From assembly GCA_025350055.1 (NCBI GenBank), contig JANXYK010000008.1, positions 1-64,000 on the forward strand: DNA of 64,000 nucleotides, read 5' to 3'. The translations under genes and the position numbers were made by a program. Every line of letters starts with the position of its first letter. Position 1 is the first letter of the stretch. A model generated the notes under the pieces. It did not search any database and was not told the origin of the DNA. It worked only from the letters and a program-made list of their open reading frames with translations. Shown piece by piece: positions 1 through 64,000 of this stretch. This stretch comes from Gammaproteobacteria bacterium (lineage in GTDB: Bacteria > Pseudomonadota > Gammaproteobacteria > Steroidobacterales > Steroidobacteraceae).

Positions 1-593
1 ACGCCCTGCTTCAGGCAATCGGGCACCAGGACATGCGCGACACCGCCATAAAAGCTGAACATGCGCCGATGCGCCCCCAGCCAGTTGCGGCTTTTCATGT
101 CCTCGGCCGCCCAGGCAAAGAGCAACTGACTAAAACCCAGCGCCGCGACGAACACGTAAGCCTTGCGGATCAGCCCCGTGTTCGGCTCGACCCACTCGAG
201 CGCATCGCCGGCGTAATCCACTTCGATCCGCTCGCCCGGCGCAAACTCGCGCGCCGTGACCGAGGTTTCCCGGTACTGCGGGAACTTGCGGTAAAAGTGC
301 TTCCAGAAATTCGGGTACGTGATCAGCTGCTGCGCCTTCTCCTCCCACAGGAACTTCAGCGGGTGACCGAGACCGAGCTCGTGGATGATCGAGGGCCAGT
401 CCAGCTGCGCCATCCACAGCGGTTCGCTCAGAGGCTTGGCCCGGTCCGGTGAGCTGCGGTCCCCGTCGCGCACCTCCCGCACGGTGCGCCGTGAACAGCC
501 CAGTGCGCGCGCGATCTCGCGCAAGCCCCGACCCTCGCTGAGGCGTCGGCGGATCTCTTCATGCCGACGCACCGTCATGCTCCTGCTTCCCAT
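1..593 (-). CDS. istA: IS21-family transposase IstA, N-terminal part (runs off the left edge)
   Basis: The reverse strand is open from an ATG at 593 to the window edge, about 197 codons. An alternative ATG lies at 578. The N-terminus is a helix-turn-helix (RRLSEGRGLREIARALG, SRRTVREV). It is followed by the start of the DDE core with VDYAGD, and VPDCLKQGV near the edge supplies the second acidic residue. This order is that of IS21 IstA, which needs the AAA+ helper IstB for transposition; IstB would lie outside the window. Terminal repeats of the same element are seen upstream at 847-922. Family confidence is high. Whether the element is complete cannot be judged. Confidence 0.88.
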   Translation of the reverse strand, partial: MGSRSMTVRRHEEIRRRLSEGRGLREIARALGCSRRTVREVRDGDRSSPDRAKPLSEPLWMAQLDWPSIIHELGLGHPLKFLWEEKAQQLITYPNFWKHFYRKFPQYRETSVTAREFAPGERIEVDYAGDALEWVEPNTGLIRKAYVFVAALGFSQLLFAWAAEDMKSRNWLGAHRRMFSFYGGVAHVLVPDCLKQG

Positions 594-846
594 CGCGCGC
601 TCTCCTTCGTGTGGAAGCACGAAGGTAGCCGAGCGCCCCGCCGCAGCTTGGCCCGCCGCCAGAACGCCACATTCCGCGGCTGAGACCGCGCGTTGGCAAA
701 AATCAACCACCCGCAAGGCCCGCAGGGCCGCGACCGGCACCTACCCCTGGCTTGGGGCACCCCTGGAAACGGGCTTCTGGACTTGCACATCGACATCGGT
801 GGACCACTCCGGCGAGCGCTTCGGGCGCGTCAAAACACGCCCCGCC

Positions 847-922
847 GGTGGTACCCAATCCCCGAAATCAGGTGGTCCCCAACTGACGAAATTGGGTGGG
901 TCCGAACCGAGGAAATTCTGCA
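847..922. repeat. IS21-type terminal repeats, three imperfect 23-25 bp units
   Basis: Three similar units stand in tandem at 847-869, 870-893 and 894-918. Each reads GGTGG, then about 12 variable bases, then GAAAT. The outer end reads TGCAGAATTTCC on the reverse strand and finishes with TGCA at 919-922. IS21 elements carry multiple terminal transposase-binding repeats and TG...CA ends, so 922 is the likely boundary of the element whose istA begins at 593. Confidence 0.65.
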
Positions 923-1152
923 CTACACTCAGAAAGAGGACGTCTGAATCGTGCGCTTGCCCGCGGTCTTCCGATGTCGCGCGAGTCCGCCCTCTTTGGA
1001 TGGGTGGCCGCACCCGGCCAGGAACCGTCGCTGACAGTCTTGGATTGGCGGCCACTCAGGCGCCGCTCGTCGGTCGCGATAGACTGTGCACATTCGGGAA
1101 ATGACGAAGTTAGCTCGGTAGTCCGTGCTAACCAGCCATTGAGGGGTGCCGA

Positions 1153-2013
1153 ATGACAAGACTTTACGCGTTCGTCCTAGCGCCGCTCGTTCTAGCGCTC
1201 ACGCTTGCAACGGCCTGGGGTCAGACGTCGGGCGAGCCCGAGTCAGTCGTCATTCGCAGCGGCTCGGCCACCCTGCACGCGGTGCTCTGGCGTCCGCCGG
1301 GCCGCGGCCCGTTCCCTGCCATCCTGTTGAATCACGGCAGCGGCCGAACCAGCGAAGAGCTGCAGCGCCTCGGCCCCTACGAGCGGAATGCCGATACGCT
1401 CGGTCCGGTCTTCGCTCGCCATGGCTACGTGTTCCTCTACTTGTACAGGCGCGGCGACGGGCTCTCCACTGATCAGGGGGCTAACGCCGTTGAGCTAATG
1501 AACAGGGAATTCGCGGCGCACGGGCAGGAGGCGCGCAATGCGCTGCAGTTACAGTTGCTGGCAGGCCGAGACATGGCGGACGCCCAGGCCGCACTCGCGT
1601 TTCTGCGGGCACGCCCCTACGTTGATCCGGGAGATGTCGCCCTTGTCGGCCACTCGTTTGGAGGCTCGCTCACGGTGCTCATGGCCGAACGCGAGCCGAA
1701 TCTGCGAGCGGTCGTCGTCTTCTCCGCAGCCGGCTATAGCTTTGATCGCTCTTCGGAATTGCGGGCGCGGCTTCTGGCCGCGGTTGGAAATATCGCAGCG
1801 CCGGTCTTCTTCATCCACGCCGAAAACGATTACTCTCTCTCGTCAGGCAAGATGCTGGACACTCGCCGCGAACAAATCGGCAAACCGCATCGCTTGAAGA
1901 TCTATCCGCCGATCGGCGACACCGCCGATGAGGGCCACGATTTTCTGCATCTCGGCGTGAATATCTGGGAGCCCGCCGTGTTTACCTTTCTAGACGAAAA
2001 CATGCGCAGATGA
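1153..2013 (+). CDS. Secreted alpha/beta hydrolase (dienelactone-hydrolase-like)
   Basis: A 286-residue protein with a cleavable signal peptide (residues 1-23, ending ATAWG|Q). The rest is an alpha/beta hydrolase fold. The oxyanion region is LLNHGSG near residue 58 and the nucleophile elbow is GHSFGG with Ser168. A likely acid is Asp226 in HAENDY, and the likely catalytic histidine is His262 in EGHDF. The family contains prolyl oligopeptidase-like and dienelactone-hydrolase-like esterases; the substrate cannot be read from sequence. The gene stands alone just outside the IS21 end, so it may belong to the same accessory region. Confidence 0.8.
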   Translation: MTRLYAFVLAPLVLALTLATAWGQTSGEPESVVIRSGSATLHAVLWRPPGRGPFPAILLNHGSGRTSEELQRLGPYERNADTLGPVFARHGYVFLYLYRRGDGLSTDQGANAVELMNREFAAHGQEARNALQLQLLAGRDMADAQAALAFLRARPYVDPGDVALVGHSFGGSLTVLMAEREPNLRAVVVFSAAGYSFDRSSELRARLLAAVGNIAAPVFFIHAENDYSLSSGKMLDTRREQIGKPHRLKIYPPIGDTADEGHDFLHLGVNIWEPAVFTFLDENMRR

Positions 2014-2122
2014 AATCACTGCGGAGCAGCGGGACGCATCATCAGCCTTCCCGAGAGCCAACACTCGCCGTCGCCCGCTTCGGGTCGGTTTGAGAGGTCG
2101 GTCATTGCGTAGTTCAGACTTC

Positions 2123-2151
2123 GAATATTGAGTGGCGATCGCTCAATATTC
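2123..2151. repeat. Perfect inverted repeat, 10-bp arms, 9-nt loop
   Basis: GAATATTGAG at 2123-2132 is exactly complementary to CTCAATATTC at 2142-2151. It lies between the 3' ends of the convergent hydrolase and higA genes. It could be a bidirectional terminator or a protein-binding site. There is no T-tract. The remainder of 2014-2222 shows nothing else. Confidence 0.5.
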
Positions 2152-2222
2152 AAGGTATGTGGCGGCAGCCAACCCTGCTGCCTGGGCGACGCTCACACGT
2201 CTGCGGTGGTGCTAAAGCAAGG

Positions 2223-2606
2223 CTACGCAGCTTTCCTGTTGCGCGCTCGGCCCCGCGAAACCAGCAAATCTGCTGAGACGTTAAAGCGCTCACGGAGTCT
2301 GCGCACCATTGTCATGCTCAAGTCCCGCTTGCCGGTCAAGACCTCGCTCACTCGGCTGGCCGTGCCAAGTAACGGCACGAGATCGGCGCGCGAAAGGCCG
2401 TGCTGATCCATCAAGTAGGTGAGGAGTGCTGGAATCGCCGGCGCCGTACGCGGCCACTGCGCGCGCTCGTAAGATTCGACCAAGCGAGCTTGAGCTACCA
2501 TCCGTGCTCGGTCCTGAGAGTCACTCGATCCCATTAGCTTCTCAACCAGCTTTTTGGCGTCAGCGTGGTCCGCTTCATTGTGAATCACAATCAACGTCGT
2601 TTTCAT
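2223..2606 (-). CDS. higA: HigA-type antitoxin, XRE helix-turn-helix protein
   Basis: A 127-residue protein (ATG at 2606; a GTG one codon upstream at 2609 also fits). The C-terminal half is an XRE helix-turn-helix (LSRADLVPLLGTASRVSEVLTG, then RLRERFNVSADLL), as in the HigA antitoxins that follow a higB toxin gene. The start codon overlaps the stop of the upstream higB remnant in a TGATG arrangement, the usual translational coupling of higBA operons. Since the toxin gene is broken and its promoter is probably separated by an IS, this antitoxin may be an orphan. Confidence 0.82.
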   Translation of the reverse strand: MKTTLIVIHNEADHADAKKLVEKLMGSSDSQDRARMVAQARLVESYERAQWPRTAPAIPALLTYLMDQHGLSRADLVPLLGTASRVSEVLTGKRDLSMTMVRRLRERFNVSADLLVSRGRARNRKAA

Positions 2607-2878
2607 CACACTGTCTCCGCATCAATGCCGTCGTATTCTTCATGCGATCCGAAAAATCGGATCATCAAAATGCCATCTACGTACTGAACCAAGGCAATCA
2701 ACCGAAAATCGTTGGCTTTGATATTGAAGACCACACGACCGCCCTTCAAGATGCTCGCCTTCGGGTGCGCTTTCTTCACCGCCTCCGGCGTCTTCCAGTC
2801 TGCTGATTCCGCAATCGCCAGCCAGGCGTCGTATTGCGCTCGCGCAGCATTGATTCCTCTATGGCCGCCCCGTGTTTT
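2606..2878 (-). pseudogene. higB: HigB-type toxin remnant, 5' end removed by IS256-type element
   Basis: Upstream of higA the reverse strand reads AARAQYDAWL, ADWKTPEAVKKAHPKAS, GGRVVFNIKANDFRLIALV and RFFGSHEEYDGID, the characteristic core and C-terminus of the HigB mRNA interferase (type II toxin). The frame is open for about 92 codons from 2881 but contains no ATG, GTG or TTG before the core. It is preceded by TAA at 2882-2884, exactly where the IS256-type sequence begins. About 10-20 N-terminal residues are therefore missing, and the toxin is probably not made unless a start was created in the IS. Confidence 0.75.
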
Positions 2879-3887
2879 GAGTTAGTGCACCATCGTTTCT
2901 GTAACTTTGACAGTCAAGGCACTGCCGCCATGTTGCAGGTCCGAGCGCCGTAGGCGCGAGGACGTGCAACATGGCGCGGCCGCATCCGGTGGAGCGATGC
3001 GGGGCGAGATTTCGTCGAGGTACCATTCACTCTGAGACCTCGAAGGAACGATAATGACACCACGTGTTGAAAACCATCCTCTGCAAGATGCCCTATCGGC
3101 TTTACTCAATCAAGGACTGGACGGCGCCGGCGAGGCGCTGCGCATTCTGCTCGATGAGGCGAGCACGATTGAACCAAGTCGCTTTCTCAATGCAGCACCA
3201 CACGAGCGCTCGGCTGAGCGCGTGGACTACGCCAATGGCTTTAAGCCCAAGACCGTTATGACGCGTGTCGGCGAAGTGAGGTTTGCCGTTCCGCAAGTGC
3301 GCGAAGCAGGCTTTTATCCCAGTGCACTCGAGAAGGGCTCGCGCACTGAGCAAGCCGTTAACCTGATGCTCGCCGAGATGTATGTTCAGGGTGTTTCAAC
3401 GCGCAAAGTAATCGACGTGTTGCAGCGTCTGCTGGGGCCTGACGTGTCGATTTCCTCGACGCAGGTGAGCCGTGTCACTGAGAAACTGGACGTCGGCTTG
3501 GCGTTGTGGCGTGAGCGGCCGCTGGGTGAAACACCCTACGTGCTGCTGGATGCACGCTACGAGCGCGTACGCGAGGGCGGGCAAATCCGCGACTGCGCGG
3601 TGCTCGTGGCGGTGGGCGTCACTGCAGATGGAAAGCGCCGAGTTCTCGGCGCCTCCGTGGCGTTGTCGGAAGCCGAGGTGCATTGGCGCGAGTTCCTCGA
3701 GAGCCTGGTGCGTCGAGGACTGAGCGGTATGAAGTTGATTGTCTCCGACGATCACGCGGGCCTCAAGGCCGCCCGCCGCGCGGTCTTGCCCAGCGTGCCG
3801 TGGCAGCGCTGTCAGTTTCATCTGCAGCACAACGCTCAAGCCTATGTCGCTCGCCTCGATCAAGGTGAGTCCATTGCTCAGCGTATC
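2879..3887 (+). mobile_element. IS256-type insertion sequence, left end and 5' two thirds only
   Basis: The element appears to begin at about 2879 with GAGTTAGTGCACCATC, abutting the truncated higB. It carries a 5' non-coding region and the first two thirds of an IS256-type transposase. The transposase similarity fades near 3887 and no right inverted repeat is visible before the chrB remnant starts on the other strand. The element is therefore a fragment, probably fixed by an IS-associated deletion. Confidence 0.65.
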
Positions 3888-3926
3888 CGCCGCCGCATGC
3901 AGACGTCGCCACGCTTCGGGGGTTGA
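3054..3926 (+). pseudogene. IS256-family (mutator-type) transposase, C-terminally truncated
   Basis: The 290-codon frame begins with an IS256-type N-terminus and contains the motifs LPNR-like TRKVIDVLQRLLGPDVS, LLDARYERVREG (first Asp) and VSDDHAGLKAARRA (second Asp), then WQRCQFHLQHNAQAY. Full-length members are about 400 residues and have the catalytic Glu in the missing part, so this protein cannot be an active transposase. The last 15-20 codons (after about 3887) are unrelated sequence read through the junction. The start ATG at 3054 follows GAAGGAACG. Confidence 0.85.
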
Positions 3927-4330
3927 ACAGGCGCGGTACAGGCCCTCGAGCACGGGGCTCACTTGTCTAAGCAGCGCGTCGTTGTCTGGCTGTAGCGCAC
4001 GAGCACCCGAGACGATGGCGGCGAGGCCTGGGGCCACCGGGGCCCGAATTCCGCCGACGTCCAGGAAGTGCACGAGCCCGCCGAGGCGCGCGAGCCCTGC
4101 ATCGCCCTCAAGACCAAAACTCGCCAGTAAGACTTCGAAGGTCACTTTCGAGTCGACGTGGCTGAAGTCCGCACCGTCGAAATAAAAACCGATCGCGCGC
4201 TTCGGGCAGCCCTTCGGTCGCTTCAGTCAGACAAACTCGGCCTTCGGGCCAATGAACTCTCGGATGAGCCACACCGAACAGACTCGATCGATCCAAAGTT
4301 GCTGGCGCGTCCGCGAGCAGTGGTATGCCG
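3880..4330 (-). pseudogene. chrB: ChrB-type chromate resistance protein remnant
   Basis: The reverse strand encodes RQQLWIDRVCSVWLIREF, then FDGADFSHVDSKVTFEVLL, then LARLGGLVHFLDVGG. This is the signature order of the ChrB C-terminal domain, the regulator/accessory protein of ChrA chromate efflux. The frame is interrupted by TGA at 4227-4229, where relatives have a Trp in FVWLK. The 5' part is absent and the 3' end runs into the truncated IS256-type element. It is a decayed gene. The open part from GTG 4145 could at most give a domain fragment. Confidence 0.7.
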
Positions 4331-4374
4331 GCTATCTGTGGCGCCGGTTGCCGCAGTCGCCCGCACGTGTCATA

Positions 4375-7300
4375 TCAGCGAGGCTGATTTGCAGCGGCTG
4401 CTGAACCCGCGTCGGTATTTGGCGGGCGGCGGCGCGCAGCTGCAAAACGCAGATATAGCGTGGGCAGCACCAGTAGCGTCAGGAGCGTCGATGAGACCAG
4501 TCCACCGATGACCACCGTGGCCAGTGGTCGCTGGGTTTCCGAGCCAATGTCCCGCGACAAGGCCATAGGCAGCAGGCCAAGCATTGCCAGGAGCGTAGTC
4601 ATCAGCGCGGTGCGCAAGCGGTCGATTGCGCCGCGTTCCACCGCCTCGCGCAGCTCCAGACCCTGGTCGCGCAGTTGATTGAAATGCGAGACCATGACTA
4701 CGCCATTGAGCACCGCTTGGCCGAACAGCGCGATGAAACCAATGGCGGCAGAGACCGACAGCGGCAAACCGCTTACCCACAGTGCGACAATGCCGCCAAT
4801 GAGTGCGAAAGGCAAATTGGCGATAATCAGCCCGGCGCTGCTGAAGCTGTCAAAGGCATTGAACAGCAGCAGGAAGATGATCAGTATCGAGATCGGCACC
4901 ACGATACTCAGTCGTCGCAATGCCCGTTGCTGGTTCTCGAACTCTCCCGACCATTGCAGCCGATAGCCGGCCGGCAGTTGGACATGCGCGGCAACCGCCT
5001 GCTGCATATCCTTGACTACACTGCCCATGTCGCGATCGCGAATGAATACGCCCACCGAGAGCAGACGACCACCGTCCTGGCGGGCGATGTCCATCGCACC
5101 ACTGTACTGACGGAAATGCACCACCTCGGCCAGCGGGATATGCGCACCATCGGATGTGGCAATAAGCATCGCCGGTAGTTCGTCGATGCCGCGCGCCGCA
5201 TCGGCGAGACGGATGACCACGCCGTAGTGTTGCTCGCCCTCGTACAATTCGGTGGCCGCCTTGCCGCCCACAGCAGTCTCGATCAGATCCTGAATATCGG
5301 CCACATTCAGGCCGTAGCGGGCGGCGGCGGCGCGATTGACCTCGAGCAGGTATTGCGGCAGCAGACCCTCGCGGTCGATGGCCGCCTGAGCGACGCCGGC
5401 AACCGGGGCGATTTCGCGCAAGACTTCATGTCCCAGCGCATTGAGCCGATCCAGGTCATCACCGAAGATCTTGATGACGATCTGGCCGTCAACCTGCGAG
5501 ATGCTTTCCAGCACATTGTCATAGATCGGACCGTCGAAGCTCGGGTCCAGCCCGGGCAGGCGGCGCACAGCGGTACCTAGCTGTGCAATGATCTGGTCCC
5601 TGTCGATGCCCTGCCGCCACTGCGATTCGTCCTTGAGGATAATGGCGACTTCCACGCTGCTGATGTTCTTAGGGTCGGTGCCATTCTCCGGCCGACCTGC
5701 CTTGGATACGACCGTCCTGATTTCAGGTACGGAGCGGATAGCAGTCCGGATGCGACGCGTTTCGGCCCTAGCCTCGCTGACCGACAGGCTGGGTGGTAGC
5801 GCGATGTTGGCCCACAGGTCGCCCTCGTTGAGCTCAGGAATGAATTCGCTGCCAAGTCGTGTGGCCAGCAGCAGGCTGAGTGCCAGCGCGACGATGGCGC
5901 TCGTGAAGACCACACGCGGATTCGCCAGCGCCCAGCGCAGCAACGGCTGGTAGTGCCGCTTGCAGACCGCCATCAGCGCATTGTCGCCCCGCGGTGTTTC
6001 GCGAGGAAGGGCCACCGATGAAAGCAGGGGGATCAGCGTCAGCGAAACCAGCAGCGCACCGATCAGCGCGGCGCAGACCGAGTAGGCCATAGGCGCGAAG
6101 ATGCGCGCTTCCTGGCGTTGCAAGGTAAAGATCGGGATGTAGGCCGCAATGATGATGAGCATCGAGAACAGCGTGGGCCGACCCACTTCGGTGGCGGCGG
6201 CGAGGATACTCTGGCGTCGCCCGAGCGCAGCGTCGGCGCCAGCAGCGCCGCCGCCCGGGGCGCCCGCGGCAGCCAGGCGGCGGATGATGTTCTCGATCAT
6301 GATGACCGCACCGTCAACCAGGATGCCGAAGTCCATCGCGCCCAGTGACAGCAGGTTGGCCGGCATGCCAAGCCAGTGCAAGCCGAGAAATGTGGCCAGC
6401 AGTGCCAACGGAATCACCGTGGCAACAATCAACGCAGCTCGCAAGTCGCTCAGGAATGCGTACAACACCGCGATGACCAGCAACGCACCTTCAAGCAGGT
6501 TGCGGAATACCGTGCCCAGCGTGCGATGGATGAGCCATGAGCGGTCGTAGAAGGGCACCAGACTCACGCCGCGCGGCAACAGGGTGTCATTCATTTCGGC
6601 GATCTTCGAGTGCAGCGCGTGCAACACCACCGACGGATTCTCGCCCTTGCGCATGTCGACGATGCCCATGACGATGTCATCGTCGCCATCCTGGCCGACA
6701 ATGCCTTCGCGCTGGGCCGAGCCGATACTGACCGTGCCAAGTTCGCGTACCCTGATGGGGACGCCCGCATTGGCCGTCACCACGGTGTCAGCGATGTCGG
6801 CAACTCCATGCAACATGCCGATGCCGCGTAGCTGGAATTGCTGCGCTCCGTGCTCGACGATGCCACCGCCCGCATTGGTATTGGCACGTTGCAGCGCCGT
6901 GTACACCTGGGCCATCGACACATTCAGGTCGCGCAGTCGCGCGGGGTCGGGCGTTACCACGTATTGCTTGATCTGTCCGCCCATCGAGACGATGTCGGCG
7001 ACACCAGGGACCTGCCGCAGGTACTTTTCTACCACCCAGTCTTCGATCGAGCGCAGCTGGCGTGAGTCGTAGCCCACGCCGGTCAGTCGGTAGCGATAGA
7101 CTTCGCCAATGGCGGTGGTCAGGGGCGCCAACACTGGCGTAACGCCGTCGGGCAGACTGGCATCACGCAGCCGCTCCAGTGCCTGCTGGCGCACGAAGTA
7201 GTCCGTGGGCACATCATCGAAAGTGATGTTGATGTAGGACAGGCCCTGCTGCGTGTGCGAGTTCATCCGCACTGCGTGCGGCATCCCAGCCAGCGCGATC

Positions 7301-7509
7301 TCCAGCGGTACCGTGACCTGTTGTTCGACTTCTTCGGCGGCATGGCCCGGATACTGGGCGATGACCGTCACCTGGGTGTCGGTGACATCAGGGAAGGCTT
7401 CAATAGGCAGCTGCGTGAACGCGTATACGCCGCCGGCGACCAGCAGTGCCACCGCCACAAGCACGTATAGCGGCCGCTGCAGCGATACGGCGATCAACCG
7501 CTGGAGCAT
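4375..7509 (-). CDS. Heavy-metal RND efflux pump, inner-membrane subunit (CzcA/CusA family)
   Basis: A 1044-residue protein of the size and layout of HME-RND pumps. It has TM1 (RPLYVLVAVALLVAGG), a periplasmic porter domain starting TQLPIEAFPDVTDTQV, then TM segments including ALDFGI-type TM4, here AMDFGILVDGAVIMIEN with the proton-relay Asp, and a duplicated second half. It would export divalent or monovalent metal ions from periplasm and cytosol using proton motive force. Its ATG overlaps the last base of the adaptor gene at 7509, so the two are one operon. No outer-membrane channel gene is adjacent. The exact metal is not deducible; an upstream two-component system suggests metal-inducible expression. 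Confidence 0.92.
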   Translation of the reverse strand: MLQRLIAVSLQRPLYVLVAVALLVAGGVYAFTQLPIEAFPDVTDTQVTVIAQYPGHAAEEVEQQVTVPLEIALAGMPHAVRMNSHTQQGLSYINITFDDVPTDYFVRQQALERLRDASLPDGVTPVLAPLTTAIGEVYRYRLTGVGYDSRQLRSIEDWVVEKYLRQVPGVADIVSMGGQIKQYVVTPDPARLRDLNVSMAQVYTALQRANTNAGGGIVEHGAQQFQLRGIGMLHGVADIADTVVTANAGVPIRVRELGTVSIGSAQREGIVGQDGDDDIVMGIVDMRKGENPSVVLHALHSKIAEMNDTLLPRGVSLVPFYDRSWLIHRTLGTVFRNLLEGALLVIAVLYAFLSDLRAALIVATVIPLALLATFLGLHWLGMPANLLSLGAMDFGILVDGAVIMIENIIRRLAAAGAPGGGAAGADAALGRRQSILAAATEVGRPTLFSMLIIIAAYIPIFTLQRQEARIFAPMAYSVCAALIGALLVSLTLIPLLSSVALPRETPRGDNALMAVCKRHYQPLLRWALANPRVVFTSAIVALALSLLLATRLGSEFIPELNEGDLWANIALPPSLSVSEARAETRRIRTAIRSVPEIRTVVSKAGRPENGTDPKNISSVEVAIILKDESQWRQGIDRDQIIAQLGTAVRRLPGLDPSFDGPIYDNVLESISQVDGQIVIKIFGDDLDRLNALGHEVLREIAPVAGVAQAAIDREGLLPQYLLEVNRAAAARYGLNVADIQDLIETAVGGKAATELYEGEQHYGVVIRLADAARGIDELPAMLIATSDGAHIPLAEVVHFRQYSGAMDIARQDGGRLLSVGVFIRDRDMGSVVKDMQQAVAAHVQLPAGYRLQWSGEFENQQRALRRLSIVVPISILIIFLLLFNAFDSFSSAGLIIANLPFALIGGIVALWVSGLPLSVSAAIGFIALFGQAVLNGVVMVSHFNQLRDQGLELREAVERGAIDRLRTALMTTLLAMLGLLPMALSRDIGSETQRPLATVVIGGLVSSTLLTLLVLPTLYLRFAAARRRPPNTDAGSAAAANQPR

Positions 7510-8717
7510 CAGGCGCGGCCCGGGCGCTGTTCCAGCAGGCTCTCCAGGTACAAGGCGCCGTCGGTGACCAGGCTGTCGCCGCGCTCCACGCCGTGAAGCA
7601 GCGTGACACGGCCGGATTGCTCGACGCCTACGGCCACCTCGCGACGTTCAAATCGATCACCTTGGCGCACGAACACATAGTGCTTGTCGCCGATCAGCAG
7701 CACGGCGCTGGCCGCCGCGGTGACGTTGACGCTGGCATCTACTTGCAGACTGGCGGTGACGTACATCTGGCCTTTGAGGCTCCGTCCGGCGTTGGGCACC
7801 AGACCCAGGATTTTCACCGTTCGGGTATTGGGGTCGACGAAGTCCGCCACGCGGATGATGTGACCCTTGAAACTCGCCTCCGGAAAAGCCGGTGACTGCA
7901 CGAGGAACTCGCTGCCGTTGCGCAGTTGACCCAGGTCTTCCTCGCGCGCATCCAACTGAATCCACAGCGAGGCTGGATCGGTCAGCACGAAGGGTGGGGC
8001 GCCGCTCTGATCGGAGCGCAATTCCTGCCCGGGATTGATGTTGCGTTCGACGACTATGCCGTCGATCGGTGAGCGCAGGGTCAGCAAATTGTCGATCTGG
8101 CTGCCGGCATCGCCATAGGTGCGCAGCACCACGCGCGAACGGGTGATATCGGTGTCGGCCGAGGTGGCCGCGGCCTCGGCCTGTTCCAGTTCACTGCGCG
8201 ACACGATGCCGCGTGCATACAGGTCGCGGGTGCGCTCGAAAGTACGTCGCGCCACGTTGCCAGCGGCTTCGAACTTGCGAAAGTCCGCTTGTGCCGAGCC
8301 GTACTCGGCCGAACTCAGATCGGCCAGCGCACTGCCGCGCACCACGTGATCGCCGAGCTGCACGCGGATGCGCAGCACGCGCCCTGAGAAGGGCGCCTGC
8401 ACCCGCACAGTGCGATCTTCATTCCAGACCAGTCGGCCGCTGAGCGTCAACGCGCGCGAAGTGTGAACTTCGGGCGGGGCCGCAACGATGGAGTCCGGTG
8501 ATTGGCGCTGCGGAAACTCCACCACGCTGTCGGTGACTCGAGGCACTGCGGGGCTTGGGGTTTCGTCGGCGCTGCGTTGGCAGCCGGCCAGACTACCCGT
8601 CAGCAGAGCCAGCGCGGCCAGCAACAATGGTGGCTGCAGACCGCTGGCGCGACAGCTACTATGAGCGCCCTGGGTCACGCGAATGGCAATACGGGTGCGG
8701 ATGATGTGTCGGTCCAT
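7509..8717 (-). CDS. RND efflux periplasmic adaptor, lipoprotein (CzcB/CusB type)
   Basis: A 402-residue membrane-fusion protein. A hydrophobic stretch (residues 30-45) ends in a lipobox LTGSLAGC with Cys46, predicting a lipid-anchored periplasmic protein. The N-terminal region before it is long, so a start at the internal GTG (codon 14) is possible. Barrel-sandwich halves are seen at RVQAPFSGRVLRIRVQLGDHV and LRSPIDGIVVERNINPGQ, with an alpha-hairpin between them. It bridges the RND pump encoded just downstream to an outer-membrane channel not present in the window. It is divergent from the response regulator gene with a 71-bp shared intergenic region. Confidence 0.9.
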   Translation of the reverse strand: MDRHIIRTRIAIRVTQGAHSSCRASGLQPPLLLAALALLTGSLAGCQRSADETPSPAVPRVTDSVVEFPQRQSPDSIVAAPPEVHTSRALTLSGRLVWNEDRTVRVQAPFSGRVLRIRVQLGDHVVRGSALADLSSAEYGSAQADFRKFEAAGNVARRTFERTRDLYARGIVSRSELEQAEAAATSADTDITRSRVVLRTYGDAGSQIDNLLTLRSPIDGIVVERNINPGQELRSDQSGAPPFVLTDPASLWIQLDAREEDLGQLRNGSEFLVQSPAFPEASFKGHIIRVADFVDPNTRTVKILGLVPNAGRSLKGQMYVTASLQVDASVNVTAAASAVLLIGDKHYVFVRQGDRFERREVAVGVEQSGRVTLLHGVERGDSLVTDGALYLESLLEQRPGRA

Positions 8718-8788
8718 AAGCCTTCAAGTATGGTGCTACGGGCTTTCACGAGGCTTACTGGGCAGGGCGACGATGATGGATATACGGC

Positions 8789-9463
8789 ATGCTGATGTTG
8801 TTGTTGGAAGATGATGCGGCACTGAGCGAAGGTCTGGCGGATCTGTTGCGCCAGTCAGGCCACGAGTTGGTGGCCAGCAACGATGGGCGCGAGGCACTGC
8901 TGCAGCTGCAGGAGCGCGACTTCGATCTGTGCATCCTGGATCTGGGCCTGCCGGGCATGGATGGCCTGGAAGTTCTACGCGCGCTCCGCAACCGTCGGCG
9001 CAGCGTACCGGTGCTGGTCATCACCGCGCGCGACAGTCTGGCTGAGAAGATCGCTGGCCTGGACTCAGGCGCCGACGACTATCTGGTTAAGCCCTTCGAG
9101 CTGGCGGAGTTCGAGGCACGAGTGCGTGCGCTGATGCGCCGGCAGCGGGTGGATCGCGGTAATGTGATTCATGTAGGTGCCTTGAGTTTCGTGCCGGGGG
9201 AACCGGTGGCCATGCTGAAAGGTCAGCCGTTGGAACTTGGCGCCAGCGATCTGCTGCTGCTCGAACTGCTGACGCAACCGGCGGGCCGCATCGTCAGCAA
9301 GGAGCGCATTGCCGGCCGCATGGAGCGCAACGGGTCACGACCCTCCGACTCTGCCATCGAGGTGGCGGTACACCGCCTGCGCCGTAAGCTATCGTCGGCT
9401 GGGTTGGTGATACGCGCGCTGCGTGGTTTCGGGTACCTGCTGGAAGCGCATGTCGAAGACTGA
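8789..9463 (+). CDS. OmpR/PhoB-family response regulator
   Basis: A 224-residue two-domain regulator. The receiver has the acidic pair EDD at the N-terminus, the phosphoacceptor Asp in LCILDLGLPGMDG and the Lys in YLVKPFE. The C-terminal winged helix ends with SAIEVAVHRLRRKLSSAG and RALRGFGYLLE. The sequence is closest in style to QseB/PmrA/CopR-like regulators. It is divergent from the metal pump operon and overlaps the downstream histidine kinase gene, so it very likely controls the pump through the 8718-8788 region. Confidence 0.92.
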   Translation: MLMLLLEDDAALSEGLADLLRQSGHELVASNDGREALLQLQERDFDLCILDLGLPGMDGLEVLRALRNRRRSVPVLVITARDSLAEKIAGLDSGADDYLVKPFELAEFEARVRALMRRQRVDRGNVIHVGALSFVPGEPVAMLKGQPLELGASDLLLLELLTQPAGRIVSKERIAGRMERNGSRPSDSAIEVAVHRLRRKLSSAGLVIRALRGFGYLLEAHVED

Positions 9464-10838
9464 GCAATCACTGCGCTCGCGGCTGGTATTGCGCTTCGGA
9501 ATCGCCCTGGCGTTGCTGTTGTTGCTAGATGGACTGGCCTGTTACTACACGGCCCTGCATTTCGCCAACCTGGTCTACGACCGCTGGCTGATCGATTCGA
9601 CCCGCTCGCTGGCGCGTGCAGTGCGCGTCGACGCGGGCGCAGTGCGATTCAACTTGCCACCCAATGCCATCGAGGTGTTTCGCTTCGATGCCGTGGACAC
9701 CACTTATTTTCGCATTAGCGCCAAACACCAGGGCACCGTGGGCGGTGATGAGCGCCTCCCACGACTGCCGATGGCGCAAGATGCGGGACCGCAGGTCGCC
9801 AATGCCGAGTTCCTGGGCCATCCCATCCGGTTGGTAGCTTGGCGAACGACGGTTCCTGGTGTCCTGGATCCGGTGGAAATCGAGGTTGCAGAGACGTTGC
9901 TGAAACGCTCGACGCTGACGCGGGAGATCCTGCTAGTCATGGTGGCACCGCAGATTGCACTGGCGGCGTTCGCTTTGCTGCTTTCCTGGTTGAGCGCCGC
10001 GCGTGGGTTGAAACCATTGACCGACCTGGCCGACGAACTGGCGGCACGCGATCCGCACAACCTGGCGCCGGTATCGGAATCCGGTCGCCCCTACGAGGCG
10101 CGGGTGCTAGTGCAGCGATTGAACGACCTGTTGGGTCGCATCAGTCATGCCTTCGATGCCCAGCAGCGTTTCGTCGCCGATGCGGCACACCAGATTCGAA
10201 CGCCGTTGGCAGCCATCACTCTGCATGCCGAGCGCGCGGCACGCGCGGTTGACGCCGAGGCTGCGCGCGCGGCGCATCAGGCACTCCACGCAGCGGTACA
10301 GCGGGCGGCGCGACTGAGCAAGCAGCTGCTCACACTGGCGCGCAGCGCGCCCGACGCCGCGGCGCTGGAGGCATTTGCGCCTGTCGATCTCACGGCGTTG
10401 ACGCGGCAGGTGGGTGAAGGGTGGATTGCCATCGCACTGGAACGCAATATCGATTTCGGACTCGCCGTGCCGGATGCGCCGCTTTGGGTAATGGGCAACG
10501 AGCGTCTGCTCGGTGAAATGCTGGGTAACCTGATCGACAATGCGCTGTGCTATACGCCGCGAGAGGGCACGGTCACCGTGAGCGTGCAGTTGGTTACCGA
10601 CGGACAGCGGATCGAAGTGGCAATTGAGGACAACGGTCATGGAATTCCGGCCAATGAACGATTGCGGGTGTTGGAGCGATTCCATCGGGTGCCTGGAACC
10701 GCCGGCGGCGGTGCCGGACTCGGACTGGCAATCGTGGCCGCCATTGCCCGCGCGCACGCTACGACAGTCACGATTGCGGATGGCGCGCTCGGTCGCGGCA
10801 TTCGGGTCAGTGTAAGTCTCGCCGCAAGCTCCCGGTAA
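9450..10838 (+). CDS. Sensor histidine kinase (QseC/TctE type)
   Basis: A 462-residue membrane kinase using the ATG at 9450, which overlaps the regulator's 3' end by 14 bp. A GTG at 9423 would add nine residues. There is a TM helix near the N-terminus (FGIALALLLLLDGLACYY), a periplasmic sensor of the 2CSK_N type, and a second TM at APQIALAAFALLLSWLS. HAMP and HisKA follow, with the phospho-His in AAHQIRTPLAAI. The HATPase boxes are LIDNALCY, EDNGHGIP and GGAGLGLAIV. It should sense a periplasmic signal, plausibly metal, and phosphorylate the adjacent OmpR-type protein. Confidence 0.92.
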   Translation: MSKTEQSLRSRLVLRFGIALALLLLLDGLACYYTALHFANLVYDRWLIDSTRSLARAVRVDAGAVRFNLPPNAIEVFRFDAVDTTYFRISAKHQGTVGGDERLPRLPMAQDAGPQVANAEFLGHPIRLVAWRTTVPGVLDPVEIEVAETLLKRSTLTREILLVMVAPQIALAAFALLLSWLSAARGLKPLTDLADELAARDPHNLAPVSESGRPYEARVLVQRLNDLLGRISHAFDAQQRFVADAAHQIRTPLAAITLHAERAARAVDAEAARAAHQALHAAVQRAARLSKQLLTLARSAPDAAALEAFAPVDLTALTRQVGEGWIAIALERNIDFGLAVPDAPLWVMGNERLLGEMLGNLIDNALCYTPREGTVTVSVQLVTDGQRIEVAIEDNGHGIPANERLRVLERFHRVPGTAGGGAGLGLAIVAAIARAHATTVTIADGALGRGIRVSVSLAASSR

Positions 10839-10911
10839 GGTTGAACCTGCAAACCGTAAGCAATATCTGCGCTGGCCGCTGCTGGCAGCGGCTGCGGGCT
10901 CTGCGCGATAC

Positions 10912-11193
10912 CTACGGTTTTTTGCAGAGTATCAGCGCCGCTGGGCATTGCCGACGCCAGCGCAGATCGCGCCGCTTTTTATGGATCCGCAATTGCTGCT
11001 CCAGCCCGCGCATCGCATTCACGCCCAGCAGTTCAGCATTCGTGAGCAGGCATTCGAGCAGTTCGAGGAATTCCGCGACCACCTGGCTGTGTGGCACGGA
11101 GCCGAGCCCATCGGCATAGCGTTGCAACAACGGCTTGAGCAACTCTGCATCAGTGCATCCGTTGGCAGTCGGCGTGACAGGTGCAGCAGTCAT
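10912..11193 (-). pseudogene. Truncated paralogue of the STAS/SpoIIAA-like protein at 43708-44304 (C-terminal half)
   Basis: The frame encodes ELLKPLLQRYADGLGSVPH, SQVVAEFLELLECLL and NAELLGVNAMRGLEQQL, nearly the same as the C-terminal third of the 198-residue protein encoded at 43708-44304. By eye, about 86% of 165 bases match (10991-11155 against 43742-43906). The N-terminal STAS-like domain is missing upstream of the ATG at 11193, and the stop codon used by the full copy is lost, so the frame runs into unrelated codons. It is probably a decaying duplicate. A short functional helical protein cannot be excluded. Confidence 0.6.
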
Positions 11194-11495
11194 CGCGATC
11201 GGTTGCGTAGGTGTCGCGGCTTGCTCCCGCGTGCCAGCGCCCGCAAGTCCATATACTGGCTGCGCAGCATGGCGATACAGGCCGTATATTTCGCAGAGAA
11301 CGGGGAAATCGTCATCAATCGCGGTACACCGTGGCGCGGCAGGTAGCCGGCGGGTCCATCTGACGCTCTACATCGGGTCATTGGGAATCGCGCGATTTTG
11401 AATCGGCACGAAGACCCGGGTCAGGTGTTGACTGAGGTCGTAATCAGCGGTCCCGAACGTGCACCGGACCCTCGGCGCACCGACCGGGGATGCTT

Positions 11496-11524
11496 TTGAC
11501 AATGTAGCGCCCAGTGGCTACAAT
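11496..11524 (+). promoter_or_regulatory. Sigma-70 promoter of the Phd/VapC pair
   Basis: A perfect -35 box TTGACA lies at 11496-11501 and TACAAT at 11519-11524, with an ideal 17-bp spacer. The start point would fall at about 11531-11532, at or one base before the antitoxin ATG. No ribosome binding site is visible upstream of this ATG, which fits a leaderless transcript. Confidence 0.75.
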
Positions 11525-11531
11525 CAGCGAC

Positions 11532-11831
11532 ATGAAAACCGTCGGCGTCCGTGACCTCAAGAACAAACTGAGCGAATACCTCCGCCGCGTGCGACTGGGC
11601 GAGAGCGTCCTGGTCACCGATCGGGGAGAAGTCGTGGCTGAGCTCCTGCCACCCGGGCAAGGGCAGGGCGATCCGTCGGTGCCGGCGGGACTCCAGGCGC
11701 TGGCTAAACGGGGCCTCCTGACCCTGGGTGCTCCGGCCGCGGCGGACCTGTACCCGGCGCTGCGGAGAAAACAAGGCGAGCGTCGGCGGAGCGTCGCCCA
11801 ATTGCTCGACCAGGAGCGCGGCACTCGGTGA
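11532..11831 (+). CDS. Phd/YefM-type antitoxin
   Basis: A 99-residue protein beginning MKTVGVRDLKNKLSEYLRR, VRLGESVLVTDRGEVVAEL, the conserved Phd/YefM DNA-binding N-terminus. The C-terminal tail (ADLYPALRRKQGERRRSVAQLLDQER) would wrap the toxin. The ATG at 11532 is preferred over the GTG at 11514 because the family begins at MKTV and the promoter -10 box lies between the two. The stop overlaps the GTG start of the PIN toxin gene by 4 bp. It neutralises the toxin and probably autorepresses the operon. Confidence 0.85.
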   Translation: MKTVGVRDLKNKLSEYLRRVRLGESVLVTDRGEVVAELLPPGQGQGDPSVPAGLQALAKRGLLTLGAPAAADLYPALRRKQGERRRSVAQLLDQERGTR

Positions 11832-12253
11832 AAGTCTACGCGGAGTCGAGTGCGGTACTGGCGTGGCTCCTGGACGAGCCGACCGCACCCGCGGTGCGCC
11901 GCCTGCTCGGCGAGGCCGAAGTCATTGTCGCTTCCGACCTAACGCTGATCGAATGCGATCGAGTATTGCTGCGGGCGGTGGCACTCAAGGAGCTGACCGA
12001 AGCAGAAGCCGCCGACCGTCGAGCGCACCTCATCACGGCTGCTGCTCATTGGCAAATTCTGCGGATTGCCGGAGAAATAGTCGATCGCGCGCGTCAGCCG
12101 TTTCCCGGTGAACCGATTCGGACACTCAATGCCATCCACCTCGCATCGCTTCTCGTTGCGCGTGCCGCGGTCGTCGGCCTACGGCTACTGAGCCTCGACG
12201 AACGCGTGCGCCAGGCCGCGAAAGGGCTGGGCGTCGCGGTCGAGCCTGCCTGA
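11828..12253 (+). CDS. vapC: PIN-domain toxin (VapC family)
   Basis: A 141-residue PIN-domain protein starting at GTG 11828, translationally coupled to the antitoxin. Acidic residues expected for the metal centre are seen in YAESSAVLAWLLDE (Glu at position 5 in place of the more usual Asp), SDLTLIECDRVL, LNAIHLASLL and LLSLDERV. The family cleaves tRNA or rRNA. The YAESSAV start is the form found in the VapC subgroup paired with Phd-type antitoxins. Together with the preceding gene it is a complete type II system. Confidence 0.85.
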   Translation: MKVYAESSAVLAWLLDEPTAPAVRRLLGEAEVIVASDLTLIECDRVLLRAVALKELTEAEAADRRAHLITAAAHWQILRIAGEIVDRARQPFPGEPIRTLNAIHLASLLVARAAVVGLRLLSLDERVRQAAKGLGVAVEPA

Positions 12254-12534
12254 GTATTGCTGGTGAAAGGCGGCGCGCGGCGACAATAGGTCGTTGTTTT
12301 ATAGATGCTCAGAGACGACGGCGACGATCGGCCGGCATCCGGCTACTTATTGCAAATCCGGCGGTTGCCGTCGAGGTGAGTCCGGAGAGTCCAGTTACAG
12401 ACTGTGAACTTGACGGCCGAGCCTACGGAGGCACTTGAAGTGCGACTTCAATCGCGACAATGGCTGGGACGTGATACGTCGCGCAGGGTGGGGTGAGGAA
12501 CTCGCGGCGTGAGAGCCTGATCATGCGAGGCCGA
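12254..12534. other. Intergenic stretch between convergent vapC and rluE
   Basis: About 280 bases with no convincing frame, promoter or strong hairpin. The short reverse frame near 12423-12614 overlaps rluE and has no family features. Confidence 0.5.
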
Positions 12535-13092
12535 TTATAGTCTGCTCCACGGCGTATCCGGCGCAATTTCCCGCCAGGCTCCCAATGGCAATCCCGCCAC
12601 GCTGAGCTTGCCAATGGCGGCGCGTATCAGTCTGAGCGTAGGAAAGCCCACTTTCGCCGTCATGCGCCGAACCTGGCGATTCTTGCCCTCGCGTAAGGTG
12701 AGTTCGATCCAGGCAGTCGGAATTTGTGCGCGATGGCGAATCGGCGGATCGCGCGGCCACAGGCCCTGAGGTTCCGCAATCAGCTTTGCATCCGCGACCT
12801 GCGTGGTGAAATCGCCGAGATTCACGCCATCCTGAAGCTGCTTTAGCGCCGCTGGCGCCGGAATACCCTCCACTTGCGCCCAATACACCTTCGCGAGCTT
12901 CTGCCTGGGCTCAGCGATGCGCGCCTGCAGTGCGCCATCGTCGGTCAGTAGCAGCAGGCCTTCGCTGTCGGTATCCAGCCGGCCAGCAGGATAGACAGCC
13001 GGGACATCGATGTAGTCCGCCAGCGTCTTGCGACCCGGTTCCGGGGTGAATTTGCAGGCTACGCCAAACGGCTTGTTGAAGGCGATGAGCAC
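12535..13092 (-). CDS. rluE: 23S rRNA pseudouridine synthase RluE-type
   Basis: A 185-residue protein of the RsuA/RluB/E/F family without an S4 domain, which fits RluE (pseudouridine 2457 of 23S rRNA in E. coli). It starts LIAFNKPFGVACKF and has the catalytic motif AGRLDTDSEGLLLLT with Asp40. It continues with KVYWAQVEG and the C-terminal LREGKNRQVRRMTAKVGFPTLRL block. The length is typical. It sits 11 bp downstream of the radical SAM gene on the same strand and may be co-transcribed, though no functional link is evident. Confidence 0.92.
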   Translation of the reverse strand: MLIAFNKPFGVACKFTPEPGRKTLADYIDVPAVYPAGRLDTDSEGLLLLTDDGALQARIAEPRQKLAKVYWAQVEGIPAPAALKQLQDGVNLGDFTTQVADAKLIAEPQGLWPRDPPIRHRAQIPTAWIELTLREGKNRQVRRMTAKVGFPTLRLIRAAIGKLSVAGLPLGAWREIAPDTPWSRL

Positions 13093-13103
13093 CTGCGCGC
13101 CGC

Positions 13104-15050
13104 TCAGGCCAGCGCGCGTTCGATCAGGTTCGGCGCCACTGTCGTGCGTGGCACGCTGTGCTTCGCCCGGCGGCTCGCACTACGCTTGCCGCCCGCGCGC
13201 CGGACACTTGCCTCGGGCTCAAACCACCCGCGTACGTCGCGATCGAGGCCGACGCCGTGCATGTAGTTGTACAGTGCCTTCTTGAGCGCCAGGCCGAACT
13301 GGTCGTGATCGATACCGGTGTGGTCCGTGAAATTGATGTCGTTGTTGGCGAAGCTGGCGTGCGGTGGCGGCGACAGCGTCACACCGTACTGCTCCGGATG
13401 CTTGCCGACCGGCGAGTGCACAGTGCAGGTGAAGCGGTGGAAAAAGCCCGACTGTATGCAGCCGGCTGAGAACAACTGGCGCACATATTCCAGTGCGTCG
13501 ACGGTGTCCTGCACGGTCTGCGTAGGGAAGCCGTACATCAGGTAGGCATGCACGAGGATGCCCGCGTCGGAGAACGCGCGCGTGACCCGGGCTACCTGTT
13601 CGATCGACACGCCTTTCTTCATGAGCTTGAGCAGGCGATCCGATGCCACTTCCAGTCCACCAGTTACCGCAATGCAGCCGCTGTCGGCCAGCAGCTGACA
13701 CAGCCCGGTATTGAACGATTTCTCGAAGCGGATGTTGCCCCACCACGATATTTCCAGCTGCCGTTGCAGCAGAGTGTTCGCGAGTGATTTGAGTGCCTTG
13801 GGTGGCGCGGCTTCATCCACGAAGTGGAAGCCCGTCTGTCCCGTCTCGCGCACCAGGGTTTCGATGCGATCGACCAGCACATCGGTAGCCGCGAGGTCGT
13901 AGCGGGAGATGTAGTCGAGGTTCACGTCGCAGAAGCTGCACTTCTTCCAGTAGCAGCCGTGTGCGACTGTCAACTTGTTCCAGCGCCCATCCGACCACAA
14001 TCGGTGCATCGGGTTAAGCATGTCGAGCAGCGAGAGGTAGTCGTCGAGCGGCAGGCCGGCGTACGTAGGCGTACCGCTGTCGGAGAAGGCGATGTCCGGC
14101 TCCGGGAAATCGATGTAGTGACGCTCGCGTGTATAAGTGCGGACCAGCCGATCGAGCGGCCGTTTGCCTTGCAGGTGCTCGATCAGTGCCAGCAGTGGGC
14201 GCTCGCCCGCGTCGAGCGTGATGAAGTTGAAATAGTTGAACACACGCGGCTCATCCAGCGCGCGCAGTTCGGTATTGCAATAGCCGCCGCCCAGCACCGT
14301 CACCACGGCGGCGTTCACCTGCTTGATGGATTGCGCAATACGGAAAGCACCGTACACGTTGCCCGGAAATGGGGCGGTGATGAGCACCAGGGTCGGCTGA
14401 TGCTGCGCCAGCGCCTTGAGCGCGAGGTCGTGCAGATAGCTGTCTACGAGGCCCTGCGGCCCCTGGAGCGCTGCGTGCAGCTGATCGAAGCTTGGCTGGC
14501 TCGCCGCCAGCGATTCGGCGTAGCGCACGAAGCCGAAGCGCGGATCGATGGCATCGCGAATGACGTCCGCGAGATCATAAAGAAACAGCGTGGCAACGTG
14601 CTTGGCACGATCCTGCAATCCCAGTGCGCCGAAAGCCCAGTCCAGCGGATCGACTTCGCCTCGCGCGCCGTCGATGTAACTCTCGAGCGTAGTGAAGCGC
14701 GGTCCTTCTGGCAGGAACTGCCTCGAAGCAATACGGTATGCCAGGCTCGGATCGCGGCCTTGCAGGAAGCGGATGGCTGGCGAGATCGTCGCGCGGTAGG
14801 TGTCGATGTGATTGGCGAAAAAGCGCGTCGACGCTGTGTGCTGCTTGCGGGGCAGGGCGCAAACCGGTGCATGAATGGCCTGCAAGCCCTCCGGCGACAG
14901 CAGCCTCAGCGCAAGGCCGATCGACAGATCCGCCTGGTTGGCCTCGAGCCCGCGCGATCGCAGGAATCCGGTGAGATAGGCCGTGGCAGGATACGGCGTA
15001 TTGAGCTGCGTCATCGGCGGAATGATCGAGAGGATGCGTATATCGGCCAT
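13104..15050 (-). CDS. B12-binding-type radical SAM enzyme
   Basis: A 648-residue protein. The ATG at 15050 is chosen because it opens with the B12-binding-like strand MADIRILSIIPPMTQLNTP, while the longer open frame upstream overlaps the divergent hydroxylase gene. The N-terminal half has a Rossmann-like region (LITAPFPGNVYGAFRIAQ, VTVLGGGYCN). The radical SAM core begins at KLTVAHGCYWKKCSFC, a C-x4-C-x2-C cluster motif, followed by FHFVDEAAP and GGLEVASDRLLKLMKKG, GILVHAYLMYGFPTQT. No DxHxxG cobalamin motif is visible. Substrate unknown. It is divergent (39-bp gap) from an Asp/Asn beta-hydroxylase, close to a TonB receptor and a TPR-sulfotransferase, which suggests a shared modification pathway. 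Confidence 0.85.
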   Translation of the reverse strand: MADIRILSIIPPMTQLNTPYPATAYLTGFLRSRGLEANQADLSIGLALRLLSPEGLQAIHAPVCALPRKQHTASTRFFANHIDTYRATISPAIRFLQGRDPSLAYRIASRQFLPEGPRFTTLESYIDGARGEVDPLDWAFGALGLQDRAKHVATLFLYDLADVIRDAIDPRFGFVRYAESLAASQPSFDQLHAALQGPQGLVDSYLHDLALKALAQHQPTLVLITAPFPGNVYGAFRIAQSIKQVNAAVVTVLGGGYCNTELRALDEPRVFNYFNFITLDAGERPLLALIEHLQGKRPLDRLVRTYTRERHYIDFPEPDIAFSDSGTPTYAGLPLDDYLSLLDMLNPMHRLWSDGRWNKLTVAHGCYWKKCSFCDVNLDYISRYDLAATDVLVDRIETLVRETGQTGFHFVDEAAPPKALKSLANTLLQRQLEISWWGNIRFEKSFNTGLCQLLADSGCIAVTGGLEVASDRLLKLMKKGVSIEQVARVTRAFSDAGILVHAYLMYGFPTQTVQDTVDALEYVRQLFSAGCIQSGFFHRFTCTVHSPVGKHPEQYGVTLSPPPHASFANNDINFTDHTGIDHDQFGLALKKALYNYMHGVGLDRDVRGWFEPEASVRRAGGKRSASRRAKHSVPRTTVAPNLIERALA

Positions 15051-15089
15051 GTTTTGCAGTATATCGCCGACCTTGGCTATATTTGAGCC

Positions 15090-15662
15090 ATGGATATCCC
15101 ACAGCGCGTGCTCTGCCATGGCAAGGTCGATGCCGCCCCGCTGGCGGCCGCCATCGCCGCGCAGGACGATTCGGCGTGGTTCGAGGACCAGCAGCGCCAG
15201 AAGGACTATGAGGTCCATCGTCTGACGCAATCGATCGTCTTGCTGTTTGCCGAAGTCGATCCCTGGCCGCGCATCGATGTGCGGCGCGAGGCGGGCTGGA
15301 ACCGCCTGGCCGACGTGGCCGTCCCGCTCATGGACCAGATCATCGCCCGCTGGTACCCGCCGGGAGGGCGCATCATCCGCGCCGTGGCCGCCAAGCTCGT
15401 GGCCGGCGGCAAGATCGATCCGCATCGAGATGCGCATCCCTCCTTTGCCGTGGGTCACAGGATCCACGTGCCCATCACCACCAATGAGCGGGTGCGCTTT
15501 ACTGTCGATGGCAGGCCATTCAAATTCGAGGTCGGGCAGGCCTATGAGATCAACAACCGGCTGATGCACAGCGTCATCAACAAGGGTGCAAACGATCGCA
15601 TCCACTTCATCTTCGACTATGTGCCTGCAGACAAGGAGCCTGTGCCCACTACCCAAGGATAA
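15090..15662 (+). CDS. Aspartyl/asparaginyl beta-hydroxylase-domain protein
   Basis: A 190-residue single-domain protein of the non-haem iron, 2-oxoglutarate type. The facial triad is visible as HRD (His112, Asp114) in KIDPHRDAHPSF and His160 in NNRLMHSVINKG. The Arg in NDRIHFIFDY is the likely 2-oxoglutarate ligand. Family members hydroxylate Asp/Asn side chains of proteins or peptides, or free substrates. There is no signal peptide, so it acts in the cytosol. It is divergent from the radical SAM gene and 42 bp upstream of a TonB receptor on the same strand. Substrate unknown. Confidence 0.85.
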   Translation: MDIPQRVLCHGKVDAAPLAAAIAAQDDSAWFEDQQRQKDYEVHRLTQSIVLLFAEVDPWPRIDVRREAGWNRLADVAVPLMDQIIARWYPPGGRIIRAVAAKLVAGGKIDPHRDAHPSFAVGHRIHVPITTNERVRFTVDGRPFKFEVGQAYEINNRLMHSVINKGANDRIHFIFDYVPADKEPVPTTQG

Positions 15663-15704
15663 TGCGAACGCTTATTATCCTTAAGTAATCAGGGGGGATA
15701 TGGC

Positions 15705-18134
15705 ATGACTGCAGCGCCCGATAAGCGTAATCAGCAGGCGGGTTCGATGCGCACAGCGCACACGGCCTCGTTGGCTCCTGGCTACTCCATGCTGGCCAGT
15801 GCGATCTCCATGGCCTTGTATGCCGCCACTCCGCAGGCCTATGCCGCGCAGCCCAGTGCGCAGCAGTCGAAGGACGACCTGACACTCGAAGAGATCGTGG
15901 TAACGGCGACCCTGCGCAGGACGAATGTCCAGGACGTGCCACAGAGCATCACGGTCATCGGCAACGACCAGATCGAGAAATCCGGCTTCAAGGAGATGGG
16001 CGATTACCTGAAGGCGCTGCCGAGCGTGACGCTGGCGCAGCTCGAACCCGGGCGCAACAACATCATCTTTCGTGGCGTGGCCACCGACAGCGAGGATTTC
16101 TACGGCGATGCCCAGGCTGGTGTGTACCTCGATGACCAGCCAATCACTACCAATGCCACGCAGGTCAGCCCATATCTCGTCGATATCGATCGGGTAGAAG
16201 CCCTGCCGGGCCCGCAGGGCACCTTGTTCGGTTCATCGGCCGAAACGGGCGTGTTGCGCATCATCACCAACAAGCCTGATTTCAAGGGCGTCTCCGGGCA
16301 ATACAGCGTATCGGGCAGTTCCACGCAGGGCGGCGCCGGCAGCTACGAAGCCGACGGCCATCTCAATATTCCGCTGGTCAGCGACAAGCTGGCGATGCGC
16401 CTGGTCGGCTTCTACGCCGATAACGGCGGCTGGATCGACAACGTGCTGGGTCCTGACCTCGCCGGCGGCCTCACCAATGCCAGTGCCGCGAAGGACAATT
16501 TCAACGCAGAGAAGCTCAGCGGCGGCCGGCTGGCCACGCTGTGGAAGGCGAGTGATCGCGTCGACGTGCTCTTCAACTTGACCGCGCAGAATGACCAGAC
16601 ACACGGCGACTGGCTCAGCGACCCGGCGCTGGGTGATGCCAAGATCACCCGCTTCATCGAGCAGCAGCGGCATGACAACTGGTGGCAATCGGCGCTGACG
16701 GTGACCGCAGACCTGGGGTTCGCCGAGCTGAAATCAGCGAGCGCCTATTTCGCGCGTCACATGACTTATCTGACAGACAACATGACCTATGAGCAGTACA
16801 AGGCCAAGCACCTCGGCACGAACTACGCCTTCTACGACACGCGCCTGACCAGCGACGGATCATTCACGACCAGCACCACCTTCAATGACCAGTGGCAGTA
16901 CCGCTTCTCGCAGGAACTGCGGCTCACTTCCAAGGGTGACAGCCGCCTGCAGTGGATCGGCGGCCTGTTCTTCGAGCGCGTGCATGACAACTGGGTCTAT
17001 GGCACCAGCAACGAACAGTTCATGAATACCAACTCTTGGATTGGAGCGAACGATCGTGCCTGCGGTACCGGCGTGATCTGCCTGGCACCGACGACAGTGG
17101 AATACATCCAGAATTTCGACCGTGTGGTCAAGCAGACCGCGGTCTTCGGCGAGATCAGCTACAAGTTGGCCGAGCCCTGGACAGTGACTGCGGGCACTCG
17201 CTGGTTCAAGTACGACCGCAATATCGACCAGAACTACCAGGTGCCCGAGGGCATCCCGGTGAACTCGCCTGGCGCCAATGAACGCAATGGCAGCGACAGT
17301 GCGCAGCTGTTCAAGCTGGGCACGCAGTACAAGTACAACAAGGACGGCATGTTGTACGCGTTGTTCAGCCAGGGCTATCGCCTGGGCGGCACCAACAGCC
17401 CGCGCGCTGTCGCCTCCCACATCGTGCCGGCGCGCTACAAGCCCGACAAGCTGTTCAACTACGAGGCGGGCCTCAAGAGCCAGTGGCTGGACCGACGGCT
17501 CACGCTGAATGTCTCCGCGTTCCTGATGCAGTGGAAGGACATCCAGCTCGAGAGCACGCACGCCGGCGGCGCGCCCTGGTGGGCGCACGGCACCATCAAT
17601 GGTGGCAGTGCCGAAACCAAAGGCATTGAGATCAGCGGTAAGGCGCGCGCCACGCGCCATCTGTCCTTCGATTTAAGTGTGACGCTCGCGAACCCGAAAC
17701 TGACGGAAGATGTGCACTATCCGGATAACTCGGTGATTCCGGCTGGCACCATGATGGTCGGTGCCCCGAAATTCAAAGCCAGCGCAGGCATCGACTACAA
17801 CTTCAACTGGAAGCCCTTCGGCGGCGACCTGTGGTCACGCTTCGAATACAGCCACCAGGGATACGAATACCAGAGCCTGTTCCGTGCTGCCGAGAACGGT
17901 ACGCGTGGCCGCGTGCAGCCCTGGGATTTTGGCAAGTTCCTGCTCGGGCTGAATTTGCCGAGCAAGACCGAGATCTCGCTCAAGGTAGACAATGTCTGGG
18001 ACTCGCGTGGCTCGAGCTGGATATCCACCGGCGAGGAAGCCTACGCGGATGAATTCGGCGATCCGCGCTTCCACAACCTGCAGGCACGTTTCCGACCGCG
18101 GACCATCGGCCTGACGCTACGCAAGAACTTCTAG
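15705..18134 (+). CDS. TonB-dependent outer-membrane receptor
   Basis: An 809-residue receptor. A long leader with signal peptide (up to about residue 47, ATPQAYAAQ) precedes the TonB-box-like LEEIVVTATLRRTNVQDVPQSITVI. The plug domain includes FRGVATDSEDFYG and VEALPGPQGTLFGSSAETG VLRI. The beta-barrel follows and ends with the aromatic RTIGLTLRKNF typical of outer-membrane insertion. It is of the general EEIVVTA type seen in receptors for siderophores, glycans, terpenoids and peptides. The substrate may be connected to the neighbouring hydroxylase, radical SAM and sulfotransferase genes, but that is inference. Confidence 0.93.
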   Translation: MTAAPDKRNQQAGSMRTAHTASLAPGYSMLASAISMALYAATPQAYAAQPSAQQSKDDLTLEEIVVTATLRRTNVQDVPQSITVIGNDQIEKSGFKEMGDYLKALPSVTLAQLEPGRNNIIFRGVATDSEDFYGDAQAGVYLDDQPITTNATQVSPYLVDIDRVEALPGPQGTLFGSSAETGVLRIITNKPDFKGVSGQYSVSGSSTQGGAGSYEADGHLNIPLVSDKLAMRLVGFYADNGGWIDNVLGPDLAGGLTNASAAKDNFNAEKLSGGRLATLWKASDRVDVLFNLTAQNDQTHGDWLSDPALGDAKITRFIEQQRHDNWWQSALTVTADLGFAELKSASAYFARHMTYLTDNMTYEQYKAKHLGTNYAFYDTRLTSDGSFTTSTTFNDQWQYRFSQELRLTSKGDSRLQWIGGLFFERVHDNWVYGTSNEQFMNTNSWIGANDRACGTGVICLAPTTVEYIQNFDRVVKQTAVFGEISYKLAEPWTVTAGTRWFKYDRNIDQNYQVPEGIPVNSPGANERNGSDSAQLFKLGTQYKYNKDGMLYALFSQGYRLGGTNSPRAVASHIVPARYKPDKLFNYEAGLKSQWLDRRLTLNVSAFLMQWKDIQLESTHAGGAPWWAHGTINGGSAETKGIEISGKARATRHLSFDLSVTLANPKLTEDVHYPDNSVIPAGTMMVGAPKFKASAGIDYNFNWKPFGGDLWSRFEYSHQGYEYQSLFRAAENGTRGRVQPWDFGKFLLGLNLPSKTEISLKVDNVWDSRGSSWISTGEEAYADEFGDPRFHNLQARFRPRTIGLTLRKNF

Positions 18135-18165
18135 GCCGCCGCAAGGGCGCGCCAGCGGAGCAGGA

Positions 18166-19098
18166 ATGTTGGGCGTCAGGCGACTCGTGGCCTCGTCTGT
18201 CGTGCGTGGCAGCCAGAAAGGCGAGAGCCATGGCGGCGTCTACCTGATCGACCTCAAGGCGCGTGAGGTCGTGCAGACGATCGACTGGAACACGGTCGAT
18301 ATCGACTGGCAGGGTCGAGGCTGGGATCGGGGCCTGCGCGGCATCGCCATTGACGGCGAACGCGTCTACATGGCCTCCAGCGATGAGCTGCACGCCTATA
18401 CACCCGATTTCCGCCACATCGGCTCCTGGCGCAGCCCGTATCTGCGTCATTGCCACGAGCTCGCCATCCACGGTCGCGAATTGTTCCTGACCTCAACGGG
18501 CTTTGACAGCATTCTCGGCTTCAACCTCGATGCGCAGGCCTTCGACTGGGCCATGCACGTGCAGACGCACAATTACCGCTTCAATTTTTCGCGCTTCAAT
18601 CCACTGGGCACAGAGGGGCCGCTGCCGTTGAACAAACTGCACTTCAACAATGTCTTTGCCGACGATACCGGCATGTATATCTCGGGCCTGCACACCGGTG
18701 GCATGCTGCAGTTCTCTGGCAAGCGCGTGTCGATGGCGGTGGAGCTGCCGCCGGGCACCCACAATGCACGACCGTTTCGCGACGGCGTGCTCTTCAACGA
18801 CACCGAGGCCGGTACCTTGCGCTATTCCGGGCGCGAAGATCGCGAGGATCGCATCATGAAGGTGCCGACCTATGAGGCTGAAACCCTGACTTTTTGCGAT
18901 GCGGACACGAGTGGTATCGCCCGTCAGGGATTCGCACGCGGCCTGTGCGTGCTGGGCAATACGCTCGTGGCCGGCGGAAGTTCGCCTTCGACTGTTACTG
19001 TCTACGATCTGAAGGCGAACGAGCAGCTGCTGTCAGTCAACCTGACCCGCGACATCCGCAATGCGATCCACGGGCTCGCCGTCTGGCCCTTCGACTAG
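18166..19098 (+). CDS. Beta-propeller-like protein of unknown function
   Basis: A 310-residue protein without a signal peptide, starting at an ATG preceded by GGAGCAGGA, 31 bp after the TonB receptor, so likely co-transcribed. It has repeated blades of the form LRGIAIDGERVYMAS, CHELAIHGRELFLTST, NNVFADDTGMYISGL and GLCVLGNTLVAGG. These resemble the propeller families (DUF4915/TIGR03032-like) often found near TPR-sulfotransferases; that family match is uncertain. The conserved CHELAIHG and HNARPFRDGVLFNDTE blocks could hold a metal or substrate site. Confidence 0.6.
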   Translation: MLGVRRLVASSVVRGSQKGESHGGVYLIDLKAREVVQTIDWNTVDIDWQGRGWDRGLRGIAIDGERVYMASSDELHAYTPDFRHIGSWRSPYLRHCHELAIHGRELFLTSTGFDSILGFNLDAQAFDWAMHVQTHNYRFNFSRFNPLGTEGPLPLNKLHFNNVFADDTGMYISGLHTGGMLQFSGKRVSMAVELPPGTHNARPFRDGVLFNDTEAGTLRYSGREDREDRIMKVPTYEAETLTFCDADTSGIARQGFARGLCVLGNTLVAGGSSPSTVTVYDLKANEQLLSVNLTRDIRNAIHGLAVWPFD

Positions 19099-19119
19099 CG
19101 ACTGCCGACAGGCATCAGA

Positions 19120-21006
19120 TCACGGCGCAGGCGTCAGGCCGGCGCTGCGCACACGCTCAGGCAGGGTCGCGAGGATATCGGCCAACTCCGTTTTCCAGAA
19201 CCCCAGATGCTGTTCGTAGCGACGCCAGGTGCCGAGCGAGCCGGTATAGATGGGCTGCCGCACCTGTTCCGAGCTCGCCGTCTTGACGACGCGCTCGTTG
19301 CGATAAAAGTGCAGGCACGACTCCTCGAACGGCAAGCCGCAGTGTTCGAGGATGCGTCGTACCTGCGATTCCAGGTCGAGCACGGTGTCTTCGTAGTGCA
19401 CTGTCAGCACTTTGCCCGGCAGCACCTGCTCCCAATGCTGCATGAGGCGATGGTACTGGCGGTAGTAATCCGCGAGCTCTTCCATGTCGTAGCTGTAGTC
19501 GGGTCCTGCGCCATACAGTTGCTTGTAGTTACCCAGCAGGGCATCGAGCGGGTGCCGGCAGGCGTTGATGATGCGGGCGTTGGGCAAGATCAGGTGCAGG
19601 AAGCCGATCAGCGGAAAGTTGTTCGGCATCTTGTCGGTGTAGCGGGGCCGCGATGTATGGCGATAGCGGCGCGTATCCTCGAGGTACTGCCGGCCGTACG
19701 CGCGCCAGTCTTTCGGCCGCAGTTCGCGCGTTGCCTCCGGAAAGGCTGCGTGGTCGGGTCGATAGCGACCGACCGAGGCGGCAATCTGCCCGAGGATCGG
19801 CAATTCCGCCGTGCCCTCCACCTGCGAGTGCGAGGCCAGGATCTGCTCGATCAGCGTCGAGCCCGAGCGATGCAGGCCCACGATGAAGATCGGATCCGCC
19901 GCTTCGTAGCCTTGGCCTTCGCGCGAGCGCAGGAACTCGGCCGTGAACGTCGAGATGATCGCCGTATGCCGGTCTTCCATCACTAGCGGATCGTGCGAGA
20001 CCAGCGGCCGGTTGCGCTGGTTGCCGGTGTGGTACCAGTGCCACGCCGCATCGTAGTCGCGCAGGTCTTCGTTGGCCTTGCCGAGCGCGAAGCAGAAGTG
20101 CACGCTGGTGGATGGCGCGAGTTCCTCGCGGTCCACCTGCTGCTGCATGGCCGCCACCTCTTCGGGCAGGAAGCGAAAGGTCTTGAGATTAGCCAGGCTC
20201 CAGTAGGCTTCGCCGAAATCCGGGCGCAACGCGATCGCTGCACGGTAAGCGGTGATGGATTCATCCTGCCTGCCTACGGCCTTCAGTACGTGGGCCATGC
20301 CCATCTGCGAGTACGGGTCGTCGGGGTTGAGCTCCACGGCCCGACGATAGGCGAGGGCGCTTTCTTCCGGGTAAGTGGCCTGCGCCAGCGCATTGGCGAG
20401 TCCGGACCAGGCCGCGCCATTCGACGGGCTCAAGCGTGTGGCGGTCCGAAAGCTCTCAATGCCTTTGGTCCATTTCTTCTGGTCGATGTACAGCCCGCCG
20501 AGGTTGATCCACGCTGCCGTGTAGTCGGGTGCCAGCGAGGTCACTCGACTCAATAGTGCTTCGGCGTCTTCCACCCTCGCCGGATCGCCTGCCAGCGTGA
20601 GCGCCAGCATCCGCAGCGCGTCGATATGATCCGGATTGCGGCGCAGTACAGCCTCGAAGACGGCAACGGCCTCAGTCTTGCGGCCGGCTCTCAAGTGCTC
20701 GGCGCCTTCGGCGATCGCCTGCCGGTCCGGGTCTTGCGCAAAGTACTTTGCGTATAGCCGGTCCGCATCTTCGCCCCGCCCGCTGGTCGCGAGTGCATCC
20801 GCGAGTCGCTTGCGCGTGTGAGGCAATCTGGAGTCGAGGCTCAGGGCACGCTCGAAGGCCGGTATCGCTTCGATGTGGCGACCCTGTCGTGACAGGACTG
20901 TTCCCAGATCGTCATGCAGGCGTGCCACATCGGGTGCGGCGGCGAGTGCAGTACGGATGCGCTGCTCAGCCTCTGCGAGCGATCGCGCGTCGGAATCCGC
21001 GCTCAT
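19120..21006 (-). CDS. TPR-repeat protein with C-terminal sulfotransferase domain
   Basis: A 628-residue fusion. Residues 1 to about 300 are tandem tetratricopeptide repeats (for example DALRMLALTLAGDP, AWINLGGLYIDQKKWTKGIE, DPYSQMGMAHVLKAVGRQDE). From about residue 365 there is a sulfotransferase: IFIVGLHRSGSTLIEQIL binds the 5'-phosphosulfate of PAPS, and NARIINACRHPLDALLGNY carries the 3'-phosphate-binding Arg/Ser-type site. No signal peptide is visible. The TPR part probably holds the acceptor, perhaps a peptide or protein. It is convergent with the propeller gene (21-bp gap). Confidence 0.88.
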   Translation of the reverse strand: MSADSDARSLAEAEQRIRTALAAAPDVARLHDDLGTVLSRQGRHIEAIPAFERALSLDSRLPHTRKRLADALATSGRGEDADRLYAKYFAQDPDRQAIAEGAEHLRAGRKTEAVAVFEAVLRRNPDHIDALRMLALTLAGDPARVEDAEALLSRVTSLAPDYTAAWINLGGLYIDQKKWTKGIESFRTATRLSPSNGAAWSGLANALAQATYPEESALAYRRAVELNPDDPYSQMGMAHVLKAVGRQDESITAYRAAIALRPDFGEAYWSLANLKTFRFLPEEVAAMQQQVDREELAPSTSVHFCFALGKANEDLRDYDAAWHWYHTGNQRNRPLVSHDPLVMEDRHTAIISTFTAEFLRSREGQGYEAADPIFIVGLHRSGSTLIEQILASHSQVEGTAELPILGQIAASVGRYRPDHAAFPEATRELRPKDWRAYGRQYLEDTRRYRHTSRPRYTDKMPNNFPLIGFLHLILPNARIINACRHPLDALLGNYKQLYGAGPDYSYDMEELADYYRQYHRLMQHWEQVLPGKVLTVHYEDTVLDLESQVRRILEHCGLPFEESCLHFYRNERVVKTASSEQVRQPIYTGSLGTWRRYEQHLGFWKTELADILATLPERVRSAGLTPAP

Positions 21007-21061
21007 GCCGCCTCGTAGGGTGTGGGCTCATGTGCCGTACTGTCGGGGTGCACTGGAGCGA

Positions 21062-21283
21062 TCATACAGAAGTTGGCGCGACCGCCGCTGCAGGCCGTTT
21101 CCGCGTATAGATCCGACCTGAGCCGCCACCTGCCTTCGACCTTTTGCCACATCGCAGGTAGCGGCCGCTCCAGACAATGTCCTCGCTCCCGTCTCGCACG
21201 GTCCACTGCCAGGAGCCGGCTTCCGCGGCATCCAGGCCGCCTGCCGTCACGGCCACTTCGACCGACTGGAAACCCGGATCCAT
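21062..21283 (-). CDS. Possible small hypothetical protein
   Basis: A 73-codon frame beginning MDPGFQSVEVAVTAGG and containing SWQWTVRDGSEDIVWSGRYL. It lies in the gap between the TPR-sulfotransferase and DUF2218 genes. No family is recognised, and the last 25 residues are low-complexity and basic. It could be a real small gene or the remnant of one; overlapping frames on both strands are equally open. Confidence 0.25.
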   Translation of the reverse strand: MDPGFQSVEVAVTAGGLDAAEAGSWQWTVRDGSEDIVWSGRYLRCGKRSKAGGGSGRIYTRKRPAAAVAPTSV

Positions 21284-21329
21284 GAATACCTTCCGGTACC
21301 TAGCAGAGTGACGAAAATCGGCACCATCT

Positions 21330-21638
21330 TCATGCGGCCACCCGGAGCCAGACGAGCTGCGGCATGGCCTCGCAAAACTCGACCATCTTGAGATGGCGTT
21401 CGATCACCGTGAACAACTGCTCGAGCGTCGCCTCGTCATTGGCGAACACTTGAATGTTCAGAGATGCGTCGGCGGCGTGCAACTCTGCGTAGCTGCCGGA
21501 GCGGAACCCGATGCGCCCGCGCGCAGCCTCGAGTTCCACCGGCGCCTTGTGTGCGAAGTGCTTGCACAGTCGCGTCATCACGCGTGCGGGGGCGTCGGTC
21601 GGAACTCGGGTGGTGGCGCTCACCTGCAGCGCGCTCAT
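21330..21638 (-). CDS. DUF2218 family protein
   Basis: A 102-residue protein with the DUF2218 layout: an N-terminal strand SATTRVPTDAPARVMTRLCKHFAHKAPVELE, a short beta core with GRIGFRSGSYAELHAAD, and a closing helix LEQLFTVIERHLKMVEF. The family has no established function but is often next to siderophore/iron genes and PadR-type regulators. Its ATG overlaps the stop of the upstream nfeR-like gene by 4 bp, so it is the second gene of that operon. Confidence 0.8.
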   Translation of the reverse strand: MSALQVSATTRVPTDAPARVMTRLCKHFAHKAPVELEAARGRIGFRSGSYAELHAADASLNIQVFANDEATLEQLFTVIERHLKMVEFCEAMPQLVWLRVAA

Positions 21639-22261
21639 TTGTCACCGCTCGCAGCAACGTCTCGCGCCGCCCGTTCGATCACGGCAACGGTGCGCGCCAG
21701 GTGGGCGGCACCGACTGGTCCCGCGGCGAGTGTCGATCGCAGCGCCTGTTTCAGCGACTCCATCGCGGCGCGAACCTCGCCGATCTGCGCTTGCACCTCT
21801 GGCGAGCGCCGGCCGGGGATCCGCGAGCGCATCTCCTCGAGCGATACGCGATGCGCGCTCAGGTAGGCCTGACCCTCGGCGGTGATCTCATGCAGTCGAC
21901 GCTGGCTATCGTCAACAGTCGTGCGCACGTGGCCGAGATCTTCGAGCAGCGTCAGGGTGGGGTAGACGACGCCAGGGCTGGGGCGGTAGATGCCGCCCGA
22001 CGACTCGCTGATCGAGCGAATCAATTCGTAGCCGTGCCTGGGCTTCTCGGCAATCAGCGAGAGCAGCACCAGCCGCAGGTCGCCGCGGCCGAAATACCGG
22101 CCACCACGCCCGCCGCCGTGCCCGCCCTCGCCACCATGACGCCGGCTGCCGCCAGCCGGGTGTCCACGATGGCCGCCTCGGCCACCGGAGCCCCTCGGTC
22201 CGCTCCATAAAGATCGCGCAGGTCTATGTTTCCACTCATGATTGTGGTCATGACTCATCAT
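21635..22261 (-). CDS. PadR-family regulator resembling YqjI/NfeR
   Basis: A 208-residue PadR protein. The winged helix starts RYFGRGDLRLVLLSLIAEKPRHGYELI and has GGIYRPSPGVVYPTLTLLEDLG, matching the E. coli nickel/iron-responsive repressor YqjI (NfeR) in both domain and in having a charged N-terminal extension. Here that extension (residues 1-55) is rich in His, Gly and Arg but has no Cys, unlike the E. coli protein. The C-terminal helix ends VAVIERAARDVAAS, also as in YqjI. It probably represses its own operon with the DUF2218 gene through the palindrome just upstream. Confidence 0.82.
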   Translation of the reverse strand: MMSHDHNHEWKHRPARSLWSGPRGSGGRGGHRGHPAGGSRRHGGEGGHGGGRGGRYFGRGDLRLVLLSLIAEKPRHGYELIRSISESSGGIYRPSPGVVYPTLTLLEDLGHVRTTVDDSQRRLHEITAEGQAYLSAHRVSLEEMRSRIPGRRSPEVQAQIGEVRAAMESLKQALRSTLAAGPVGAAHLARTVAVIERAARDVAASGDK

Positions 22262-22263
22262 TT

Positions 22264-22275
22264 AAGATATATCTA
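22264..22275. promoter_or_regulatory. Palindromic operator before the PadR/NfeR-like gene
   Basis: AGATATATCT (22265-22274) is a perfect 10-bp palindrome centred 9 bases upstream of the ATG, inside an AT-rich block TTTAAGATATATCTAAA. It occupies the place of the ribosome binding site. This form of site is what YqjI-like PadR repressors bind, so autoregulation is likely. Confidence 0.55.
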
Positions 22276-22380
22276 AAAAGGGCAGATTGCAAGTCCTGAA
22301 TCCACCCGCACTCCTGCAACCTGTTACCTCGGCCTGTAGTGCCCCACGCGTGCGGTGCAGCGCCAAATACTCAGGCTGAT

Positions 22381-23271
22381 CTATTGCTTCGCCAGCCACG
22401 CGAGGTACTGATCGATCCAGTGATCGCTGGTCGTGCCCATCGGCCGCATCCCGAATCCGTGGCTGCCGCCGGAATACAGGTGAAACTCCACTTTCATGCT
22501 TTCGTTCAGCCATTGATCGAGCAAGCCCAGGCGGCCCTGCCGAAACAGCGGATCATCGACCGCGATCGCCAGGAACAGCGGCGGTCGCGGTCCGCCCGCG
22601 ACCTTCTGCGTCATGGGTGGATAGATGAGCGCCACGCTTCGTGCAAGCACCGCTGCGTGCCGCTGTTCCAACAGCCGGATCTCGGTACGCGAGCCGGCCG
22701 AGAAGCCGACAATGTGAATCTGGGCAGGATCGATCTTCCACTGCGCCGCCTCGCGCGTCACCCGTGCGAGCGCGGCGGCCAGGTCGTCGACCGCCGGTGG
22801 ATGATCGGCCAGTTCCCGCTTTCCAAGATCGCCGAATAGCGCCGCCATGTTGCGCATGTGGACTTCCGGGTCGCGGGCGGTAGTCATCGTGCGGTACTTG
22901 AGAACGAAGCTGGTGTACCCGGCCTGGGCAAGGCGGTAGGCAACGCGGAAGCCCTCGCTATCCATCGACACGAACTGGTAGCCACCACCAGGCACGACGA
23001 TGACGGCCTTGCCATTGCCCTGGCCGGCAGGCGGAAGCACGGGATAGAGCGCGGGTCGCGTGACGTTGCGCACCGTCGTCTGGTCCATCATGTGTTCCCA
23101 CTGCTCTTGATCGGGCGCGTCCGCGAGCAGTGGGATGCTGGTCCCCTGGGGTGCCGGTGCGGGAGTCAGCCGCATGTCCGGTGGAGCCTGGGCGAAAGCA
23201 ACGGCACCCCACAACAGGCCGAGACTGATCCACAGGGCCTGCACGCGGGATCGGGTCAAGCATGTATTCAT
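22381..23271 (-). CDS. Secreted alpha/beta hydrolase (acetyl-xylan-esterase/BD-FAE-like)
   Basis: A 296-residue protein from the ATG at 23271, which follows GGGAGAATGGG. The signal peptide ends near VAFAQA. The fold shows the oxyanion motif VVPGGGYQFVSMDSEGF, the nucleophile elbow VGFSAGS, a probable Asp in AVDDPLF and the catalytic His in GGSHGFGM. This pattern belongs to endo-1,4-xylanase-associated esterases (BD-FAE/AXE-like) acting on acetylated or feruloylated glycans. It is 56 bp downstream of the aminotransferase gene on the same strand, but no shared pathway is obvious. Confidence 0.82.
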   Translation of the reverse strand: MNTCLTRSRVQALWISLGLLWGAVAFAQAPPDMRLTPAPAPQGTSIPLLADAPDQEQWEHMMDQTTVRNVTRPALYPVLPPAGQGNGKAVIVVPGGGYQFVSMDSEGFRVAYRLAQAGYTSFVLKYRTMTTARDPEVHMRNMAALFGDLGKRELADHPPAVDDLAAALARVTREAAQWKIDPAQIHIVGFSAGSRTEIRLLEQRHAAVLARSVALIYPPMTQKVAGGPRPPLFLAIAVDDPLFRQGRLGLLDQWLNESMKVEFHLYSGGSHGFGMRPMGTTSDHWIDQYLAWLAKQ

Positions 23272-23327
23272 CCCATTCTCCCTATGTGTAGCGTCAATCA
23301 CGGGCTGGCCGATTTGCAGATTGCTCA

Positions 23328-24464
23328 TCAGGCATTCCGGAGCAACCAGTCGCGCATGACTGCGAGCCCTTCCTCCAGTCCAGAACGGCCAAAGCCGATG
23401 CGAAACCGATCGGCGGGAACAGGCCCCAGTTCCGAGCGGTAGGCGCTGGCGGGCAGCAGCAGTACGCCACTCTCGTCGATCAGACGGCGGGTGAAGGTCT
23501 CGACGCCATCCGCACCCCGGTAGCGGACGAAGGCCACGCAGGAGCCGTCGGGTTCGCGCCAATCGAACAGCCCGGGAAATCCTGCAAAGAAATCGTTCAG
23601 CAGCCCGATGTTCTGGCGAACGAGCGCGCGGTTGCGCGCCAGGATCGGCTCTTTGGCTGCCAGCGCGATCTCGGCGAGCACCTCCGAGGGCCCCGAATTG
23701 CAGATTGAAAGATAATGCTTGTAGTGCTCGCAGCGGAGCAGGAATTCCCGGTCGCGCGCCGCGAGCCAGCCGATTCTCAGGCCCGGCAGACCATAGGACT
23801 TGGACATCACGTTGAGCGAAATGCCGCGCTCATAGGCATCGGCTGCCTGTGTCAGGCGCAGCTCCGGAGCGCGCTCGATCAAGCGATAGACTTCATCGTT
23901 GAACAGCCAGATGCCGCGCGAACGGCACAGTTCGACCAGATCGGCATACGCCGCATGCGAAGCAATGGCGCCGGTGGGATTGTTCGGGAAATTGATGGAG
24001 ATGAGCTTGGTGTTCGGCCTTAACGCTGACCTGATCCGATCGACGTCCAGCGCCCATGCGTTTTCTTCGTCGAGTGGCACGCCGGACACGGCACAAATCG
24101 ACAGCGGCAGCGTCTCCGCGGCCTGGTAGTTGGGGGTAATGACGATGCAGTGATCAGCGGGCGACAACAGCACCTGCATGGCAATGTAGATTGCTTCTTC
24201 CGCACCTGCACAGCAGAGAATGTCCTCCGCCTGTAATGAATCATAGGTTGCAGCGATGGCTGCCCGCAGGGTCGGCGCGCCGAATGTCTGCGTGTAGCCC
24301 AAATGAAGCTCCTGGAATCGCTCGCGATCGGCAGGCGAGCCATGGGCAAGCAGTTCCCGCAGGCTCATGCTCTGGGCGTCCGACGCGGTCAGGTGATAGC
24401 GGGCGGCGAACTCCCATTTGGAAAAGTAGATCTCGAGCTGAAAATCACGGTTTGGGCCTGGCAC
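23328..24464 (-). CDS. PLP-dependent aminotransferase, class I/II fold
   Basis: A 378-residue fold-type I enzyme. Key residues are visible: FPNNPTG at residues 159-165, the PLP-phenol partners Asp190 and Tyr193 in FNDEVY, and the Schiff-base Lys222 in NVMSKSYGLPGLRIGW. The C-terminal RFRIGFGR carries the carboxylate-binding Arg. There is no signal peptide, so it is cytosolic. The substrate is unclear; members of this subgroup include capreomycidine-synthase-like and aspartate-type enzymes. It is transcribed divergently from a cytochrome b gene. Confidence 0.88.
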   Translation of the reverse strand: MPGPNRDFQLEIYFSKWEFAARYHLTASDAQSMSLRELLAHGSPADRERFQELHLGYTQTFGAPTLRAAIAATYDSLQAEDILCCAGAEEAIYIAMQVLLSPADHCIVITPNYQAAETLPLSICAVSGVPLDEENAWALDVDRIRSALRPNTKLISINFPNNPTGAIASHAAYADLVELCRSRGIWLFNDEVYRLIERAPELRLTQAADAYERGISLNVMSKSYGLPGLRIGWLAARDREFLLRCEHYKHYLSICNSGPSEVLAEIALAAKEPILARNRALVRQNIGLLNDFFAGFPGLFDWREPDGSCVAFVRYRGADGVETFTRRLIDESGVLLLPASAYRSELGPVPADRFRIGFGRSGLEEGLAVMRDWLLRNA

Positions 24465-24576
24465 GGGAAACTCCGGATCTGGTCAATAGACGGGATGCTA
24501 CCGTAGGGATAGTCTAGGGCCACTGATAAAGTACGGATCGGTAAAGCCCGCCGGTAGACCTATTCGAAAGGCAGGT

Positions 24577-25344
24577 ATGCAATCAGCGCCCGAGAAACCT
24601 GGGCCGGGGGCCGCTCCCCGCGCATCAACTGCTGCGCAGGCCACGCGTCACTCCGCTCTGGTTCGCACGACGCACTGGATTACCGCGCTGTCAGTTCTTG
24701 CCCTGCTGGTCAGCGGCGTCGAGATACTGATCTCCCATCCGCGATTCTATTGGGGCGAGAATGGCAATGTCTTGACGCCAGCGTTGTTCCAGCTGCCGAT
24801 TCCCGCGTCGAGATCATTGGTACAGACCGGCTACGGCTATGTGTTGCCGGACCAGAACGGCTGGAGCCGGTCGCTGCATTTCCAGGCGGCCTGGTTCGTG
24901 GTGTTGGCAGGCCTGGTCTATGTGGTTGCCGGTTTTGTATCAGGGCATTTCCGCAAACACCTGCTGCCGCGTGGAGATGAAGCCTCGTGGCGGGCGCTCT
25001 GGAAGTCGATTGCCGTTCATTTGCGCTTCGAGCGACCGAGTGCGGCTGAGGCCTGGTCCTACAATCTGCTGCAAAGGCTCAGCTACCTGGTCGTGATTTT
25101 CTTGCTGTTCCCCCTGGTCGTCTGGACGGGGCTGGCGATGTCACCGGCGTTTACCTCGGCATTTCCGGCCACCGTCGACCTGCTGGGCGGGCGGCAATCC
25201 GCGCGCACCATTCATTTCTTTGTCGCCGTATTGCTGCTGTTGTTTTTCCTGGTCCACGTTGGAATGGTCTGGTTCGCAGGCTTCCGCAGCCGCATGCGCG
25301 GCATGATCACGGGCCGGGTTGATGGAGTGCAGGAGAACCCATGA
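24577..25344 (+). CDS. Membrane cytochrome b (cytochrome b561/Ni-hydrogenase b type)
   Basis: A 255-residue integral membrane protein. It has a short basic N-terminus then TM helices near VRTTHWITALSVLALLVSG, SLHFQAAWFVVLAGLVYVVAG, LSYLVVIFLLFPLVVWTGL and ARTIHFFVAVLLLLFFLVHVGMV. His residues in TTHW, LHF, IHF and LVHV are likely haem b ligands. Its stop overlaps the start of the molybdopterin oxidoreductase gene by 4 bp. It should pass electrons between the quinone pool and that exported enzyme, as in MsrPQ-like pairs. Confidence 0.87.
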   Translation: MQSAPEKPGPGAAPRASTAAQATRHSALVRTTHWITALSVLALLVSGVEILISHPRFYWGENGNVLTPALFQLPIPASRSLVQTGYGYVLPDQNGWSRSLHFQAAWFVVLAGLVYVVAGFVSGHFRKHLLPRGDEASWRALWKSIAVHLRFERPSAAEAWSYNLLQRLSYLVVIFLLFPLVVWTGLAMSPAFTSAFPATVDLLGGRQSARTIHFFVAVLLLLFFLVHVGMVWFAGFRSRMRGMITGRVDGVQENP

Positions 25345-26099
25345 CTGATCTCTCGCGACGCAAGCTGATCAAGACCGGACTCGCGGCTGCAACGGGTATT
25401 GCGGGGCTGGGTGTGGGCGCCAGCCTGGCGAAGAAGTACGGACTGATCCCGCCAGATCACGCTGGCATCTGGGGCGTTGGTGAAACACTGAACTACGCTT
25501 CCTACCGGCTGCTCGCGAATCATTCGATGGCTCGTGAATTTGCGCGCAGCGAAATCTCGAGCAGACCTCTCGCCAATGAGATCGCACCGCCTGGTGAAGC
25601 GTTCCTGAAACTCCAGGCTGGAGGTTTCACTGATTGGCGGCTCGCCGTCGATGGCATGGTCGATCGGCCAGGAGCATTTTCGCTGGCCCAGCTCAAGAGC
25701 TATCCGTCGCGTACGCAGATCACCCAGTTGTCATGTGAGGAGGGCTGGTCGTATGTCGCCGAATGGAAGGGTGTGCCGCTATCGCAGGTACTCGAGGTGG
25801 CCGGTATCCGGCCGCGTGCCAGGTACGTGGTCTATTTCTCGATCGAGCCCGGTTGGTGGGACAGCATCGACATGGGCGACGCTCTGCACCCGCAGACCTA
25901 TCTGGCCTATGGCATGAATGGCGGCGATCTGCCGGTGGGCAACGGTGGGCCGCTGCGCATGCGCGTGCCGCGACAGCTGGGGTACAAGAGCGTCAAGTTC
26001 ATTACCCGCCTGACGGTCACGGACGACCTGAAGAAATTCGGCAAGGGCCTGGGTTCGGCGTCTCCCGAGAGTGGCTATGCGTGGTATGCAGGGGTTTGA
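25341..26099 (+). CDS. Tat-exported molybdopterin-dependent oxidoreductase (sulfite-oxidase fold)
   Basis: A 252-residue protein with a twin-arginine signal (SRRKLIKTGLAAATGIAGLG). The mature part has a sulfite-oxidase-type Mo-cofactor fold. Its likely Mo-ligand Cys is in TQLSCEEGWSYVAEWKG, followed by PLRMRVPRQLGYKSVKFI. It is shorter than MsrP (about 300 residues) and lacks a C-terminal dimerisation domain, so it belongs to the small YedY-like group. It acts in the periplasm, taking or giving electrons through the co-encoded cytochrome b. Substrate unknown; sulfoxides or sulfite-like compounds are possible. Confidence 0.87.
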   Translation: MTDLSRRKLIKTGLAAATGIAGLGVGASLAKKYGLIPPDHAGIWGVGETLNYASYRLLANHSMAREFARSEISSRPLANEIAPPGEAFLKLQAGGFTDWRLAVDGMVDRPGAFSLAQLKSYPSRTQITQLSCEEGWSYVAEWKGVPLSQVLEVAGIRPRARYVVYFSIEPGWWDSIDMGDALHPQTYLAYGMNGGDLPVGNGGPLRMRVPRQLGYKSVKFITRLTVTDDLKKFGKGLGSASPESGYAWYAGV

Positions 26100-26144
26100 C
26101 GCCTAGGGAAGGCCAACAACTATCGCGGCGAGTGCCGTGGGCGC

Positions 26145-26164
26145 CGTCCCCAGTTCCGGGGACG
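26145..26164 (+). terminator. GC-rich hairpin after the molybdopterin operon
   Basis: CGTCCCC and GGGGACG flank a 6-nt loop, followed by CGATTAAAAATG. There is no clear U-run, so it may be a weak terminator or only a stabilising stem. Confidence 0.4.
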
Positions 26165-26231
26165 CGATTAAAAATGCGGATCTATATATTGCGCGTCGTC
26201 GCTCAACCCGTACTCAGCAAGGAGAATGAAG

Positions 26232-26903
26232 ATGCGAAACACTGTGCGAATTGCAGTCTGCAGCGCGGTACTGGTCGCGCTATCTGGCCTGGCCTACGCT
26301 GCGCCGTCGTTGCCAGTGTCTATTGTCAATTTGCCGCTGTCCGTCACGGGTACCGTCAGCGTCGGCAACACGGTGCCAGTGACTGGCACGGTCAACGCCA
26401 ACATCACCAGCGGGTCTGTGGGTATAGCCACTACGGCGGCCAATCCACTCTATGTCGAGGGCGGGGACACGGCGCGCCACGCCGTCGAAGCCGCCTGCGA
26501 TGTGCTGTTTGACTCGACTGGCCAGGCAGGTTGCACGCTCAGCACTGGCGGGGGCGCTCCGCTCGTGCCGGCGGGCCAGATCCTGGTCATCGAGAGCATT
26601 TCATGCCGCGCCAGTGTCAATCACCTCAGCAATCCCTATTCGGATCTGCTGCTGTTGATCAGCATGCCGGCGGCTCCGAACCACGCCAATTTCTACCACA
26701 ATTTCCTGATGTCACGTTTCCTGAGCCTGACCGACGGTAGCCCGCAGCTCGACTACTACGCGTTTGCGACACCGATGAAGATATATGCCTATGGGTTCCC
26801 CGCAGCCACGACCAACGTGTTCGTGCAGATACAGGCCGGTCCGTTCACGGCCGGCGTGGGTGGGCTGACCTGTTCGGTGTCGGGGTACTACGTGGCACAG
26901 TGA
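26232..26903 (+). CDS. Secreted protein of unknown function with Val/Thr-rich N-terminal repeats
   Basis: A 223-residue protein. The ATG at 26232 sits 7 bases after AAGGAG; the ATG at 26226 is too close to it. The signal peptide ends LAYAA. The mature N-terminus repeats a short theme (LPLSVTGTVSVGN, TVPVTGTVNANITSG). A C-terminal domain follows with four Cys (AACDVLF, AGCTLS, ISCRAS, LTCSVSGYY) that could form two disulfides. No family was recognised. It stands alone between a likely terminator and a convergent gene. An extracellular or periplasmic beta-rich protein is the best guess. Confidence 0.7.
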   Translation: MRNTVRIAVCSAVLVALSGLAYAAPSLPVSIVNLPLSVTGTVSVGNTVPVTGTVNANITSGSVGIATTAANPLYVEGGDTARHAVEAACDVLFDSTGQAGCTLSTGGGAPLVPAGQILVIESISCRASVNHLSNPYSDLLLLISMPAAPNHANFYHNFLMSRFLSLTDGSPQLDYYAFATPMKIYAYGFPAATTNVFVQIQAGPFTAGVGGLTCSVSGYYVAQ

Positions 26904-26955
26904 GCTGGAGCGCCTTGCTGGGTGGACGCGGTAGTCATCCAGTCTGCGATTCAAG

Positions 26956-26998
26956 GCCGCAGCCGGCCGGTACGGGATTTGCCCGGGCCGGCTGCGGC
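26956..26998. terminator. Strong bidirectional hairpin between convergent genes
   Basis: GCCGCAGCCGGCC at 26956-26968 pairs perfectly with GGCCGGCTGCGGC at 26986-26998 across a 17-nt loop. It sits between the 3' ends of the secreted-protein gene and the asparagine-synthase-like gene. It has a 13-bp GC stem and no T-tract. Confidence 0.65.
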
Positions 26999-27010
26999 GC
27001 TCAGGGGGTG

Positions 27011-28795
27011 TCACTGGAAGGTGTCGTGCCAGTTCTTTACCACCAGGAACCGCATCACCATCGAGGTTTTGTCCAGCTCACGCCGCAGAAGGCGGGCACC
27101 TTGCATGCGATCTGTAGCGGCAGGCGCCAGCTTTCGCAGTGTCGTGCGACCCGCGCCCACGATGAGTCTTCTGGTACGGGCTTTCCACGGCGAAGGTTGT
27201 GGAACGACTGCGCTGTTATCGACAAGCCGGCTGATGGCCTGTTGATTGAAGATCTGCCACACGCCACTACGTCGATCCGCAACCTGCGCGGTCACATAGG
27301 TCCTGAACGGAGACTGGGTATTGAGGACCTGTTCCCAATCCTCCTCCCCGCTATGTGCCGCAAATGGATATCGGGCAAGGGTTGCGTAACGTGACCGGGA
27401 CATGTCCGTGAACAGATTCTTGTTGATTCGAAGTGCGCTCGGAATTGTGCCGAGCAGATCCAGCACCGCATCGTCGATCAGTGGATTGCGGTGATCGTGC
27501 AGCACCTGTTTGAAGTAGCTCGCCGATGCCAGGTAGGTCTGCACCCGATGATTGAAGTACAGGTAGTCCTTGGCTGTGTTCGGCTCCATGCCGTCACACT
27601 GATGCCAGTAACGGTTGTGTTCCTCGTGATTGGCATCGGCCAGCCGCGCGTAGTAGTCCGGCTGGAAGTAGTTACGCAATCCGTCGATCCCGCTTAGCGG
27701 TTTCAGGCCCACTCTCGCAAACGCGCCCGTCAGGCTGTATGCGCGCGAGCCCCACCCGAACGCCTCGTCTCCTCTGATGACCCGGTGGAATCCCTGCTGT
27801 CGAAGCTGGGTCATGAAATCAAATTCCTGTGGGTGGTGCGCTGCCACGTCCGACTGCGCATCAATTAGATAGTTGGTGCGCGCGAAGCGCGCGCCGTAGT
27901 GTTCTGTGCTGCGCTTCATGAACAGATGGTTGACGCCAAGGTCGCGGGCGATTGTGCCGGCGACGTGCGCGTCCGTGCCAGGTGCGTTCTCGTCCAGCCC
28001 CCAGGACGCGGTGTTCAGGCGAGTGGCATTGCCATTCACGGCCTCGAGCGCGGCGCCGAGGATTCCGCGCGAGTCGTAACCTCCGCTCAGAAAGATGATT
28101 GCGCGATTGTCATTGCCGAGGTGTCTTCGGACTGAATCGGTGACGCATTGACCCAGTTCGGATCTCAGGTCCCGCGCGGACAGATCGCTGGCACGCTCTC
28201 CGGGTTGGAAGCGCCAATACTCAATGACGGTCACATGGCCATCCTGGATCCGCAGCGCATGACCACCAGGCAACCTGTGGATGTTCGCGAACAACGACTG
28301 ATGGTTATAGAGGTGACCACATGCCAGCAGCGCTCCCATGGCTGCCATGTCGGTGCTCTTCACCACTCCCGGAACTTCGAGCAGCGCCTTGACCTCGGGA
28401 GCGAAATAGAGAATGCCGGCTACCTCGGTGTAGTAGACGGGCTCCGCGCCACGCCGGTCAGAAACGAGCCAGTAGCAGTCGTGGCGCTCATCGAGGCATG
28501 CTAGGCTGAAAAATCCCTTGAGTGCATCGGGCCAACGCGTCTGTGCAGTATCGCGCTCCAGGGTGCCGTAGTACCGACCGATCATCCCGAGAGCGGCATC
28601 ATGGTAGTCGCCGAAGAGCGAGCTGAACCCAAGTTGGCGAATGTCGGCACCTCGGTCAGCAATCTGCCATTCACTACTCCGGTAGTGATCCTCGTGAGTG
28701 AGCTTGCGCTGCATGCGCGCAAGAGTCTTGCTAGCCAGCTGATGGTCGGGGATGCCGACAAGGGAGGGGTTGATTGCGCCGAAGAGGCCAGGCAT
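27011..28795 (-). CDS. Asparagine-synthase-like amidotransferase lacking the glutaminase cysteine
   Basis: About 594 residues from the ATG at 28795 (MPGLFGAIN); ATGs at 28816 and 28864 would lengthen it. The N-terminal half is the class II glutaminase fold (SSLFGDYHDAALGMIGRYYG, YFAPEVKALL). However, the residue after the initiator Met, where active enzymes have Cys in MCGI, is Pro. The C-terminal synthetase half has the PP-loop FLSGGYDSRG and VIRGDEAFGWG. It should activate a carboxylate as an adenylate but cannot hydrolyse glutamine; free ammonia or another amine may be used. Similar Cys-lacking homologues act in lasso-peptide and beta-lactam pathways, but no such partner gene is adjacent. 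Confidence 0.83.
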   Translation of the reverse strand: MPGLFGAINPSLVGIPDHQLASKTLARMQRKLTHEDHYRSSEWQIADRGADIRQLGFSSLFGDYHDAALGMIGRYYGTLERDTAQTRWPDALKGFFSLACLDERHDCYWLVSDRRGAEPVYYTEVAGILYFAPEVKALLEVPGVVKSTDMAAMGALLACGHLYNHQSLFANIHRLPGGHALRIQDGHVTVIEYWRFQPGERASDLSARDLRSELGQCVTDSVRRHLGNDNRAIIFLSGGYDSRGILGAALEAVNGNATRLNTASWGLDENAPGTDAHVAGTIARDLGVNHLFMKRSTEHYGARFARTNYLIDAQSDVAAHHPQEFDFMTQLRQQGFHRVIRGDEAFGWGSRAYSLTGAFARVGLKPLSGIDGLRNYFQPDYYARLADANHEEHNRYWHQCDGMEPNTAKDYLYFNHRVQTYLASASYFKQVLHDHRNPLIDDAVLDLLGTIPSALRINKNLFTDMSRSRYATLARYPFAAHSGEEDWEQVLNTQSPFRTYVTAQVADRRSGVWQIFNQQAISRLVDNSAVVPQPSPWKARTRRLIVGAGRTTLRKLAPAATDRMQGARLLRRELDKTSMVMRFLVVKNWHDTFQ

Positions 28796-29046
28796 AGATG
28801 GAATCCGAGGCATCCTTGCGTCAAGGCATGAAGAATAGATCAAGAGTATGAGGATTGCATACACGGGAGTCGTGCCAGAGCACGATTGTACTTGCCCGGT
28901 CGCGGGAGATTCCGGCGCTGGGAAGGCGCTCGTCGCGCCTCGAGTGCAACCTCAGTGACTGATCGGCATCGCAGACGGGGGATTGGGCGCGCTTTTCATC
29001 CCGGTGGCTACACCGGGAAGCCCTAACCGGCTAGGATCCGCGCTTT

Positions 29047-29157
29047 GACGATCTCGAGCACAGCGCCGATCGCATCACGCGCGAGACGGTGGCGCTGCTG
29101 CAGACCCAGTTCGTCACGTCGCTCGACCGGGACGACATCCGTCGCCTCATGGCCCGT
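29047..29157 (+). pseudogene. Fragment of a DUF47/PhoU-like gene
   Basis: Translation gives DLEHSADRITRETVALLQ, TQFVTSLDRDDIRRLM, which matches residues in the middle of the intact DUF47 protein encoded at 32601-33242. By eye, 89 of 100 bases agree (29051-29150 against 32761-32860). Both lie in the same orientation. No start or remaining parts of the gene are seen, so it is a remnant. The bases from 28865 to 29046 show nothing else recognisable. Confidence 0.75.
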
Positions 29158-29180
29158 GGGTCTGACCTCACGCTGGTCCG

Positions 29181-32100
29181 CTACGGCGCTGGTGTGCCCA
29201 GCGTCACTGGCGGGGAATTCGCGTTGTCCAGCTGCTGCGCCAGTGGCGGCAGACTCTCGGCCAGGATCCTGCGAAATTCGCCATCCGCGCTGGCCACTTC
29301 GGCCTCATAACCCTGCAGTCGATCGAGCTGCGTCACGGTAGGCGCAAAATCGGCGCTGCCTGCCACGTCCCCGCCGCCGGTGCCGACTTCGGCGTTGAGC
29401 CAGATCAGGTCGAGATAGGAGCCGTAAGGCTCGACGAAATACTTGTCGTCGCTGTTACGCAGGGCGCGCGAGGCGAGCCGCGACTCCACCGCCTGCAGCT
29501 TCGCATCGAGCTGTTCGATCGCACCCAGCAGCTGCTGCCGTTGCAGCTTCTGCGCTTCACTCAACGGCGCCGCCGGGGCGGGCGTAGGCTCTGGGTCCGG
29601 CTCGTCGCCTTCCTCGGCGATCACGGGATCGGGACGATCGACTTTCCTCGGTGGCCGCAGCATCACCATCACGGTTTCGAGCTGCCTGCGCAACCATTCC
29701 ATCTGATTGACGGCGTCGGCAACGTGGCTGATATCGTCGCGAATGCGCAGCAGGGTCTGCACCGACTGCTCTATATCCGCAGCCGATCCGGGTGCGCGCG
29801 GATCGCTCAAGATCGTGAGCGGCTGAGTATACGATTGGCCGTCCACCCGCATGCGCACCGAGTAATGTCCTGGCGCCGCGATCGGTCCCACTTCGCCAGG
29901 CTTCGAACCCCAATGCGTGATGGGTCTGGAGTCCGCGTCGCGGAAGCGCGGCTCGTTCCAGATGCGCGTGTTGTCGGGCGCCGCCGTGCGCAAGGCGATC
30001 ACGCGCGGCGAATCGAAGCGCAGGTCCCATTGCTGGCGATTGAGCCCGATTGCCAGGTCCGCGGGTTCCATCGGGGTGAGCGTGCGCACGCTCTTGCCCT
30101 GCGCGTCCAGGATCTCGAACTCGACGGGTGCTTTCGGCAGGGACTTGAGCGAAAAATTCAGCAGTGCCTGCGGGCTGCGCACGAAGCGGTAGCTGGCCCG
30201 GGGCTCATGCAATACGACGGCCGCGTCCGCGGGGTGTCTGGCCATCTGCTCAAGCGGCGAAATATCATCGAGCACGTACAGTCCGCGGCCGTAGGTCGAG
30301 ACCACCAGGTCGTGGAACCCGGGCTGCACCACTACCCAGCTCGCAGGGGCCGGGGGCAGACCGTTGCGCAGTGCGCTCCAGTGTCCGCCGTCGTCAAGCG
30401 AGTAATACACGCCATTGCCCGTGCCGGCGAACAGCAGCCCGGCGCTGTTGGGATCGTCGCTCACGCAGCGCACATAGGAAAGCGCGTGCCGGGGCAGATT
30501 GCCGTCGATCCGCTTCCAGGTCTTGCCATAGTCGTCGGTCTTGTAGATGAACGGGTCCCGATTGTCGGCCAGGTGCAGATCGACGCTGACGTAAGCGCTG
30601 GCCGCATCGAAGCTCGAGGGTGCGATGCTGGTGATCGTGCCCCAGGGCGGAAGGCCGGGCATCTTGCCGCTCACGTGGGTCCAGCTGCCTGCCGCATCCT
30701 TGCTGTACCAGAGCTGTCCGTCATTGGTGCCGGCCCAGATCAGCCCCTTCTGGATTTTCGAGGGTGCAATGGCAAATACCACCTCGCCGTAGAACTGCCC
30801 GAGGTTGTCCCCCACGATGCCGCCGGAGGGCATCAGGTGATCGGGATCCTGCGTGGACAGATCGGGGCTCGAGACCTTCCAGTTCAGGCCGGCGTCAGTG
30901 GTTTTGAAGATCACCTGGCAGCCGTAATACACCGTATCGTGTTCGAAGGGGTCGATCGCCAGCGGCGCCGTCCAGTGGCAGCGGTATTTCAGGCCGTTGG
31001 GCGGTGAATCGAGCGTGAGCTTCCACGGGCTCAGGGAATGCGCTTCCTTGTAGCGTGCATCCCAGCGCGTGACTTTGTTGCCGTAACAGGTGGCCCAGAC
31101 CACATTGGGGTCTGCGAGGTCGGGGATCGTGAAACCGGATTCGCACCCACCCATGTGGCGATTCCAGTCGGCCTCCCCATCTCCCCCTACCACCGGGCCG
31201 CGCAGGTTGCCGTCATCCTGCATGTTGCTGTAGAAAAAATAGGGCACCTGATTGTCCACGGCCACGTGGTACATCTGCCCGATCGGCAGGTTGACGCGGT
31301 GGAAGCCACGACCATGGACCGTGGTGATGATGAGGCCGGCGTCGTCAGTAATTACGAATCGATCAGGGTTTGCCGGATCGACCCAGATGTCGTGGGTATC
31401 GCCGCCCCAGCGCACTTCGTGGAAATTCTCGCCGGCGTCGAGCGACTGATGGAAGGAGCTGTTGGCGACATACACTTCGCTGTCGCTGCCGCTCGATACC
31501 GCGAGGCGGATGTAATATCCGGCGCGGCCGATCAGTGCGCGCTGGTAGTTCACGGTGCGCCAGTGTTCGCCGCCATCGTCGGAACGCCATACCGAGCCCT
31601 GGTCCGCGGTCTGCATCAGCGCATAGATCCGCCGGGAATTGGTCGGCGCGATCGCGACATCGATCTTGCCCACCGAAGCGTGCGGTAATCCATGCTCCTC
31701 GAGCCGGGTCCATTTCGAGCCGCCATCGTGCGAGATATAGAGCCCGCTGCCGGGCCCGCCGCTCAGTTCGCCCCAGGTGTGCAGTTCCACCTGCCACATG
31801 CCGGCAATCAGTGTGCGTGGGTCATGCGCATCCATCGACAGGCCCGAACAGCCGGTGTTCTCGCCCGCGAACAGCACGCGCTCCCAATGCACACCGCCGT
31901 CCATGGTGCGGTATACGCCTCGTTCGGATTGCGGCCCCGTGGCGCGCCCGAGCACGCAGGCAAACACGATCTCGGGATTGCGCGGGTGGATCACGATGCG
32001 TCCGATGCGGCCAGACTCCGGCAGGCCCATCAGGGTCCAGGTCTTGCCTGAATCCGTAGACTTGTAGATGCCATTGCCCATGACGTCGCTGTCGCGGATC

Positions 32101-32447
32101 ATCCAGGCCTCGCCGGTGCCCGCCCACACAGTGCCTGGTTCCGATGGAGCGACGGCCAGTGCGCCAATGGCGGCGGCAGGCTGCTTGTCAAACACAGGCG
32201 ACCAGCGATTGCCGCCATCCTCCGACTTCCACACGCCACCCGAGGCGGCACCCGCGTAGTACACGCTCGGATCGCCGGCAACACCCGCGATTGCCGCAAT
32301 CCGGTTGCCGACCTTGGGACCCAGGAAACGGAACTTGAAGTCGCCTTCGTGTCCGGTATCGCCGGCCGTTGAGTCCGCCGGAAACAGTCCGGCGAGGCCC
32401 AGCATGGCGAGCACGCAAACCCCCAGTGTGCTGATACGCATGGCCAT
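29181..32447 (-). CDS. Large secreted BNR/sortilin-type beta-propeller protein
   Basis: A 1088-residue protein. The ATG at 32447 is preceded by GGGGGGAAG and followed by a signal peptide ending near DSTAG. The mature part has many Asp-box (BNR) units such as SEDGGNRWSPV, STDSGKTWTL, SDDGGEHWRTV, TTDAGLNWKV and SLDDGGHWSAL, forming two sortilin/Vps10-like propellers as in family GH74-type or VPS10-domain proteins. The C-terminal 350 residues include a Pro/Glu-rich linker (EEGDEPDPEPTPAP) between helical segments. Related proteins are often annotated as glycosyl hydrolases, but catalytic residues were not identified. It lies between a fragment and an intact copy of the DUF47 gene. Confidence 0.82.
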   Translation of the reverse strand: MAMRISTLGVCVLAMLGLAGLFPADSTAGDTGHEGDFKFRFLGPKVGNRIAAIAGVAGDPSVYYAGAASGGVWKSEDGGNRWSPVFDKQPAAAIGALAVAPSEPGTVWAGTGEAWMIRDSDVMGNGIYKSTDSGKTWTLMGLPESGRIGRIVIHPRNPEIVFACVLGRATGPQSERGVYRTMDGGVHWERVLFAGENTGCSGLSMDAHDPRTLIAGMWQVELHTWGELSGGPGSGLYISHDGGSKWTRLEEHGLPHASVGKIDVAIAPTNSRRIYALMQTADQGSVWRSDDGGEHWRTVNYQRALIGRAGYYIRLAVSSGSDSEVYVANSSFHQSLDAGENFHEVRWGGDTHDIWVDPANPDRFVITDDAGLIITTVHGRGFHRVNLPIGQMYHVAVDNQVPYFFYSNMQDDGNLRGPVVGGDGEADWNRHMGGCESGFTIPDLADPNVVWATCYGNKVTRWDARYKEAHSLSPWKLTLDSPPNGLKYRCHWTAPLAIDPFEHDTVYYGCQVIFKTTDAGLNWKVSSPDLSTQDPDHLMPSGGIVGDNLGQFYGEVVFAIAPSKIQKGLIWAGTNDGQLWYSKDAAGSWTHVSGKMPGLPPWGTITSIAPSSFDAASAYVSVDLHLADNRDPFIYKTDDYGKTWKRIDGNLPRHALSYVRCVSDDPNSAGLLFAGTGNGVYYSLDDGGHWSALRNGLPPAPASWVVVQPGFHDLVVSTYGRGLYVLDDISPLEQMARHPADAAVVLHEPRASYRFVRSPQALLNFSLKSLPKAPVEFEILDAQGKSVRTLTPMEPADLAIGLNRQQWDLRFDSPRVIALRTAAPDNTRIWNEPRFRDADSRPITHWGSKPGEVGPIAAPGHYSVRMRVDGQSYTQPLTILSDPRAPGSAADIEQSVQTLLRIRDDISHVADAVNQMEWLRRQLETVMVMLRPPRKVDRPDPVIAEEGDEPDPEPTPAPAAPLSEAQKLQRQQLLGAIEQLDAKLQAVESRLASRALRNSDDKYFVEPYGSYLDLIWLNAEVGTGGGDVAGSADFAPTVTQLDRLQGYEAEVASADGEFRRILAESLPPLAQQLDNANSPPVTLGTPAP

Positions 32448-32600
32448 CTTCCCCCCACTACGCTGAACCGGCAGCTGTAAAGTATAGGATACCGCCGCCG
32501 GTCGACCAGCGCTGGCCAACCCCTTTGGCGCTGCGTGGCTACTCCCGAATGGGCAGACAGGGTAGAGTCTGCCCTTCCTTCCAATAACAACAGGCCAGCC

Positions 32601-33242
32601 GTGAACCTCATCGCCAAGCTCGTTCCGCGCGAGAACCGTTTCTTTGAGCTGTTCAACCAGCACGCCAGCCTGGCTGCCGAGGCGAGCGGGGTGCTTTCGG
32701 GCCTGCTGAAAGACTACCAGGACGAGACACAGCGCCTCGTCCGCATCGAGCGAATCAACGATCTCGAGCACAATGCCGATCGCATCACGCACGAGACGGT
32801 AGCGTTGATACAGACCCTGTTCGTCACGCCCCTCGACCGGGACGACATCCATCGCCTCATTTCACGCATGGACGACATCCTCGATCTCATGCAGGACTGC
32901 GCCGAATCGCTGAACCTCTACGACGTGCGGCAGGTGACCGACCCCGCCATCGAGCTTGCGGGGCTGCTGCAGACCTGCTGCGTACGACTGCAGTCGGCCG
33001 TGGCGCTGCTGAACAACATGCGCAATGCGCCTGAAGCCCTGAAGATCTGTCGCGAAATCGACAACCTGGAATCGCAGGCCGACCGGGTGATGCGTGCGGC
33101 GATCTCGAAGCTGTTTCGCGATGAGGCTGATATCCGCCAGGTGATCAAGCTCAAGGCGGTCTACGAGATGCTCGAGGCGGCGACCGACAAGTGCCAGGAC
33201 GTCGCCAACCTCATCGAAAACATCACGCTGCAGAACGCCTGA
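32601..33242 (+). CDS. DUF47/PhoU-like protein, partner of PiT phosphate transporter
   Basis: A 213-residue helical protein beginning at GTG 32601 (MNLIAKLVPRENRFFELF, the canonical N-terminus of the TIGR00153 family). The frame continues upstream, but this is where homology starts. PhoU-like heptads follow (NDLEHNADRITHETV, and again NLESQADRVMRAAISKLF), the duplicated three-helix bundle with metal-binding acidic residues. It is 2 bp upstream of the PiT gene and presumably regulates phosphate uptake. Confidence 0.9.
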   Translation: MNLIAKLVPRENRFFELFNQHASLAAEASGVLSGLLKDYQDETQRLVRIERINDLEHNADRITHETVALIQTLFVTPLDRDDIHRLISRMDDILDLMQDCAESLNLYDVRQVTDPAIELAGLLQTCCVRLQSAVALLNNMRNAPEALKICREIDNLESQADRVMRAAISKLFRDEADIRQVIKLKAVYEMLEAATDKCQDVANLIENITLQNA

Positions 33243-33244
33243 GC

Positions 33245-34246
33245 GTGTTCTCCGATCCTACGGTCACGGCGCTGTGGCTGCTCGTGCTGCTGGCGCTGGG
33301 TTTCGACTTCCTCAACGGTTTCCACGACGCCGCGAACTCCATCGCCACGGTGATATCGACGCGGGTGCTCAAGCCCTACCAGGCGGTGGCCTGGGCGGCG
33401 CTCTTCAACTTTGCCGCCATCTATGCGTTTGCACCCAAAGTGGCAGCGACCATTGGCTCGGGCATCATCAATCCCGCGTTCGTGAATGATGCGGTGATCT
33501 GCGGCGCGCTGGTCGGCGCCATCATCTGGAACCTGGTGACCTGGTATCTGGGTATTCCGTCGAGTTCCTCGCATGCGCTGATCGGCGGGTTGATAGGGGC
33601 GGGCATGGCCAAGAGCGGGCTCGTGGCGCTCAAGGCGACGGGCATCATCAAGGTCGCAATCTTCATCGTGGTGTCGCCGGTGCTGGGTCTGCTGATCGGT
33701 GGCCTGCTGATGCTGGGCATCAGCTGGGCGTGTTTTCGCATCGCGCCGATCCGGCTCGATCGCTGGTTCCGGCGCACGCAGCTCGTGACCAGCGCACTCT
33801 ACAGCCTGGGGCATGGTGCCAACGATGCGCAGAAGACCATGGGCATCATCTGGCTGCTGCTCATCAGCCGCAACCTGACCACGAAGGCGCACTTGCCGCT
33901 GTGGGTGATGGTGAGCTGCTACGCCGCCATTGCCGTGGGCACGTTGATGGGTGGCTGGCGCATCATCAAGACCATGGGGCAAAAGCTTACGCCACTCACA
34001 CCAGCGAGCGGCTCTGCTGCCTCGGCCGGCGGGGCGATCACGCTTTTCATCGCATCCGGCTTCGGCATTCCGGTGTCGACTACGCACACGATCGCTGGCG
34101 CCATTCTCGGCGCGGGCGCCATACAAAATCCGTCGCGCACCCGCTGGGATGTAGCGGCCTCGCTCGTTTATGCCTGGGTGCTGACGATACCGGCGGCTGC
34201 ACTCATCGCTGCGCTCGCCTACCTAGTGGCGCGATCGCTGTTTTGA
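33245..34246 (+). CDS. pitA: Low-affinity inorganic phosphate transporter (PiT family)
   Basis: A 333-residue membrane protein starting at GTG 33245, directly after the DUF47 gene. It carries the two PiT signature repeats, FDFLNGFHDAANSIAT at the N-terminus and LGHGANDAQKTMGI in the second half, plus GIPSSSSHALIGGLIGAG and GIPVSTTHTIAGAILGAG. About ten TM helices are apparent. It should take up phosphate, or neutral metal-phosphate complexes, with protons or sodium. The pairing with a DUF47 protein is standard. Confidence 0.94.
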   Translation: MFSDPTVTALWLLVLLALGFDFLNGFHDAANSIATVISTRVLKPYQAVAWAALFNFAAIYAFAPKVAATIGSGIINPAFVNDAVICGALVGAIIWNLVTWYLGIPSSSSHALIGGLIGAGMAKSGLVALKATGIIKVAIFIVVSPVLGLLIGGLLMLGISWACFRIAPIRLDRWFRRTQLVTSALYSLGHGANDAQKTMGIIWLLLISRNLTTKAHLPLWVMVSCYAAIAVGTLMGGWRIIKTMGQKLTPLTPASGSAASAGGAITLFIASGFGIPVSTTHTIAGAILGAGAIQNPSRTRWDVAASLVYAWVLTIPAAALIAALAYLVARSLF

Positions 34247-34267
34247 TCTGACGCAAGGAACCCGACC

Positions 34268-34624
34268 ATGACGACGACTCCTTCAGGCCTGAAATACGAA
34301 GATACGGTGCCCGGCAGCGGCGCGACCGCGGCTTCAGGTAACAATGTGAAGGTGCTCTACACCGGCTGGCTACACGACGCCGCTGCACCGCAGAGCCGCG
34401 GGTGCAAGTTCGACTCCAGCAAGGATCGCAATCGCCCGTTCGAATTCGAACTCGACGGCGGCCAGGTCATCCGCGGCTGGGATGAGGGCGTGCAAGGCAT
34501 GCAGGTCGGCGGCACGCGCGTGCTGACGATTCCGCCCGAGCTGGGTTATGGGGCCCGCGGTGCCGGCGGCGTGATTCCGCCGAATGCAATGCTCGTATTT
34601 GAGGTGGAGTTGCTCGGCGTTTGA
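34268..34624 (+). CDS. FKBP-type peptidyl-prolyl cis-trans isomerase
   Basis: A 118-residue single FKBP domain without a signal peptide. It has [48 protein letters not shown] and [16 protein letters not shown], all aligned with active-site residues (Tyr, Asp, Trp, Phe). The ATG follows CAAGGAACCCGACC. It acts in cytosolic protein folding. It is just downstream of pitA on the same strand, 21 bp away. Confidence 0.94.
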
Positions 34625-34626
34625 CG

Positions 34627-35055
34627 GTGCACAGCGTGCAGCGCCAGATCGCAATGCCGCTGCTGCTAAGTGCGCTCGTGGTGGGAGGCTGCGCGATGGA
34701 ACGAGGCCATTCGATCTCGGCAGCAGAACGCGTTGTCCAGCGACAACTGGATGCGTACAACGCCCATGACCTGGGCGTGTTCGTCGCCACTGACAGCGAT
34801 GGGGTCGCGCTCCACCGTATTCCGTCGACGACGCCGGCGATTTCCGGCAAGGCCGCGCTCACTGACTTCTACCGTGACTCGCGTTTCAACCTGCCGGCAT
34901 TGCATACGGCGCTGGTGCACCGGTCGGTAGTCGGCAACAAAGTCGTCGATCACGAGCGCATCTCGGGATTGCGCGAGCAACCGGTCGAAGCCGTGGTGAC
35001 CTACGTTGTGATTGATGGGCTCATTCAGAGTGTCTGGTTGGCGAGCGCGCAGTAG
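34627..35055 (+). CDS. Lipoprotein with NTF2/SnoaL-like domain
   Basis: About 142 residues from GTG 34627, which overlaps nothing; TTG 34621 or ATG 34654 are alternatives. The lipobox is ALVVGGC, giving an acylated N-terminal Cys. The mature part, VVQRQLDAYNAHDLGVFVA and AALTDFYRDSRF, is a SnoaL-like/NTF2-like fold of about 110 residues, as in many steroid-isomerase-like or ligand-binding proteins. Its role is unknown. It begins 3 bases after the FKBP stop. Confidence 0.72.
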   Translation: MHSVQRQIAMPLLLSALVVGGCAMERGHSISAAERVVQRQLDAYNAHDLGVFVATDSDGVALHRIPSTTPAISGKAALTDFYRDSRFNLPALHTALVHRSVVGNKVVDHERISGLREQPVEAVVTYVVIDGLIQSVWLASAQ

Positions 35056-35227
35056 CGTCAGCTGGCGCCGCCCGAAGTCATTGAGTGCGATACGGGAACC
35101 GCCTCACAGCTTCGGGGAGGCAAACTCAAGATTCGCGCCCCAACGCCGTATTCCTGCCCGAGGAAAGGCCCCGCGAGCAGCGGCCACGGTTACCCCATGC
35201 CCTGAGGCGCCGCGCGCGAACCATGAA
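35056..35227. other. Intergenic stretch before the GGDEF-EAL gene
   Basis: Open in the GGDEF-EAL frame but with no signal-peptide or domain character. No clear promoter, terminator or RNA gene was seen. Confidence 0.4.
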
Positions 35228-37453
35228 ATGACTGCTGATGGAGCCAGAAGCCCGGCGCGTGCCAGTACAGCCTCCGGGGACATGCTCGGCTCGTACACCG
35301 ACATCGCGCGCGCCCTGGTCTCCGGGCTCACCGGAGCGGGTCTGCTCGATGCCCGGCTTGCCGTGCGCGGGCAATCAGGGGCCTTGCTGGCCAGAAATGT
35401 GGCCGACTGGCTGCAGACTCCCCGCAATCTGGACAACGTGCAGCAGCTCGCGGAGCGACTGAATTCCAGGGACCTGACCGTCGCTATTCCCTTGCGTTCC
35501 GAGACCGAGCGACTGCTTGGGGTGTTCGCGGTGCAGATCTCGGCGCGCGCGCCGACCAGCGAACCGGCAGCGATACGCAAGAAACTCAAGCCGGTTATCG
35601 ACAGCCTGGTGCGCGAACTGGCACGTGAGGCGAAGCCTGAGCGACGCAAGCGCGAGCAGACCCTGGCCGAGCGCACCCATGAACTCGAGTGGTTGTTCAA
35701 GGTATCGCAGCAGCTACAGGGTGCAACCGACGATCGCCAGGTGCTCGAGCAGCTGCTGGCAGCCGCCACTGTGCGCATGCGTAGCGCCTTGGGCGCGCTG
35801 CTGATTCCCGACCGGCGCCTGCATATTGAGCACGCCGCCGAGGCCTCACGGGCACCGGCATTGCGCGCCGTGCTCAGCAAGAACCGCGCGCAGTTGCTCA
35901 CCTGGGTGCAAAGGCGCAATCGCGCGCTGGTGATGAACGGCGGCACCGGCAAGGGTGCGCCGCAACCCTGCAAGATTCTGTGCGTGCCCGTGGTGCTGAC
36001 GACCGGGCGTGTCATCGGCGCAATGGTGTTCCTGAATTCCAACGAGCGCGGTGATTTCGAGAACAAGCACGCCTACCTGGGGCGCCACCTGGGGCGGCAG
36101 GCCGCCTCGCTGATCGAGGCACAGTTCGATCTCATGACAGGCCTGCACACGCGCAGCGGCCTCGAGCAGACGCACCTGCAACTCGCGTCGCAGTCACCCG
36201 ATGCCTTGCACAGTCTCATCTATGTCGACGTCGATCGCATGCATGTGATCAATGAGCTGCACGGCTTTGAGCTGGGCAATGAGCTGATTGTGCGGGTCGC
36301 GGGACTACTCGGCTCTCCGACGCTGCCCGCGAGCGCCGTGTGCGCGCGCCTCACAGGCGACCGCTTTGCGATCCTGCTCTCGGATGGCGATGCCTCCCAG
36401 GCGCAGGTGCATGCCACGCGCCTGCGCGAGGCGGTAGCCAAGATTGCGATAGGTCCCGAGTCCGAACCAAACGGGGGCATGGAAGTGTCGGTGAGTTGTG
36501 GCATCGCCGACGTCGTCGATATTCCGCAAGGCCTGGCGCGAGCGCTGGCCGCGGCAGAAATAGCCTGCAAGAAGGCCAAGGACCACGGTCGCAATCGCAT
36601 CGAAGTCTACGCCTGCCAGGACAGCAGCATCATGCGCCGCAAGGGCGACGTGGCGGCCGTCGGCACGCTGCGCCAGGCGCTGCGCACCAACAGCATCGAG
36701 TTGCATGCGCAACGCATCGCTCCATTGCAGAAAATGGAAGAGCCAGGCGGTTACGAAATACTGATGCGACTGAAGATGCCCGATGGCTCGCTGGTATCGC
36801 CGGGGCCGCTGATCGCCGCCGCGCAGCGCTACCAGCTGTTGCCGTCCATCGATCGCTGGGTCACGCAGCACGCGCTCGAAATGCTGGCACCGTATCGTGG
36901 TCTGCTCGGTTCCAGCGGCCTGTACATGTCCATTAATGTTTCGGGGCAGTCGCTGGGCGATGAGGCCTTTGCGCAGCATTTTCTCGGCAACCTCAAGGCC
37001 GCCGCGTTGCCTGCCGGCAGTATCGCTATCGAAGTGACCGAGCAGGCGGCCATCTCAAACCTCTCGCAAGCCGGCGATCTGCTGGCGACACTGCGCAAGG
37101 TGGGCTGCCGCGTGGCGCTGGACGATTTCGGCACCGGTGCGAACACACTCAGCTCGCTCAAGAACCTGCAGGTGGCCTGCCTCAAGATCGACGGCAGTTT
37201 CGTGCGCGACATGCTCACCAACACCAAGTCGCAGGCCACGGTGCGCGGCATCGTCGAGCTGGCCAAGGCCTACAAGATTTTAACGGTGGCCGAGTTTGTC
37301 GAGAGCAAGGAACTCGCGCAGCGACTCAAGACCATGGGCGTGGACTTCGCGCAGGGTCATGCCTACGGCCGACCAGGGCCGCTCGCGGATCTGCTCACGA
37401 GCCTGGGGCGTGACGAATCGGCTCGCCTGCATCGACTGTTCCTTGAGATCTGA
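35228..37453 (+). CDS. GAF-GGDEF-EAL c-di-GMP protein with degenerate GGDEF
   Basis: About 741 residues from the ATG at 35228 (a second ATG lies at 35282). An N-terminal region (SYTDIARALVSGL to about residue 120) and a GAF-like domain (LAERTHELEWLFKVSQ to HLGRQAASLIEAQ) precede a GGDEF domain. The active-site motif there is RLTGDRFAILL instead of GGDEF, so it is probably inactive as a cyclase. The EAL domain starts YEILMRLKMPDG (EIL for EAL) and keeps the catalytic set: SINVSGQSL (Asn), EVTEQ (Glu), LDDFGTGANTL (Asp-Asp), CLKIDGSFV (Lys), VAEFVES (Glu) and AQGHAYGRP (Gln). It is likely a c-di-GMP phosphodiesterase, with the GGDEF domain as a regulatory or GTP site. Confidence 0.87.
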   Translation: MTADGARSPARASTASGDMLGSYTDIARALVSGLTGAGLLDARLAVRGQSGALLARNVADWLQTPRNLDNVQQLAERLNSRDLTVAIPLRSETERLLGVFAVQISARAPTSEPAAIRKKLKPVIDSLVRELAREAKPERRKREQTLAERTHELEWLFKVSQQLQGATDDRQVLEQLLAAATVRMRSALGALLIPDRRLHIEHAAEASRAPALRAVLSKNRAQLLTWVQRRNRALVMNGGTGKGAPQPCKILCVPVVLTTGRVIGAMVFLNSNERGDFENKHAYLGRHLGRQAASLIEAQFDLMTGLHTRSGLEQTHLQLASQSPDALHSLIYVDVDRMHVINELHGFELGNELIVRVAGLLGSPTLPASAVCARLTGDRFAILLSDGDASQAQVHATRLREAVAKIAIGPESEPNGGMEVSVSCGIADVVDIPQGLARALAAAEIACKKAKDHGRNRIEVYACQDSSIMRRKGDVAAVGTLRQALRTNSIELHAQRIAPLQKMEEPGGYEILMRLKMPDGSLVSPGPLIAAAQRYQLLPSIDRWVTQHALEMLAPYRGLLGSSGLYMSINVSGQSLGDEAFAQHFLGNLKAAALPAGSIAIEVTEQAAISNLSQAGDLLATLRKVGCRVALDDFGTGANTLSSLKNLQVACLKIDGSFVRDMLTNTKSQATVRGIVELAKAYKILTVAEFVESKELAQRLKTMGVDFAQGHAYGRPGPLADLLTSLGRDESARLHRLFLEI

Positions 37454-37478
37454 GGAGTACTCGCGCCTCTGTGTGCTG

Positions 37479-37856
37479 CTAACGGCGCGGCAGGCTTCCC
37501 GGCCTCAGGTGGCCAAGCGCGGCGGCGACGAGTATCAGCACGGGCACATCGCCGACCAGATGACCGATCTCATGCTGATCGCGCAACGCCTGGGCCGTCA
37601 TGATCAATGCGTGCACCAGGCTTGACCACACCGTGAACGAGATCAGGCTGCGATGAGCCGCGGGATTGTTGGCGGCTCTGATCAGGAAGATGCCCAGCAC
37701 GATGTAGATGCCCTCGATCATCTGCAGGTAGTAGCCACCTTCGCCGTGATGCCAGACCCAGCCGGACGGCCAGAGCAATCCCAGCGGATAGAGCGCCATG
37801 AACGCCACGCCGAACACCCGGAGCGAAATCCTCAGCAGTGCCTCCCTGGTGATCAT
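37479..37856 (-). CDS. Small four-helix membrane protein (DUF6632-like)
   Basis: A 125-residue protein. The ATG at 37856 overlaps the stop of the upstream isochorismatase frame by 4 bp, and longer starts at 37871 and 37877 overlap it more. Four hydrophobic helices are evident (VFGVAFMALYPLGLL, YLQMIEGIYIVLGIFLI, SLISFTVWSSLVHALIM, HLVGDVPVLILVAAALGHL). The helix with EGIYIVLGIFLIRAA and the AHRSLI loop match the DUF6632-type family, which has no known function. It is translationally coupled to the broken isochorismatase gene. Confidence 0.7.
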   Translation of the reverse strand: MITREALLRISLRVFGVAFMALYPLGLLWPSGWVWHHGEGGYYLQMIEGIYIVLGIFLIRAANNPAAHRSLISFTVWSSLVHALIMTAQALRDQHEIGHLVGDVPVLILVAAALGHLRPGSLPRR

Positions 37857-38424
37857 CGGCTGCTCCGACATGCCCACAGCAGTGCGTCGCTATCGACGAC
37901 CTCGGCGAACTCCAGGTGCAGGTCGCCGAGCGCGGCGTTGTGTACCGCTTCGGCCGCGCGAGTGCGTCCGTCGGCGCCGCTGCGGTCAAAGGCGGCCGTT
38001 GCGTCCGCTACGACATAAGTCCTGAAATCCAGGTTCCCGGCCATGCGCGCCGTGGTCGATATGCAGTGGTTGGTCGTCAAGCCGACGATGACCAGGCTGT
38101 CGATGCCGTGTTGGCGCAGGTCCGCCTCGAGCGTCGTGCCAATGAAGGCGCTGTTGACAGATTTCTGGTAGACAGCTTCGCCAGCGCGTGGAATGGCCTG
38201 ATCCTTGGGTTCGTTGCCGCGCGTGCCCGGCCGGAAGCATCCGTCAGCACTGCGGGACCAGTGATGCACGTGGATGACCGGAGCCCGCATCTCGCGCCAG
38301 CACTGCAGCAACGAGGCAATACGCGCTTCCGCCTGGCGATTGTTGCGCTGCCCCCACGAGGGTCATCGAAACCTTTTTGCATGTCCACGACTACCAACGC
38401 AGGAATCAAATCGAGTGGCTTCAC
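37853..38424 (-). pseudogene. Isochorismatase-family hydrolase with a one-base frameshift
   Basis: The N-terminal part MKPLDLIPALVVVDMQKGF from ATG 38424 carries the catalytic Asp. The rest is in another frame from about 38350: NRQAEARIASLLQCWREM, VYQKSVNSAFIGT (Lys) and VGLTTNHCISTTARM (nucleophile Cys). The break lies in GATGACCCTCGTGGGGGCAG (reverse strand), where one missing base in or beside the G5 tract (38351-38355) would restore DP-x-WGQRN as in the family. The complete protein would have about 190 residues. It is divergent from a LysR regulator. It may be a true mutation or a homopolymer sequencing error. Confidence 0.75.
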
Positions 38425-38510
38425 CTTCGCTCCGCAATTGATCTAGACTCGGTAGCGCAGTGTGCGGTGGGTGGAGCAGGCGTCCAAAACCACGATGGAG
38501 GCATCGGTTA

Positions 38511-38522
38511 TACCGATCGGTA
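38511..38522. promoter_or_regulatory. Palindrome in the LysR/isochorismatase intergenic region
   Basis: TACCGATCGGTA is a perfect 12-bp palindrome ending 4 bases before the LysR ATG at 38527. LysR-type proteins usually bind imperfect T-N11-A sites, so this could be part of an autoregulatory operator or bind another regulator. Confidence 0.45.
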
Positions 38523-38526
38523 GTAG

Positions 38527-39432
38527 ATGGTGAGCGATCTGGAAGTTCGGCACTGCAGGGTCTTGATGGCCGTCAGCGACCACGGCGGTGTCAGCGCCGC
38601 TGCGCGCGCCTTGGGCTTGGCGCAATCTACGGTCTCTGAAACCCTGCTGTCACTCGAGCGGCTGATTGGCGCACCCGTCACGCTGCGCCGTCCAGGTCAG
38701 GAGGCCGCACTCTCGGCTGCCGCGCTGGCCTTGCTGCCACATGCGCAGGTGCTAATTCATGCATCGGAGGCCGCGCTGGCGAGCGTGACCTCGGCTCACG
38801 CGAATATCATCCGTCTCGGTGCGGTGGAATCCGCCAGTACCTTCCTGCTGCCCCATGCATTGACGGCGTTTCGATCGCACTGGCCGGCGCTGGATGTGCA
38901 GATAACCATAGGTCTGTGCGAGGACTTGCGCAGGCGGGTGCAGCGCCGCGAACTGGCTGCGGCAATCACCGTAGAGGGACCCAAGGCTGCACTCGATCGC
39001 GACGGAGGCAGCAGCCGCATGCTGTCTCCCGCGCGCTTGAGTCTGTTTGTGGCGTCGCGTGATACGCCTGGCGGAATCAGGATCAAAAGGCGCGATCTGG
39101 CGCGGCGGCCGTTGCTGCTTCCCGATCCTGGCGGCGCGTTCTATACCCTGATGCGTGAGTGGTTCGCCGCGGCTGATGTGCAACCGCGATTCGAGTCGGC
39201 TGGCAGCATCGATGGCGTCAAGATTGGCGTGCGCGGCGGTGAATACATTGGTTTGTTGCCGGGCTATGCGATCGCCAGGGAGCTGGCGGCCGGTGAGTTT
39301 GTTGAATTGCGGGTACAAGAGCCGCTGCCGACCATCGCGCTGGAATTGACCACGCACGACAAACCGATTGAAGCCTCACCGCTCGAAGACATGATCCATT
39401 GCATCGAGCGTGCCTCGGCTGCCATTCACTGA
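38527..39432 (+). CDS. LysR-family transcriptional regulator
   Basis: A 301-residue LysR protein. The N-terminal winged helix-turn-helix is clear (LEVRHCRVLMAVSDHGGVSAAARALGLAQSTVSETLLSLE). The C-terminal part is the two-lobe effector-binding domain (IIRLGAVESASTFLLP, GGEYIGLLPGYAIARELAAG). It is divergent from the isochorismatase/DUF6632 pair with about 100 bp between and probably controls it, the usual LysR arrangement. The effector is not predictable. Confidence 0.9.
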   Translation: MVSDLEVRHCRVLMAVSDHGGVSAAARALGLAQSTVSETLLSLERLIGAPVTLRRPGQEAALSAAALALLPHAQVLIHASEAALASVTSAHANIIRLGAVESASTFLLPHALTAFRSHWPALDVQITIGLCEDLRRRVQRRELAAAITVEGPKAALDRDGGSSRMLSPARLSLFVASRDTPGGIRIKRRDLARRPLLLPDPGGAFYTLMREWFAAADVQPRFESAGSIDGVKIGVRGGEYIGLLPGYAIARELAAGEFVELRVQEPLPTIALELTTHDKPIEASPLEDMIHCIERASAAIH

Positions 39433-39941
39433 TGTCTGAGAAACAGCACGTCGAAGGCCGGCAGCCAGGTCTTGCCGCCGTCTCTCGACATCGTTGACGA
39501 TTCACGCACGCCTTTCCCTTCCTGCTGCCAGGTTATGCGTTGCAATACCGAGCGGCCGTCGCCGGTGTGGGTTTCACCTTCAAGCGTGAGCGCTCCGCCA
39601 CTGAAGCCCCCTGATATCACCATCAGCGAACCGAAATTGCTGACCCAGGTTTGCTGCCAGGCCTTGCGCGCTGAATCAAAGCTCAGGATGCTGTCGCCGA
39701 TCAGGCCGTCATACTGCTCATAGAGTTCGTGGATGGCGCAGCCCGCAGCAATGAGATCGACGTGTGTCCGGGCGATGACATGGTTGAGCTCGCCCCACTC
39801 GAAAGCATCCCAGTCGCCCAGCCAGAAATCGAGCTGGCGATGGTCAGTGGAACTACAGTGATCAGCATCGGCGGCGGAGGCAATTGCTACGGGCAGCGCG
39901 ATTGTCGCTAGCAGGGCCCAGTTCCTGATCGTTCTTGGCAT
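39426..39941 (-). CDS. Secreted DUF1579-like protein
   Basis: A 171-residue protein from the ATG at 39941. The signal peptide MPRTIRNWALLATIALPVAIASAA precedes a beta-barrel domain starting RQLDFWLGDWDAFEWGEL, the hallmark opening of DUF1579-like proteins. It continues with repeated beta-strand motifs (ILSFDSARKAWQQTWVSNFG, GALTLEGETHTGDG). Function unknown; often annotated as lipocalin-like. Its 3' end overlaps the LysR 3' end by 7 bp. It is divergent from the next TonB receptor. Confidence 0.72.
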   Translation of the reverse strand: MPRTIRNWALLATIALPVAIASAADADHCSSTDHRQLDFWLGDWDAFEWGELNHVIARTHVDLIAAGCAIHELYEQYDGLIGDSILSFDSARKAWQQTWVSNFGSLMVISGGFSGGALTLEGETHTGDGRSVLQRITWQQEGKGVRESSTMSRDGGKTWLPAFDVLFLRHQ

Positions 39942-40174
39942 TGCCGGTCTCCTCGATGTGGATTGCGCGCGAAGCCCGCAAACGGCGCGGGCCCTGCGCA
40001 TGCTGCGGCGGCAAGGCAGGTGCCTCAAAACGCCGATGAGGCCATCGGCGCCGCCGATGCGGGTACCGCCATTGCCGACCAATCGGTGCAGCCGATTGCC
40101 CCATCGCCGCTTTGGACACGCGTTCTCCGCAGGGCAGAGTCCGGCAACGATTCCGGACTACATGGGGACGACAA

Positions 40175-43100
40175 GTGAAGATTCTCAAATCAGATGCCAC
40201 GTTTTCGAAGACCGATGAGCTCATGGTGCACCCGCGATGGCAGGTCCGGGCGATTGCAGGGTTGGCGGGAGCGCTGCTGTTCGCAAGCCTTGCCTGGTCC
40301 GCACAGGCGGAAGCACCGCCTGATTCTCCACTGGAAGAGATCGTGGTGACCGGCTCGAGCATTGCGCAGAAAGCCGACAACTCGTCGGTGCCAGTGACGA
40401 TCCTCACCCAGCAGGACATCGCCCGGACCGGATTGACCTCCGCGAGCGACCTGATCCAGAAGTTGCCGGCGGTACAAGGATTTATCGCCGCATCGAACGG
40501 CGTGAACGGTGGTGGCGCTGGCCAGACCACAGCGGCGTTGCATGCCTTGACCTCGAAATACACCGTGGTGCTGCTCGACGGACAGCGCGTGGCATCGTTC
40601 CCACTCAACAGCGGGTTGGGCGGCGGCTCGGCCGTGAACCTCGAAAGCATTCCACTTGAGGCCGTTGAAAGGGTCGAGGTGCTGACCGACGGTGCTTCTG
40701 CACTGTACGGCGCCGATGCCGTGGCTGGCGTCGTCAACTTCATCCTGAAGAAGAACAGCACCGATGGCAACGTCTTCTACCATGCGTCGGTTTCTGATCA
40801 GGCGGGCGGCAATTCCTGGAACGCGGGATTCAGCAAAGGCTTCGGCAGCCTGGCCACCGATGACTACAACATCCTCGTTACCTACACCCATGATGTGCAA
40901 GACCCGCTCTTTGCCAGTGAACGCGCGGCATCACGCCGTGGCGGGTTCTTTCCGTTCAGCTACGGCGGTGTCAACTACGTGTTGAACACGCGCACTGGCA
41001 ACACCGAGCCCGGCAACATCACCCTCCCTGGCAGTCTGGCTTCGTACAATCCGTACTATTCGGCCAACGGCAATTGCGGCAATGCCAATGCGGCGGTGTT
41101 GATAGGCTCGCCCACTGATGTCACCTGTCGCTTCAACTTCGCCGCCACGGTGCAGGACATTGCTCCGTACCAACGCGACGCGGGCCTGATCCGCGGCACC
41201 TTCAAGGTGGGTTCGCAAAGCGAATTCTGGTTCGACGCGCTGGTTTCAAGGTTCTCTACCACACCCCAGTTTGCACCGCCGGCCCAGCCGCTTGGCCTTC
41301 GCCCGAACCGGCTATCGGCACTCTGGAACAGCTACGTAGTGCCGTACCTGAGGGCGAACAACATCACCTGGGTAGGAGATGGCACGGGCTGCACGAGCCC
41401 GACTGCCGCTGTGGTAGGACCGAATCCCTGCGCCATCGATGCGAAGGCGACGCTGGGGTATCGCGCCGTCTCGGCCGGCGGACGCGCCGACGTCTTCGAG
41501 TATCAGTCCCGCCATCTGGCGACGGGATTCAACACCAGGTTCGCTGGCTGGGATTTCAAGGCTGCGCTGGTGTCTTCAACCGGGAAATTTACCGACACGG
41601 CGGCCGGTGGCTATCTCGACTTTGACCTGTTCTCTACTGCGGTGGCGAGCGGCGCCTACGACCCGGTGATGGGGACCGGGCAGAGCGCGCTCAAGAACAC
41701 CATATTGCACACGAACTTCAGCACCAATCATTCGACCCTCAACAGCCTGGAGGTCAACGCGCAGCACCATGTGTTCGACATGCCTGGCGGTGCTTCAATT
41801 CTGTCGATCGGCGCCGAGTACGCATTCGCGCGCATCAACATTGAAAACAGCGACATCGTGCGGGCGGGCAATGGCACTGTTTCGCAGCCAAGCACTACTG
41901 ACTCGGTTGTCGGAGGCCCTGGCGGTGCTGTGAATCAAGAAGGAGACCGCACCAACCGTGGCGTGTACGCGGAATGGCTGCTGCCGGTACGCACCGATCT
42001 GAGTGTCAACGCCTCGGCGCGCTACGACAGCTATTCCAGAGTGCATAGCACTACCTTATTCGACACCAGTGTGCCCAATCCGGCGACCGGCCTGTACGAC
42101 CAGCGCCCATCGGGTGACCTGGGCAACAGCTTTGGCCAGGCGACTTACAAAGTCTCGTTTCGCTACCACCCGGTCGACATGCTGTCGTTGCGCGGTTCGA
42201 TCGGCACCGGCTTCAAGGTTCCGGACATCAGCGACATCGCTGGAACGCTTTCCTTTGGCGGTTCGACCGCAGGCAGCTACTCGTGCCCCATAGCGGGTGC
42301 TCCAGGCTGCCTGCCCGGCAATGCGCAATATGACCTGTTATCGGGGGCCAATGGCGATTCGGGCCCCAATGGCCTGAAGCCAGAGAAATCTACGCAGTTC
42401 ACCTTTGGCGTTCGGGTCGATCCGCTGCAAGCGCTGTCACTGGGCCTGGATTACTGGAACGTGCACATCAAAGACCAGATCCAGTCCGCCGGCATCAGTG
42501 AGCAGAATGGTTTCAACAATCCGGCGCAGTACGCGTACCTGTTTGTCAGTCCTTACCTCGACCCGGTCGGGCAGTTCACGACCATTGCATTCAAGCAGGT
42601 GCCCTTCAATGGCGGTGAGGCCAACTACTCAGGCATCGACTGGAATTTCAACTCTGCGCGCAGCACTTCCTGGGGCCGTTTCAATGCAGCGTGGACTGGC
42701 ACTTACATGCTGCAACAGGATTACACTTACGGGTCGGGTCTGCCCAAGAACACCGACCTCGGTGTATTCGGTCCGGACAATACCGTGGTGTTCAAGACGG
42801 TATCGCGGCTAGCCTTGAGCTTGGCGACCGGGCGCTGGGTGAACACACTGTCGGCGAACTACAAGTCTGGCTACACGGACATCAGTCATATCGGCGATGG
42901 TGCGGTATTCCTCGCGGACCCCGCCAATCCGAATGGATTTGGCGCCAAGGTGAACTTCTGCTGCCTGCTGGTGCCAGCCTATACGACACTGGACTGGCAG
43001 AGCTCCTATGACATCGTCAGCGCCCTCGCTTTGACCATCGGCGTCAAGAACCTGAGTGACAAGGCGCCCCCGCTCTCGCTGCAAAATGCCGGTGGCGGCA

Positions 43101-43177
43101 ACCAGCAGGGGTATGACGGGCGCTATGCCGATCCGATTGGGCGCAGTTATTACCTGCGTGCCAACTACAAGTTCTGA
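40175..43177 (+). CDS. TonB-dependent outer-membrane receptor (large)
   Basis: About 1000 residues from GTG 40175 (upstream GGGGACGACAA); ATG 40223 is an alternative. A signal peptide near residues 16-47 (WQVRAIAGLAGALLFASLAWSAQA) is followed by PPDSPLEEIVVTGSSIAQK. The plug has ALTSKYTVVLLDGQRVASF and VEVLTDGASALYGADAVAGVVNFI. The barrel ends SYYLRANYKF, with the aromatic C-terminus needed for BAM insertion. This form (EEIVVTGSSI) belongs to the oar/iron-plug type common in xanthomonads and Steroidobacter for complex substrates. No transport partners are adjacent. A divergent secreted DUF1579-like gene precedes it. Confidence 0.92.
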   Translation: MKILKSDATFSKTDELMVHPRWQVRAIAGLAGALLFASLAWSAQAEAPPDSPLEEIVVTGSSIAQKADNSSVPVTILTQQDIARTGLTSASDLIQKLPAVQGFIAASNGVNGGGAGQTTAALHALTSKYTVVLLDGQRVASFPLNSGLGGGSAVNLESIPLEAVERVEVLTDGASALYGADAVAGVVNFILKKNSTDGNVFYHASVSDQAGGNSWNAGFSKGFGSLATDDYNILVTYTHDVQDPLFASERAASRRGGFFPFSYGGVNYVLNTRTGNTEPGNITLPGSLASYNPYYSANGNCGNANAAVLIGSPTDVTCRFNFAATVQDIAPYQRDAGLIRGTFKVGSQSEFWFDALVSRFSTTPQFAPPAQPLGLRPNRLSALWNSYVVPYLRANNITWVGDGTGCTSPTAAVVGPNPCAIDAKATLGYRAVSAGGRADVFEYQSRHLATGFNTRFAGWDFKAALVSSTGKFTDTAAGGYLDFDLFSTAVASGAYDPVMGTGQSALKNTILHTNFSTNHSTLNSLEVNAQHHVFDMPGGASILSIGAEYAFARINIENSDIVRAGNGTVSQPSTTDSVVGGPGGAVNQEGDRTNRGVYAEWLLPVRTDLSVNASARYDSYSRVHSTTLFDTSVPNPATGLYDQRPSGDLGNSFGQATYKVSFRYHPVDMLSLRGSIGTGFKVPDISDIAGTLSFGGSTAGSYSCPIAGAPGCLPGNAQYDLLSGANGDSGPNGLKPEKSTQFTFGVRVDPLQALSLGLDYWNVHIKDQIQSAGISEQNGFNNPAQYAYLFVSPYLDPVGQFTTIAFKQVPFNGGEANYSGIDWNFNSARSTSWGRFNAAWTGTYMLQQDYTYGSGLPKNTDLGVFGPDNTVVFKTVSRLALSLATGRWVNTLSANYKSGYTDISHIGDGAVFLADPANPNGFGAKVNFCCLLVPAYTTLDWQSSYDIVSALALTIGVKNLSDKAPPLSLQNAGGGNQQGYDGRYADPIGRSYYLRANYKF

Positions 43178-43247
43178 CGGGAGGATCCTGGCAAGCTCAG
43201 GCTACACTGCCGCCTCGAAGTGCCACGCGCACAGGGGAGGGGCCATC

Positions 43248-43700
43248 TTGAGCATGCTGTTGGCTATTGCGATGGGTTTGGTGCTGGTCTTCTGGGGCGG
43301 CTATCGACTCGCGAAGCGCTTCGCTATCGTGGGTACCATTGCTTCATTGCTCCTGCTGGCCGGTGCCCGGCTGCTGATGCGACTCAACCTGGGATCGCCC
43401 GTCGAGCCCGGGACGCCTACAGGTGCCGGCATTGTCATCCTGCTGGCGTTTGTGCTTGGGTTCGCGGCATTCACGTCATATGCCGTATACCGCTCGACGC
43501 CGGGCGCGCGACGCAGGGACCTGGAAGCGTTTATCGAGAATATGCCTAGAGGGGCGCAGCAGAGTCCGTGGGCAGCCGGCTATGGCTGGGCCCTTGAGAA
43601 TCGCGTGGTGTCGGACGCCGAGTGCAAGAGCGAGATACCTGCCTATATACAGGGATGCCAGGATGGCATCAGGAAGCACCGCCTACGCCAGGCGAAATAA
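43248..43700 (+). CDS. Small membrane protein, two N-terminal TM helices
   Basis: About 150 residues. The TTG at 43248 has the best-placed ribosome site (GGGGAGGGG, 7 bases upstream); ATG 43254 would give two residues fewer. TM segments at MLLAIAMGLVLVFWGGYRLA, FAIVGTIASLLLLAGARLL and IVILLAFVLGFAAFTSYAVY precede a soluble tail ending QSPWAAGYGWALENR, CQDGIRKHRLRQAK. No family is recognised. Its 3' end is convergent with the STAS-like gene. Confidence 0.55.
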   Translation: MSMLLAIAMGLVLVFWGGYRLAKRFAIVGTIASLLLLAGARLLMRLNLGSPVEPGTPTGAGIVILLAFVLGFAAFTSYAVYRSTPGARRRDLEAFIENMPRGAQQSPWAAGYGWALENRVVSDAECKSEIPAYIQGCQDGIRKHRLRQAK

Positions 43701-43707
43701 ACCCGAC

Positions 43708-44304
43708 CTAACGCTGGTCGCGCCGCTTCCTCTGCATCCTCAACTGCTGCTCCAGGCCGCGCATCGCGTCTACGCCCAGCAGTTCGGCATTCGCGAGCAG
43801 GCAATCGAGCAGCTCCAGGAATTCGGCTACCACCTGGCTGTGTGGCACGGCGCTGAGGCCATCGGCATAGCGCTCCAGCAGCCGCTTGAGCGACTCGGCA
43901 TCGGTGGGTTCTTCGGCTGCCTGCGCTGCCTGCGCTGCAGGCGCAGCTGCCGCATCCCCAAGCCAGGCCAACGCCGCCTCGCTGTCAGTAAATACACCGG
44001 CCAGGTGACCGCGCTCTTTCATGGTGCGCTCCCAATGCTGCACGCTATCGGAGTACTGCCAGCACAGCATGGCCATGTGGATCTCGCCGGGCGGCTTGAG
44101 TCTTGCCAGCATGTCGGCATGCCAGGTGAGTGCCAGGGTGTTGCCGATCAGCGTGGCGCCACGAAAGTCGAGCATGATGCGGCTGCTTTTGGCCTCGCCA
44201 GCCATGGTAATGGCGCGCTGCGTCAGCCGTCGGCTGGCACTGACAGGCAGCCCAGCGGCAGCCGCAGCCCAGACCACTCCGTTATCCAGCCAGACATCTC
44301 GCAT
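43708..44304 (-). CDS. STAS/SpoIIAA-like domain protein with C-terminal helical extension
   Basis: A 198-residue protein. The N-terminal 115 residues have the alternating alpha/beta STAS or SpoIIAA-like (SEC14-like) pattern: SRRLTQRAITMAGEAKSS, RIMLDFRGATLIGNTLALTWHADML, GVFTDSEAALAWLG. An Ala-rich linker leads to a helical tail (RLLERYADGLSAVPHSQVVAEFLELLDCLL, LLGVDAMRGLEQQLRM). The tail alone is duplicated as a fragment at 10912-11193. It is possibly an anti-sigma-antagonist-like or lipid-binding module; function unknown. Confidence 0.7.
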   Translation of the reverse strand: MRDVWLDNGVVWAAAAAGLPVSASRRLTQRAITMAGEAKSSRIMLDFRGATLIGNTLALTWHADMLARLKPPGEIHMAMLCWQYSDSVQHWERTMKERGHLAGVFTDSEAALAWLGDAAAAPAAQAAQAAEEPTDAESLKRLLERYADGLSAVPHSQVVAEFLELLDCLLANAELLGVDAMRGLEQQLRMQRKRRDQR

Positions 44305-44426
44305 GGGTGCCCTACCGAAAGCTATGGGTAAGATCGCGACCTGGTGACCGTTCCCATTTGCGGTATCCTATTCAGGGACTTGCAAAGCGGCTGCGGGGAA
44401 TGTTGGAAGATTCGTGTAGGGAAATC

Positions 44427-44460
44427 TTGCATCGGCAGCTCTGTTCCAGGCACTTATAAT
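44427..44460 (+). promoter_or_regulatory. -10 element upstream of the NarL-type regulator
   Basis: TATAAT lies at 44455-44460, about 23 bases before the ATG. The best -35 (TTGCAT at 44427-44432) has a long 22-bp spacer, so the promoter may need an activator. Confidence 0.4.
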
Positions 44461-44483
44461 CAATAAGCAGTTTTCGGCGTGGC

Positions 44484-45125
44484 ATGCCTATAACGGTTTT
44501 CATCGCTGACGATCACGCCGTGGTTCGCGACGGACTGACGGCGCTGCTGCGTACCCACCCGGATATCGAGGTGGCCGGCTCGGCTGCGACCGGCAGCGAT
44601 GCAGTCGTGATGGTGCGACGGATCCGGCCGCGAGTCGTGATTCTCGATATCTCGATGCCAGGCCTGGATGGCATCGAGGCCGCGCGTCAGATTCACGCGG
44701 CGCTCCCGGATACCGCTATCGTCATGCTGTCCATGCACTCGGGTTCGCAGAACGTGGTTCGCTCGCTCGAGGCGGGTGCCCGCGGCTATCTGCTCAAGGA
44801 GTCGGCCAGCGCCGAGATCATCGATGCGGTGCGTGCCGTGGATTGTGGGCAGCATTACCTTAGCCGCCAGGTCGCCGAGGTTGTGGCGCAGGGCATCGGT
44901 GATCGACGCGTAGCCAACCCGATCGACAGTCTCAGCCGGCGCGAACGCGAGGTGCTGAGCCTGGTGGTCAACGGCAACTCGAGTGCCAGGATAGGCGAAC
45001 TGCTGCACCTCTCGCCCAAGACCGTCGACAGCTACCGTAGCCGGCTGATGCAGAAGCTGCAGGTCAACCAGCTGGCCGGACTGGTCAAGTTTGCGATCCA
45101 GCATGGGCTGACGACCCTCGAGTGA
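44484..45125 (+). CDS. NarL/FixJ-family response regulator
   Basis: A 213-residue regulator. The receiver carries IADDHAVVRDG at the N-terminus, the phospho-Asp in VVILDISMPGLDGIEAAR and the Lys in GARGYLLKESAS. The LuxR-type helix-turn-helix is SLSRREREVLSLVVNGNSSARIGELLHLSPKTVDSYRSRLM. Its stop overlaps the GTG of the kinase gene by 4 bp, so it is co-translated with the kinase. Confidence 0.93.
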   Translation: MPITVFIADDHAVVRDGLTALLRTHPDIEVAGSAATGSDAVVMVRRIRPRVVILDISMPGLDGIEAARQIHAALPDTAIVMLSMHSGSQNVVRSLEAGARGYLLKESASAEIIDAVRAVDCGQHYLSRQVAEVVAQGIGDRRVANPIDSLSRREREVLSLVVNGNSSARIGELLHLSPKTVDSYRSRLMQKLQVNQLAGLVKFAIQHGLTTLE

Positions 45126-45727
45126 GCCTCAGTCTCAACACTGCACCAGACAGCCGTGCGGCCCGTCTGGCAACCCTGGTCTCGTGGCTGTATGCCGCGC
45201 TGTTGATGGCCTGCTTCTTCGCCTCCTGGCGAAACACCAACGTACTCGATTTCCTGATCGGCTGGGCTGTGGCACCCGCCGATGTCATTGAGATCGTGGC
45301 CATCGTCGTCCTGCTGCGCTCAGCGCGCCTGCGCGGCTATCGGCGCATGGCATGGATCCTGTTGTGCGCGAGCGCTGCGGTGGACCTGAGTTTTGGCATG
45401 GTCTACCCGCACTACAACGCCTCGGTACCTTCCTTGTACCGGGCGGTAGTCGACGCGGCATTCCAGAGTTACTACCCGTTCATGACCGGCGCGTGTGTGT
45501 ATTTCAATCTGAGCTGCGGCGGAAAATTCCGGCACCGGCAGGTGTGGATCAACGCCGCGACGGTATTGCTCGGGGTGGTCGCCATTCTGTGGGCCTTTCT
45601 GTACGAGTTTCCCGCAGCTTCGGGTGCGGTATTCGCCATGACTTTCGGCACCAAGCTCGTTTACACGGCAGGCATCAGCATTACCATGACGGCCACGGGC
45701 GCTGTTGTTCACGCAGATCAGCGGTGA
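45122..45727 (+). CDS. N-terminal membrane part of a NarX/UhpB-type sensor kinase (frameshifted)
   Basis: A 201-codon frame starting GTG 45122 that overlaps the regulator gene. It encodes five or six TM helices (LVSWLYAALLMACFF, WAVAPADVIEIVAIVVLL, MAWILLCASAAVDLSFGM, VWINAATVLLGVVAILWAFL). It ends HADQR at TGA 45725-45727, while the next frame continues without a break in TM character (AAMMIVVDAVVSLITDLLWLG). A single-base shift around 45705-45727 would join the two into one kinase of about 670 residues. It is a pseudogene or an assembly indel; two coupled genes are less likely. Confidence 0.7.
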   Translation: MSLSLNTAPDSRAARLATLVSWLYAALLMACFFASWRNTNVLDFLIGWAVAPADVIEIVAIVVLLRSARLRGYRRMAWILLCASAAVDLSFGMVYPHYNASVPSLYRAVVDAAFQSYYPFMTGACVYFNLSCGGKFRHRQVWINAATVLLGVVAILWAFLYEFPAASGAVFAMTFGTKLVYTAGISITMTATGAVVHADQR

Positions 45728-47129
45728 TCGCCCGGATCGGGCAGCCATGATGATCGTCGTTGACGCGGTCGTCAGCCTGATAACAGACCTGCTTTGGCTG
45801 GGCTGGAGCACGGGCGGCGTACCCGTGTTGCGCTCGATCTACGGCGCTGGAGACCTGGCATTCACGGCGGGCGACATGTTGTTCAGCGCCTGCATCACCA
45901 CGGCGGCGGCCATCGAGCTGCGGCCGCGCGCGCCCGATGAACAGCGGGCGAGTGCCAGCGCACCGACCTACAGTTTCCTGCCGGCGCTGGTGTTGCTGTT
46001 GGCCATCGTGCTGCTCGCCGCATCAGAAGCATTGCGCAATGGCGTCGACATGCGGGTGCTGGTGGGGATGGTGGTGTTGGGGGCCATCCTGGTCGTTGCG
46101 CGGCAACGCATTGTGAGCGAAGAGTTGCGGCGCCTCAATCGGGCACTGGCAATCAGGGAGCTCGACGCCCGCCTGACGGAGCTGGTGAGGCGCTCCGCGG
46201 ATGTCATCGCTGTGGTCAACGACGCAGGTACAGTCACCTTTGCAAGCGCGGCCGCGGAACTCATCCTCGGCAAGTCGGCGAGCAGCGTGCAGGGCAGTAC
46301 GGCCACAGCACTGCTGGGCCCCGGAAATGTGGCGCCACTTTCCAGGTTCATCGATGGGTTGAAGGCTGATCCAGCGACCACCAAGGATATCGAGTTGGAG
46401 TTCTCTGCCCCGAGTGGTGAGCAGCGCACCGTTAGTGTGGCCGGCAGTGACCAGCGCGCCAGTCCGCTGATCGAAGGCATCACGTTGACCGTATCGGATA
46501 TCACGGAGCGGCGGATACTCGAGCGCGAAGTGCTAGGCATCGCCGCGCAGGAGCGCTTGCGACTGAGCAGCGACATCCACGAGGGCCTGGGCCAGGACCT
46601 CACTGGCATCGCGCTGATGCTGCAGAGTGCCAGCGCCAGCCAGGGCGAAGATGTCGAATCGCTGCAGGCTTCATTGCGCGGCGTGGCCGGGCACGTCAAT
46701 CGGGCGATAGCGACGGCGCGCGAACTGGCCAACGGACTGGCACCGCTGCACGTCGAGGGTTCGCTGCTGCTGGCGCTGCGTCACCTCGCCGATACCGTCA
46801 ACAGCCGCTATTTCTTCATCGACGTGCGGGTCGATGTTTCCGGCGACGAGGGCGCCATCGCCGATTCGATTGCCGATCATCTGCACCGGATCGCCCACGA
46901 ATCAGTGAACAATGCCTTGCGGCATGGTGGCGGCCGGATGATCCACGTCGCGCTGCGCATCAGCGCCGATCAGGTGACGCTGGAGATAGCGGATGACGGT
47001 CGCGGATTCAATGCGACCGCCGGTGTGCAGCAGGGTCTTGGATTGCGGATGATCAGATACCGCACCCGACTGATGCGCGGCACATTGCAGATCGATCAGC
47101 CCGCCCGCGGGCGGCACGCGTATCATTGA
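45705..47129 (+). CDS. C-terminal part of the same sensor kinase: PAS, HisKA_3 and HATPase
   Basis: A 474-codon frame with its apparent start at 45705 inside the preceding frame. After TM helices to about residue 145 it has a PAS domain (LVRRSADVIAVVNDAGTVTFASAAAE). The HisKA_3 dimerisation site is LRLSSDIHEGLGQDLTGIAL with His in DIHEGLGQ. The HATPase boxes are RIAHESVNNALRHG and EIADDGRGFN. The end is also shifted: removing one G from GCGGGCGGC near 47106-47112 gives ARGGTRI, the usual end of this family, so a second frameshift is likely. The kinase should phosphorylate the NarL-type regulator. Confidence 0.78.
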   Translation: MFTQISGDRPDRAAMMIVVDAVVSLITDLLWLGWSTGGVPVLRSIYGAGDLAFTAGDMLFSACITTAAAIELRPRAPDEQRASASAPTYSFLPALVLLLAIVLLAASEALRNGVDMRVLVGMVVLGAILVVARQRIVSEELRRLNRALAIRELDARLTELVRRSADVIAVVNDAGTVTFASAAAELILGKSASSVQGSTATALLGPGNVAPLSRFIDGLKADPATTKDIELEFSAPSGEQRTVSVAGSDQRASPLIEGITLTVSDITERRILEREVLGIAAQERLRLSSDIHEGLGQDLTGIALMLQSASASQGEDVESLQASLRGVAGHVNRAIATARELANGLAPLHVEGSLLLALRHLADTVNSRYFFIDVRVDVSGDEGAIADSIADHLHRIAHESVNNALRHGGGRMIHVALRISADQVTLEIADDGRGFNATAGVQQGLGLRMIRYRTRLMRGTLQIDQPARGRHAYH

Positions 47130-47218
47130 ATTGCTCTGTTTGTTTTGCTGCGTCGGGGCGGCCATTTGCGCCGCTCCCGTCTGATCCACGGGAGCTATCG
47201 TACAGAGGTTCAGGAAAC

Positions 47219-47260
47219 ATGAACTATATTAGTTCATGAGTATTGAACTAATGGACTAAT
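47219..47260. promoter_or_regulatory. Operator region of the ArsR-type regulator
   Basis: A perfect inverted repeat ATGAACTA-TAT-TAGTTCAT lies at 47219-47237. Two further half-sites follow, GAACTAAT (47245-47252) and GGACTAAT (47253-47260). This is the size and form of ArsR-family operators and lies 27-68 bases before the ArsR start. Confidence 0.65.
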
Positions 47261-47286
47261 GGCAGGTTTTCTGGGTTCAAGTGCGC

Positions 47287-47667
47287 ATGAGACCGCTGCA
47301 GCATCCGGCCATTGAAGACGTGAGCGTCGAGGGCATCCTCTACGCGCTCTCCGATTCCAACCGGGCCCACATCTTTGCGGCCCTTGCCGGTGGCTCGCAG
47401 CCCTGCACCTGCTCTCAGTTCCTGGCCATCAGCAACCAGGTGCTGCCTAAATCCACGCTCTCGCAGCATTTCAAGGTACTGCGCGAGTCCGGCCTGATCC
47501 GCAGCGAGCGTCATGGCGTGGAACTGCACAACTCCACGCGCTGCGAGGAAATCAACCAGCGCTTTCCCGGCCTGCTGCCCTCGATCACCGCGGCGCTGCT
47601 GGCGCAGAAGAAGCGGGCAGCGGCGAAGCGTCCGCGGGCAGTCACTTCAGCACGCGCCCGCGGCTGA
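47287..47667 (+). CDS. ArsR-family transcriptional regulator
   Basis: About 126 residues from ATG 47287 (GTG 47281 adds two). A winged helix of the ArsR/SmtB type: EGILYALSDSNRAHIFAAL, then TLSQHFKVLRESGLIRSERHGVELHNSTR. A Cys pair-like CTCSQF occurs in the position of the alpha3 metal site of ArsR proteins (QPCTCSQFLAIS), but this could also be neutral. A basic C-terminal tail follows. It is convergent with metF (17 bp). ArsR-type SahR proteins control methionine-cycle genes, so a role there is possible; arsenic or metal sensing is the alternative. Confidence 0.85.
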   Translation: MRPLQHPAIEDVSVEGILYALSDSNRAHIFAALAGGSQPCTCSQFLAISNQVLPKSTLSQHFKVLRESGLIRSERHGVELHNSTRCEEINQRFPGLLPSITAALLAQKKRAAAKRPRAVTSARARG

Positions 47668-47684
47668 TCGAAGCCAGTCCCGCC

Positions 47685-48599
47685 TCAGGTCGCTGGGCGC
47701 TTCGTGACCGGCTCCCGCAATTGACCCCGCAGTTTGGCATCCCAGCCGAGCGCTGCGCACACGGCGCGCGGCAGCTCGACGCGGTTCAGCGTGTAGAAGT
47801 GGAATTCACGTACGCCTTCGCACCATAGGCGCTCCAGCAGCGTGACAGTGACGTTGACAGACACTGCGCGATGCGCGTCGGTCTCAGGCTCCAGACCAGC
47901 AAAGCGTTCGCTGAGCCAGTCCGGGATCGAGGTGCCACAGCGCCTGGCAAAGCGCGCAGTCTGCGCCAGATCGTTGATGGGCAGTATTCCCGGAACCACC
48001 GGCTGATGAATGCCGCGTGCCGCGCAGCGGTCGCGGAATCGAAGATACACATCAGCATCGAAGAAGAACTGCGTCAACGCGCGCGTGGCCCCGGCGTCGA
48101 GCTTGCGATGCAGGTGCTCGAGATCCGCGGCGTGCGAGGCGGCTTCTGGATGGGTCTCCGGATAGGCAGCAACCGACACATCGAAAGGCGCTACTGACCG
48201 GACCAGTTCGACCAGCTCGATTGCCGAAGCGAGGCCCTGCGGATGCGGCACGAAGCGGTCACCGTTCAGGCCGTCGCCGCGCAGTGCAACCAGCTGATGC
48301 ACACCCGAGTGCCAGTAGGCCTGCACGAGCTCGCGCAGCGTCTCGCGGTCTGTGCCCGCACACGAAAGGTGGGGTGCCGTGGGCAGCCGGGTGCATGCCA
48401 TCAGTTCCGCCACGCACTGCCGGGTACGCTCGCGCGATGAACCGGCCGCGCCGTAGGTTACGGAGATGAAACGTGGATCGAAGGTCGCGAGTCCCCCGGC
48501 TGTATCCCATAACCGGCGGGCCGCCGCCGGCTCGCTGGGTGGAAAGACTTCGAACGAGATCAGGGGTTCCTGGCCGTTGCCGGAATGCTGTATCGACAT
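47685..48599 (-). CDS. metF: 5,10-methylenetetrahydrofolate reductase
   Basis: A 304-residue TIM-barrel flavoenzyme of MetF length. It begins FEVFPPSEPAAARRLW with the catalytic Glu in SFEVFPP and continues FISVTYGAAGSSRERT, HLSCAGTDRETL, LVALRGDG, AAYPETHPEA and ALTQFFFDADVYLRF. The end is VREFHFYTLNRVELPRAVC. It makes 5-methyl-THF for methionine synthesis. Its start is 253 bp from the divergent secreted-protein gene, and its 3' end is convergent with an ArsR-type gene. Confidence 0.95.
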   Translation of the reverse strand: MSIQHSGNGQEPLISFEVFPPSEPAAARRLWDTAGGLATFDPRFISVTYGAAGSSRERTRQCVAELMACTRLPTAPHLSCAGTDRETLRELVQAYWHSGVHQLVALRGDGLNGDRFVPHPQGLASAIELVELVRSVAPFDVSVAAYPETHPEAASHAADLEHLHRKLDAGATRALTQFFFDADVYLRFRDRCAARGIHQPVVPGILPINDLAQTARFARRCGTSIPDWLSERFAGLEPETDAHRAVSVNVTVTLLERLWCEGVREFHFYTLNRVELPRAVCAALGWDAKLRGQLREPVTKRPAT

Positions 48600-48852
48600 G
48601 GTTCACCGCTTTAGCCGTACTTGTCATGCGCCCGCAAGCTGAAGCTCAAATCGGCGCGTCAGTGACTCTAGGTTTGCGGTGGAGCGGGGTCAACGCTGCT
48701 GGCGTTATCAGCTGTTGACGCGAATCCGGTTGAGCGGATTCCCTCAGCGCGGACGCCATGTGCCTGCAGCGCCCAGACAAGAGTAGACTCGCCGGCGCGC
48801 ACCCGCGCGATCTGTGTGCCCATCAAAACGCCAATTATCGGGGGGAATATCA

Positions 48853-49320
48853 ATGAAACGTCTCCTGTTACTCACTACCTTGTCACTCTTTACCGTCGGC
48901 GCATTCGCTGCTGCCACCGCCGATCCCGTGGTCGGTACCTGGCAACTGAACGTCGCTGCCTCAAAGTTCAAGTCCGGAGCCACGCCCAAAGCCCAGATGC
49001 GCACCTACGCACAGTCGGGAGATGAAATCACCGTCACCATCAAGTCGACCGGTGCTGATGGCAAGGAAGGCCTGACGCAGACGACCTACCGGCTGGACGG
49101 CAAGGACTACCCGGTCAAGGGAAACCCTGACTACGACAGCCTGAGTGCGAAGCAGCTCAATAGTCACGCGGCGAGTTTCCAGTTGAAACGTTCCGGAAAG
49201 GTGGTAGGCAAGACCAGTCGTACGGTCTCGCACGATGGCAAGAAGCTCACCTCTGACACTCGTCTCACGGCTGTGGATGGCAGCCACACCACGAACGTCA
49301 TGGTGTTCGACCGGCAATAA
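48853..49320 (+). CDS. Small secreted lipocalin-like protein of unknown function
   Basis: A 155-residue protein. The ATG at 48853 follows GGGGGAATATCA, and upstream open codons lack signal character. The signal peptide MKRLLLLTTLSLFTVGAFA is followed by beta-rich sequence beginning DPVVGTWQLNVAASKF, with further strands TYAQSGDEITVTIKST, QTTYRLDGKDYPVKG and KTSRTVSHDGKKLTSDT. This is the pattern of small calycin-type proteins. No catalytic residues and no conserved neighbours are recognised. Confidence 0.7.
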   Translation: MKRLLLLTTLSLFTVGAFAAATADPVVGTWQLNVAASKFKSGATPKAQMRTYAQSGDEITVTIKSTGADGKEGLTQTTYRLDGKDYPVKGNPDYDSLSAKQLNSHAASFQLKRSGKVVGKTSRTVSHDGKKLTSDTRLTAVDGSHTTNVMVFDRQ

Positions 49321-49391
49321 TTGACATTACAGCCGGCGGGCAGGACGTGCGATGCGTCCTGTCCGCGTGATGCCGCTTTTCGGCGCTGGCG

Positions 49392-50042
49392 TCAGTCGCT
49401 GTCGTGCTTGGGGTGGTGTGGACCAAACAGCAGGCCGTGCCCAGGTTGCGTGAAAAGCTGGCTGCTCGTCATGGCAGCGACCTGATGACTGAAATCAGTC
49501 TTTGAGTTGATGATCTGATTTAGCGCGGCGCCGATCAGCGCACCCAGCAGTCCACCGGAATTGTTGTTGGGGTTCTGCTGCACGGTGGCTATGCCCTCCC
49601 AAAGGGTCTGGCCGGTCTGGGTATCGACCAGTTTGGCCCGCGAGGAGACGACGGTCGTGCTTGCCAGGACGGCGTACTTGGTGCCGTATTGCTGCAGATC
49701 GAGGTACAGCACGGCGTCGGCACCGACGATCTCGCGCAGTTTTGCCAATGGCACCTGATGCATCTCGCCAGCCGTGGGTAGGCCGTTTTCCTTGAGGTAC
49801 TCGTCGATGACCTGCACGGGGTAGACATAGTAACCCTGTTCGGCGATTGGCAGGCTAACCGTAGACAGGAAGGAGTAGGGCCCGTTGACTTCGACGCTTT
49901 CGTTAAGTGGCGGCAGTACAAGTATCGAGACCGGCCGACGGGCACGCAAGGCCGAATAGTCGTAGGGTCGCACTTCGACACAGCCCGCGAGCGCTGTCGC
50001 CGCCAGCAGCACTGCAACGGCAGCTTTCCGACGCGCGCTCAT
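49392..50042 (-). CDS. DUF799 (GNA1162-type) lipoprotein
   Basis: A 216-residue lipoprotein with lipobox ATALAGC (Cys20). The mature part has the DUF799 features SILVLPPLNESVEVNGPYSFLSTVSLPIAEQGYYVYPV and VGADAVLYLDLQQYGTKY, then a Gly-rich segment GGLLGALIGAALNQI. It is related to the Neisseria GNA1162 surface antigen and to the CsgG fold. It is the last of three overlapping lipoprotein genes (4-bp overlap with DUF4810), a conserved trio thought to form an outer-membrane complex. Confidence 0.88.
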   Translation of the reverse strand: MSARRKAAVAVLLAATALAGCVEVRPYDYSALRARRPVSILVLPPLNESVEVNGPYSFLSTVSLPIAEQGYYVYPVQVIDEYLKENGLPTAGEMHQVPLAKLREIVGADAVLYLDLQQYGTKYAVLASTTVVSSRAKLVDTQTGQTLWEGIATVQQNPNNNSGGLLGALIGAALNQIINSKTDFSHQVAAMTSSQLFTQPGHGLLFGPHHPKHDSD

Positions 50043-50395
50043 TGCGTCTTTCCGATATTGGCCAGCAACCTATCCACGAATACGCTGGACTCGGGGAATT
50101 CGGCTTTCTCGGTATGCAACTCGCGCACCGCATCGTCAACCTTGCCCAGCTTGAAATACTGGACACCCAGGTGCGCGTGCCAGCCCGGGGGCATGCGGGC
50201 ATGTTTCGCCAGGGCCTGCTGGTAATCGCGCTCGAGAAGTTCTACTTGCTGTACAGGTGGCACACCGCCAGGCTCGTGGTAGGACTGGTATAGCAGTGCC
50301 TGGTAGTTGCCCCAGTAATAAATCGTTGGCTGCGCCGCACAGCCCGCCAGGGTCAGCGTCGCCAGCGCGGCAGACCGCCCCAGCAGAGGAATCAC
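50039..50395 (-). CDS. DUF4810 lipoprotein
   Basis: About 118 residues from GTG 50395, which overlaps the CsgG-like stop by 4 bp (an ATG at 50422 would overlap more). The lipobox is LTLAGC. The mature part TIYYWGNYQALLYQSYHEPG and LERDYQQALAKHARMPPGWHAHLGVQYFKLGK is a TPR-like helical unit typical of DUF4810. It is the middle gene of the CsgG-DUF4810-DUF799 operon. Confidence 0.85.
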   Translation of the reverse strand: MIPLLGRSAALATLTLAGCAAQPTIYYWGNYQALLYQSYHEPGGVPPVQQVELLERDYQQALAKHARMPPGWHAHLGVQYFKLGKVDDAVRELHTEKAEFPESSVFVDRLLANIGKTQ

Positions 50396-51084
50396 GGTTT
50401 GGCGTCGTGGCTGGCCTGCCACTTGCCCTGCCCGAGACCCTCGACCAACCGGTCGATGGCCTCGCGAATGGCGAAGTCAAGCACTTTGCCATTGAGGGTT
50501 GAGTCATAGCCGCTGGTACCGCCGAAGCCGATGACCTCGCGGTCGCTCAATGCATATTCGCCCGCACCGGAGGCGGTATACACGACTTGGGATGTAGCCA
50601 CATCGACAATATTGAGCGTGACTTTGGAGTAAGCCGTCTGCTTCTTGCCGGATCCCAGGATTCCGAACAGCTGCACGTCGCCGGTCTCCTTGCGCCCGAA
50701 TTCTGTGACGTCGCCAGTGACCATGTAGCTGGCGCCCGTGATGGATTGGGCCTTGCCGGAGTATCCCGCCTCGCGCCCCAGTTCCTTCATGTTGTCGCGA
50801 TCCAGCACCGAGAAGCGCCCGGTTTCCTGCAGGTGTCCGATCAGCAAGGTCTTGGCCTGACCGCCCAGGCGATCCACGCCGTCAGAGAAGATGCCGCGCA
50901 GGTATTGCGAGCGATTGTCGAACTGGCCCACGACAATCGCGTGGCGGGGACCGCTGTAGGCGGCCACGGTCGCTGCTGTGACTGGCTTCTCTACCTTCAC
51001 GGCCTGATGCGTCTCAGTCGCGCACGCCGCCAGCAGCAGGGCGGAGAGAGTGGCAGGCAGGCATTGCACGAGTCGGCTATTCAT
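50392..51084 (-). CDS. CsgG/HfaB-family lipoprotein
   Basis: A 230-residue protein from ATG 51084 (MNSRLVQCLPATLSALLLAAC, a lipobox). The mature part has the CsgG fold: RHAIVVGQFDNRSQYLRGIF, GRFSVLDRDNMKELGREAG, ASYMVTGDVTEFG, LNIVDVATSQVVYTASGAGEY and a C-terminal ATP-independent pore-type helix pattern. CsgG homologues form outer-membrane secretion channels. No curli-type subunit gene is adjacent here, so the cargo is unknown. It is first of the three-gene lipoprotein operon. Confidence 0.87.
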   Translation of the reverse strand: MNSRLVQCLPATLSALLLAACATETHQAVKVEKPVTAATVAAYSGPRHAIVVGQFDNRSQYLRGIFSDGVDRLGGQAKTLLIGHLQETGRFSVLDRDNMKELGREAGYSGKAQSITGASYMVTGDVTEFGRKETGDVQLFGILGSGKKQTAYSKVTLNIVDVATSQVVYTASGAGEYALSDREVIGFGGTSGYDSTLNGKVLDFAIREAIDRLVEGLGQGKWQASHDAKP

Positions 51085-51258
51085 GGGGCACCCGCGAGTG
51101 ATGTTGAAGCGCAATTCGCAGGTTCAAAACTACCAGAAACTTGGGTCGCGGCAAGTGGGAAATGCATTTCTTTGGCTGGCTGGAGAAAGTAGCGGGCGCG
51201 TGTTGACGATAACTTGCAGAAGACCGAAGCTTGCCGCAGTACAAGGCGGAAGCAGCAG

Positions 51259-54200
51259 ATGGCGTCTGGACGATCGCTCGCATGGGTAGCTGCAGTGCTG
51301 GTGGGCGCTGGCCTGTTGGCCACGGTGCATTTTGCGCATCATCAACGAACTACGCTCGCGGCGGTCGATTTCAGCCGCGATATCCGTCCGATCTTCAACC
51401 AGTACTGCGTGTCCTGCCACGGTGGTGTGCGCCAGCGGAATAATGTTTCCTTCATCTATCGTGAGGAAGCCCTCGGCAAGGGCAGTTCCGGTCGCGCGAC
51501 CATCGTGCCCGGGAGCCCGGAGACCTCGGAGCTGATCGCGCGGGTCACCGCAACCGACCCTGAAGTGCGCATGCCCTATCACGCGCCGGCGCTGCAGCCG
51601 CAACAGATCGTGCTGTTGCGGCAATGGATCCGGGAAGGCGCCCAGTGGAGTGACCATTGGGCTTTCGTGCCGCCCAGGGAACAGGCCCTGCCATCCGTCG
51701 GTCACGCGCAGTGGCCGCGGCAACCCATGGACCGCTTCATATTGTCCGCTCTTGAGCAGCGAAGCTTGCAGCCTGCGGTCGAGGCCACGCGTGCACAGCT
51801 GCTGCGCCGCGCCTCTTTTGACCTGACGGGATTGCCTCCGACCGCACAAGAGCTGGCTGAGTTTCTGGCCGATACGGCGCCCGATGCCTATGAGCGCCAG
51901 GTCGACAGGTTGCTGGCATCACCGCACTACGGCGAGCGCTGGGCGGCGCTGTGGATGGATCTGGCCCGCTATGCGGACAGCCGTGGGTACGAAGCCGATC
52001 ACGACCGGGTAGTCTGGCCATGGCGTGATTGGGTGATCAACGCCTTCAATCGAAATCTCAGCTACGAGCAGTTTGTCACTACGCAGCTGGCGGGCGACCT
52101 ATTGCCCAATGCCAGCCTCGATGATCGTATCGCGACCACCTTCCAGCGCCTGACGCCGGTGAACGATGAAGGCGGCACGGACGACGAAGAGTTCCGCCTG
52201 GTGGCCGTGATGGATCGCGTTGCGACCACCTGGTCGGTGCTCAACGGCCTGACGATGAACTGCGTGCAATGTCACTCGCATCCCTATGATCCGATCCGGC
52301 ACGCGGAGTACTACAAGTTTCTGGGGTTCTACAACACCTCGCGCGATGCTGATCTGTCTGATGACTATCCGACGTTGTCGGTGCCGAAGGACCACTCGCA
52401 GCGCGGCGCCGTGGCGGCGCTGGCTGCGCGACGCGCGCAGCTGCTGCACGATGTAGTGAGCGCGGGCCGCGCGCTGCAAGCCAGGGCACAATGGAGCGCG
52501 CTGCCAGTGGAAAGGGGCACGATGCAGGAAGTGCCGGCACTGGAGCGGAACCTGCGTATCTACGAGCAGGCCAGGCAGCAACGCCTGAACCCGGATCCGG
52601 ACTTGAAGCGCACGCCCAGGCAGCTGGAGAAGTTCTACAGCTCCTCGATCAAGGGTTGGCGCGCGGATCTGCAACGGGCACGCGAGCAGGCATTGAGCGT
52701 GGCGCTCGTCCGTGATGGCGCAGGCGGTGTACAGGTCAGTGGCACGATTCCAGTGCTCTCGGAGTTCCAGGTGCAGACGGTCGCGCCAACCAAGATTGTG
52801 ACCGCACTGCGCGTCGAGTCGCCGGTGCTCAATCCCGCGCTGGCTGGTCATACGCCAGAAGATGGCTTCATCGTCGATCGCATCAGCGTGTGGATCGTGC
52901 AGGCCGACGGCCGCGAGGAGCGGGTCGCCATCCGCTATTTCCTGCCTGATGCCGAGGACAATCTGCTTGCCGCGGTACGCTCACCCTATCCACTCAGCGA
53001 AGCGCGCGACGCCGAGCTGGACAGCAGCGGCTTTGCTGCCAATTCCAAGCTGTTCCGCTCGCGTTGGGTGGTGGCTGTGCCGGCGCGAGTCCTGAATGTA
53101 CCGGCGGGCGCTCACCTCAAGCTGCTGTTGCTGCACACCACGGGCATAGATTCCAGGCCGGCACCACTGCGAAGGATTCATCTCTATGCGAGCGCTGACC
53201 CGATCTGGCAATCACCCGCCACGGAGCAGCAGCTGGCGGCGCGTCTCGGCGAGTTGGTCGGGGTGCAGCGACAACTGGAGCAGGTGCCCAGCATCGCGCT
53301 GCCGGTAATGGCCGAGCAGTCGGACTTCGAGCAACGCCAGTCGCTGGAATTCGAGCGCGGCAATTTCCTGAGCAAGGTGGGTCCGCCACTGCAGCCCGAC
53401 GTGCCGGCGATCTTTCCAAAGATCCCTGCGGACGCGCCACGCAACCGCTTGACCATGGCGCAATGGTTCTTCTCCAGGGATCAGCCGTTGACAGCGCGGG
53501 TGGCCGTGAACCGCTATTGGGAGCAACTCTTCGGCACTGGCCTGGTCGAGACCCTCGAGGATTTCGGCAGTGCCGGGCAGGCGCCGAGCCACCCGCAGCT
53601 GCTCGACTGGCTGGCGCTGCATTTCCAGCGTGATCTGCACTGGGACATGAAGGCATTGCTGCGCGAACTGGCGACCAGCGCAACCTATCGCCAGAGTGCG
53701 CGCACTACACCCGCCATCGCGGCACAGGATCCGCGCAACCGATGGCTGTCTCACGGACCGCAGCAACGTCTCAGCGCGGAAATGGTGCGTGACCAGGCGC
53801 TGGTGGCCAGCGGCCTGTACAGCCCGGAGATCGGCGGGCCGCCAGTGAAACCACCGCAACCCGCTGGCGTGTGGATGAGTGTGTATGACGATCGGGTTTG
53901 GGAAGATGCGAAGGGCCCGGAACGATACCGCCGCGCCATCTATACCTATCTGCGACGCACGGCACTGTACCCCAGCTTCGTCACCTTTGATGGCGCGGAT
54001 CACATCGTGAGCCTGCCGCGCCGCACTGTGACCAACACGCCCTTGCAGGCCCTGGTTACGCTGAATGATCCCGTGTACCAGGAAGCCAGCGAGGCGCTGG
54101 CGCGGCGCATGCTGGCGCTCGATCAGTCGCTGTCCGCGCGCCTTGACTATGCGGCCCGTTGCGTGCTCTCGCGCGAGCTGAGCGCAGATGAGCACAAGAC

Positions 54201-54321
54201 ACTGACCAACTTTGTGCTCAAGGCAAGACACGCGTCGGCCGCCGGCAGTGCGAACGAACGTGCCGCTTACACGGCGCTTGCGAGCGTGCTTTTTAATCTC
54301 GATGCTGCATTGACGAGGTAG
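51259..54321 (+). CDS. PSD1 protein: planctomycete-type cytochrome c + DUF1549 + DUF1553
   Basis: About 1020 residues from ATG 51259 (GGCGGAAG upstream; TTG 51214 is an alternative). An N-terminal anchor (SLAWVAAVLVGAGLLATVHF) leads to a cytochrome c domain with CVSCH in FNQYCVSCHGG. DUF1549 follows (MDRFILSALEQRSLQPA, LLRRASFDLTGLPPT, ARYADSRGYEADHDRVVWPWRDWVI), including NCVQCHSHPYDPI, a second CxxCH. The C-terminus is DUF1553 (FFSRDQPLTARVAVNRYWEQLFGTGLVET, DFGSAGQAPSHPQLLDWLA, LSAEMVRDQALVASGL, TVTNTPLQALVTLNDPVY). This composition is typical of Planctomycetes. It is exported. Function unknown. Confidence 0.92.
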   Translation: MASGRSLAWVAAVLVGAGLLATVHFAHHQRTTLAAVDFSRDIRPIFNQYCVSCHGGVRQRNNVSFIYREEALGKGSSGRATIVPGSPETSELIARVTATDPEVRMPYHAPALQPQQIVLLRQWIREGAQWSDHWAFVPPREQALPSVGHAQWPRQPMDRFILSALEQRSLQPAVEATRAQLLRRASFDLTGLPPTAQELAEFLADTAPDAYERQVDRLLASPHYGERWAALWMDLARYADSRGYEADHDRVVWPWRDWVINAFNRNLSYEQFVTTQLAGDLLPNASLDDRIATTFQRLTPVNDEGGTDDEEFRLVAVMDRVATTWSVLNGLTMNCVQCHSHPYDPIRHAEYYKFLGFYNTSRDADLSDDYPTLSVPKDHSQRGAVAALAARRAQLLHDVVSAGRALQARAQWSALPVERGTMQEVPALERNLRIYEQARQQRLNPDPDLKRTPRQLEKFYSSSIKGWRADLQRAREQALSVALVRDGAGGVQVSGTIPVLSEFQVQTVAPTKIVTALRVESPVLNPALAGHTPEDGFIVDRISVWIVQADGREERVAIRYFLPDAEDNLLAAVRSPYPLSEARDAELDSSGFAANSKLFRSRWVVAVPARVLNVPAGAHLKLLLLHTTGIDSRPAPLRRIHLYASADPIWQSPATEQQLAARLGELVGVQRQLEQVPSIALPVMAEQSDFEQRQSLEFERGNFLSKVGPPLQPDVPAIFPKIPADAPRNRLTMAQWFFSRDQPLTARVAVNRYWEQLFGTGLVETLEDFGSAGQAPSHPQLLDWLALHFQRDLHWDMKALLRELATSATYRQSARTTPAIAAQDPRNRWLSHGPQQRLSAEMVRDQALVASGLYSPEIGGPPVKPPQPAGVWMSVYDDRVWEDAKGPERYRRAIYTYLRRTALYPSFVTFDGADHIVSLPRRTVTNTPLQALVTLNDPVYQEASEALARRMLALDQSLSARLDYAARCVLSRELSADEHKTLTNFVLKARHASAAGSANERAAYTALASVLFNLDAALTR

Positions 54322-54326
54322 AGGCC

Positions 54327-55850
54327 ATGAGCCACAAGGACATCGACATCAATCCCGCACTCGCGCAGCTGCAGGCACAGACGCGCCGCCATTTCCTGCA
54401 GGGTTGCGCGGGGGGGCTCGGCGCGATGTTCATGGGTAGCGTGGGCGGCCTGACGCCGCTGACCTCGCAGGCAGCGGCGCACGAAGCTGGCGAGGAAGCG
54501 CGGCTGGATTTCAGGCGAGATGCGGCGCGACCGCTCTCACCGTTGCCGCCGCAGTTCGCGCCCAAGGCGCGGCGCGTGATCTTCCTGCACATGGCCGGGG
54601 CACCCAGCCAGCTCGAACTGTTCGAACATAAGCCGGTGCTGACGCGCTTCGACGGCACCGATTGTCCGCAGTCTTACCTGGCCGGCAAGCGCTTTGCATT
54701 CATCAGTGGCGTGCCCAAGTTGCTTGGTGCTCAATATCCCTTCCATCAGGCGGGCAGCCACGGGCAGTGGATCTCCGATCGGCTGCCGCACCTGGAACGA
54801 CAGATCGATGAGCTGTGTTTCGTGCGCTCGATGCACACCGACCAGTTCAACCATGCGCCAGCGCAGCTGCTGGTGCAGACCGGCAATGCGCGCATGGGCT
54901 ATGCCTCGTTCGGATCCTGGGTGACCTATGGGCTCGGCACCGAGAACCAGAACCTGCCCGGCTTCATCGTGCTGCTCTCGGGCGGCAAGTCGCCGGATGG
55001 CGGCAAGCAGCTGTGGGGTTCGGGTTATCTGCCGAGCGTGTACCAGGGCGTGCAGTGCCGGTCGCAGGGCGAGCCCGTGCTGTATCTGCATAACCCGCCC
55101 GGCGTCAGTCGGCCGCTGCGCCGCCAGATGCTCGATGCCATCGGCGCCATCAACCAGCAGACCTACGCGGGTTTCGGGAATCCGGAGACCCTGACGCGCG
55201 TCGCGCAGTACGAAATGGCCTTCCGCATGCAACTCGATGCCAGCGATGCGATGGACATACACACCGAGCCCGCCAGTGTACAGGCGCGCTACGGTGTCGA
55301 GACCGGCAAGAGCAGCTTTGCCAACAACTGTCTGGTGGCGCGGCGTCTTGCGGAGCGCGGTGTGCGCTTCATCCAGTTGTACCACTGGGGCTGGGATTCG
55401 CATGGTTCGTCGGAAAATGAAGCCCTGAATATCGGCTTCAAGAAGCGCTGCCTCGAGGTCGACCAGCCGATGGCGGCATTGCTCGCTGACCTGAAAGAGC
55501 GCGGGATGCTCGACGATACGCTCATCGTGTGGGGAGGCGAGTTCGGCCGCACTCCCATGCGCGAGAATCGCGATGGCCAGCAGATGAAATACGTGGGTCG
55601 CGACCACAACCCCGGCGCCTATACGATGTGGCTGGCCGGCGGCGGCATCCGCCGCGGCATGAGCTACGGCGAGACCGACGAAATGGGTTACGAGATCGTC
55701 CGCGATCCGGTCGAGATCCGTGATCTGCACGCGACCATGCTGTATCTGCTGGGCTTCGATCATCGCAAGTTGAACTACCCCTACCAGGGGCTGGAGCAGA
55801 AACTGACCAGCGTGAAGCCGGCCCGGGTGATCGCCGAATTGCTCGCATGA
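54327..55850 (+). CDS. Tat-exported DUF1501 protein
   Basis: A 507-residue protein with a twin-arginine signal (RRHFLQGCAGGLGAMFMG). It has the DUF1501 core: RVIFLHMAGAPSQLELFEHKP, SMHTDQFNHAPAQLLVQTG, SFGSWVTYGLGTENQNLPGFIVL, WDSHGS and VWGGEFGRTPMRENRDG. The family is distantly related to sulfatases/alkaline phosphatases, with conserved His and Asp residues that may bind metal. It starts 5 bp after the PSD1 stop and overlaps the cytochrome gene by 4 bp. In Planctomycetes this pair is nearly always together. Its reaction is unknown. Confidence 0.92.
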   Translation: MSHKDIDINPALAQLQAQTRRHFLQGCAGGLGAMFMGSVGGLTPLTSQAAAHEAGEEARLDFRRDAARPLSPLPPQFAPKARRVIFLHMAGAPSQLELFEHKPVLTRFDGTDCPQSYLAGKRFAFISGVPKLLGAQYPFHQAGSHGQWISDRLPHLERQIDELCFVRSMHTDQFNHAPAQLLVQTGNARMGYASFGSWVTYGLGTENQNLPGFIVLLSGGKSPDGGKQLWGSGYLPSVYQGVQCRSQGEPVLYLHNPPGVSRPLRRQMLDAIGAINQQTYAGFGNPETLTRVAQYEMAFRMQLDASDAMDIHTEPASVQARYGVETGKSSFANNCLVARRLAERGVRFIQLYHWGWDSHGSSENEALNIGFKKRCLEVDQPMAALLADLKERGMLDDTLIVWGGEFGRTPMRENRDGQQMKYVGRDHNPGAYTMWLAGGGIRRGMSYGETDEMGYEIVRDPVEIRDLHATMLYLLGFDHRKLNYPYQGLEQKLTSVKPARVIAELLA

Positions 55851-56749
55851 GTGATGCCGGGGTCCATGCGGCCGACCTTGGGCGGCGCAGGCTGTCGGCG
55901 CGCCGCTATATCAGCTGGGTGGCACTGCTGACGGTGGCGACGGTGGCGGCATTCGCGATGCTGCGACCCAGCCTTGCGCATGCGATCCGCGAGACCCTGG
56001 GCCTGGAACGTCCGCCGCTGCAGTCGCCGCAGTCATTCTACGCAGCGCGCGTCGCGCCGATCTTCGATCAGCATTGCAGGAGCTGTCACGGACCAGGGCG
56101 ACAGAAAGCCAAGCTGCGGCTGGATTCACTGGGAGCCGCTTTGCGCGGTGGTAAACACGGCGCGGTGATCGCACCGGGCAATCCCGGCGGCAGCGGATTG
56201 GTGCAGCGTATCGCGCTGCCCGCCGGGAGTGAGCGGCTGATGCCACCGAGCAGCCTGTCGCCGCTCGCTCCCGATGATGTCACCGTGATCAAGCTCTGGA
56301 TTGCCGCCGGCGCCTCGGGCGTGCAGCCCCTGAGTGCATTCAGCACGGCGCCAAAGCCTGTAGCGCAAGTCACCATCCTCGCGGTAGATCCCAAGGTACT
56401 GGCAGCGGAGCGCGCGCCTGTCGATGGGCCGCTGCAGGCTCTGCAGCGGCGCTTCCCGTATGTCATCGACTATGAGGCACGCAGCTCGGCGCGACTGGAA
56501 TTGAATGCTTCGCGACTGGGGCGCAGTTTTGGCGATCGGGAGTTTGCAGCCTTTGCGCCCGTGGTTGCCTCGATCGTGCGCGTCGATCTGTCGGGTACTG
56601 CCGTGGGCGAAGCTTCCACGCAGGCGCTGCTCGCCATGACAAACCTGCGCACTCTGCGACTGGTGGGTGTGCACGCTGGCCCGTCATTGGCTGCGGCGCT
56701 GGCGAGCATGCGAGAGCGGGGCATCCGCGTCTATGCAGACACCCCTTAA
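55847..56749 (+). CDS. Membrane-anchored cytochrome c with leucine-rich C-terminal tail
   Basis: A 300-residue protein. A TM helix near residues 22-42 (YISWVALLTVATVAAFAML) anchors it. A haem-binding CRSCH (Cys77, Cys80, His81) follows in QSFYAARVAPIFDQHCRSCHGPG, with LRLDSLGAALRGGKHGAVIAPG and ERLMPPSS giving the distal Met region. This is the planctomycete-type cytochrome c. The C-terminal 100 residues are leucine-rich (VVASIVRVDLSGTAVGE, LLAMTNLRTLRLVGVHAG), as in planctomycete relatives. It is coupled to DUF1501 (4-bp overlap) and overlaps the cytochrome b gene by 17 bp. Confidence 0.88.
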   Translation: MSDAGVHAADLGRRRLSARRYISWVALLTVATVAAFAMLRPSLAHAIRETLGLERPPLQSPQSFYAARVAPIFDQHCRSCHGPGRQKAKLRLDSLGAALRGGKHGAVIAPGNPGGSGLVQRIALPAGSERLMPPSSLSPLAPDDVTVIKLWIAAGASGVQPLSAFSTAPKPVAQVTILAVDPKVLAAERAPVDGPLQALQRRFPYVIDYEARSSARLELNASRLGRSFGDREFAAFAPVVASIVRVDLSGTAVGEASTQALLAMTNLRTLRLVGVHAGPSLAAALASMRERGIRVYADTP

Positions 56750-57398
56750 GCTGGTGCGCGTCTGGGATCTGCCGGTGCGGGTATTCCACTGGAGCTTGGT
56801 GTTGCTGGTGCTGTGCTCATGGGTGAGCGCGGAGAACGGTCTGCTGAGAGTGCATCTGTGGTCGGGCCTGGCCTTGCTGACCCTGCTGGTGTTTCGCATC
56901 ATCTGGGGTTTCGTTGGCTCGAGCACCGCGCGGTTCAGTCAGTTCGTGCGCAGCCCCAGGCAGGCGCTGGAATACCTTCGGGCGACGAAGCGTGGCGAAG
57001 GACAGCTACACGCTGGTCACAACCCAGCCGGCGGCTGGATGGTGCTGGCATTGCTCACTGTGCTCTCACTGCAGGCCATGACCGGCCTGTTCAGCAATGA
57101 TGGCATTCGTTTCTTCGGGCCACTGGCGGCACGGATCAGTGCCGCGTTATCCGATCGCCTGACTACTCTGCATGGCACGATCTTCAATGTGATCCTGACA
57201 TTTGTGTGGTTGCACATCGTGGCTGTGCTGTACTACCGCTACGTGCGCGCTGAGAATCTGGTTGCGCCCATGATCAATGGCAGCAAGCCGGATGCCATGT
57301 TGCCTGCCGGCCCGCCACCGAAACTCGTGGCCGTGCGCTGGGCGCTGCTGTGCCTGGTGTTCGCCGTGTTGTTGGTCTGGTGGATCCTGAAGCCCTGA
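56733..57398 (+). CDS. Cytochrome b561-type membrane subunit
   Basis: A 221-residue integral membrane cytochrome b from ATG 56733. It has VRVWDLPVRVFHWSLVLLVLCSW with the first haem His, LLRVHLWSGLALLTLLVFRIIWG, AGHNPAGGWMVLALLTVLSLQAMTGLF and LHGTIFNVILTFVWLHIVAVLYYRY with further His ligands. This is the Ni-hydrogenase/b561-type fold also seen in cytochromes that feed periplasmic dehydrogenases. The gene overlaps the cytochrome c gene, so it likely reduces or oxidises that protein. Confidence 0.88.
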   Translation: MQTPLKLVRVWDLPVRVFHWSLVLLVLCSWVSAENGLLRVHLWSGLALLTLLVFRIIWGFVGSSTARFSQFVRSPRQALEYLRATKRGEGQLHAGHNPAGGWMVLALLTVLSLQAMTGLFSNDGIRFFGPLAARISAALSDRLTTLHGTIFNVILTFVWLHIVAVLYYRYVRAENLVAPMINGSKPDAMLPAGPPPKLVAVRWALLCLVFAVLLVWWILKP

Positions 57399-57417
57399 CC
57401 CTTCTCTGGAGCCGAAC

Positions 57418-58527
57418 ATGAAGCACTCCGACAGTCTCCTGGTGTCCCGAAGATCGGTGCTGGCAGCTGCGCCGTTGGTAGTTGCCGGAGCAGGGGCCGC
57501 GCTGCACTCTCACGAGGCTGCTGCGGCCGCGAAACGATCGTCAATGGCTGGTCGCCTCGAACCCGAGCGACTCGGGCAGGGTGAATTCCAGTATCGCGCT
57601 GATCGCTATTGGGGCCGGCTTGATCGGCAACGTTACCCAGTTGCCGATTGCCACGGCATTGCCGAGGATCGCGGTGGCCGCATCGTGATGCTGACCAATG
57701 ACACGCACAACAACCTGATTGCCTATGCGCACAGCGGAGAGTTCCGGGCCGCCTGGGAAAGCCGCTTTCCGGCCGCGCACGGCTTCGATATCGTGGAGCA
57801 CGCCGGCGACGAGCAGTTCTGGATCACCGATCACGACCGGCAGGTCGTATCGGTCTGTACACCTGATGGGCGTGAGCTGCGTTCCATCGGCCTCGCGGCC
57901 GTCGCACAGAAATATCCGGACCCCACGCGCTATCATCCGACCAACAGCGCCACCTTGCCTGATGGCCAGTGCTATGTGAGCGATGGCTATGGCTCCAGCT
58001 TCGTGCATCACTTCGATCCGGAGGGCCGCTATATCGCGAGCTTTGGCGGCGAGGGCGATGCGCCTGAGCAGCTGAGGACACCGCATGCGGTGTGGATCGA
58101 CAACCGCTCCAGCAAGCCGCTGTTGCTGGTCTGCGATCGCGGGCATGAGATGCTGAAGTGGTTTTCATTGGAAGGCGAGTTGCTGAAGATTGTGCCGGTG
58201 CCGGGTTCTCAGCCCAGCAATGTGGCGCCCTTCCCCGGCAGGCTCCACGATCATCTCGCCGTCGCCTGCCTGAGTGGCATGATCATGATCCTGGACGGCG
58301 CCGATCGTGTGGTCTCCTGTGTGGGGGGTGAGCCGCCGAAGTACGTCGATGGCAAACTGCAGCCGCTGTCCGTGTACAACTACCTCTTCGCCCATCCGCA
58401 CGACGTGTACGTCGATGCCGAAGGCGCGCTTTATGTCGTGCAGTGGTCATCGAACCAGACCTACCCGATCAAGCTGGAGCTGGCGGCGCCGAGCAAGGCT
58501 CGGCACAGCACCGGCAATACCCTATGA
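57418..58527 (+). CDS. Tat-exported NHL-repeat (six-bladed) propeller protein
   Basis: A 369-residue protein with a twin-arginine-like signal SRRSVLAAAPLVVAGAGAAL and AAAAA cleavage region. The mature part is a six-bladed NHL-type propeller: ADCHGIAEDRGGRIVMLTNDT, HGFDIVEHAGDEQFWITDHDRQ, YVSDGYGSSFVHHFDPEGRYIASFGGEG and LFAHPHDVYVDAEGALYVVQWSS. Conserved His at blade starts (CHGIAE, PHAVWI, PHDVYV) is the pattern of peptidyl-hydroxyglycine lyase-like NHL domains, which use His and metal. Its role in the cluster is unknown. Confidence 0.85.
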   Translation: MKHSDSLLVSRRSVLAAAPLVVAGAGAALHSHEAAAAAKRSSMAGRLEPERLGQGEFQYRADRYWGRLDRQRYPVADCHGIAEDRGGRIVMLTNDTHNNLIAYAHSGEFRAAWESRFPAAHGFDIVEHAGDEQFWITDHDRQVVSVCTPDGRELRSIGLAAVAQKYPDPTRYHPTNSATLPDGQCYVSDGYGSSFVHHFDPEGRYIASFGGEGDAPEQLRTPHAVWIDNRSSKPLLLVCDRGHEMLKWFSLEGELLKIVPVPGSQPSNVAPFPGRLHDHLAVACLSGMIMILDGADRVVSCVGGEPPKYVDGKLQPLSVYNYLFAHPHDVYVDAEGALYVVQWSSNQTYPIKLELAAPSKARHSTGNTL

Positions 58528-58551
58528 TGCCGGCTACAAGGAGCCCGCAAC

Positions 58552-59130
58552 ATGCCGAGTCGCTACTCACACCGACAGATGATCGTGCATTGGCTGACCG
58601 CGTTTTGCCTGGTCGCGATCATCGCACTCGCCTGGGTGATGATTAACGCCAAGGAAGATGCGCCCTTCACCGACAGCCTCTACGATTGGCACGGTTCATT
58701 CGGCATCGTGGTGCTGGGTTTGACGGCGCTGCGCATTGTCTGGCGCTTTATCGACAGGGCGCCGCCATTGCCTTCCAACCTCGCGCCCTGGGAGCGTGCA
58801 CTGGCCGCAACGACTTTCGGGTTGTTTTATGTGTTGCTGTTGTGGATGCCGATCACCGGCTATACCGCGGCCGCGGCCGCCGGCTACTCGCTGAAGTTCT
58901 TCAACCTGGTGACGATCGCTCCGCTCGTGCCCCGGAGCGATAAGCTGAATTCGCTGATGAACACCCTCCATTTCGTGTACGGGCAGTGGGCGGTGTACAC
59001 ACTGATCGTGCTGCACGCGGCCGGTGTGGTTTTCAATGTGGTGGTCAAGCGTAACGGCATTGTGAACCGCATGCTGCCCGCGCAGGTGAATGAAGCGGCG
59101 GCTACTGGCGAGCCGGCACGAAGAATCTGA
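58552..59130 (+). CDS. Cytochrome b561
   Basis: A 192-residue four-helix membrane protein: MIVHWLTAFCLVAIIALAWVM, LYDWHGSFGIVVLGLTALRIVWRF, FGLFYVLLLWMPITGYTA and LHFVYGQWAVYTLIVLHAAGVVFNVVVKRNGIVNRMLP. The paired His residues in VHW/WHGS and LHF/VLHA are haem b ligands of the bacterial CybB family. It exchanges electrons with the quinone pool. It closes the six-gene run, 24 bp after the propeller gene. Confidence 0.92.
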   Translation: MPSRYSHRQMIVHWLTAFCLVAIIALAWVMINAKEDAPFTDSLYDWHGSFGIVVLGLTALRIVWRFIDRAPPLPSNLAPWERALAATTFGLFYVLLLWMPITGYTAAAAAGYSLKFFNLVTIAPLVPRSDKLNSLMNTLHFVYGQWAVYTLIVLHAAGVVFNVVVKRNGIVNRMLPAQVNEAAATGEPARRI

Positions 59131-59191
59131 ACCGCGACTGCGCGACTGCGCGAGTGCGAGTGCGGGGCACGCAGGCAAGCGCGTCGTGCGA

Positions 59192-60628
59192 CTACTTGGT
59201 TGGCGCCCGCACGCGCTGCTGCCGACTGCCCATCCAGTACAGCCAGGCTCCGACCAGCAGCAACACAGCCGTCATGCCGGCCACTTTCATGATGGCCAGC
59301 ATCGGCTCTGGCTCCTCTGGCGGCGGCACAAAAGCGATCGCCATCGAACCTGTGGTTGCCAGCAGGCCGATCGATGCGATCAGCACCAGCACGGGCCGTC
59401 CACCCCAGATGCGGCTTGTGCCCGGCACCGGTGGCCCACCCGACAACTTGATCGCAGCGCCAAACATCAGCAGGAACGGCACCATCGAAGTGACGACCAT
59501 CATCTCGATCAGCACGTTGTAGGCGCCACGCACCGAGGTGCCGCTCTGGCCCAGGATCACCAGCGCCGCGACCACCAGGGTCTGCATCCAGATGGCGTTC
59601 GCCGGCGCACCGCTCCTGGGCTGCAGGTTCGCAAAGCTGCGCGGCAGGTAGTCGGCGATGCCCACTGAACTGGGTATGCGTGCCAGTGCGCCCAGCCACA
59701 GGCACAGGCTGCCGACGCGATCCAGCACCACGCAGGCCGCGCCGATGAATACGATCCAGCCCAGGTCCAGGTGCGACGCGGTCATGTGTATCGCTTCGAT
59801 CACGCCGTAAACGCCGCTGGCTTGTTCCGGCGCAATTGAGATCAGGATACTTGCCGTGCCGATGATATAGATCGCGGCGACCATCGGTGCTGCCAGCACC
59901 AGCGCGCGCGGAATGGTACGGCGCGGCTCGCGCACTTCGGCGGTCATGAAGGTCACGGCTTCGGGCCCCGTGTAGGCAAAAGCCAGAGCCGTCCAGAAGA
60001 TCACATCGCGCAGGTGAAACGCTGGCACGAGGCTGTGCAGATTGATGTGGGTGGCCGGACCGAAGCGCCACCAGCTTGCAGCTGCACAGGCCACGAGCAG
60101 CAGCAAACCTACCCAGCGCGCCACCGCACCGGCACTGTTGAGCCAGCGGGCCACCGACAGGCCACGCACGTTGAGCAGCGCGCAACAGGCCATGACAACC
60201 AGCGAGTAGCCAATGAAATAGCCGGGAGTGCCGGCCGTCGTGGTGCTCGAGGGCGACCAGAGCAATGACGCGCCGGCGATGAAATACAGAACGGTCGGCA
60301 GAAATGCCAGCGAGCCGGTCCAATAGGTCCAGCCGGTGATGTAGCCGGCGAAGGGACCAAAGGCGCGGGCGCTCCAGGTGTACATGCTGCTTTCGCCGGG
60401 AAAGCGTGAGCCCAGGTACACCATGCAAACCGCTATAGGCAGGAACATCGTCAGGCCACCGATCAGCCATACCACCAGTGCGCTCGGTCCGGTGGCAGCT
60501 GCGGTGGCGGTCCACTGCAGGCTGCTGCCCGCGGTGACCATGAACAGGGTGGTGTGCACCACGCCCATCACGCGCGGCGGCGTGGTCGTTTGCGCCGGTG
60601 ATTGGGTCCCAGTTGCTGTCGTATTCAA
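59192..60628 (-). CDS. APC-family amino acid/polyamine permease
   Basis: About 478 residues from TTG 60628 (GAGAGG upstream); an ATG at 60568 is possible but would start inside TM1. Twelve hydrophobic segments are evident. APC motifs include the N-terminal unwound TM1 region GSSLQWTATAAATGPSALVVW and FPGESSMYTWSARAFGPFAGYITGW, and TM6-like LAFAYTGPEAVTFMTAEVREPRRTIPRA. The substrate may be a basic or neutral amino acid or a polyamine. It is downstream of the methyltransferase gene on the same strand and separated by 13 bp. Confidence 0.87.
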   Translation of the reverse strand: MNTTATGTQSPAQTTTPPRVMGVVHTTLFMVTAGSSLQWTATAAATGPSALVVWLIGGLTMFLPIAVCMVYLGSRFPGESSMYTWSARAFGPFAGYITGWTYWTGSLAFLPTVLYFIAGASLLWSPSSTTTAGTPGYFIGYSLVVMACCALLNVRGLSVARWLNSAGAVARWVGLLLLVACAAASWWRFGPATHINLHSLVPAFHLRDVIFWTALAFAYTGPEAVTFMTAEVREPRRTIPRALVLAAPMVAAIYIIGTASILISIAPEQASGVYGVIEAIHMTASHLDLGWIVFIGAACVVLDRVGSLCLWLGALARIPSSVGIADYLPRSFANLQPRSGAPANAIWMQTLVVAALVILGQSGTSVRGAYNVLIEMMVVTSMVPFLLMFGAAIKLSGGPPVPGTSRIWGGRPVLVLIASIGLLATTGSMAIAFVPPPEEPEPMLAIMKVAGMTAVLLLVGAWLYWMGSRQQRVRAPTK

Positions 60629-60641
60629 GAGCCGTGGCCTC

Positions 60642-61292
60642 TCAGAGCTTGTGGTGTCCGGCCGGCCATCGTACCGAGAGCTCAATGCCGCTGCCGATTG
60701 GCAGCAGCGTGGTCTGCATATCCGACAGATTACCGAGTGCCTGCCGATAGGCTCTCGCGCTGTCGCGCGCGTACACGGGTTCGACCATGTTGTCGGCCGC
60801 GACGATGCCTTCGGCGGCCAGCTTCGGGTAGAAGGCCTGCAGGCAGGGCACGTACAGTTCCTTCCAGATGTCGAGCAGTACGAATTCGAAGTCTGCGCCC
60901 GTATCGGCATGGGTCATGGCCACTGCATCACCCAGGCGGAATTCCACGGAACCGGCCAGGCCCGCGTTACTGATTTGCCGGCGCGCTTCGGCCTGCTTGT
61001 AGTCGGCGAGTTCCATGGTCACGAGCCTGGCGTCCACCTGGCGCGCCGCATCGGCGAGTATCAGGGTGGAATACCCGTAGCTGGTGCCCAGTTCCAGCAG
61101 GCGTGCCGGGCGACGCGCCAGTATCAGACTGTGCAGGAAGGCGCCGACTTCAGGGCCTACCGGCAGCAGGAACTCGTCGCGGTGTGCGAACAGGTCCTTG
61201 CCCAGTGCGGCGGCGCGCACCTGTTCCTCGGCAATGCGCCCTTCGTACTCGCTGTACACCTGGGCGGCGGCTGGGCTGGAAAAAGCTATCAT
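60642..61292 (-). CDS. O-methyltransferase (class I SAM-dependent, catechol/caffeoyl-CoA type)
   Basis: 216 residues from ATG 61292 (an upstream ATG at 61361 overlaps the divergent cupin start). It has the class I motif RLLELGTSYGYSTLILADAA, the acidic strand VTMELADY, and FEFVLLDIWKELYVPCLQAFYPKLAAEGIVAADN with the metal/substrate Asp and Asn, as in MTF_3/catechol O-methyltransferase-like enzymes. The substrate is not predictable. It is divergent from a cupin gene with 31 bp between them. Confidence 0.85.
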   Translation of the reverse strand: MIAFSSPAAAQVYSEYEGRIAEEQVRAAALGKDLFAHRDEFLLPVGPEVGAFLHSLILARRPARLLELGTSYGYSTLILADAARQVDARLVTMELADYKQAEARRQISNAGLAGSVEFRLGDAVAMTHADTGADFEFVLLDIWKELYVPCLQAFYPKLAAEGIVAADNMVEPVYARDSARAYRQALGNLSDMQTTLLPIGSGIELSVRWPAGHHKL

Positions 61293-61323
61293 CCTGATCT
61301 CGGGGCCGACTGGAGCACAGTCG

Positions 61324-61839
61324 ATGACGAATTCTACAAGACGGGTGGTCACAGGACACAATCATCGCGGCCAGTCGGTGGTGCTGTCCGACGGCCCGCC
61401 GCCGCAGCATCACCCGATGCACGGGCCGGCGATTGGTGCCGATTTCCACGAGATGTGGGGCGATATGGACCCGGTGCCGGAACTGTCGGCGGCGTCGGCT
61501 GCTGAGCCCAACGAACGGTCTTTCACTTTGATGCCGATCTCGGGTCACCTGCTGCGCATCCTCGATGTGTATCCCCTGGGTGAGGGCGGCAAACGCACCG
61601 TGATGCACCGGACGCAGACGCTTGACTACGTGGTGGTGATCGCGGGCGAGCTGGTGCTGATACTCGATGGCAGTGAGGTGATCTTGCGGCAGGGTGATGT
61701 CGTGGTGCAGCGGGGCGCCGATCATGCCTGGGAGAATCGCGGCGCCAGCGTGGCGCGCGCGGCATTCTTCCACGTTGATGCGCGTTTCAGCGCGCAGCTG
61801 CTGGCGCAGCTCCCGCAACCGTTGGCGCTGCTGCGCTAG
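61324..61839 (+). CDS. Cupin-domain protein
   Basis: 171 residues from ATG 61324; longer starts overlap the divergent methyltransferase. The cupin core has RTVMHRTQTLDYVVVIAGELVLILDG (motif 1, with a His and the Glu of the sheet) and QRGADHAWENRG (motif 2, with His). Both support metal binding. Its 3' end overlaps the convergent NTF2-like gene by 53 bp. It may be a dioxygenase or isomerase of the small-molecule region at the right edge. Reaction unknown. Confidence 0.83.
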   Translation: MTNSTRRVVTGHNHRGQSVVLSDGPPPQHHPMHGPAIGADFHEMWGDMDPVPELSAASAAEPNERSFTLMPISGHLLRILDVYPLGEGGKRTVMHRTQTLDYVVVIAGELVLILDGSEVILRQGDVVVQRGADHAWENRGASVARAAFFHVDARFSAQLLAQLPQPLALLR

Positions 61840-62293
61840 TGCCCTGACCGAAGAACTTCATCTGGATTGAACCGCGACGCTCGAGGAATTTCCATACACC
61901 AGCTTCACGCACGAACCGGTCCTTGAACTCGCCGAAGTAGATCGGCCCGGCGGAAGTGAAGGGCGCCGGGGCATCGCCCGGCGTCGTGGAGATCATCGTG
62001 AGGTACGAGAGGCCGCGGGCCTCATCGCGACCCGTTACCTCGACCAACACATTGGTGGCGAGGTGTTTGGTCAGCAGGGTTTTGGGGCGCGTCAGCAGGG
62101 CAGCGCGGATGTTCTCGCGGCCCTGGATGACCTGGTCGGGTGTCATGGGCCGCGCAAATGAGCCTTGCTCGGCGAAGAAATCGGTGGCCCCGCTCATGTC
62201 GCCCAGGTCCAGTGCGCGTGCATAGGCGTAGACCATGCGTTCGCAGGCGCGCTCGATCTCGCTACGTTCAGCATTTCCCAGTGTGTCGGTCAT
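61787..62293 (-). CDS. NTF2/SnoaL-like protein
   Basis: A 168-residue cytosolic protein. The NTF2-like fold is seen in RMVYAYARALDLGDMSGATDFFAEQGSF, ALLTRPKTLLTKHLATNVLVEV and GPIYFGEFKDRFVREAGVWKFLERRG. The central acidic/His residues resemble scytalone-dehydratase or steroid-isomerase-like SnoaL enzymes. It is 25 bp downstream of the GMC oxidoreductase gene on the same strand, so it may process the same compound. Confidence 0.83.
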   Translation of the reverse strand: MTDTLGNAERSEIERACERMVYAYARALDLGDMSGATDFFAEQGSFARPMTPDQVIQGRENIRAALLTRPKTLLTKHLATNVLVEVTGRDEARGLSYLTMISTTPGDAPAPFTSAGPIYFGEFKDRFVREAGVWKFLERRGSIQMKFFGQGTSAAAPTVAGAAPAAAR

Positions 62294-62318
62294 CGTGATG
62301 CCTACTATAGCGCGTGGC

Positions 62319-63947
62319 TCATGCCCCGCGCGCCCTGGAATCCTCTGCCGGCATGGGCGCCCGGCCCAGTATCAGGTCACTGGCCTTCTCTGCGATCATC
62401 ACCACCGCGGCGTTGGTATTGCCACCGATAATCGAAGGGAAAACGGAGGCATCGGCGACACGCAGGCCCGTGAGGCCATGCACGCGCAAGTGCGGATCCA
62501 CGACTGCGGCTGCATCGCTACCCATGCGACAAGTGCTGACCGGGTGATGCACAGTGTAAGCCTCGGCGCGAATGTAGCTTTCCAGATCGGCATCGCTCAG
62601 CCGCTCAGGTCCCGGTGAGGATTCTGACGCGGCGTGTTTCGCAAACGCGCTGGTCGCGAACACCTGGCGCGCCAGACGGATGCCAAAGATCAGCGTCCGC
62701 AGATCCTCCGGTTCGGAAAGCAAAGCGGGGTCGATCAGCGGCGCATCAGCAGGATCGCGGCTCGCCAGCGTGAGCCGGCCTCGACTGCGCGGATACAGGC
62801 CCACCGGGCTGATTGCAAAACCATGGCCGAGCGGAAACGGAAACCTGTGGCCCGGTCGACGTGCCGGCTGGAACACCAGCTGCACATCGGGCCGATCGAC
62901 CTGCGGCGAGGATTTCACGAAGGCGGCCGATTCGAATACGTTGTTGGCTAGCGGTCCGCGGCGCGCGCACAGATACTCGGCCACGTTCCACAGCCCGCGC
63001 GGAAGCGAGCGCAGCGACAGTCCATAGGAAGTGGGGTCGCGCGTGTGCATGTGCACCGGGCTTGCCAGGTGGTCGTGCAGGTTGCGACCGACGCCTGGCA
63101 AGTGATGCTGCACATTGATGCCGAAGTTGCGCAGCCGCTCGCCATCGCCGATGCCGGAAAGCAGCAACAGTTGCGGTGAGTGGATCGCCCCGGCAGTGAG
63201 CACGATCTCGCGGCGCGCCTGCACACGGCAGCCGCCACCCGCGCCACGCGCCTCGACTGCCACGGCGCACCGATCCTGCACGACGATGTGCGTGACCTGC
63301 AGGCCGGTCAGTACGGTCAGATTGCTCCTGGCCATTGCCGGTCGCAGCATCGCGCTGGCCGAGGTCTCGCGATACCCCGCACGGATCGACAGCTGGCGCA
63401 GCCCCATGCCCTCGCTGTCCGCGCCGTTCAGGTCGGCGCGCTTTACATGGCCCAGACTCGCCAGCGCTTCGAAGAATGCAGCGTTGAGCGGATTGGGTCG
63501 CGTGACGCTGCGGACGTACATCGGCCCGTCGCGACCGTGGTACTCATCCGGGCCAAAATTCTCGTTGTGCTCGCTGCGCCTGAAATAGGGCAGGACTTCC
63601 CCGTAACTCCAGCCCGTGGTGCCGAGCGCAGCCCACTGGTCGTAGTCACGTGGATGTCCCCGGAAATACACCATGCCGTTGATCAATGCCGAGCCGCCGA
63701 GGCCGCGGCCGCGTGGAATTGCCATGCGGCGGTCATTCAGCTGCCGCTGCGGCACAGAATGCAGGCGCCAGTTCAGCGCCGCGGAACGCTGCGCCATCAC
63801 GATGGCGCCCGGCACCCGGGCCCAGAGACTGCGGCCGCTCCCACCCGCTTCCAGCAGGCACACGCGGCAGCCAGGGTCTTCCGACAGGCGCGCTGCGAGC
63901 GCGCAACCGGCACTGCCGCCGCCTACCACGACGTAGTCGAACTCCAT
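62319..63947 (-). CDS. GMC-family FAD-dependent oxidoreductase (choline-dehydrogenase type)
   Basis: A 542-residue flavoenzyme. The FAD-binding GGGSAGCALAARLSEDPG opens the protein. The GMC signatures are PRGRGLGGSALINGMVYFRG and GAIHSPQLLLLSGIG. The active-site pair near the C-terminus is His in YTVHHPVSTCRMG and Asn in SIIGGNTNAAVVMIAEKA. The family oxidises primary alcohols such as choline, glucose or aliphatic diols. No signal peptide. The start at ATG 63947 is preceded only by 53 bases to the window edge. Confidence 0.93.
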   Translation of the reverse strand: MEFDYVVVGGGSAGCALAARLSEDPGCRVCLLEAGGSGRSLWARVPGAIVMAQRSAALNWRLHSVPQRQLNDRRMAIPRGRGLGGSALINGMVYFRGHPRDYDQWAALGTTGWSYGEVLPYFRRSEHNENFGPDEYHGRDGPMYVRSVTRPNPLNAAFFEALASLGHVKRADLNGADSEGMGLRQLSIRAGYRETSASAMLRPAMARSNLTVLTGLQVTHIVVQDRCAVAVEARGAGGGCRVQARREIVLTAGAIHSPQLLLLSGIGDGERLRNFGINVQHHLPGVGRNLHDHLASPVHMHTRDPTSYGLSLRSLPRGLWNVAEYLCARRGPLANNVFESAAFVKSSPQVDRPDVQLVFQPARRPGHRFPFPLGHGFAISPVGLYPRSRGRLTLASRDPADAPLIDPALLSEPEDLRTLIFGIRLARQVFATSAFAKHAASESSPGPERLSDADLESYIRAEAYTVHHPVSTCRMGSDAAAVVDPHLRVHGLTGLRVADASVFPSIIGGNTNAAVVMIAEKASDLILGRAPMPAEDSRARGA

Positions 63948-64000
63948 GCCGGCACCCTAGCACGCAAATAGTCCGTGCCTCCCGCCCGGGCCGCTGTGGG

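What the first reader, a model, noticed from the sequence alone, without database searches (positions are those of the whole stretch)
51259..59130. Planctomycete-type PSD1-DUF1501 pair wired to two cytochromes b and a Tat propeller in a Gammaproteobacterium
Six genes lie on one strand with overlaps or short gaps: PSD1 (two CxxCH, DUF1549, DUF1553), Tat DUF1501, membrane cytochrome c, cytochrome b561-type, Tat NHL propeller, cytochrome b561. The DUF1549/1553-DUF1501 pair is characteristic of Planctomycetes, where its function is unknown. The added membrane cytochromes b suggest electrons pass between quinone, haem proteins and an exported enzyme. This could be an undescribed extracytoplasmic oxidation or reduction system for an unknown substrate. 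The presence of all six in order is seen directly; the joint function is inference.
Basis: partly seen in the sequence, partly recalled or inferred. Interest (0 to 1): 0.78.

Follow-up and report, generated by a model that had tools for sequence, protein, structure and literature searches.

The report
Modular exported electron-transfer gene cassette
The gene cluster is real and is one version of a recurring, mix-and-match set of genes for an exported redox system, probably acting on sugars outside the inner membrane, in which a swappable enzyme sits beside the same haem proteins; its actual reaction has never been shown.

Summary
Six co-oriented genes at 51259-59130 are confirmed. Five (PSD1 with two haem motifs, DUF1501, membrane cytochrome c, one cytochrome b561, Tat propeller) recur together in two relatives; the second b561 does not.

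The pair is not confined to Planctomycetes. Related cassettes occur in an Acidobacterium and in Bacteroidota, where they are modular: PSD1 - DUF1501 - [variable exported enzyme] - DUF2231/PSCyt1 membrane cytochrome c. In 40 DUF1501 loci of one Bacteroidota family, not chosen for the propeller, the slot held a propeller in 13, a sugar-isomerase-like TIM barrel in 12, another propeller in 1, nothing in 10; 4 lacked the membrane cytochrome.

In the gammaproteobacterial version DUF2231 is gone and b561a stands in its place, suggesting both do the same b-haem job. The propeller carries residues of the peptidylglycine-amidating-lyase site plus a fourth invariant histidine, so it is likely an enzyme. 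DUF1501 has a sulfatase-like fold without the formylglycine cysteine.

3-keto-glycoside genes lie inside two cassettes and beside others. Best reading: periplasmic oxidation of a sugar or glycoside, electrons leaving by c and b haems. Substrate and electron direction are inference.

The parts
51259..54321 (+). PSD1 protein: N-terminal anchor, PSCyt1 haem domain, DUF1549 (second CxxCH), DUF1553; the frame is open from TTG at 51214
   Evidence: both CxxCH and the following H341 are in 23 of 23 homologs; model pLDDT 78.8 with no PDB match at E <= 0.001
54327..55850 (+). DUF1501 protein with Tat signal, alkaline phosphatase/sulfatase-like fold
   Evidence: H176, D357, H359, E405, D426, H427 invariant in 28 of 28
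55847..56749 (+). membrane-anchored PSCyt1 cytochrome c; counterpart of the DUF2231-PSCyt1 protein of other bacteria, without DUF2231
   Evidence: single anchor judged by eye
56733..57398 (+). cytochrome b561-type membrane protein (b561a), in the place of DUF2231
   Evidence: five His invariant in 4 of 4
57418..58527 (+). Tat-exported NHL propeller with a PAL-like site (variable-slot enzyme)
58552..59130 (+). second cytochrome b561 (b561b), co-oriented but not conserved with the cassette
   Evidence: not found after NHL in G663 and G657 nor in the 19.5 kb held of G543

Best explanation
This is the gammaproteobacterial form of a modular periplasmic redox cassette. The constant core is PSD1 (exported, two c-type haem motifs), DUF1501 (Tat-exported, sulfatase-like fold, not a sulfatase) and a membrane-anchored PSCyt1 cytochrome c. 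Between DUF1501 and the membrane cytochrome, or just beside it, sits an exchangeable exported enzyme: here a PAL-like propeller, elsewhere a sugar-isomerase-like TIM barrel or another propeller. I propose that PSD1 and DUF1501 bind and oxidise a sugar, glycoside or close derivative in the periplasm, and that the slot enzyme makes or cleaves the oxidised intermediate. Electrons would pass from the PSD1 haems to the membrane cytochrome c and on through b-type haems to quinone; the b haems belong to b561a here and, I infer, to the DUF2231 domain elsewhere. Shown: gene content, order, recurrence, a changing slot, b561a in the place of DUF2231, PAL-site residues. Inferred: substrate class, reaction, electron direction, haem binding by DUF2231, metal in the propeller.
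For: All five genes in G663 and G543, three of them (cytc, b561a, NHL) at a contig end in G657. Of 29 NHL loci found without regard to neighbours, 24 carry DUF1501 next to NHL or with one or two genes between; 1 is cut by the contig end (still with cytc and b561a) and 4 show none in the DNA held. Slot in 40 loci of the family of G738: DUF2231-cytochrome c in 36 of 40; NHL 13, TIM 12, PROP2 1, empty 10, no membrane cytochrome 4. All 23 NHL-linked DUF1501 as one clade is rejected, p-AU 6e-43. Gfo/Idh/MocA and 3-keto-disaccharide hydrolase genes lie between PSD1 and DUF1501 in L134 and L136 and beside the solitary NHL gene of L074. Flanking genes are richer in sugar families than a control of equal size. 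Acidobacterium L079, sister to the gammaproteobacterial clade, keeps a DUF2231-PSCyt1 fusion at the place of cytc + b561a. DUF2231 has His at five positions in 25, 25, 25, 24 and 25 of 25.
Against: No sugar genes are evident beside the window cassette, and its congeners G663/G657 have racemase-, DAO- and peptidase-like neighbours there (names by eye, not tested). The propeller also occurs without DUF1501 in the DNA held (L078, L081, L085, L086), so it does not always depend on the core. PSD1 has no flavin or NAD domain and matches no solved structure, so no oxidising centre is shown. DUF2231 and b561a profiles show no detectable homology and haem binding is untested. Some cassettes (L098, L102, L104) have no evident sugar neighbours (by eye). 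The DUF1501 model is of modest confidence, pLDDT 60.7.
Confidence: 0.5

Rival explanations
1. The electrons run the other way: quinol reduces b561a, then cytochrome c, then PSD1, which activates oxygen or peroxide and hydroxylates a substrate; the PAL-like propeller then cleaves the hydroxylated product (oxidative dealkylation, as PHM and PAL do in peptide amidation).
For: PAL-site residues H121, Y191, H223, R241, H328 in 27 of 27 propellers of this type against 5-8 of 31 generic NHL propellers; b561-type membrane subunit; invariant CxxCHxH in 23 of 23 PSD1.
Against: No monooxygenase domain in the operon; the slot is often a TIM barrel or empty, which fits a general redox core better than one fixed hydroxylase-lyase pair.
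Confidence: 0.18
2. Same redox module, but the substrate is not a carbohydrate (for instance an N-acyl or amino-acid derivative).
For: Flanking genes in G663/G657 look by eye like an Asp/Glu racemase, an FAD amino-acid oxidase and a peptidase, and the window has an amino-acid permease downstream; PAL acts on an alpha-hydroxyglycine (recalled).
Against: 3-keto-disaccharide hydrolase and Gfo/Idh/MocA genes inside two cassettes; flanking sugar families.
Confidence: 0.2
3. DUF1501 and PSD1 are not catalytic on metabolites but form a structural or sensory envelope complex.
For: DUF1501 lacks the sulfatase nucleophile; PSD1 has no recognised catalytic fold.
Against: Strict conservation of H176, D357, H359, E405, D426, H427 in 28 of 28 and of two haem sites in 23 of 23; exported sugar-enzyme-like proteins in the slot.
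Confidence: 0.08
4. The six genes are only neighbours.
For: b561b is not conserved; in G602 (L074, L078) the NHL gene stands without PSD1/DUF1501 on its 14.9-kb contig; NHL is inverted in G543.
Against: Recurring order in Gammaproteobacteria, an Acidobacterium and Bacteroidota.
Confidence: 0.04

Closest known systems
PSCyt/PSD clusters of Verrucomicrobia and Planctomycetes (PMC5615132, passages seen)
   Same: Planctomycete-type cytochrome c and PSD domains in one protein; PSCyt2 genes usually next to a family of unknown genes; carbohydrate-binding modules hint at carbohydrates
   Different: The passages seen describe neither the membrane DUF2231-PSCyt1 or b561 partner nor a swappable enzyme slot, nor this gammaproteobacterial form
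LacABC-type periplasmic lactose 3-dehydrogenase with DUF1080 (PMC9007349, passages seen)
   Same: Membrane-bound oxidation of a glycoside in the periplasm, with a putative 3-keto-glycoside hydrolase nearby
   Different: No GMC subunit in the cassette (that LacA is a GMC flavoprotein is recalled); DUF1080 lies in some cassettes but not this one
Peptidylglycine alpha-amidating lyase (PAL, PDB 3fvz)
   Same: Propeller profile match; His triad, Tyr and Arg of the PAL site aligned and invariant
   Different: Extra invariant His (H79), Tat export, no PHM partner; whether PAL's R533 has a counterpart was not shown
Sulfatase / LtaS / alkaline phosphatase superfamily
   Same: DUF1501 model matches sulfatases and LtaS (Foldseek best 1.2e-5)
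   Different: Formylglycine Cys replaced by invariant H176 and the Asp of the DN(G) metal pair by E405, both by hand alignment
DUF1501-DUF1800 pair beside bacterial chitin synthases (PMC5122149, passages seen)
   Same: Tat-exported DUF1501 with an adjacent partner of unknown function, sugar-related context
   Different: Partner is DUF1800; no c-type haem proteins described in the passages seen

Membership tests
PSD1-DUF1501 (PSCyt) pair | PSCyt1-PSCyt2-PSD1 domain order with two CxxCH | tested here: met
   both CxxCH in 23 of 23 homologs
PSD1-DUF1501 (PSCyt) pair | DUF1501 gene directly downstream | tested here: met
   PSD1 upstream of DUF1501 in 36 of 38 assessable loci of the family sample, 2 more cut by contig ends
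Modular cassette described here | Membrane PSCyt1 cytochrome c in the operon | tested here: met
Modular cassette described here | DUF2231 domain fused to the membrane cytochrome | tested here: not met
   absent in the window protein; b561a stands in its place
Sulfatase | C/S-x-P-S-R formylglycine motif (recalled) | tested here: not met
   H176-A-P-A-Q, His in 28 of 28; placing the motif at this position is by hand
PAL (amidating lyase) | Three zinc-ligand His and catalytic Tyr | tested here: met
   H121, H223, H328, Y191 align with PAL and are 27 of 27; PAL residue roles and numbers are recalled
PAL (amidating lyase) | Substrate-binding R533 (recalled) | tested here: inconclusive
   the alignment does not reach that part of PAL; N94 (27 of 27) may lie there, from memory only
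PAL (amidating lyase) | PHM monooxygenase partner | tested here: not met
   no such domain among the six proteins
PAL (amidating lyase) | Lyase activity and bound metal | not testable with these tools
   needs purified protein
LacABC glycoside 3-dehydrogenase | GMC flavoprotein subunit in the operon | tested here: not met
   the GMC gene at 62319-63947 is on the other strand and choline-dehydrogenase-like
Cytochrome b561 (Ni_hydr_CYTB) | Profile score over cut-off and conserved His | tested here: met
   (His conservation for b561a only)

The most novel reading that the evidence does not exclude
A bacterial periplasmic counterpart of the two-step peptide-amidating enzyme: PSD1 is an unrecognised c-haem oxygenase or hydroxylating dehydrogenase with a fold not matched in the PDB, DUF1501 presents the substrate, and the propeller is a four-histidine metallo-lyase that cleaves the hydroxylated or oxidised product; the lyase slot is swapped for other sugar enzymes to retarget the same haem core.
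Probability: 0.12. Interest if true: 0.9.

Novelty: new variant of a known kind. Interest (0 to 1): 0.6.

Why it matters
PSD1 and DUF1501 proteins occur in several phyla and I found no assigned reaction for them in the papers searched. Showing that they form a core with an exchangeable exported enzyme, and that a b561 takes the place of DUF2231, turns four domains of unknown function into a testable electron pathway and names isolates (Niabella aurantiaca, Flavihumibacter petaseus, Cnuella takakiae) for genetics.

Tried and rejected
Scaffold propeller: rejected as the main reading after the PAL alignment and the 27-of-27 conservation. Sulfatase: rejected, motif missing. DUF2231 as a distant b561 homolog: no support in profile comparison. 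Fold match for PSD1: none at E <= 0.001; a weak CBM32-like hit (E 0.36, probability 0.90) is not used as evidence. A PDB relative for b561a by sequence: none at E <= 0.1. A paper giving PAL residue roles: none found in the library, so they are recalled. Literature: searches showed no title or passage describing this cassette; one search listed one paper with two of its terms (PMC2754498, listing only), one with DUF2231 and cytochrome (PMC12828279, listing only), and most papers listed were not opened. Promoter/terminator scan: at chance level. Phylum-wide sample around G740: no match at E <= 1e-100 in the 60 other genomes, so this DUF1501 type is rare there; I then used one family that was known to hold it.

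Limits. No Planctomycete sequence was fetched or placed in the tree. The context control is small: 115 of 146 computed flanking genes against 115 of 118 genes from 11 stretches chosen by hand; only the 25 commonest families are printed, and some loci are close kin. Dropped from the 146: all of L092, L093 and L101 (near kin), five long proteins and some ORFs that looked spurious. Left out of the DUF1501 tree: L050, L058-L060, L087 and L103 (fragments or cut), L052 (not called by my ORF script), L092 and L101 (near kin). Gene calls in fetched loci are mechanical ORFs. Of 48 matches in the family sample 40 were fetched; of the 8 left, 6 belong to G738/G745, whose loci were seen before, and G849 and G864:C45 are cut by contig ends.
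Full report
1. Observation. The six genes are present and co-oriented; the junctions from PSD1 to b561a are a 5-bp gap and two overlaps, those after b561a are gaps of 19 and 24 bp. Pfam and NCBIfam bear out the families: PSD1 has PSCyt1, DUF1549 and DUF1553; DUF1501 is full length; gene 3 has PSCyt1; genes 4 and 6 are prokaryotic b561; gene 5 is an NHL propeller at the edge of the Pfam cut-off. The window is part of a 3.29-Mb draft genome of 76 contigs, with one PSD1 match only.

2. Is the set conserved? In 369 genomes of the class, matches to gene 5 other than its own were partial and at most 41% identical (best E 5.7e-17). In 217 genomes of the family, five others carry an ortholog at 54-76% identity: G657, G663, G602, G543 and G562 (partial). 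G663 has PSD1-DUF1501-cytc-b561a-NHL in order; the G657 contig begins inside cytc and continues b561a-NHL; G543 has the first four with NHL convergent; b561b was not found next to any of these three. G602 has NHL alone, beside a 3-keto-disaccharide hydrolase and a Gfo/Idh/MocA gene. b561b has only paralogs of at most 33% in 14 congeners. In the order, 13 of 196 genomes, own included, have a DUF1501 match; besides G543, 11 order loci were fetched, several of them short or cut, and none shows NHL.

3. Beyond the family. A pattern scan of a collection of 84,980 species with the propeller alignment gave 29 loci. DUF1501 is next to NHL or one or two genes away in 24; L076 is cut by the contig end but has cytc and b561a; L078, L081, L085 and L086 show none in the DNA held. 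Most are Bacteroidota; one is an Acidobacterium. In the four downstream membrane proteins run against Pfam there (L079, L083, L091, L104) the architecture is DUF2231 + PSCyt1, three of them also with a CHB_HEX_C match, one of these under the cut-off.

4. The slot. Other DUF1501 loci of the same genomes often showed a different gene at the propeller's place (of 12 fetched, 2 again have NHL, 6 a TIM barrel, 2 another propeller, 2 nothing): AP_endonuc_2 is over cut-off in L127, L131 and L135 and just under it in L134; the L130 slot is a Mala_s_1/arylsulfotransferase-like propeller; in L134 and L136 Gfo/Idh/MocA and 3-keto-disaccharide hydrolase genes lie between PSD1 and DUF1501. To avoid choosing loci by NHL, I took 60 genomes of the family of G738, a genome already known to hold the cassette: 23 of 60 (G738 and G745 included) have DUF1501 matches at E <= 1e-100, 48 in all; 40 were fetched. 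DUF2231-cytochrome c is present in 36 of 40; the slot holds NHL in 13, TIM in 12, PROP2 in 1, nothing in 10; 4 lack the cytochrome. PSD1 lies upstream in 36, is not assessable in 2 (contig ends) and is absent from the stretch in 2.

5. History. In a DUF1501 tree of 40 rows the window, G663, G543 and the Acidobacterium form a clade (100/99) that joins the TIM-slot lineage (100/98), away from the Bacteroidota NHL lineage; one clade for all 23 NHL-linked rows is rejected (p-AU 6e-43). The tool warns of long branches meeting, so the sister relation is less sure than the rejection, and no Planctomycete row was included. Either the propeller was recruited more than once or it was replaced by the TIM barrel; the tree cannot tell which.

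6. DUF2231 against b561a. The gammaproteobacterial cytochrome c has, by eye, a single anchor and no DUF2231 match; b561a follows it. The Acidobacterium keeps the fusion at that place. DUF2231 has His in 25, 25, 25, 24 and 25 of 25 at five positions; b561a has five invariant His in 4 of 4. No homology is detectable. I infer functional replacement and b-haem binding by DUF2231; neither is shown.

7. The propeller. Its profile matches PAL (3e-11; 1.2e-14). In one search PAL residues that I count at chain positions 94, 163, 199, 215 and 295 (recalled numbers H585, Y654, H690, R706, H786; a constant offset of 491) align with H121, Y191, H223, R241 and H328. These are 27 of 27 in propellers of this type, against H121 5, Y191 5, H223 5, R241 8 and H328 5 of 31 generic NHL proteins taken from the loci. 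H79, at the same blade position by eye, is 27 of 27 against 1 of 31, and N94 is 27 of 27 against 0. The 27 include three from loci without DUF1501 in the DNA held (L074, L081, L085) and one not assessable (L071), so the site marks the propeller family rather than the cassette alone. TRIM-type NHL proteins score higher than PAL in both searches, so the PAL likeness rests on the residues, not on rank.

8. DUF1501 and PSD1. The DUF1501 model (pLDDT 60.7) matches sulfatases and LtaS, 21 chains at E <= 0.001 with TM-scores of only about 0.2-0.4. The sulfatase C-x-P-S-R-x4-T-G stretch (recalled) corresponds by hand to H176-A-P-A-Q-x4-T-G; H176 is 28 of 28. A twin-arginine pattern lies in the first 45 residues of 27 of 28 DUF1501 and 22 of 27 propellers. 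PSD1 (pLDDT 78.8) has no PDB match at E <= 0.001 by fold; by sequence only its first haem domain gives matches of note, to FoxE, a monohaem cytochrome c and hydrazine synthase alpha.

9. Context. Families in 115 flanking genes: TIM barrel 5, GH92 3, sulfatase 3, Gfo/Idh/MocA 3, fucosidase 2, GH43 2, 3-keto-disaccharide hydrolase 2, ROK 2; in the control no sugar family is listed with more than one member. UxuA occurs once in the flanking set; by eye it is the L091 gene, which also has neighbours that look like an inositol oxygenase and a glucuronate isomerase. The window itself has no evident sugar neighbours, though its genome holds two 3-keto-disaccharide hydrolase matches elsewhere.

10. 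Literature. Passages of PMC5615132 say nothing is known about the functions of PSCyt/PSD genes and suggest carbohydrates; PMC9007349 passages describe LacABC with DUF1080; PMC5122149 passages describe DUF1501-DUF1800; passages of PMC4452313, PMC5673643 and PMC11495043 were also seen. None of the passages seen describes this cassette. The library holds only open-licence papers, so prior description elsewhere is not excluded.

11. Verdict. A real, recurring, modular exported redox cassette; five of the six genes belong. Sugar or glycoside oxidation is the likeliest role (about 0.5), with direction and substrate unproved.

Noticed in passing
window 49392-51114 (-): Three lipoprotein-like ORFs that look like a CsgG/DUF4810/GNA1162-type set (names recalled, not run), divergent from the cassette.
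   Followed up: no
window 62319-63947 (-): Choline-dehydrogenase-like GMC oxidoreductase, about 3 kb from the cassette and on the other strand.
   Followed up: no
L082:2230-11026: Two PSD1-DUF1501 pairs in tandem, only the second followed by the propeller gene.
   Followed up: partly
L079: An Acidobacterium MAG carries the nearest non-gammaproteobacterial cassette found (DUF1501 72%), suggesting transfer between phyla or a binning error.
   Followed up: partly
window PSD1 residues about 478-720: Extra beta-rich region that the shorter Bacteroidota PSD1 seem to lack; the weak CBM32-like fold hit may come from it.
   Followed up: no
L090, L091, L102: By eye, a sensor and a LytTR-type response regulator directly upstream of PSD1, possibly its regulator (LytTR counted in the set).
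   Followed up: no
L100 and L136 (same contig of G746): A propeller-slot cassette and a TIM-slot cassette have their DUF1501 genes about 11 kb apart; the PSD1 gene of the second is split into two overlapping ORFs.
   Followed up: no
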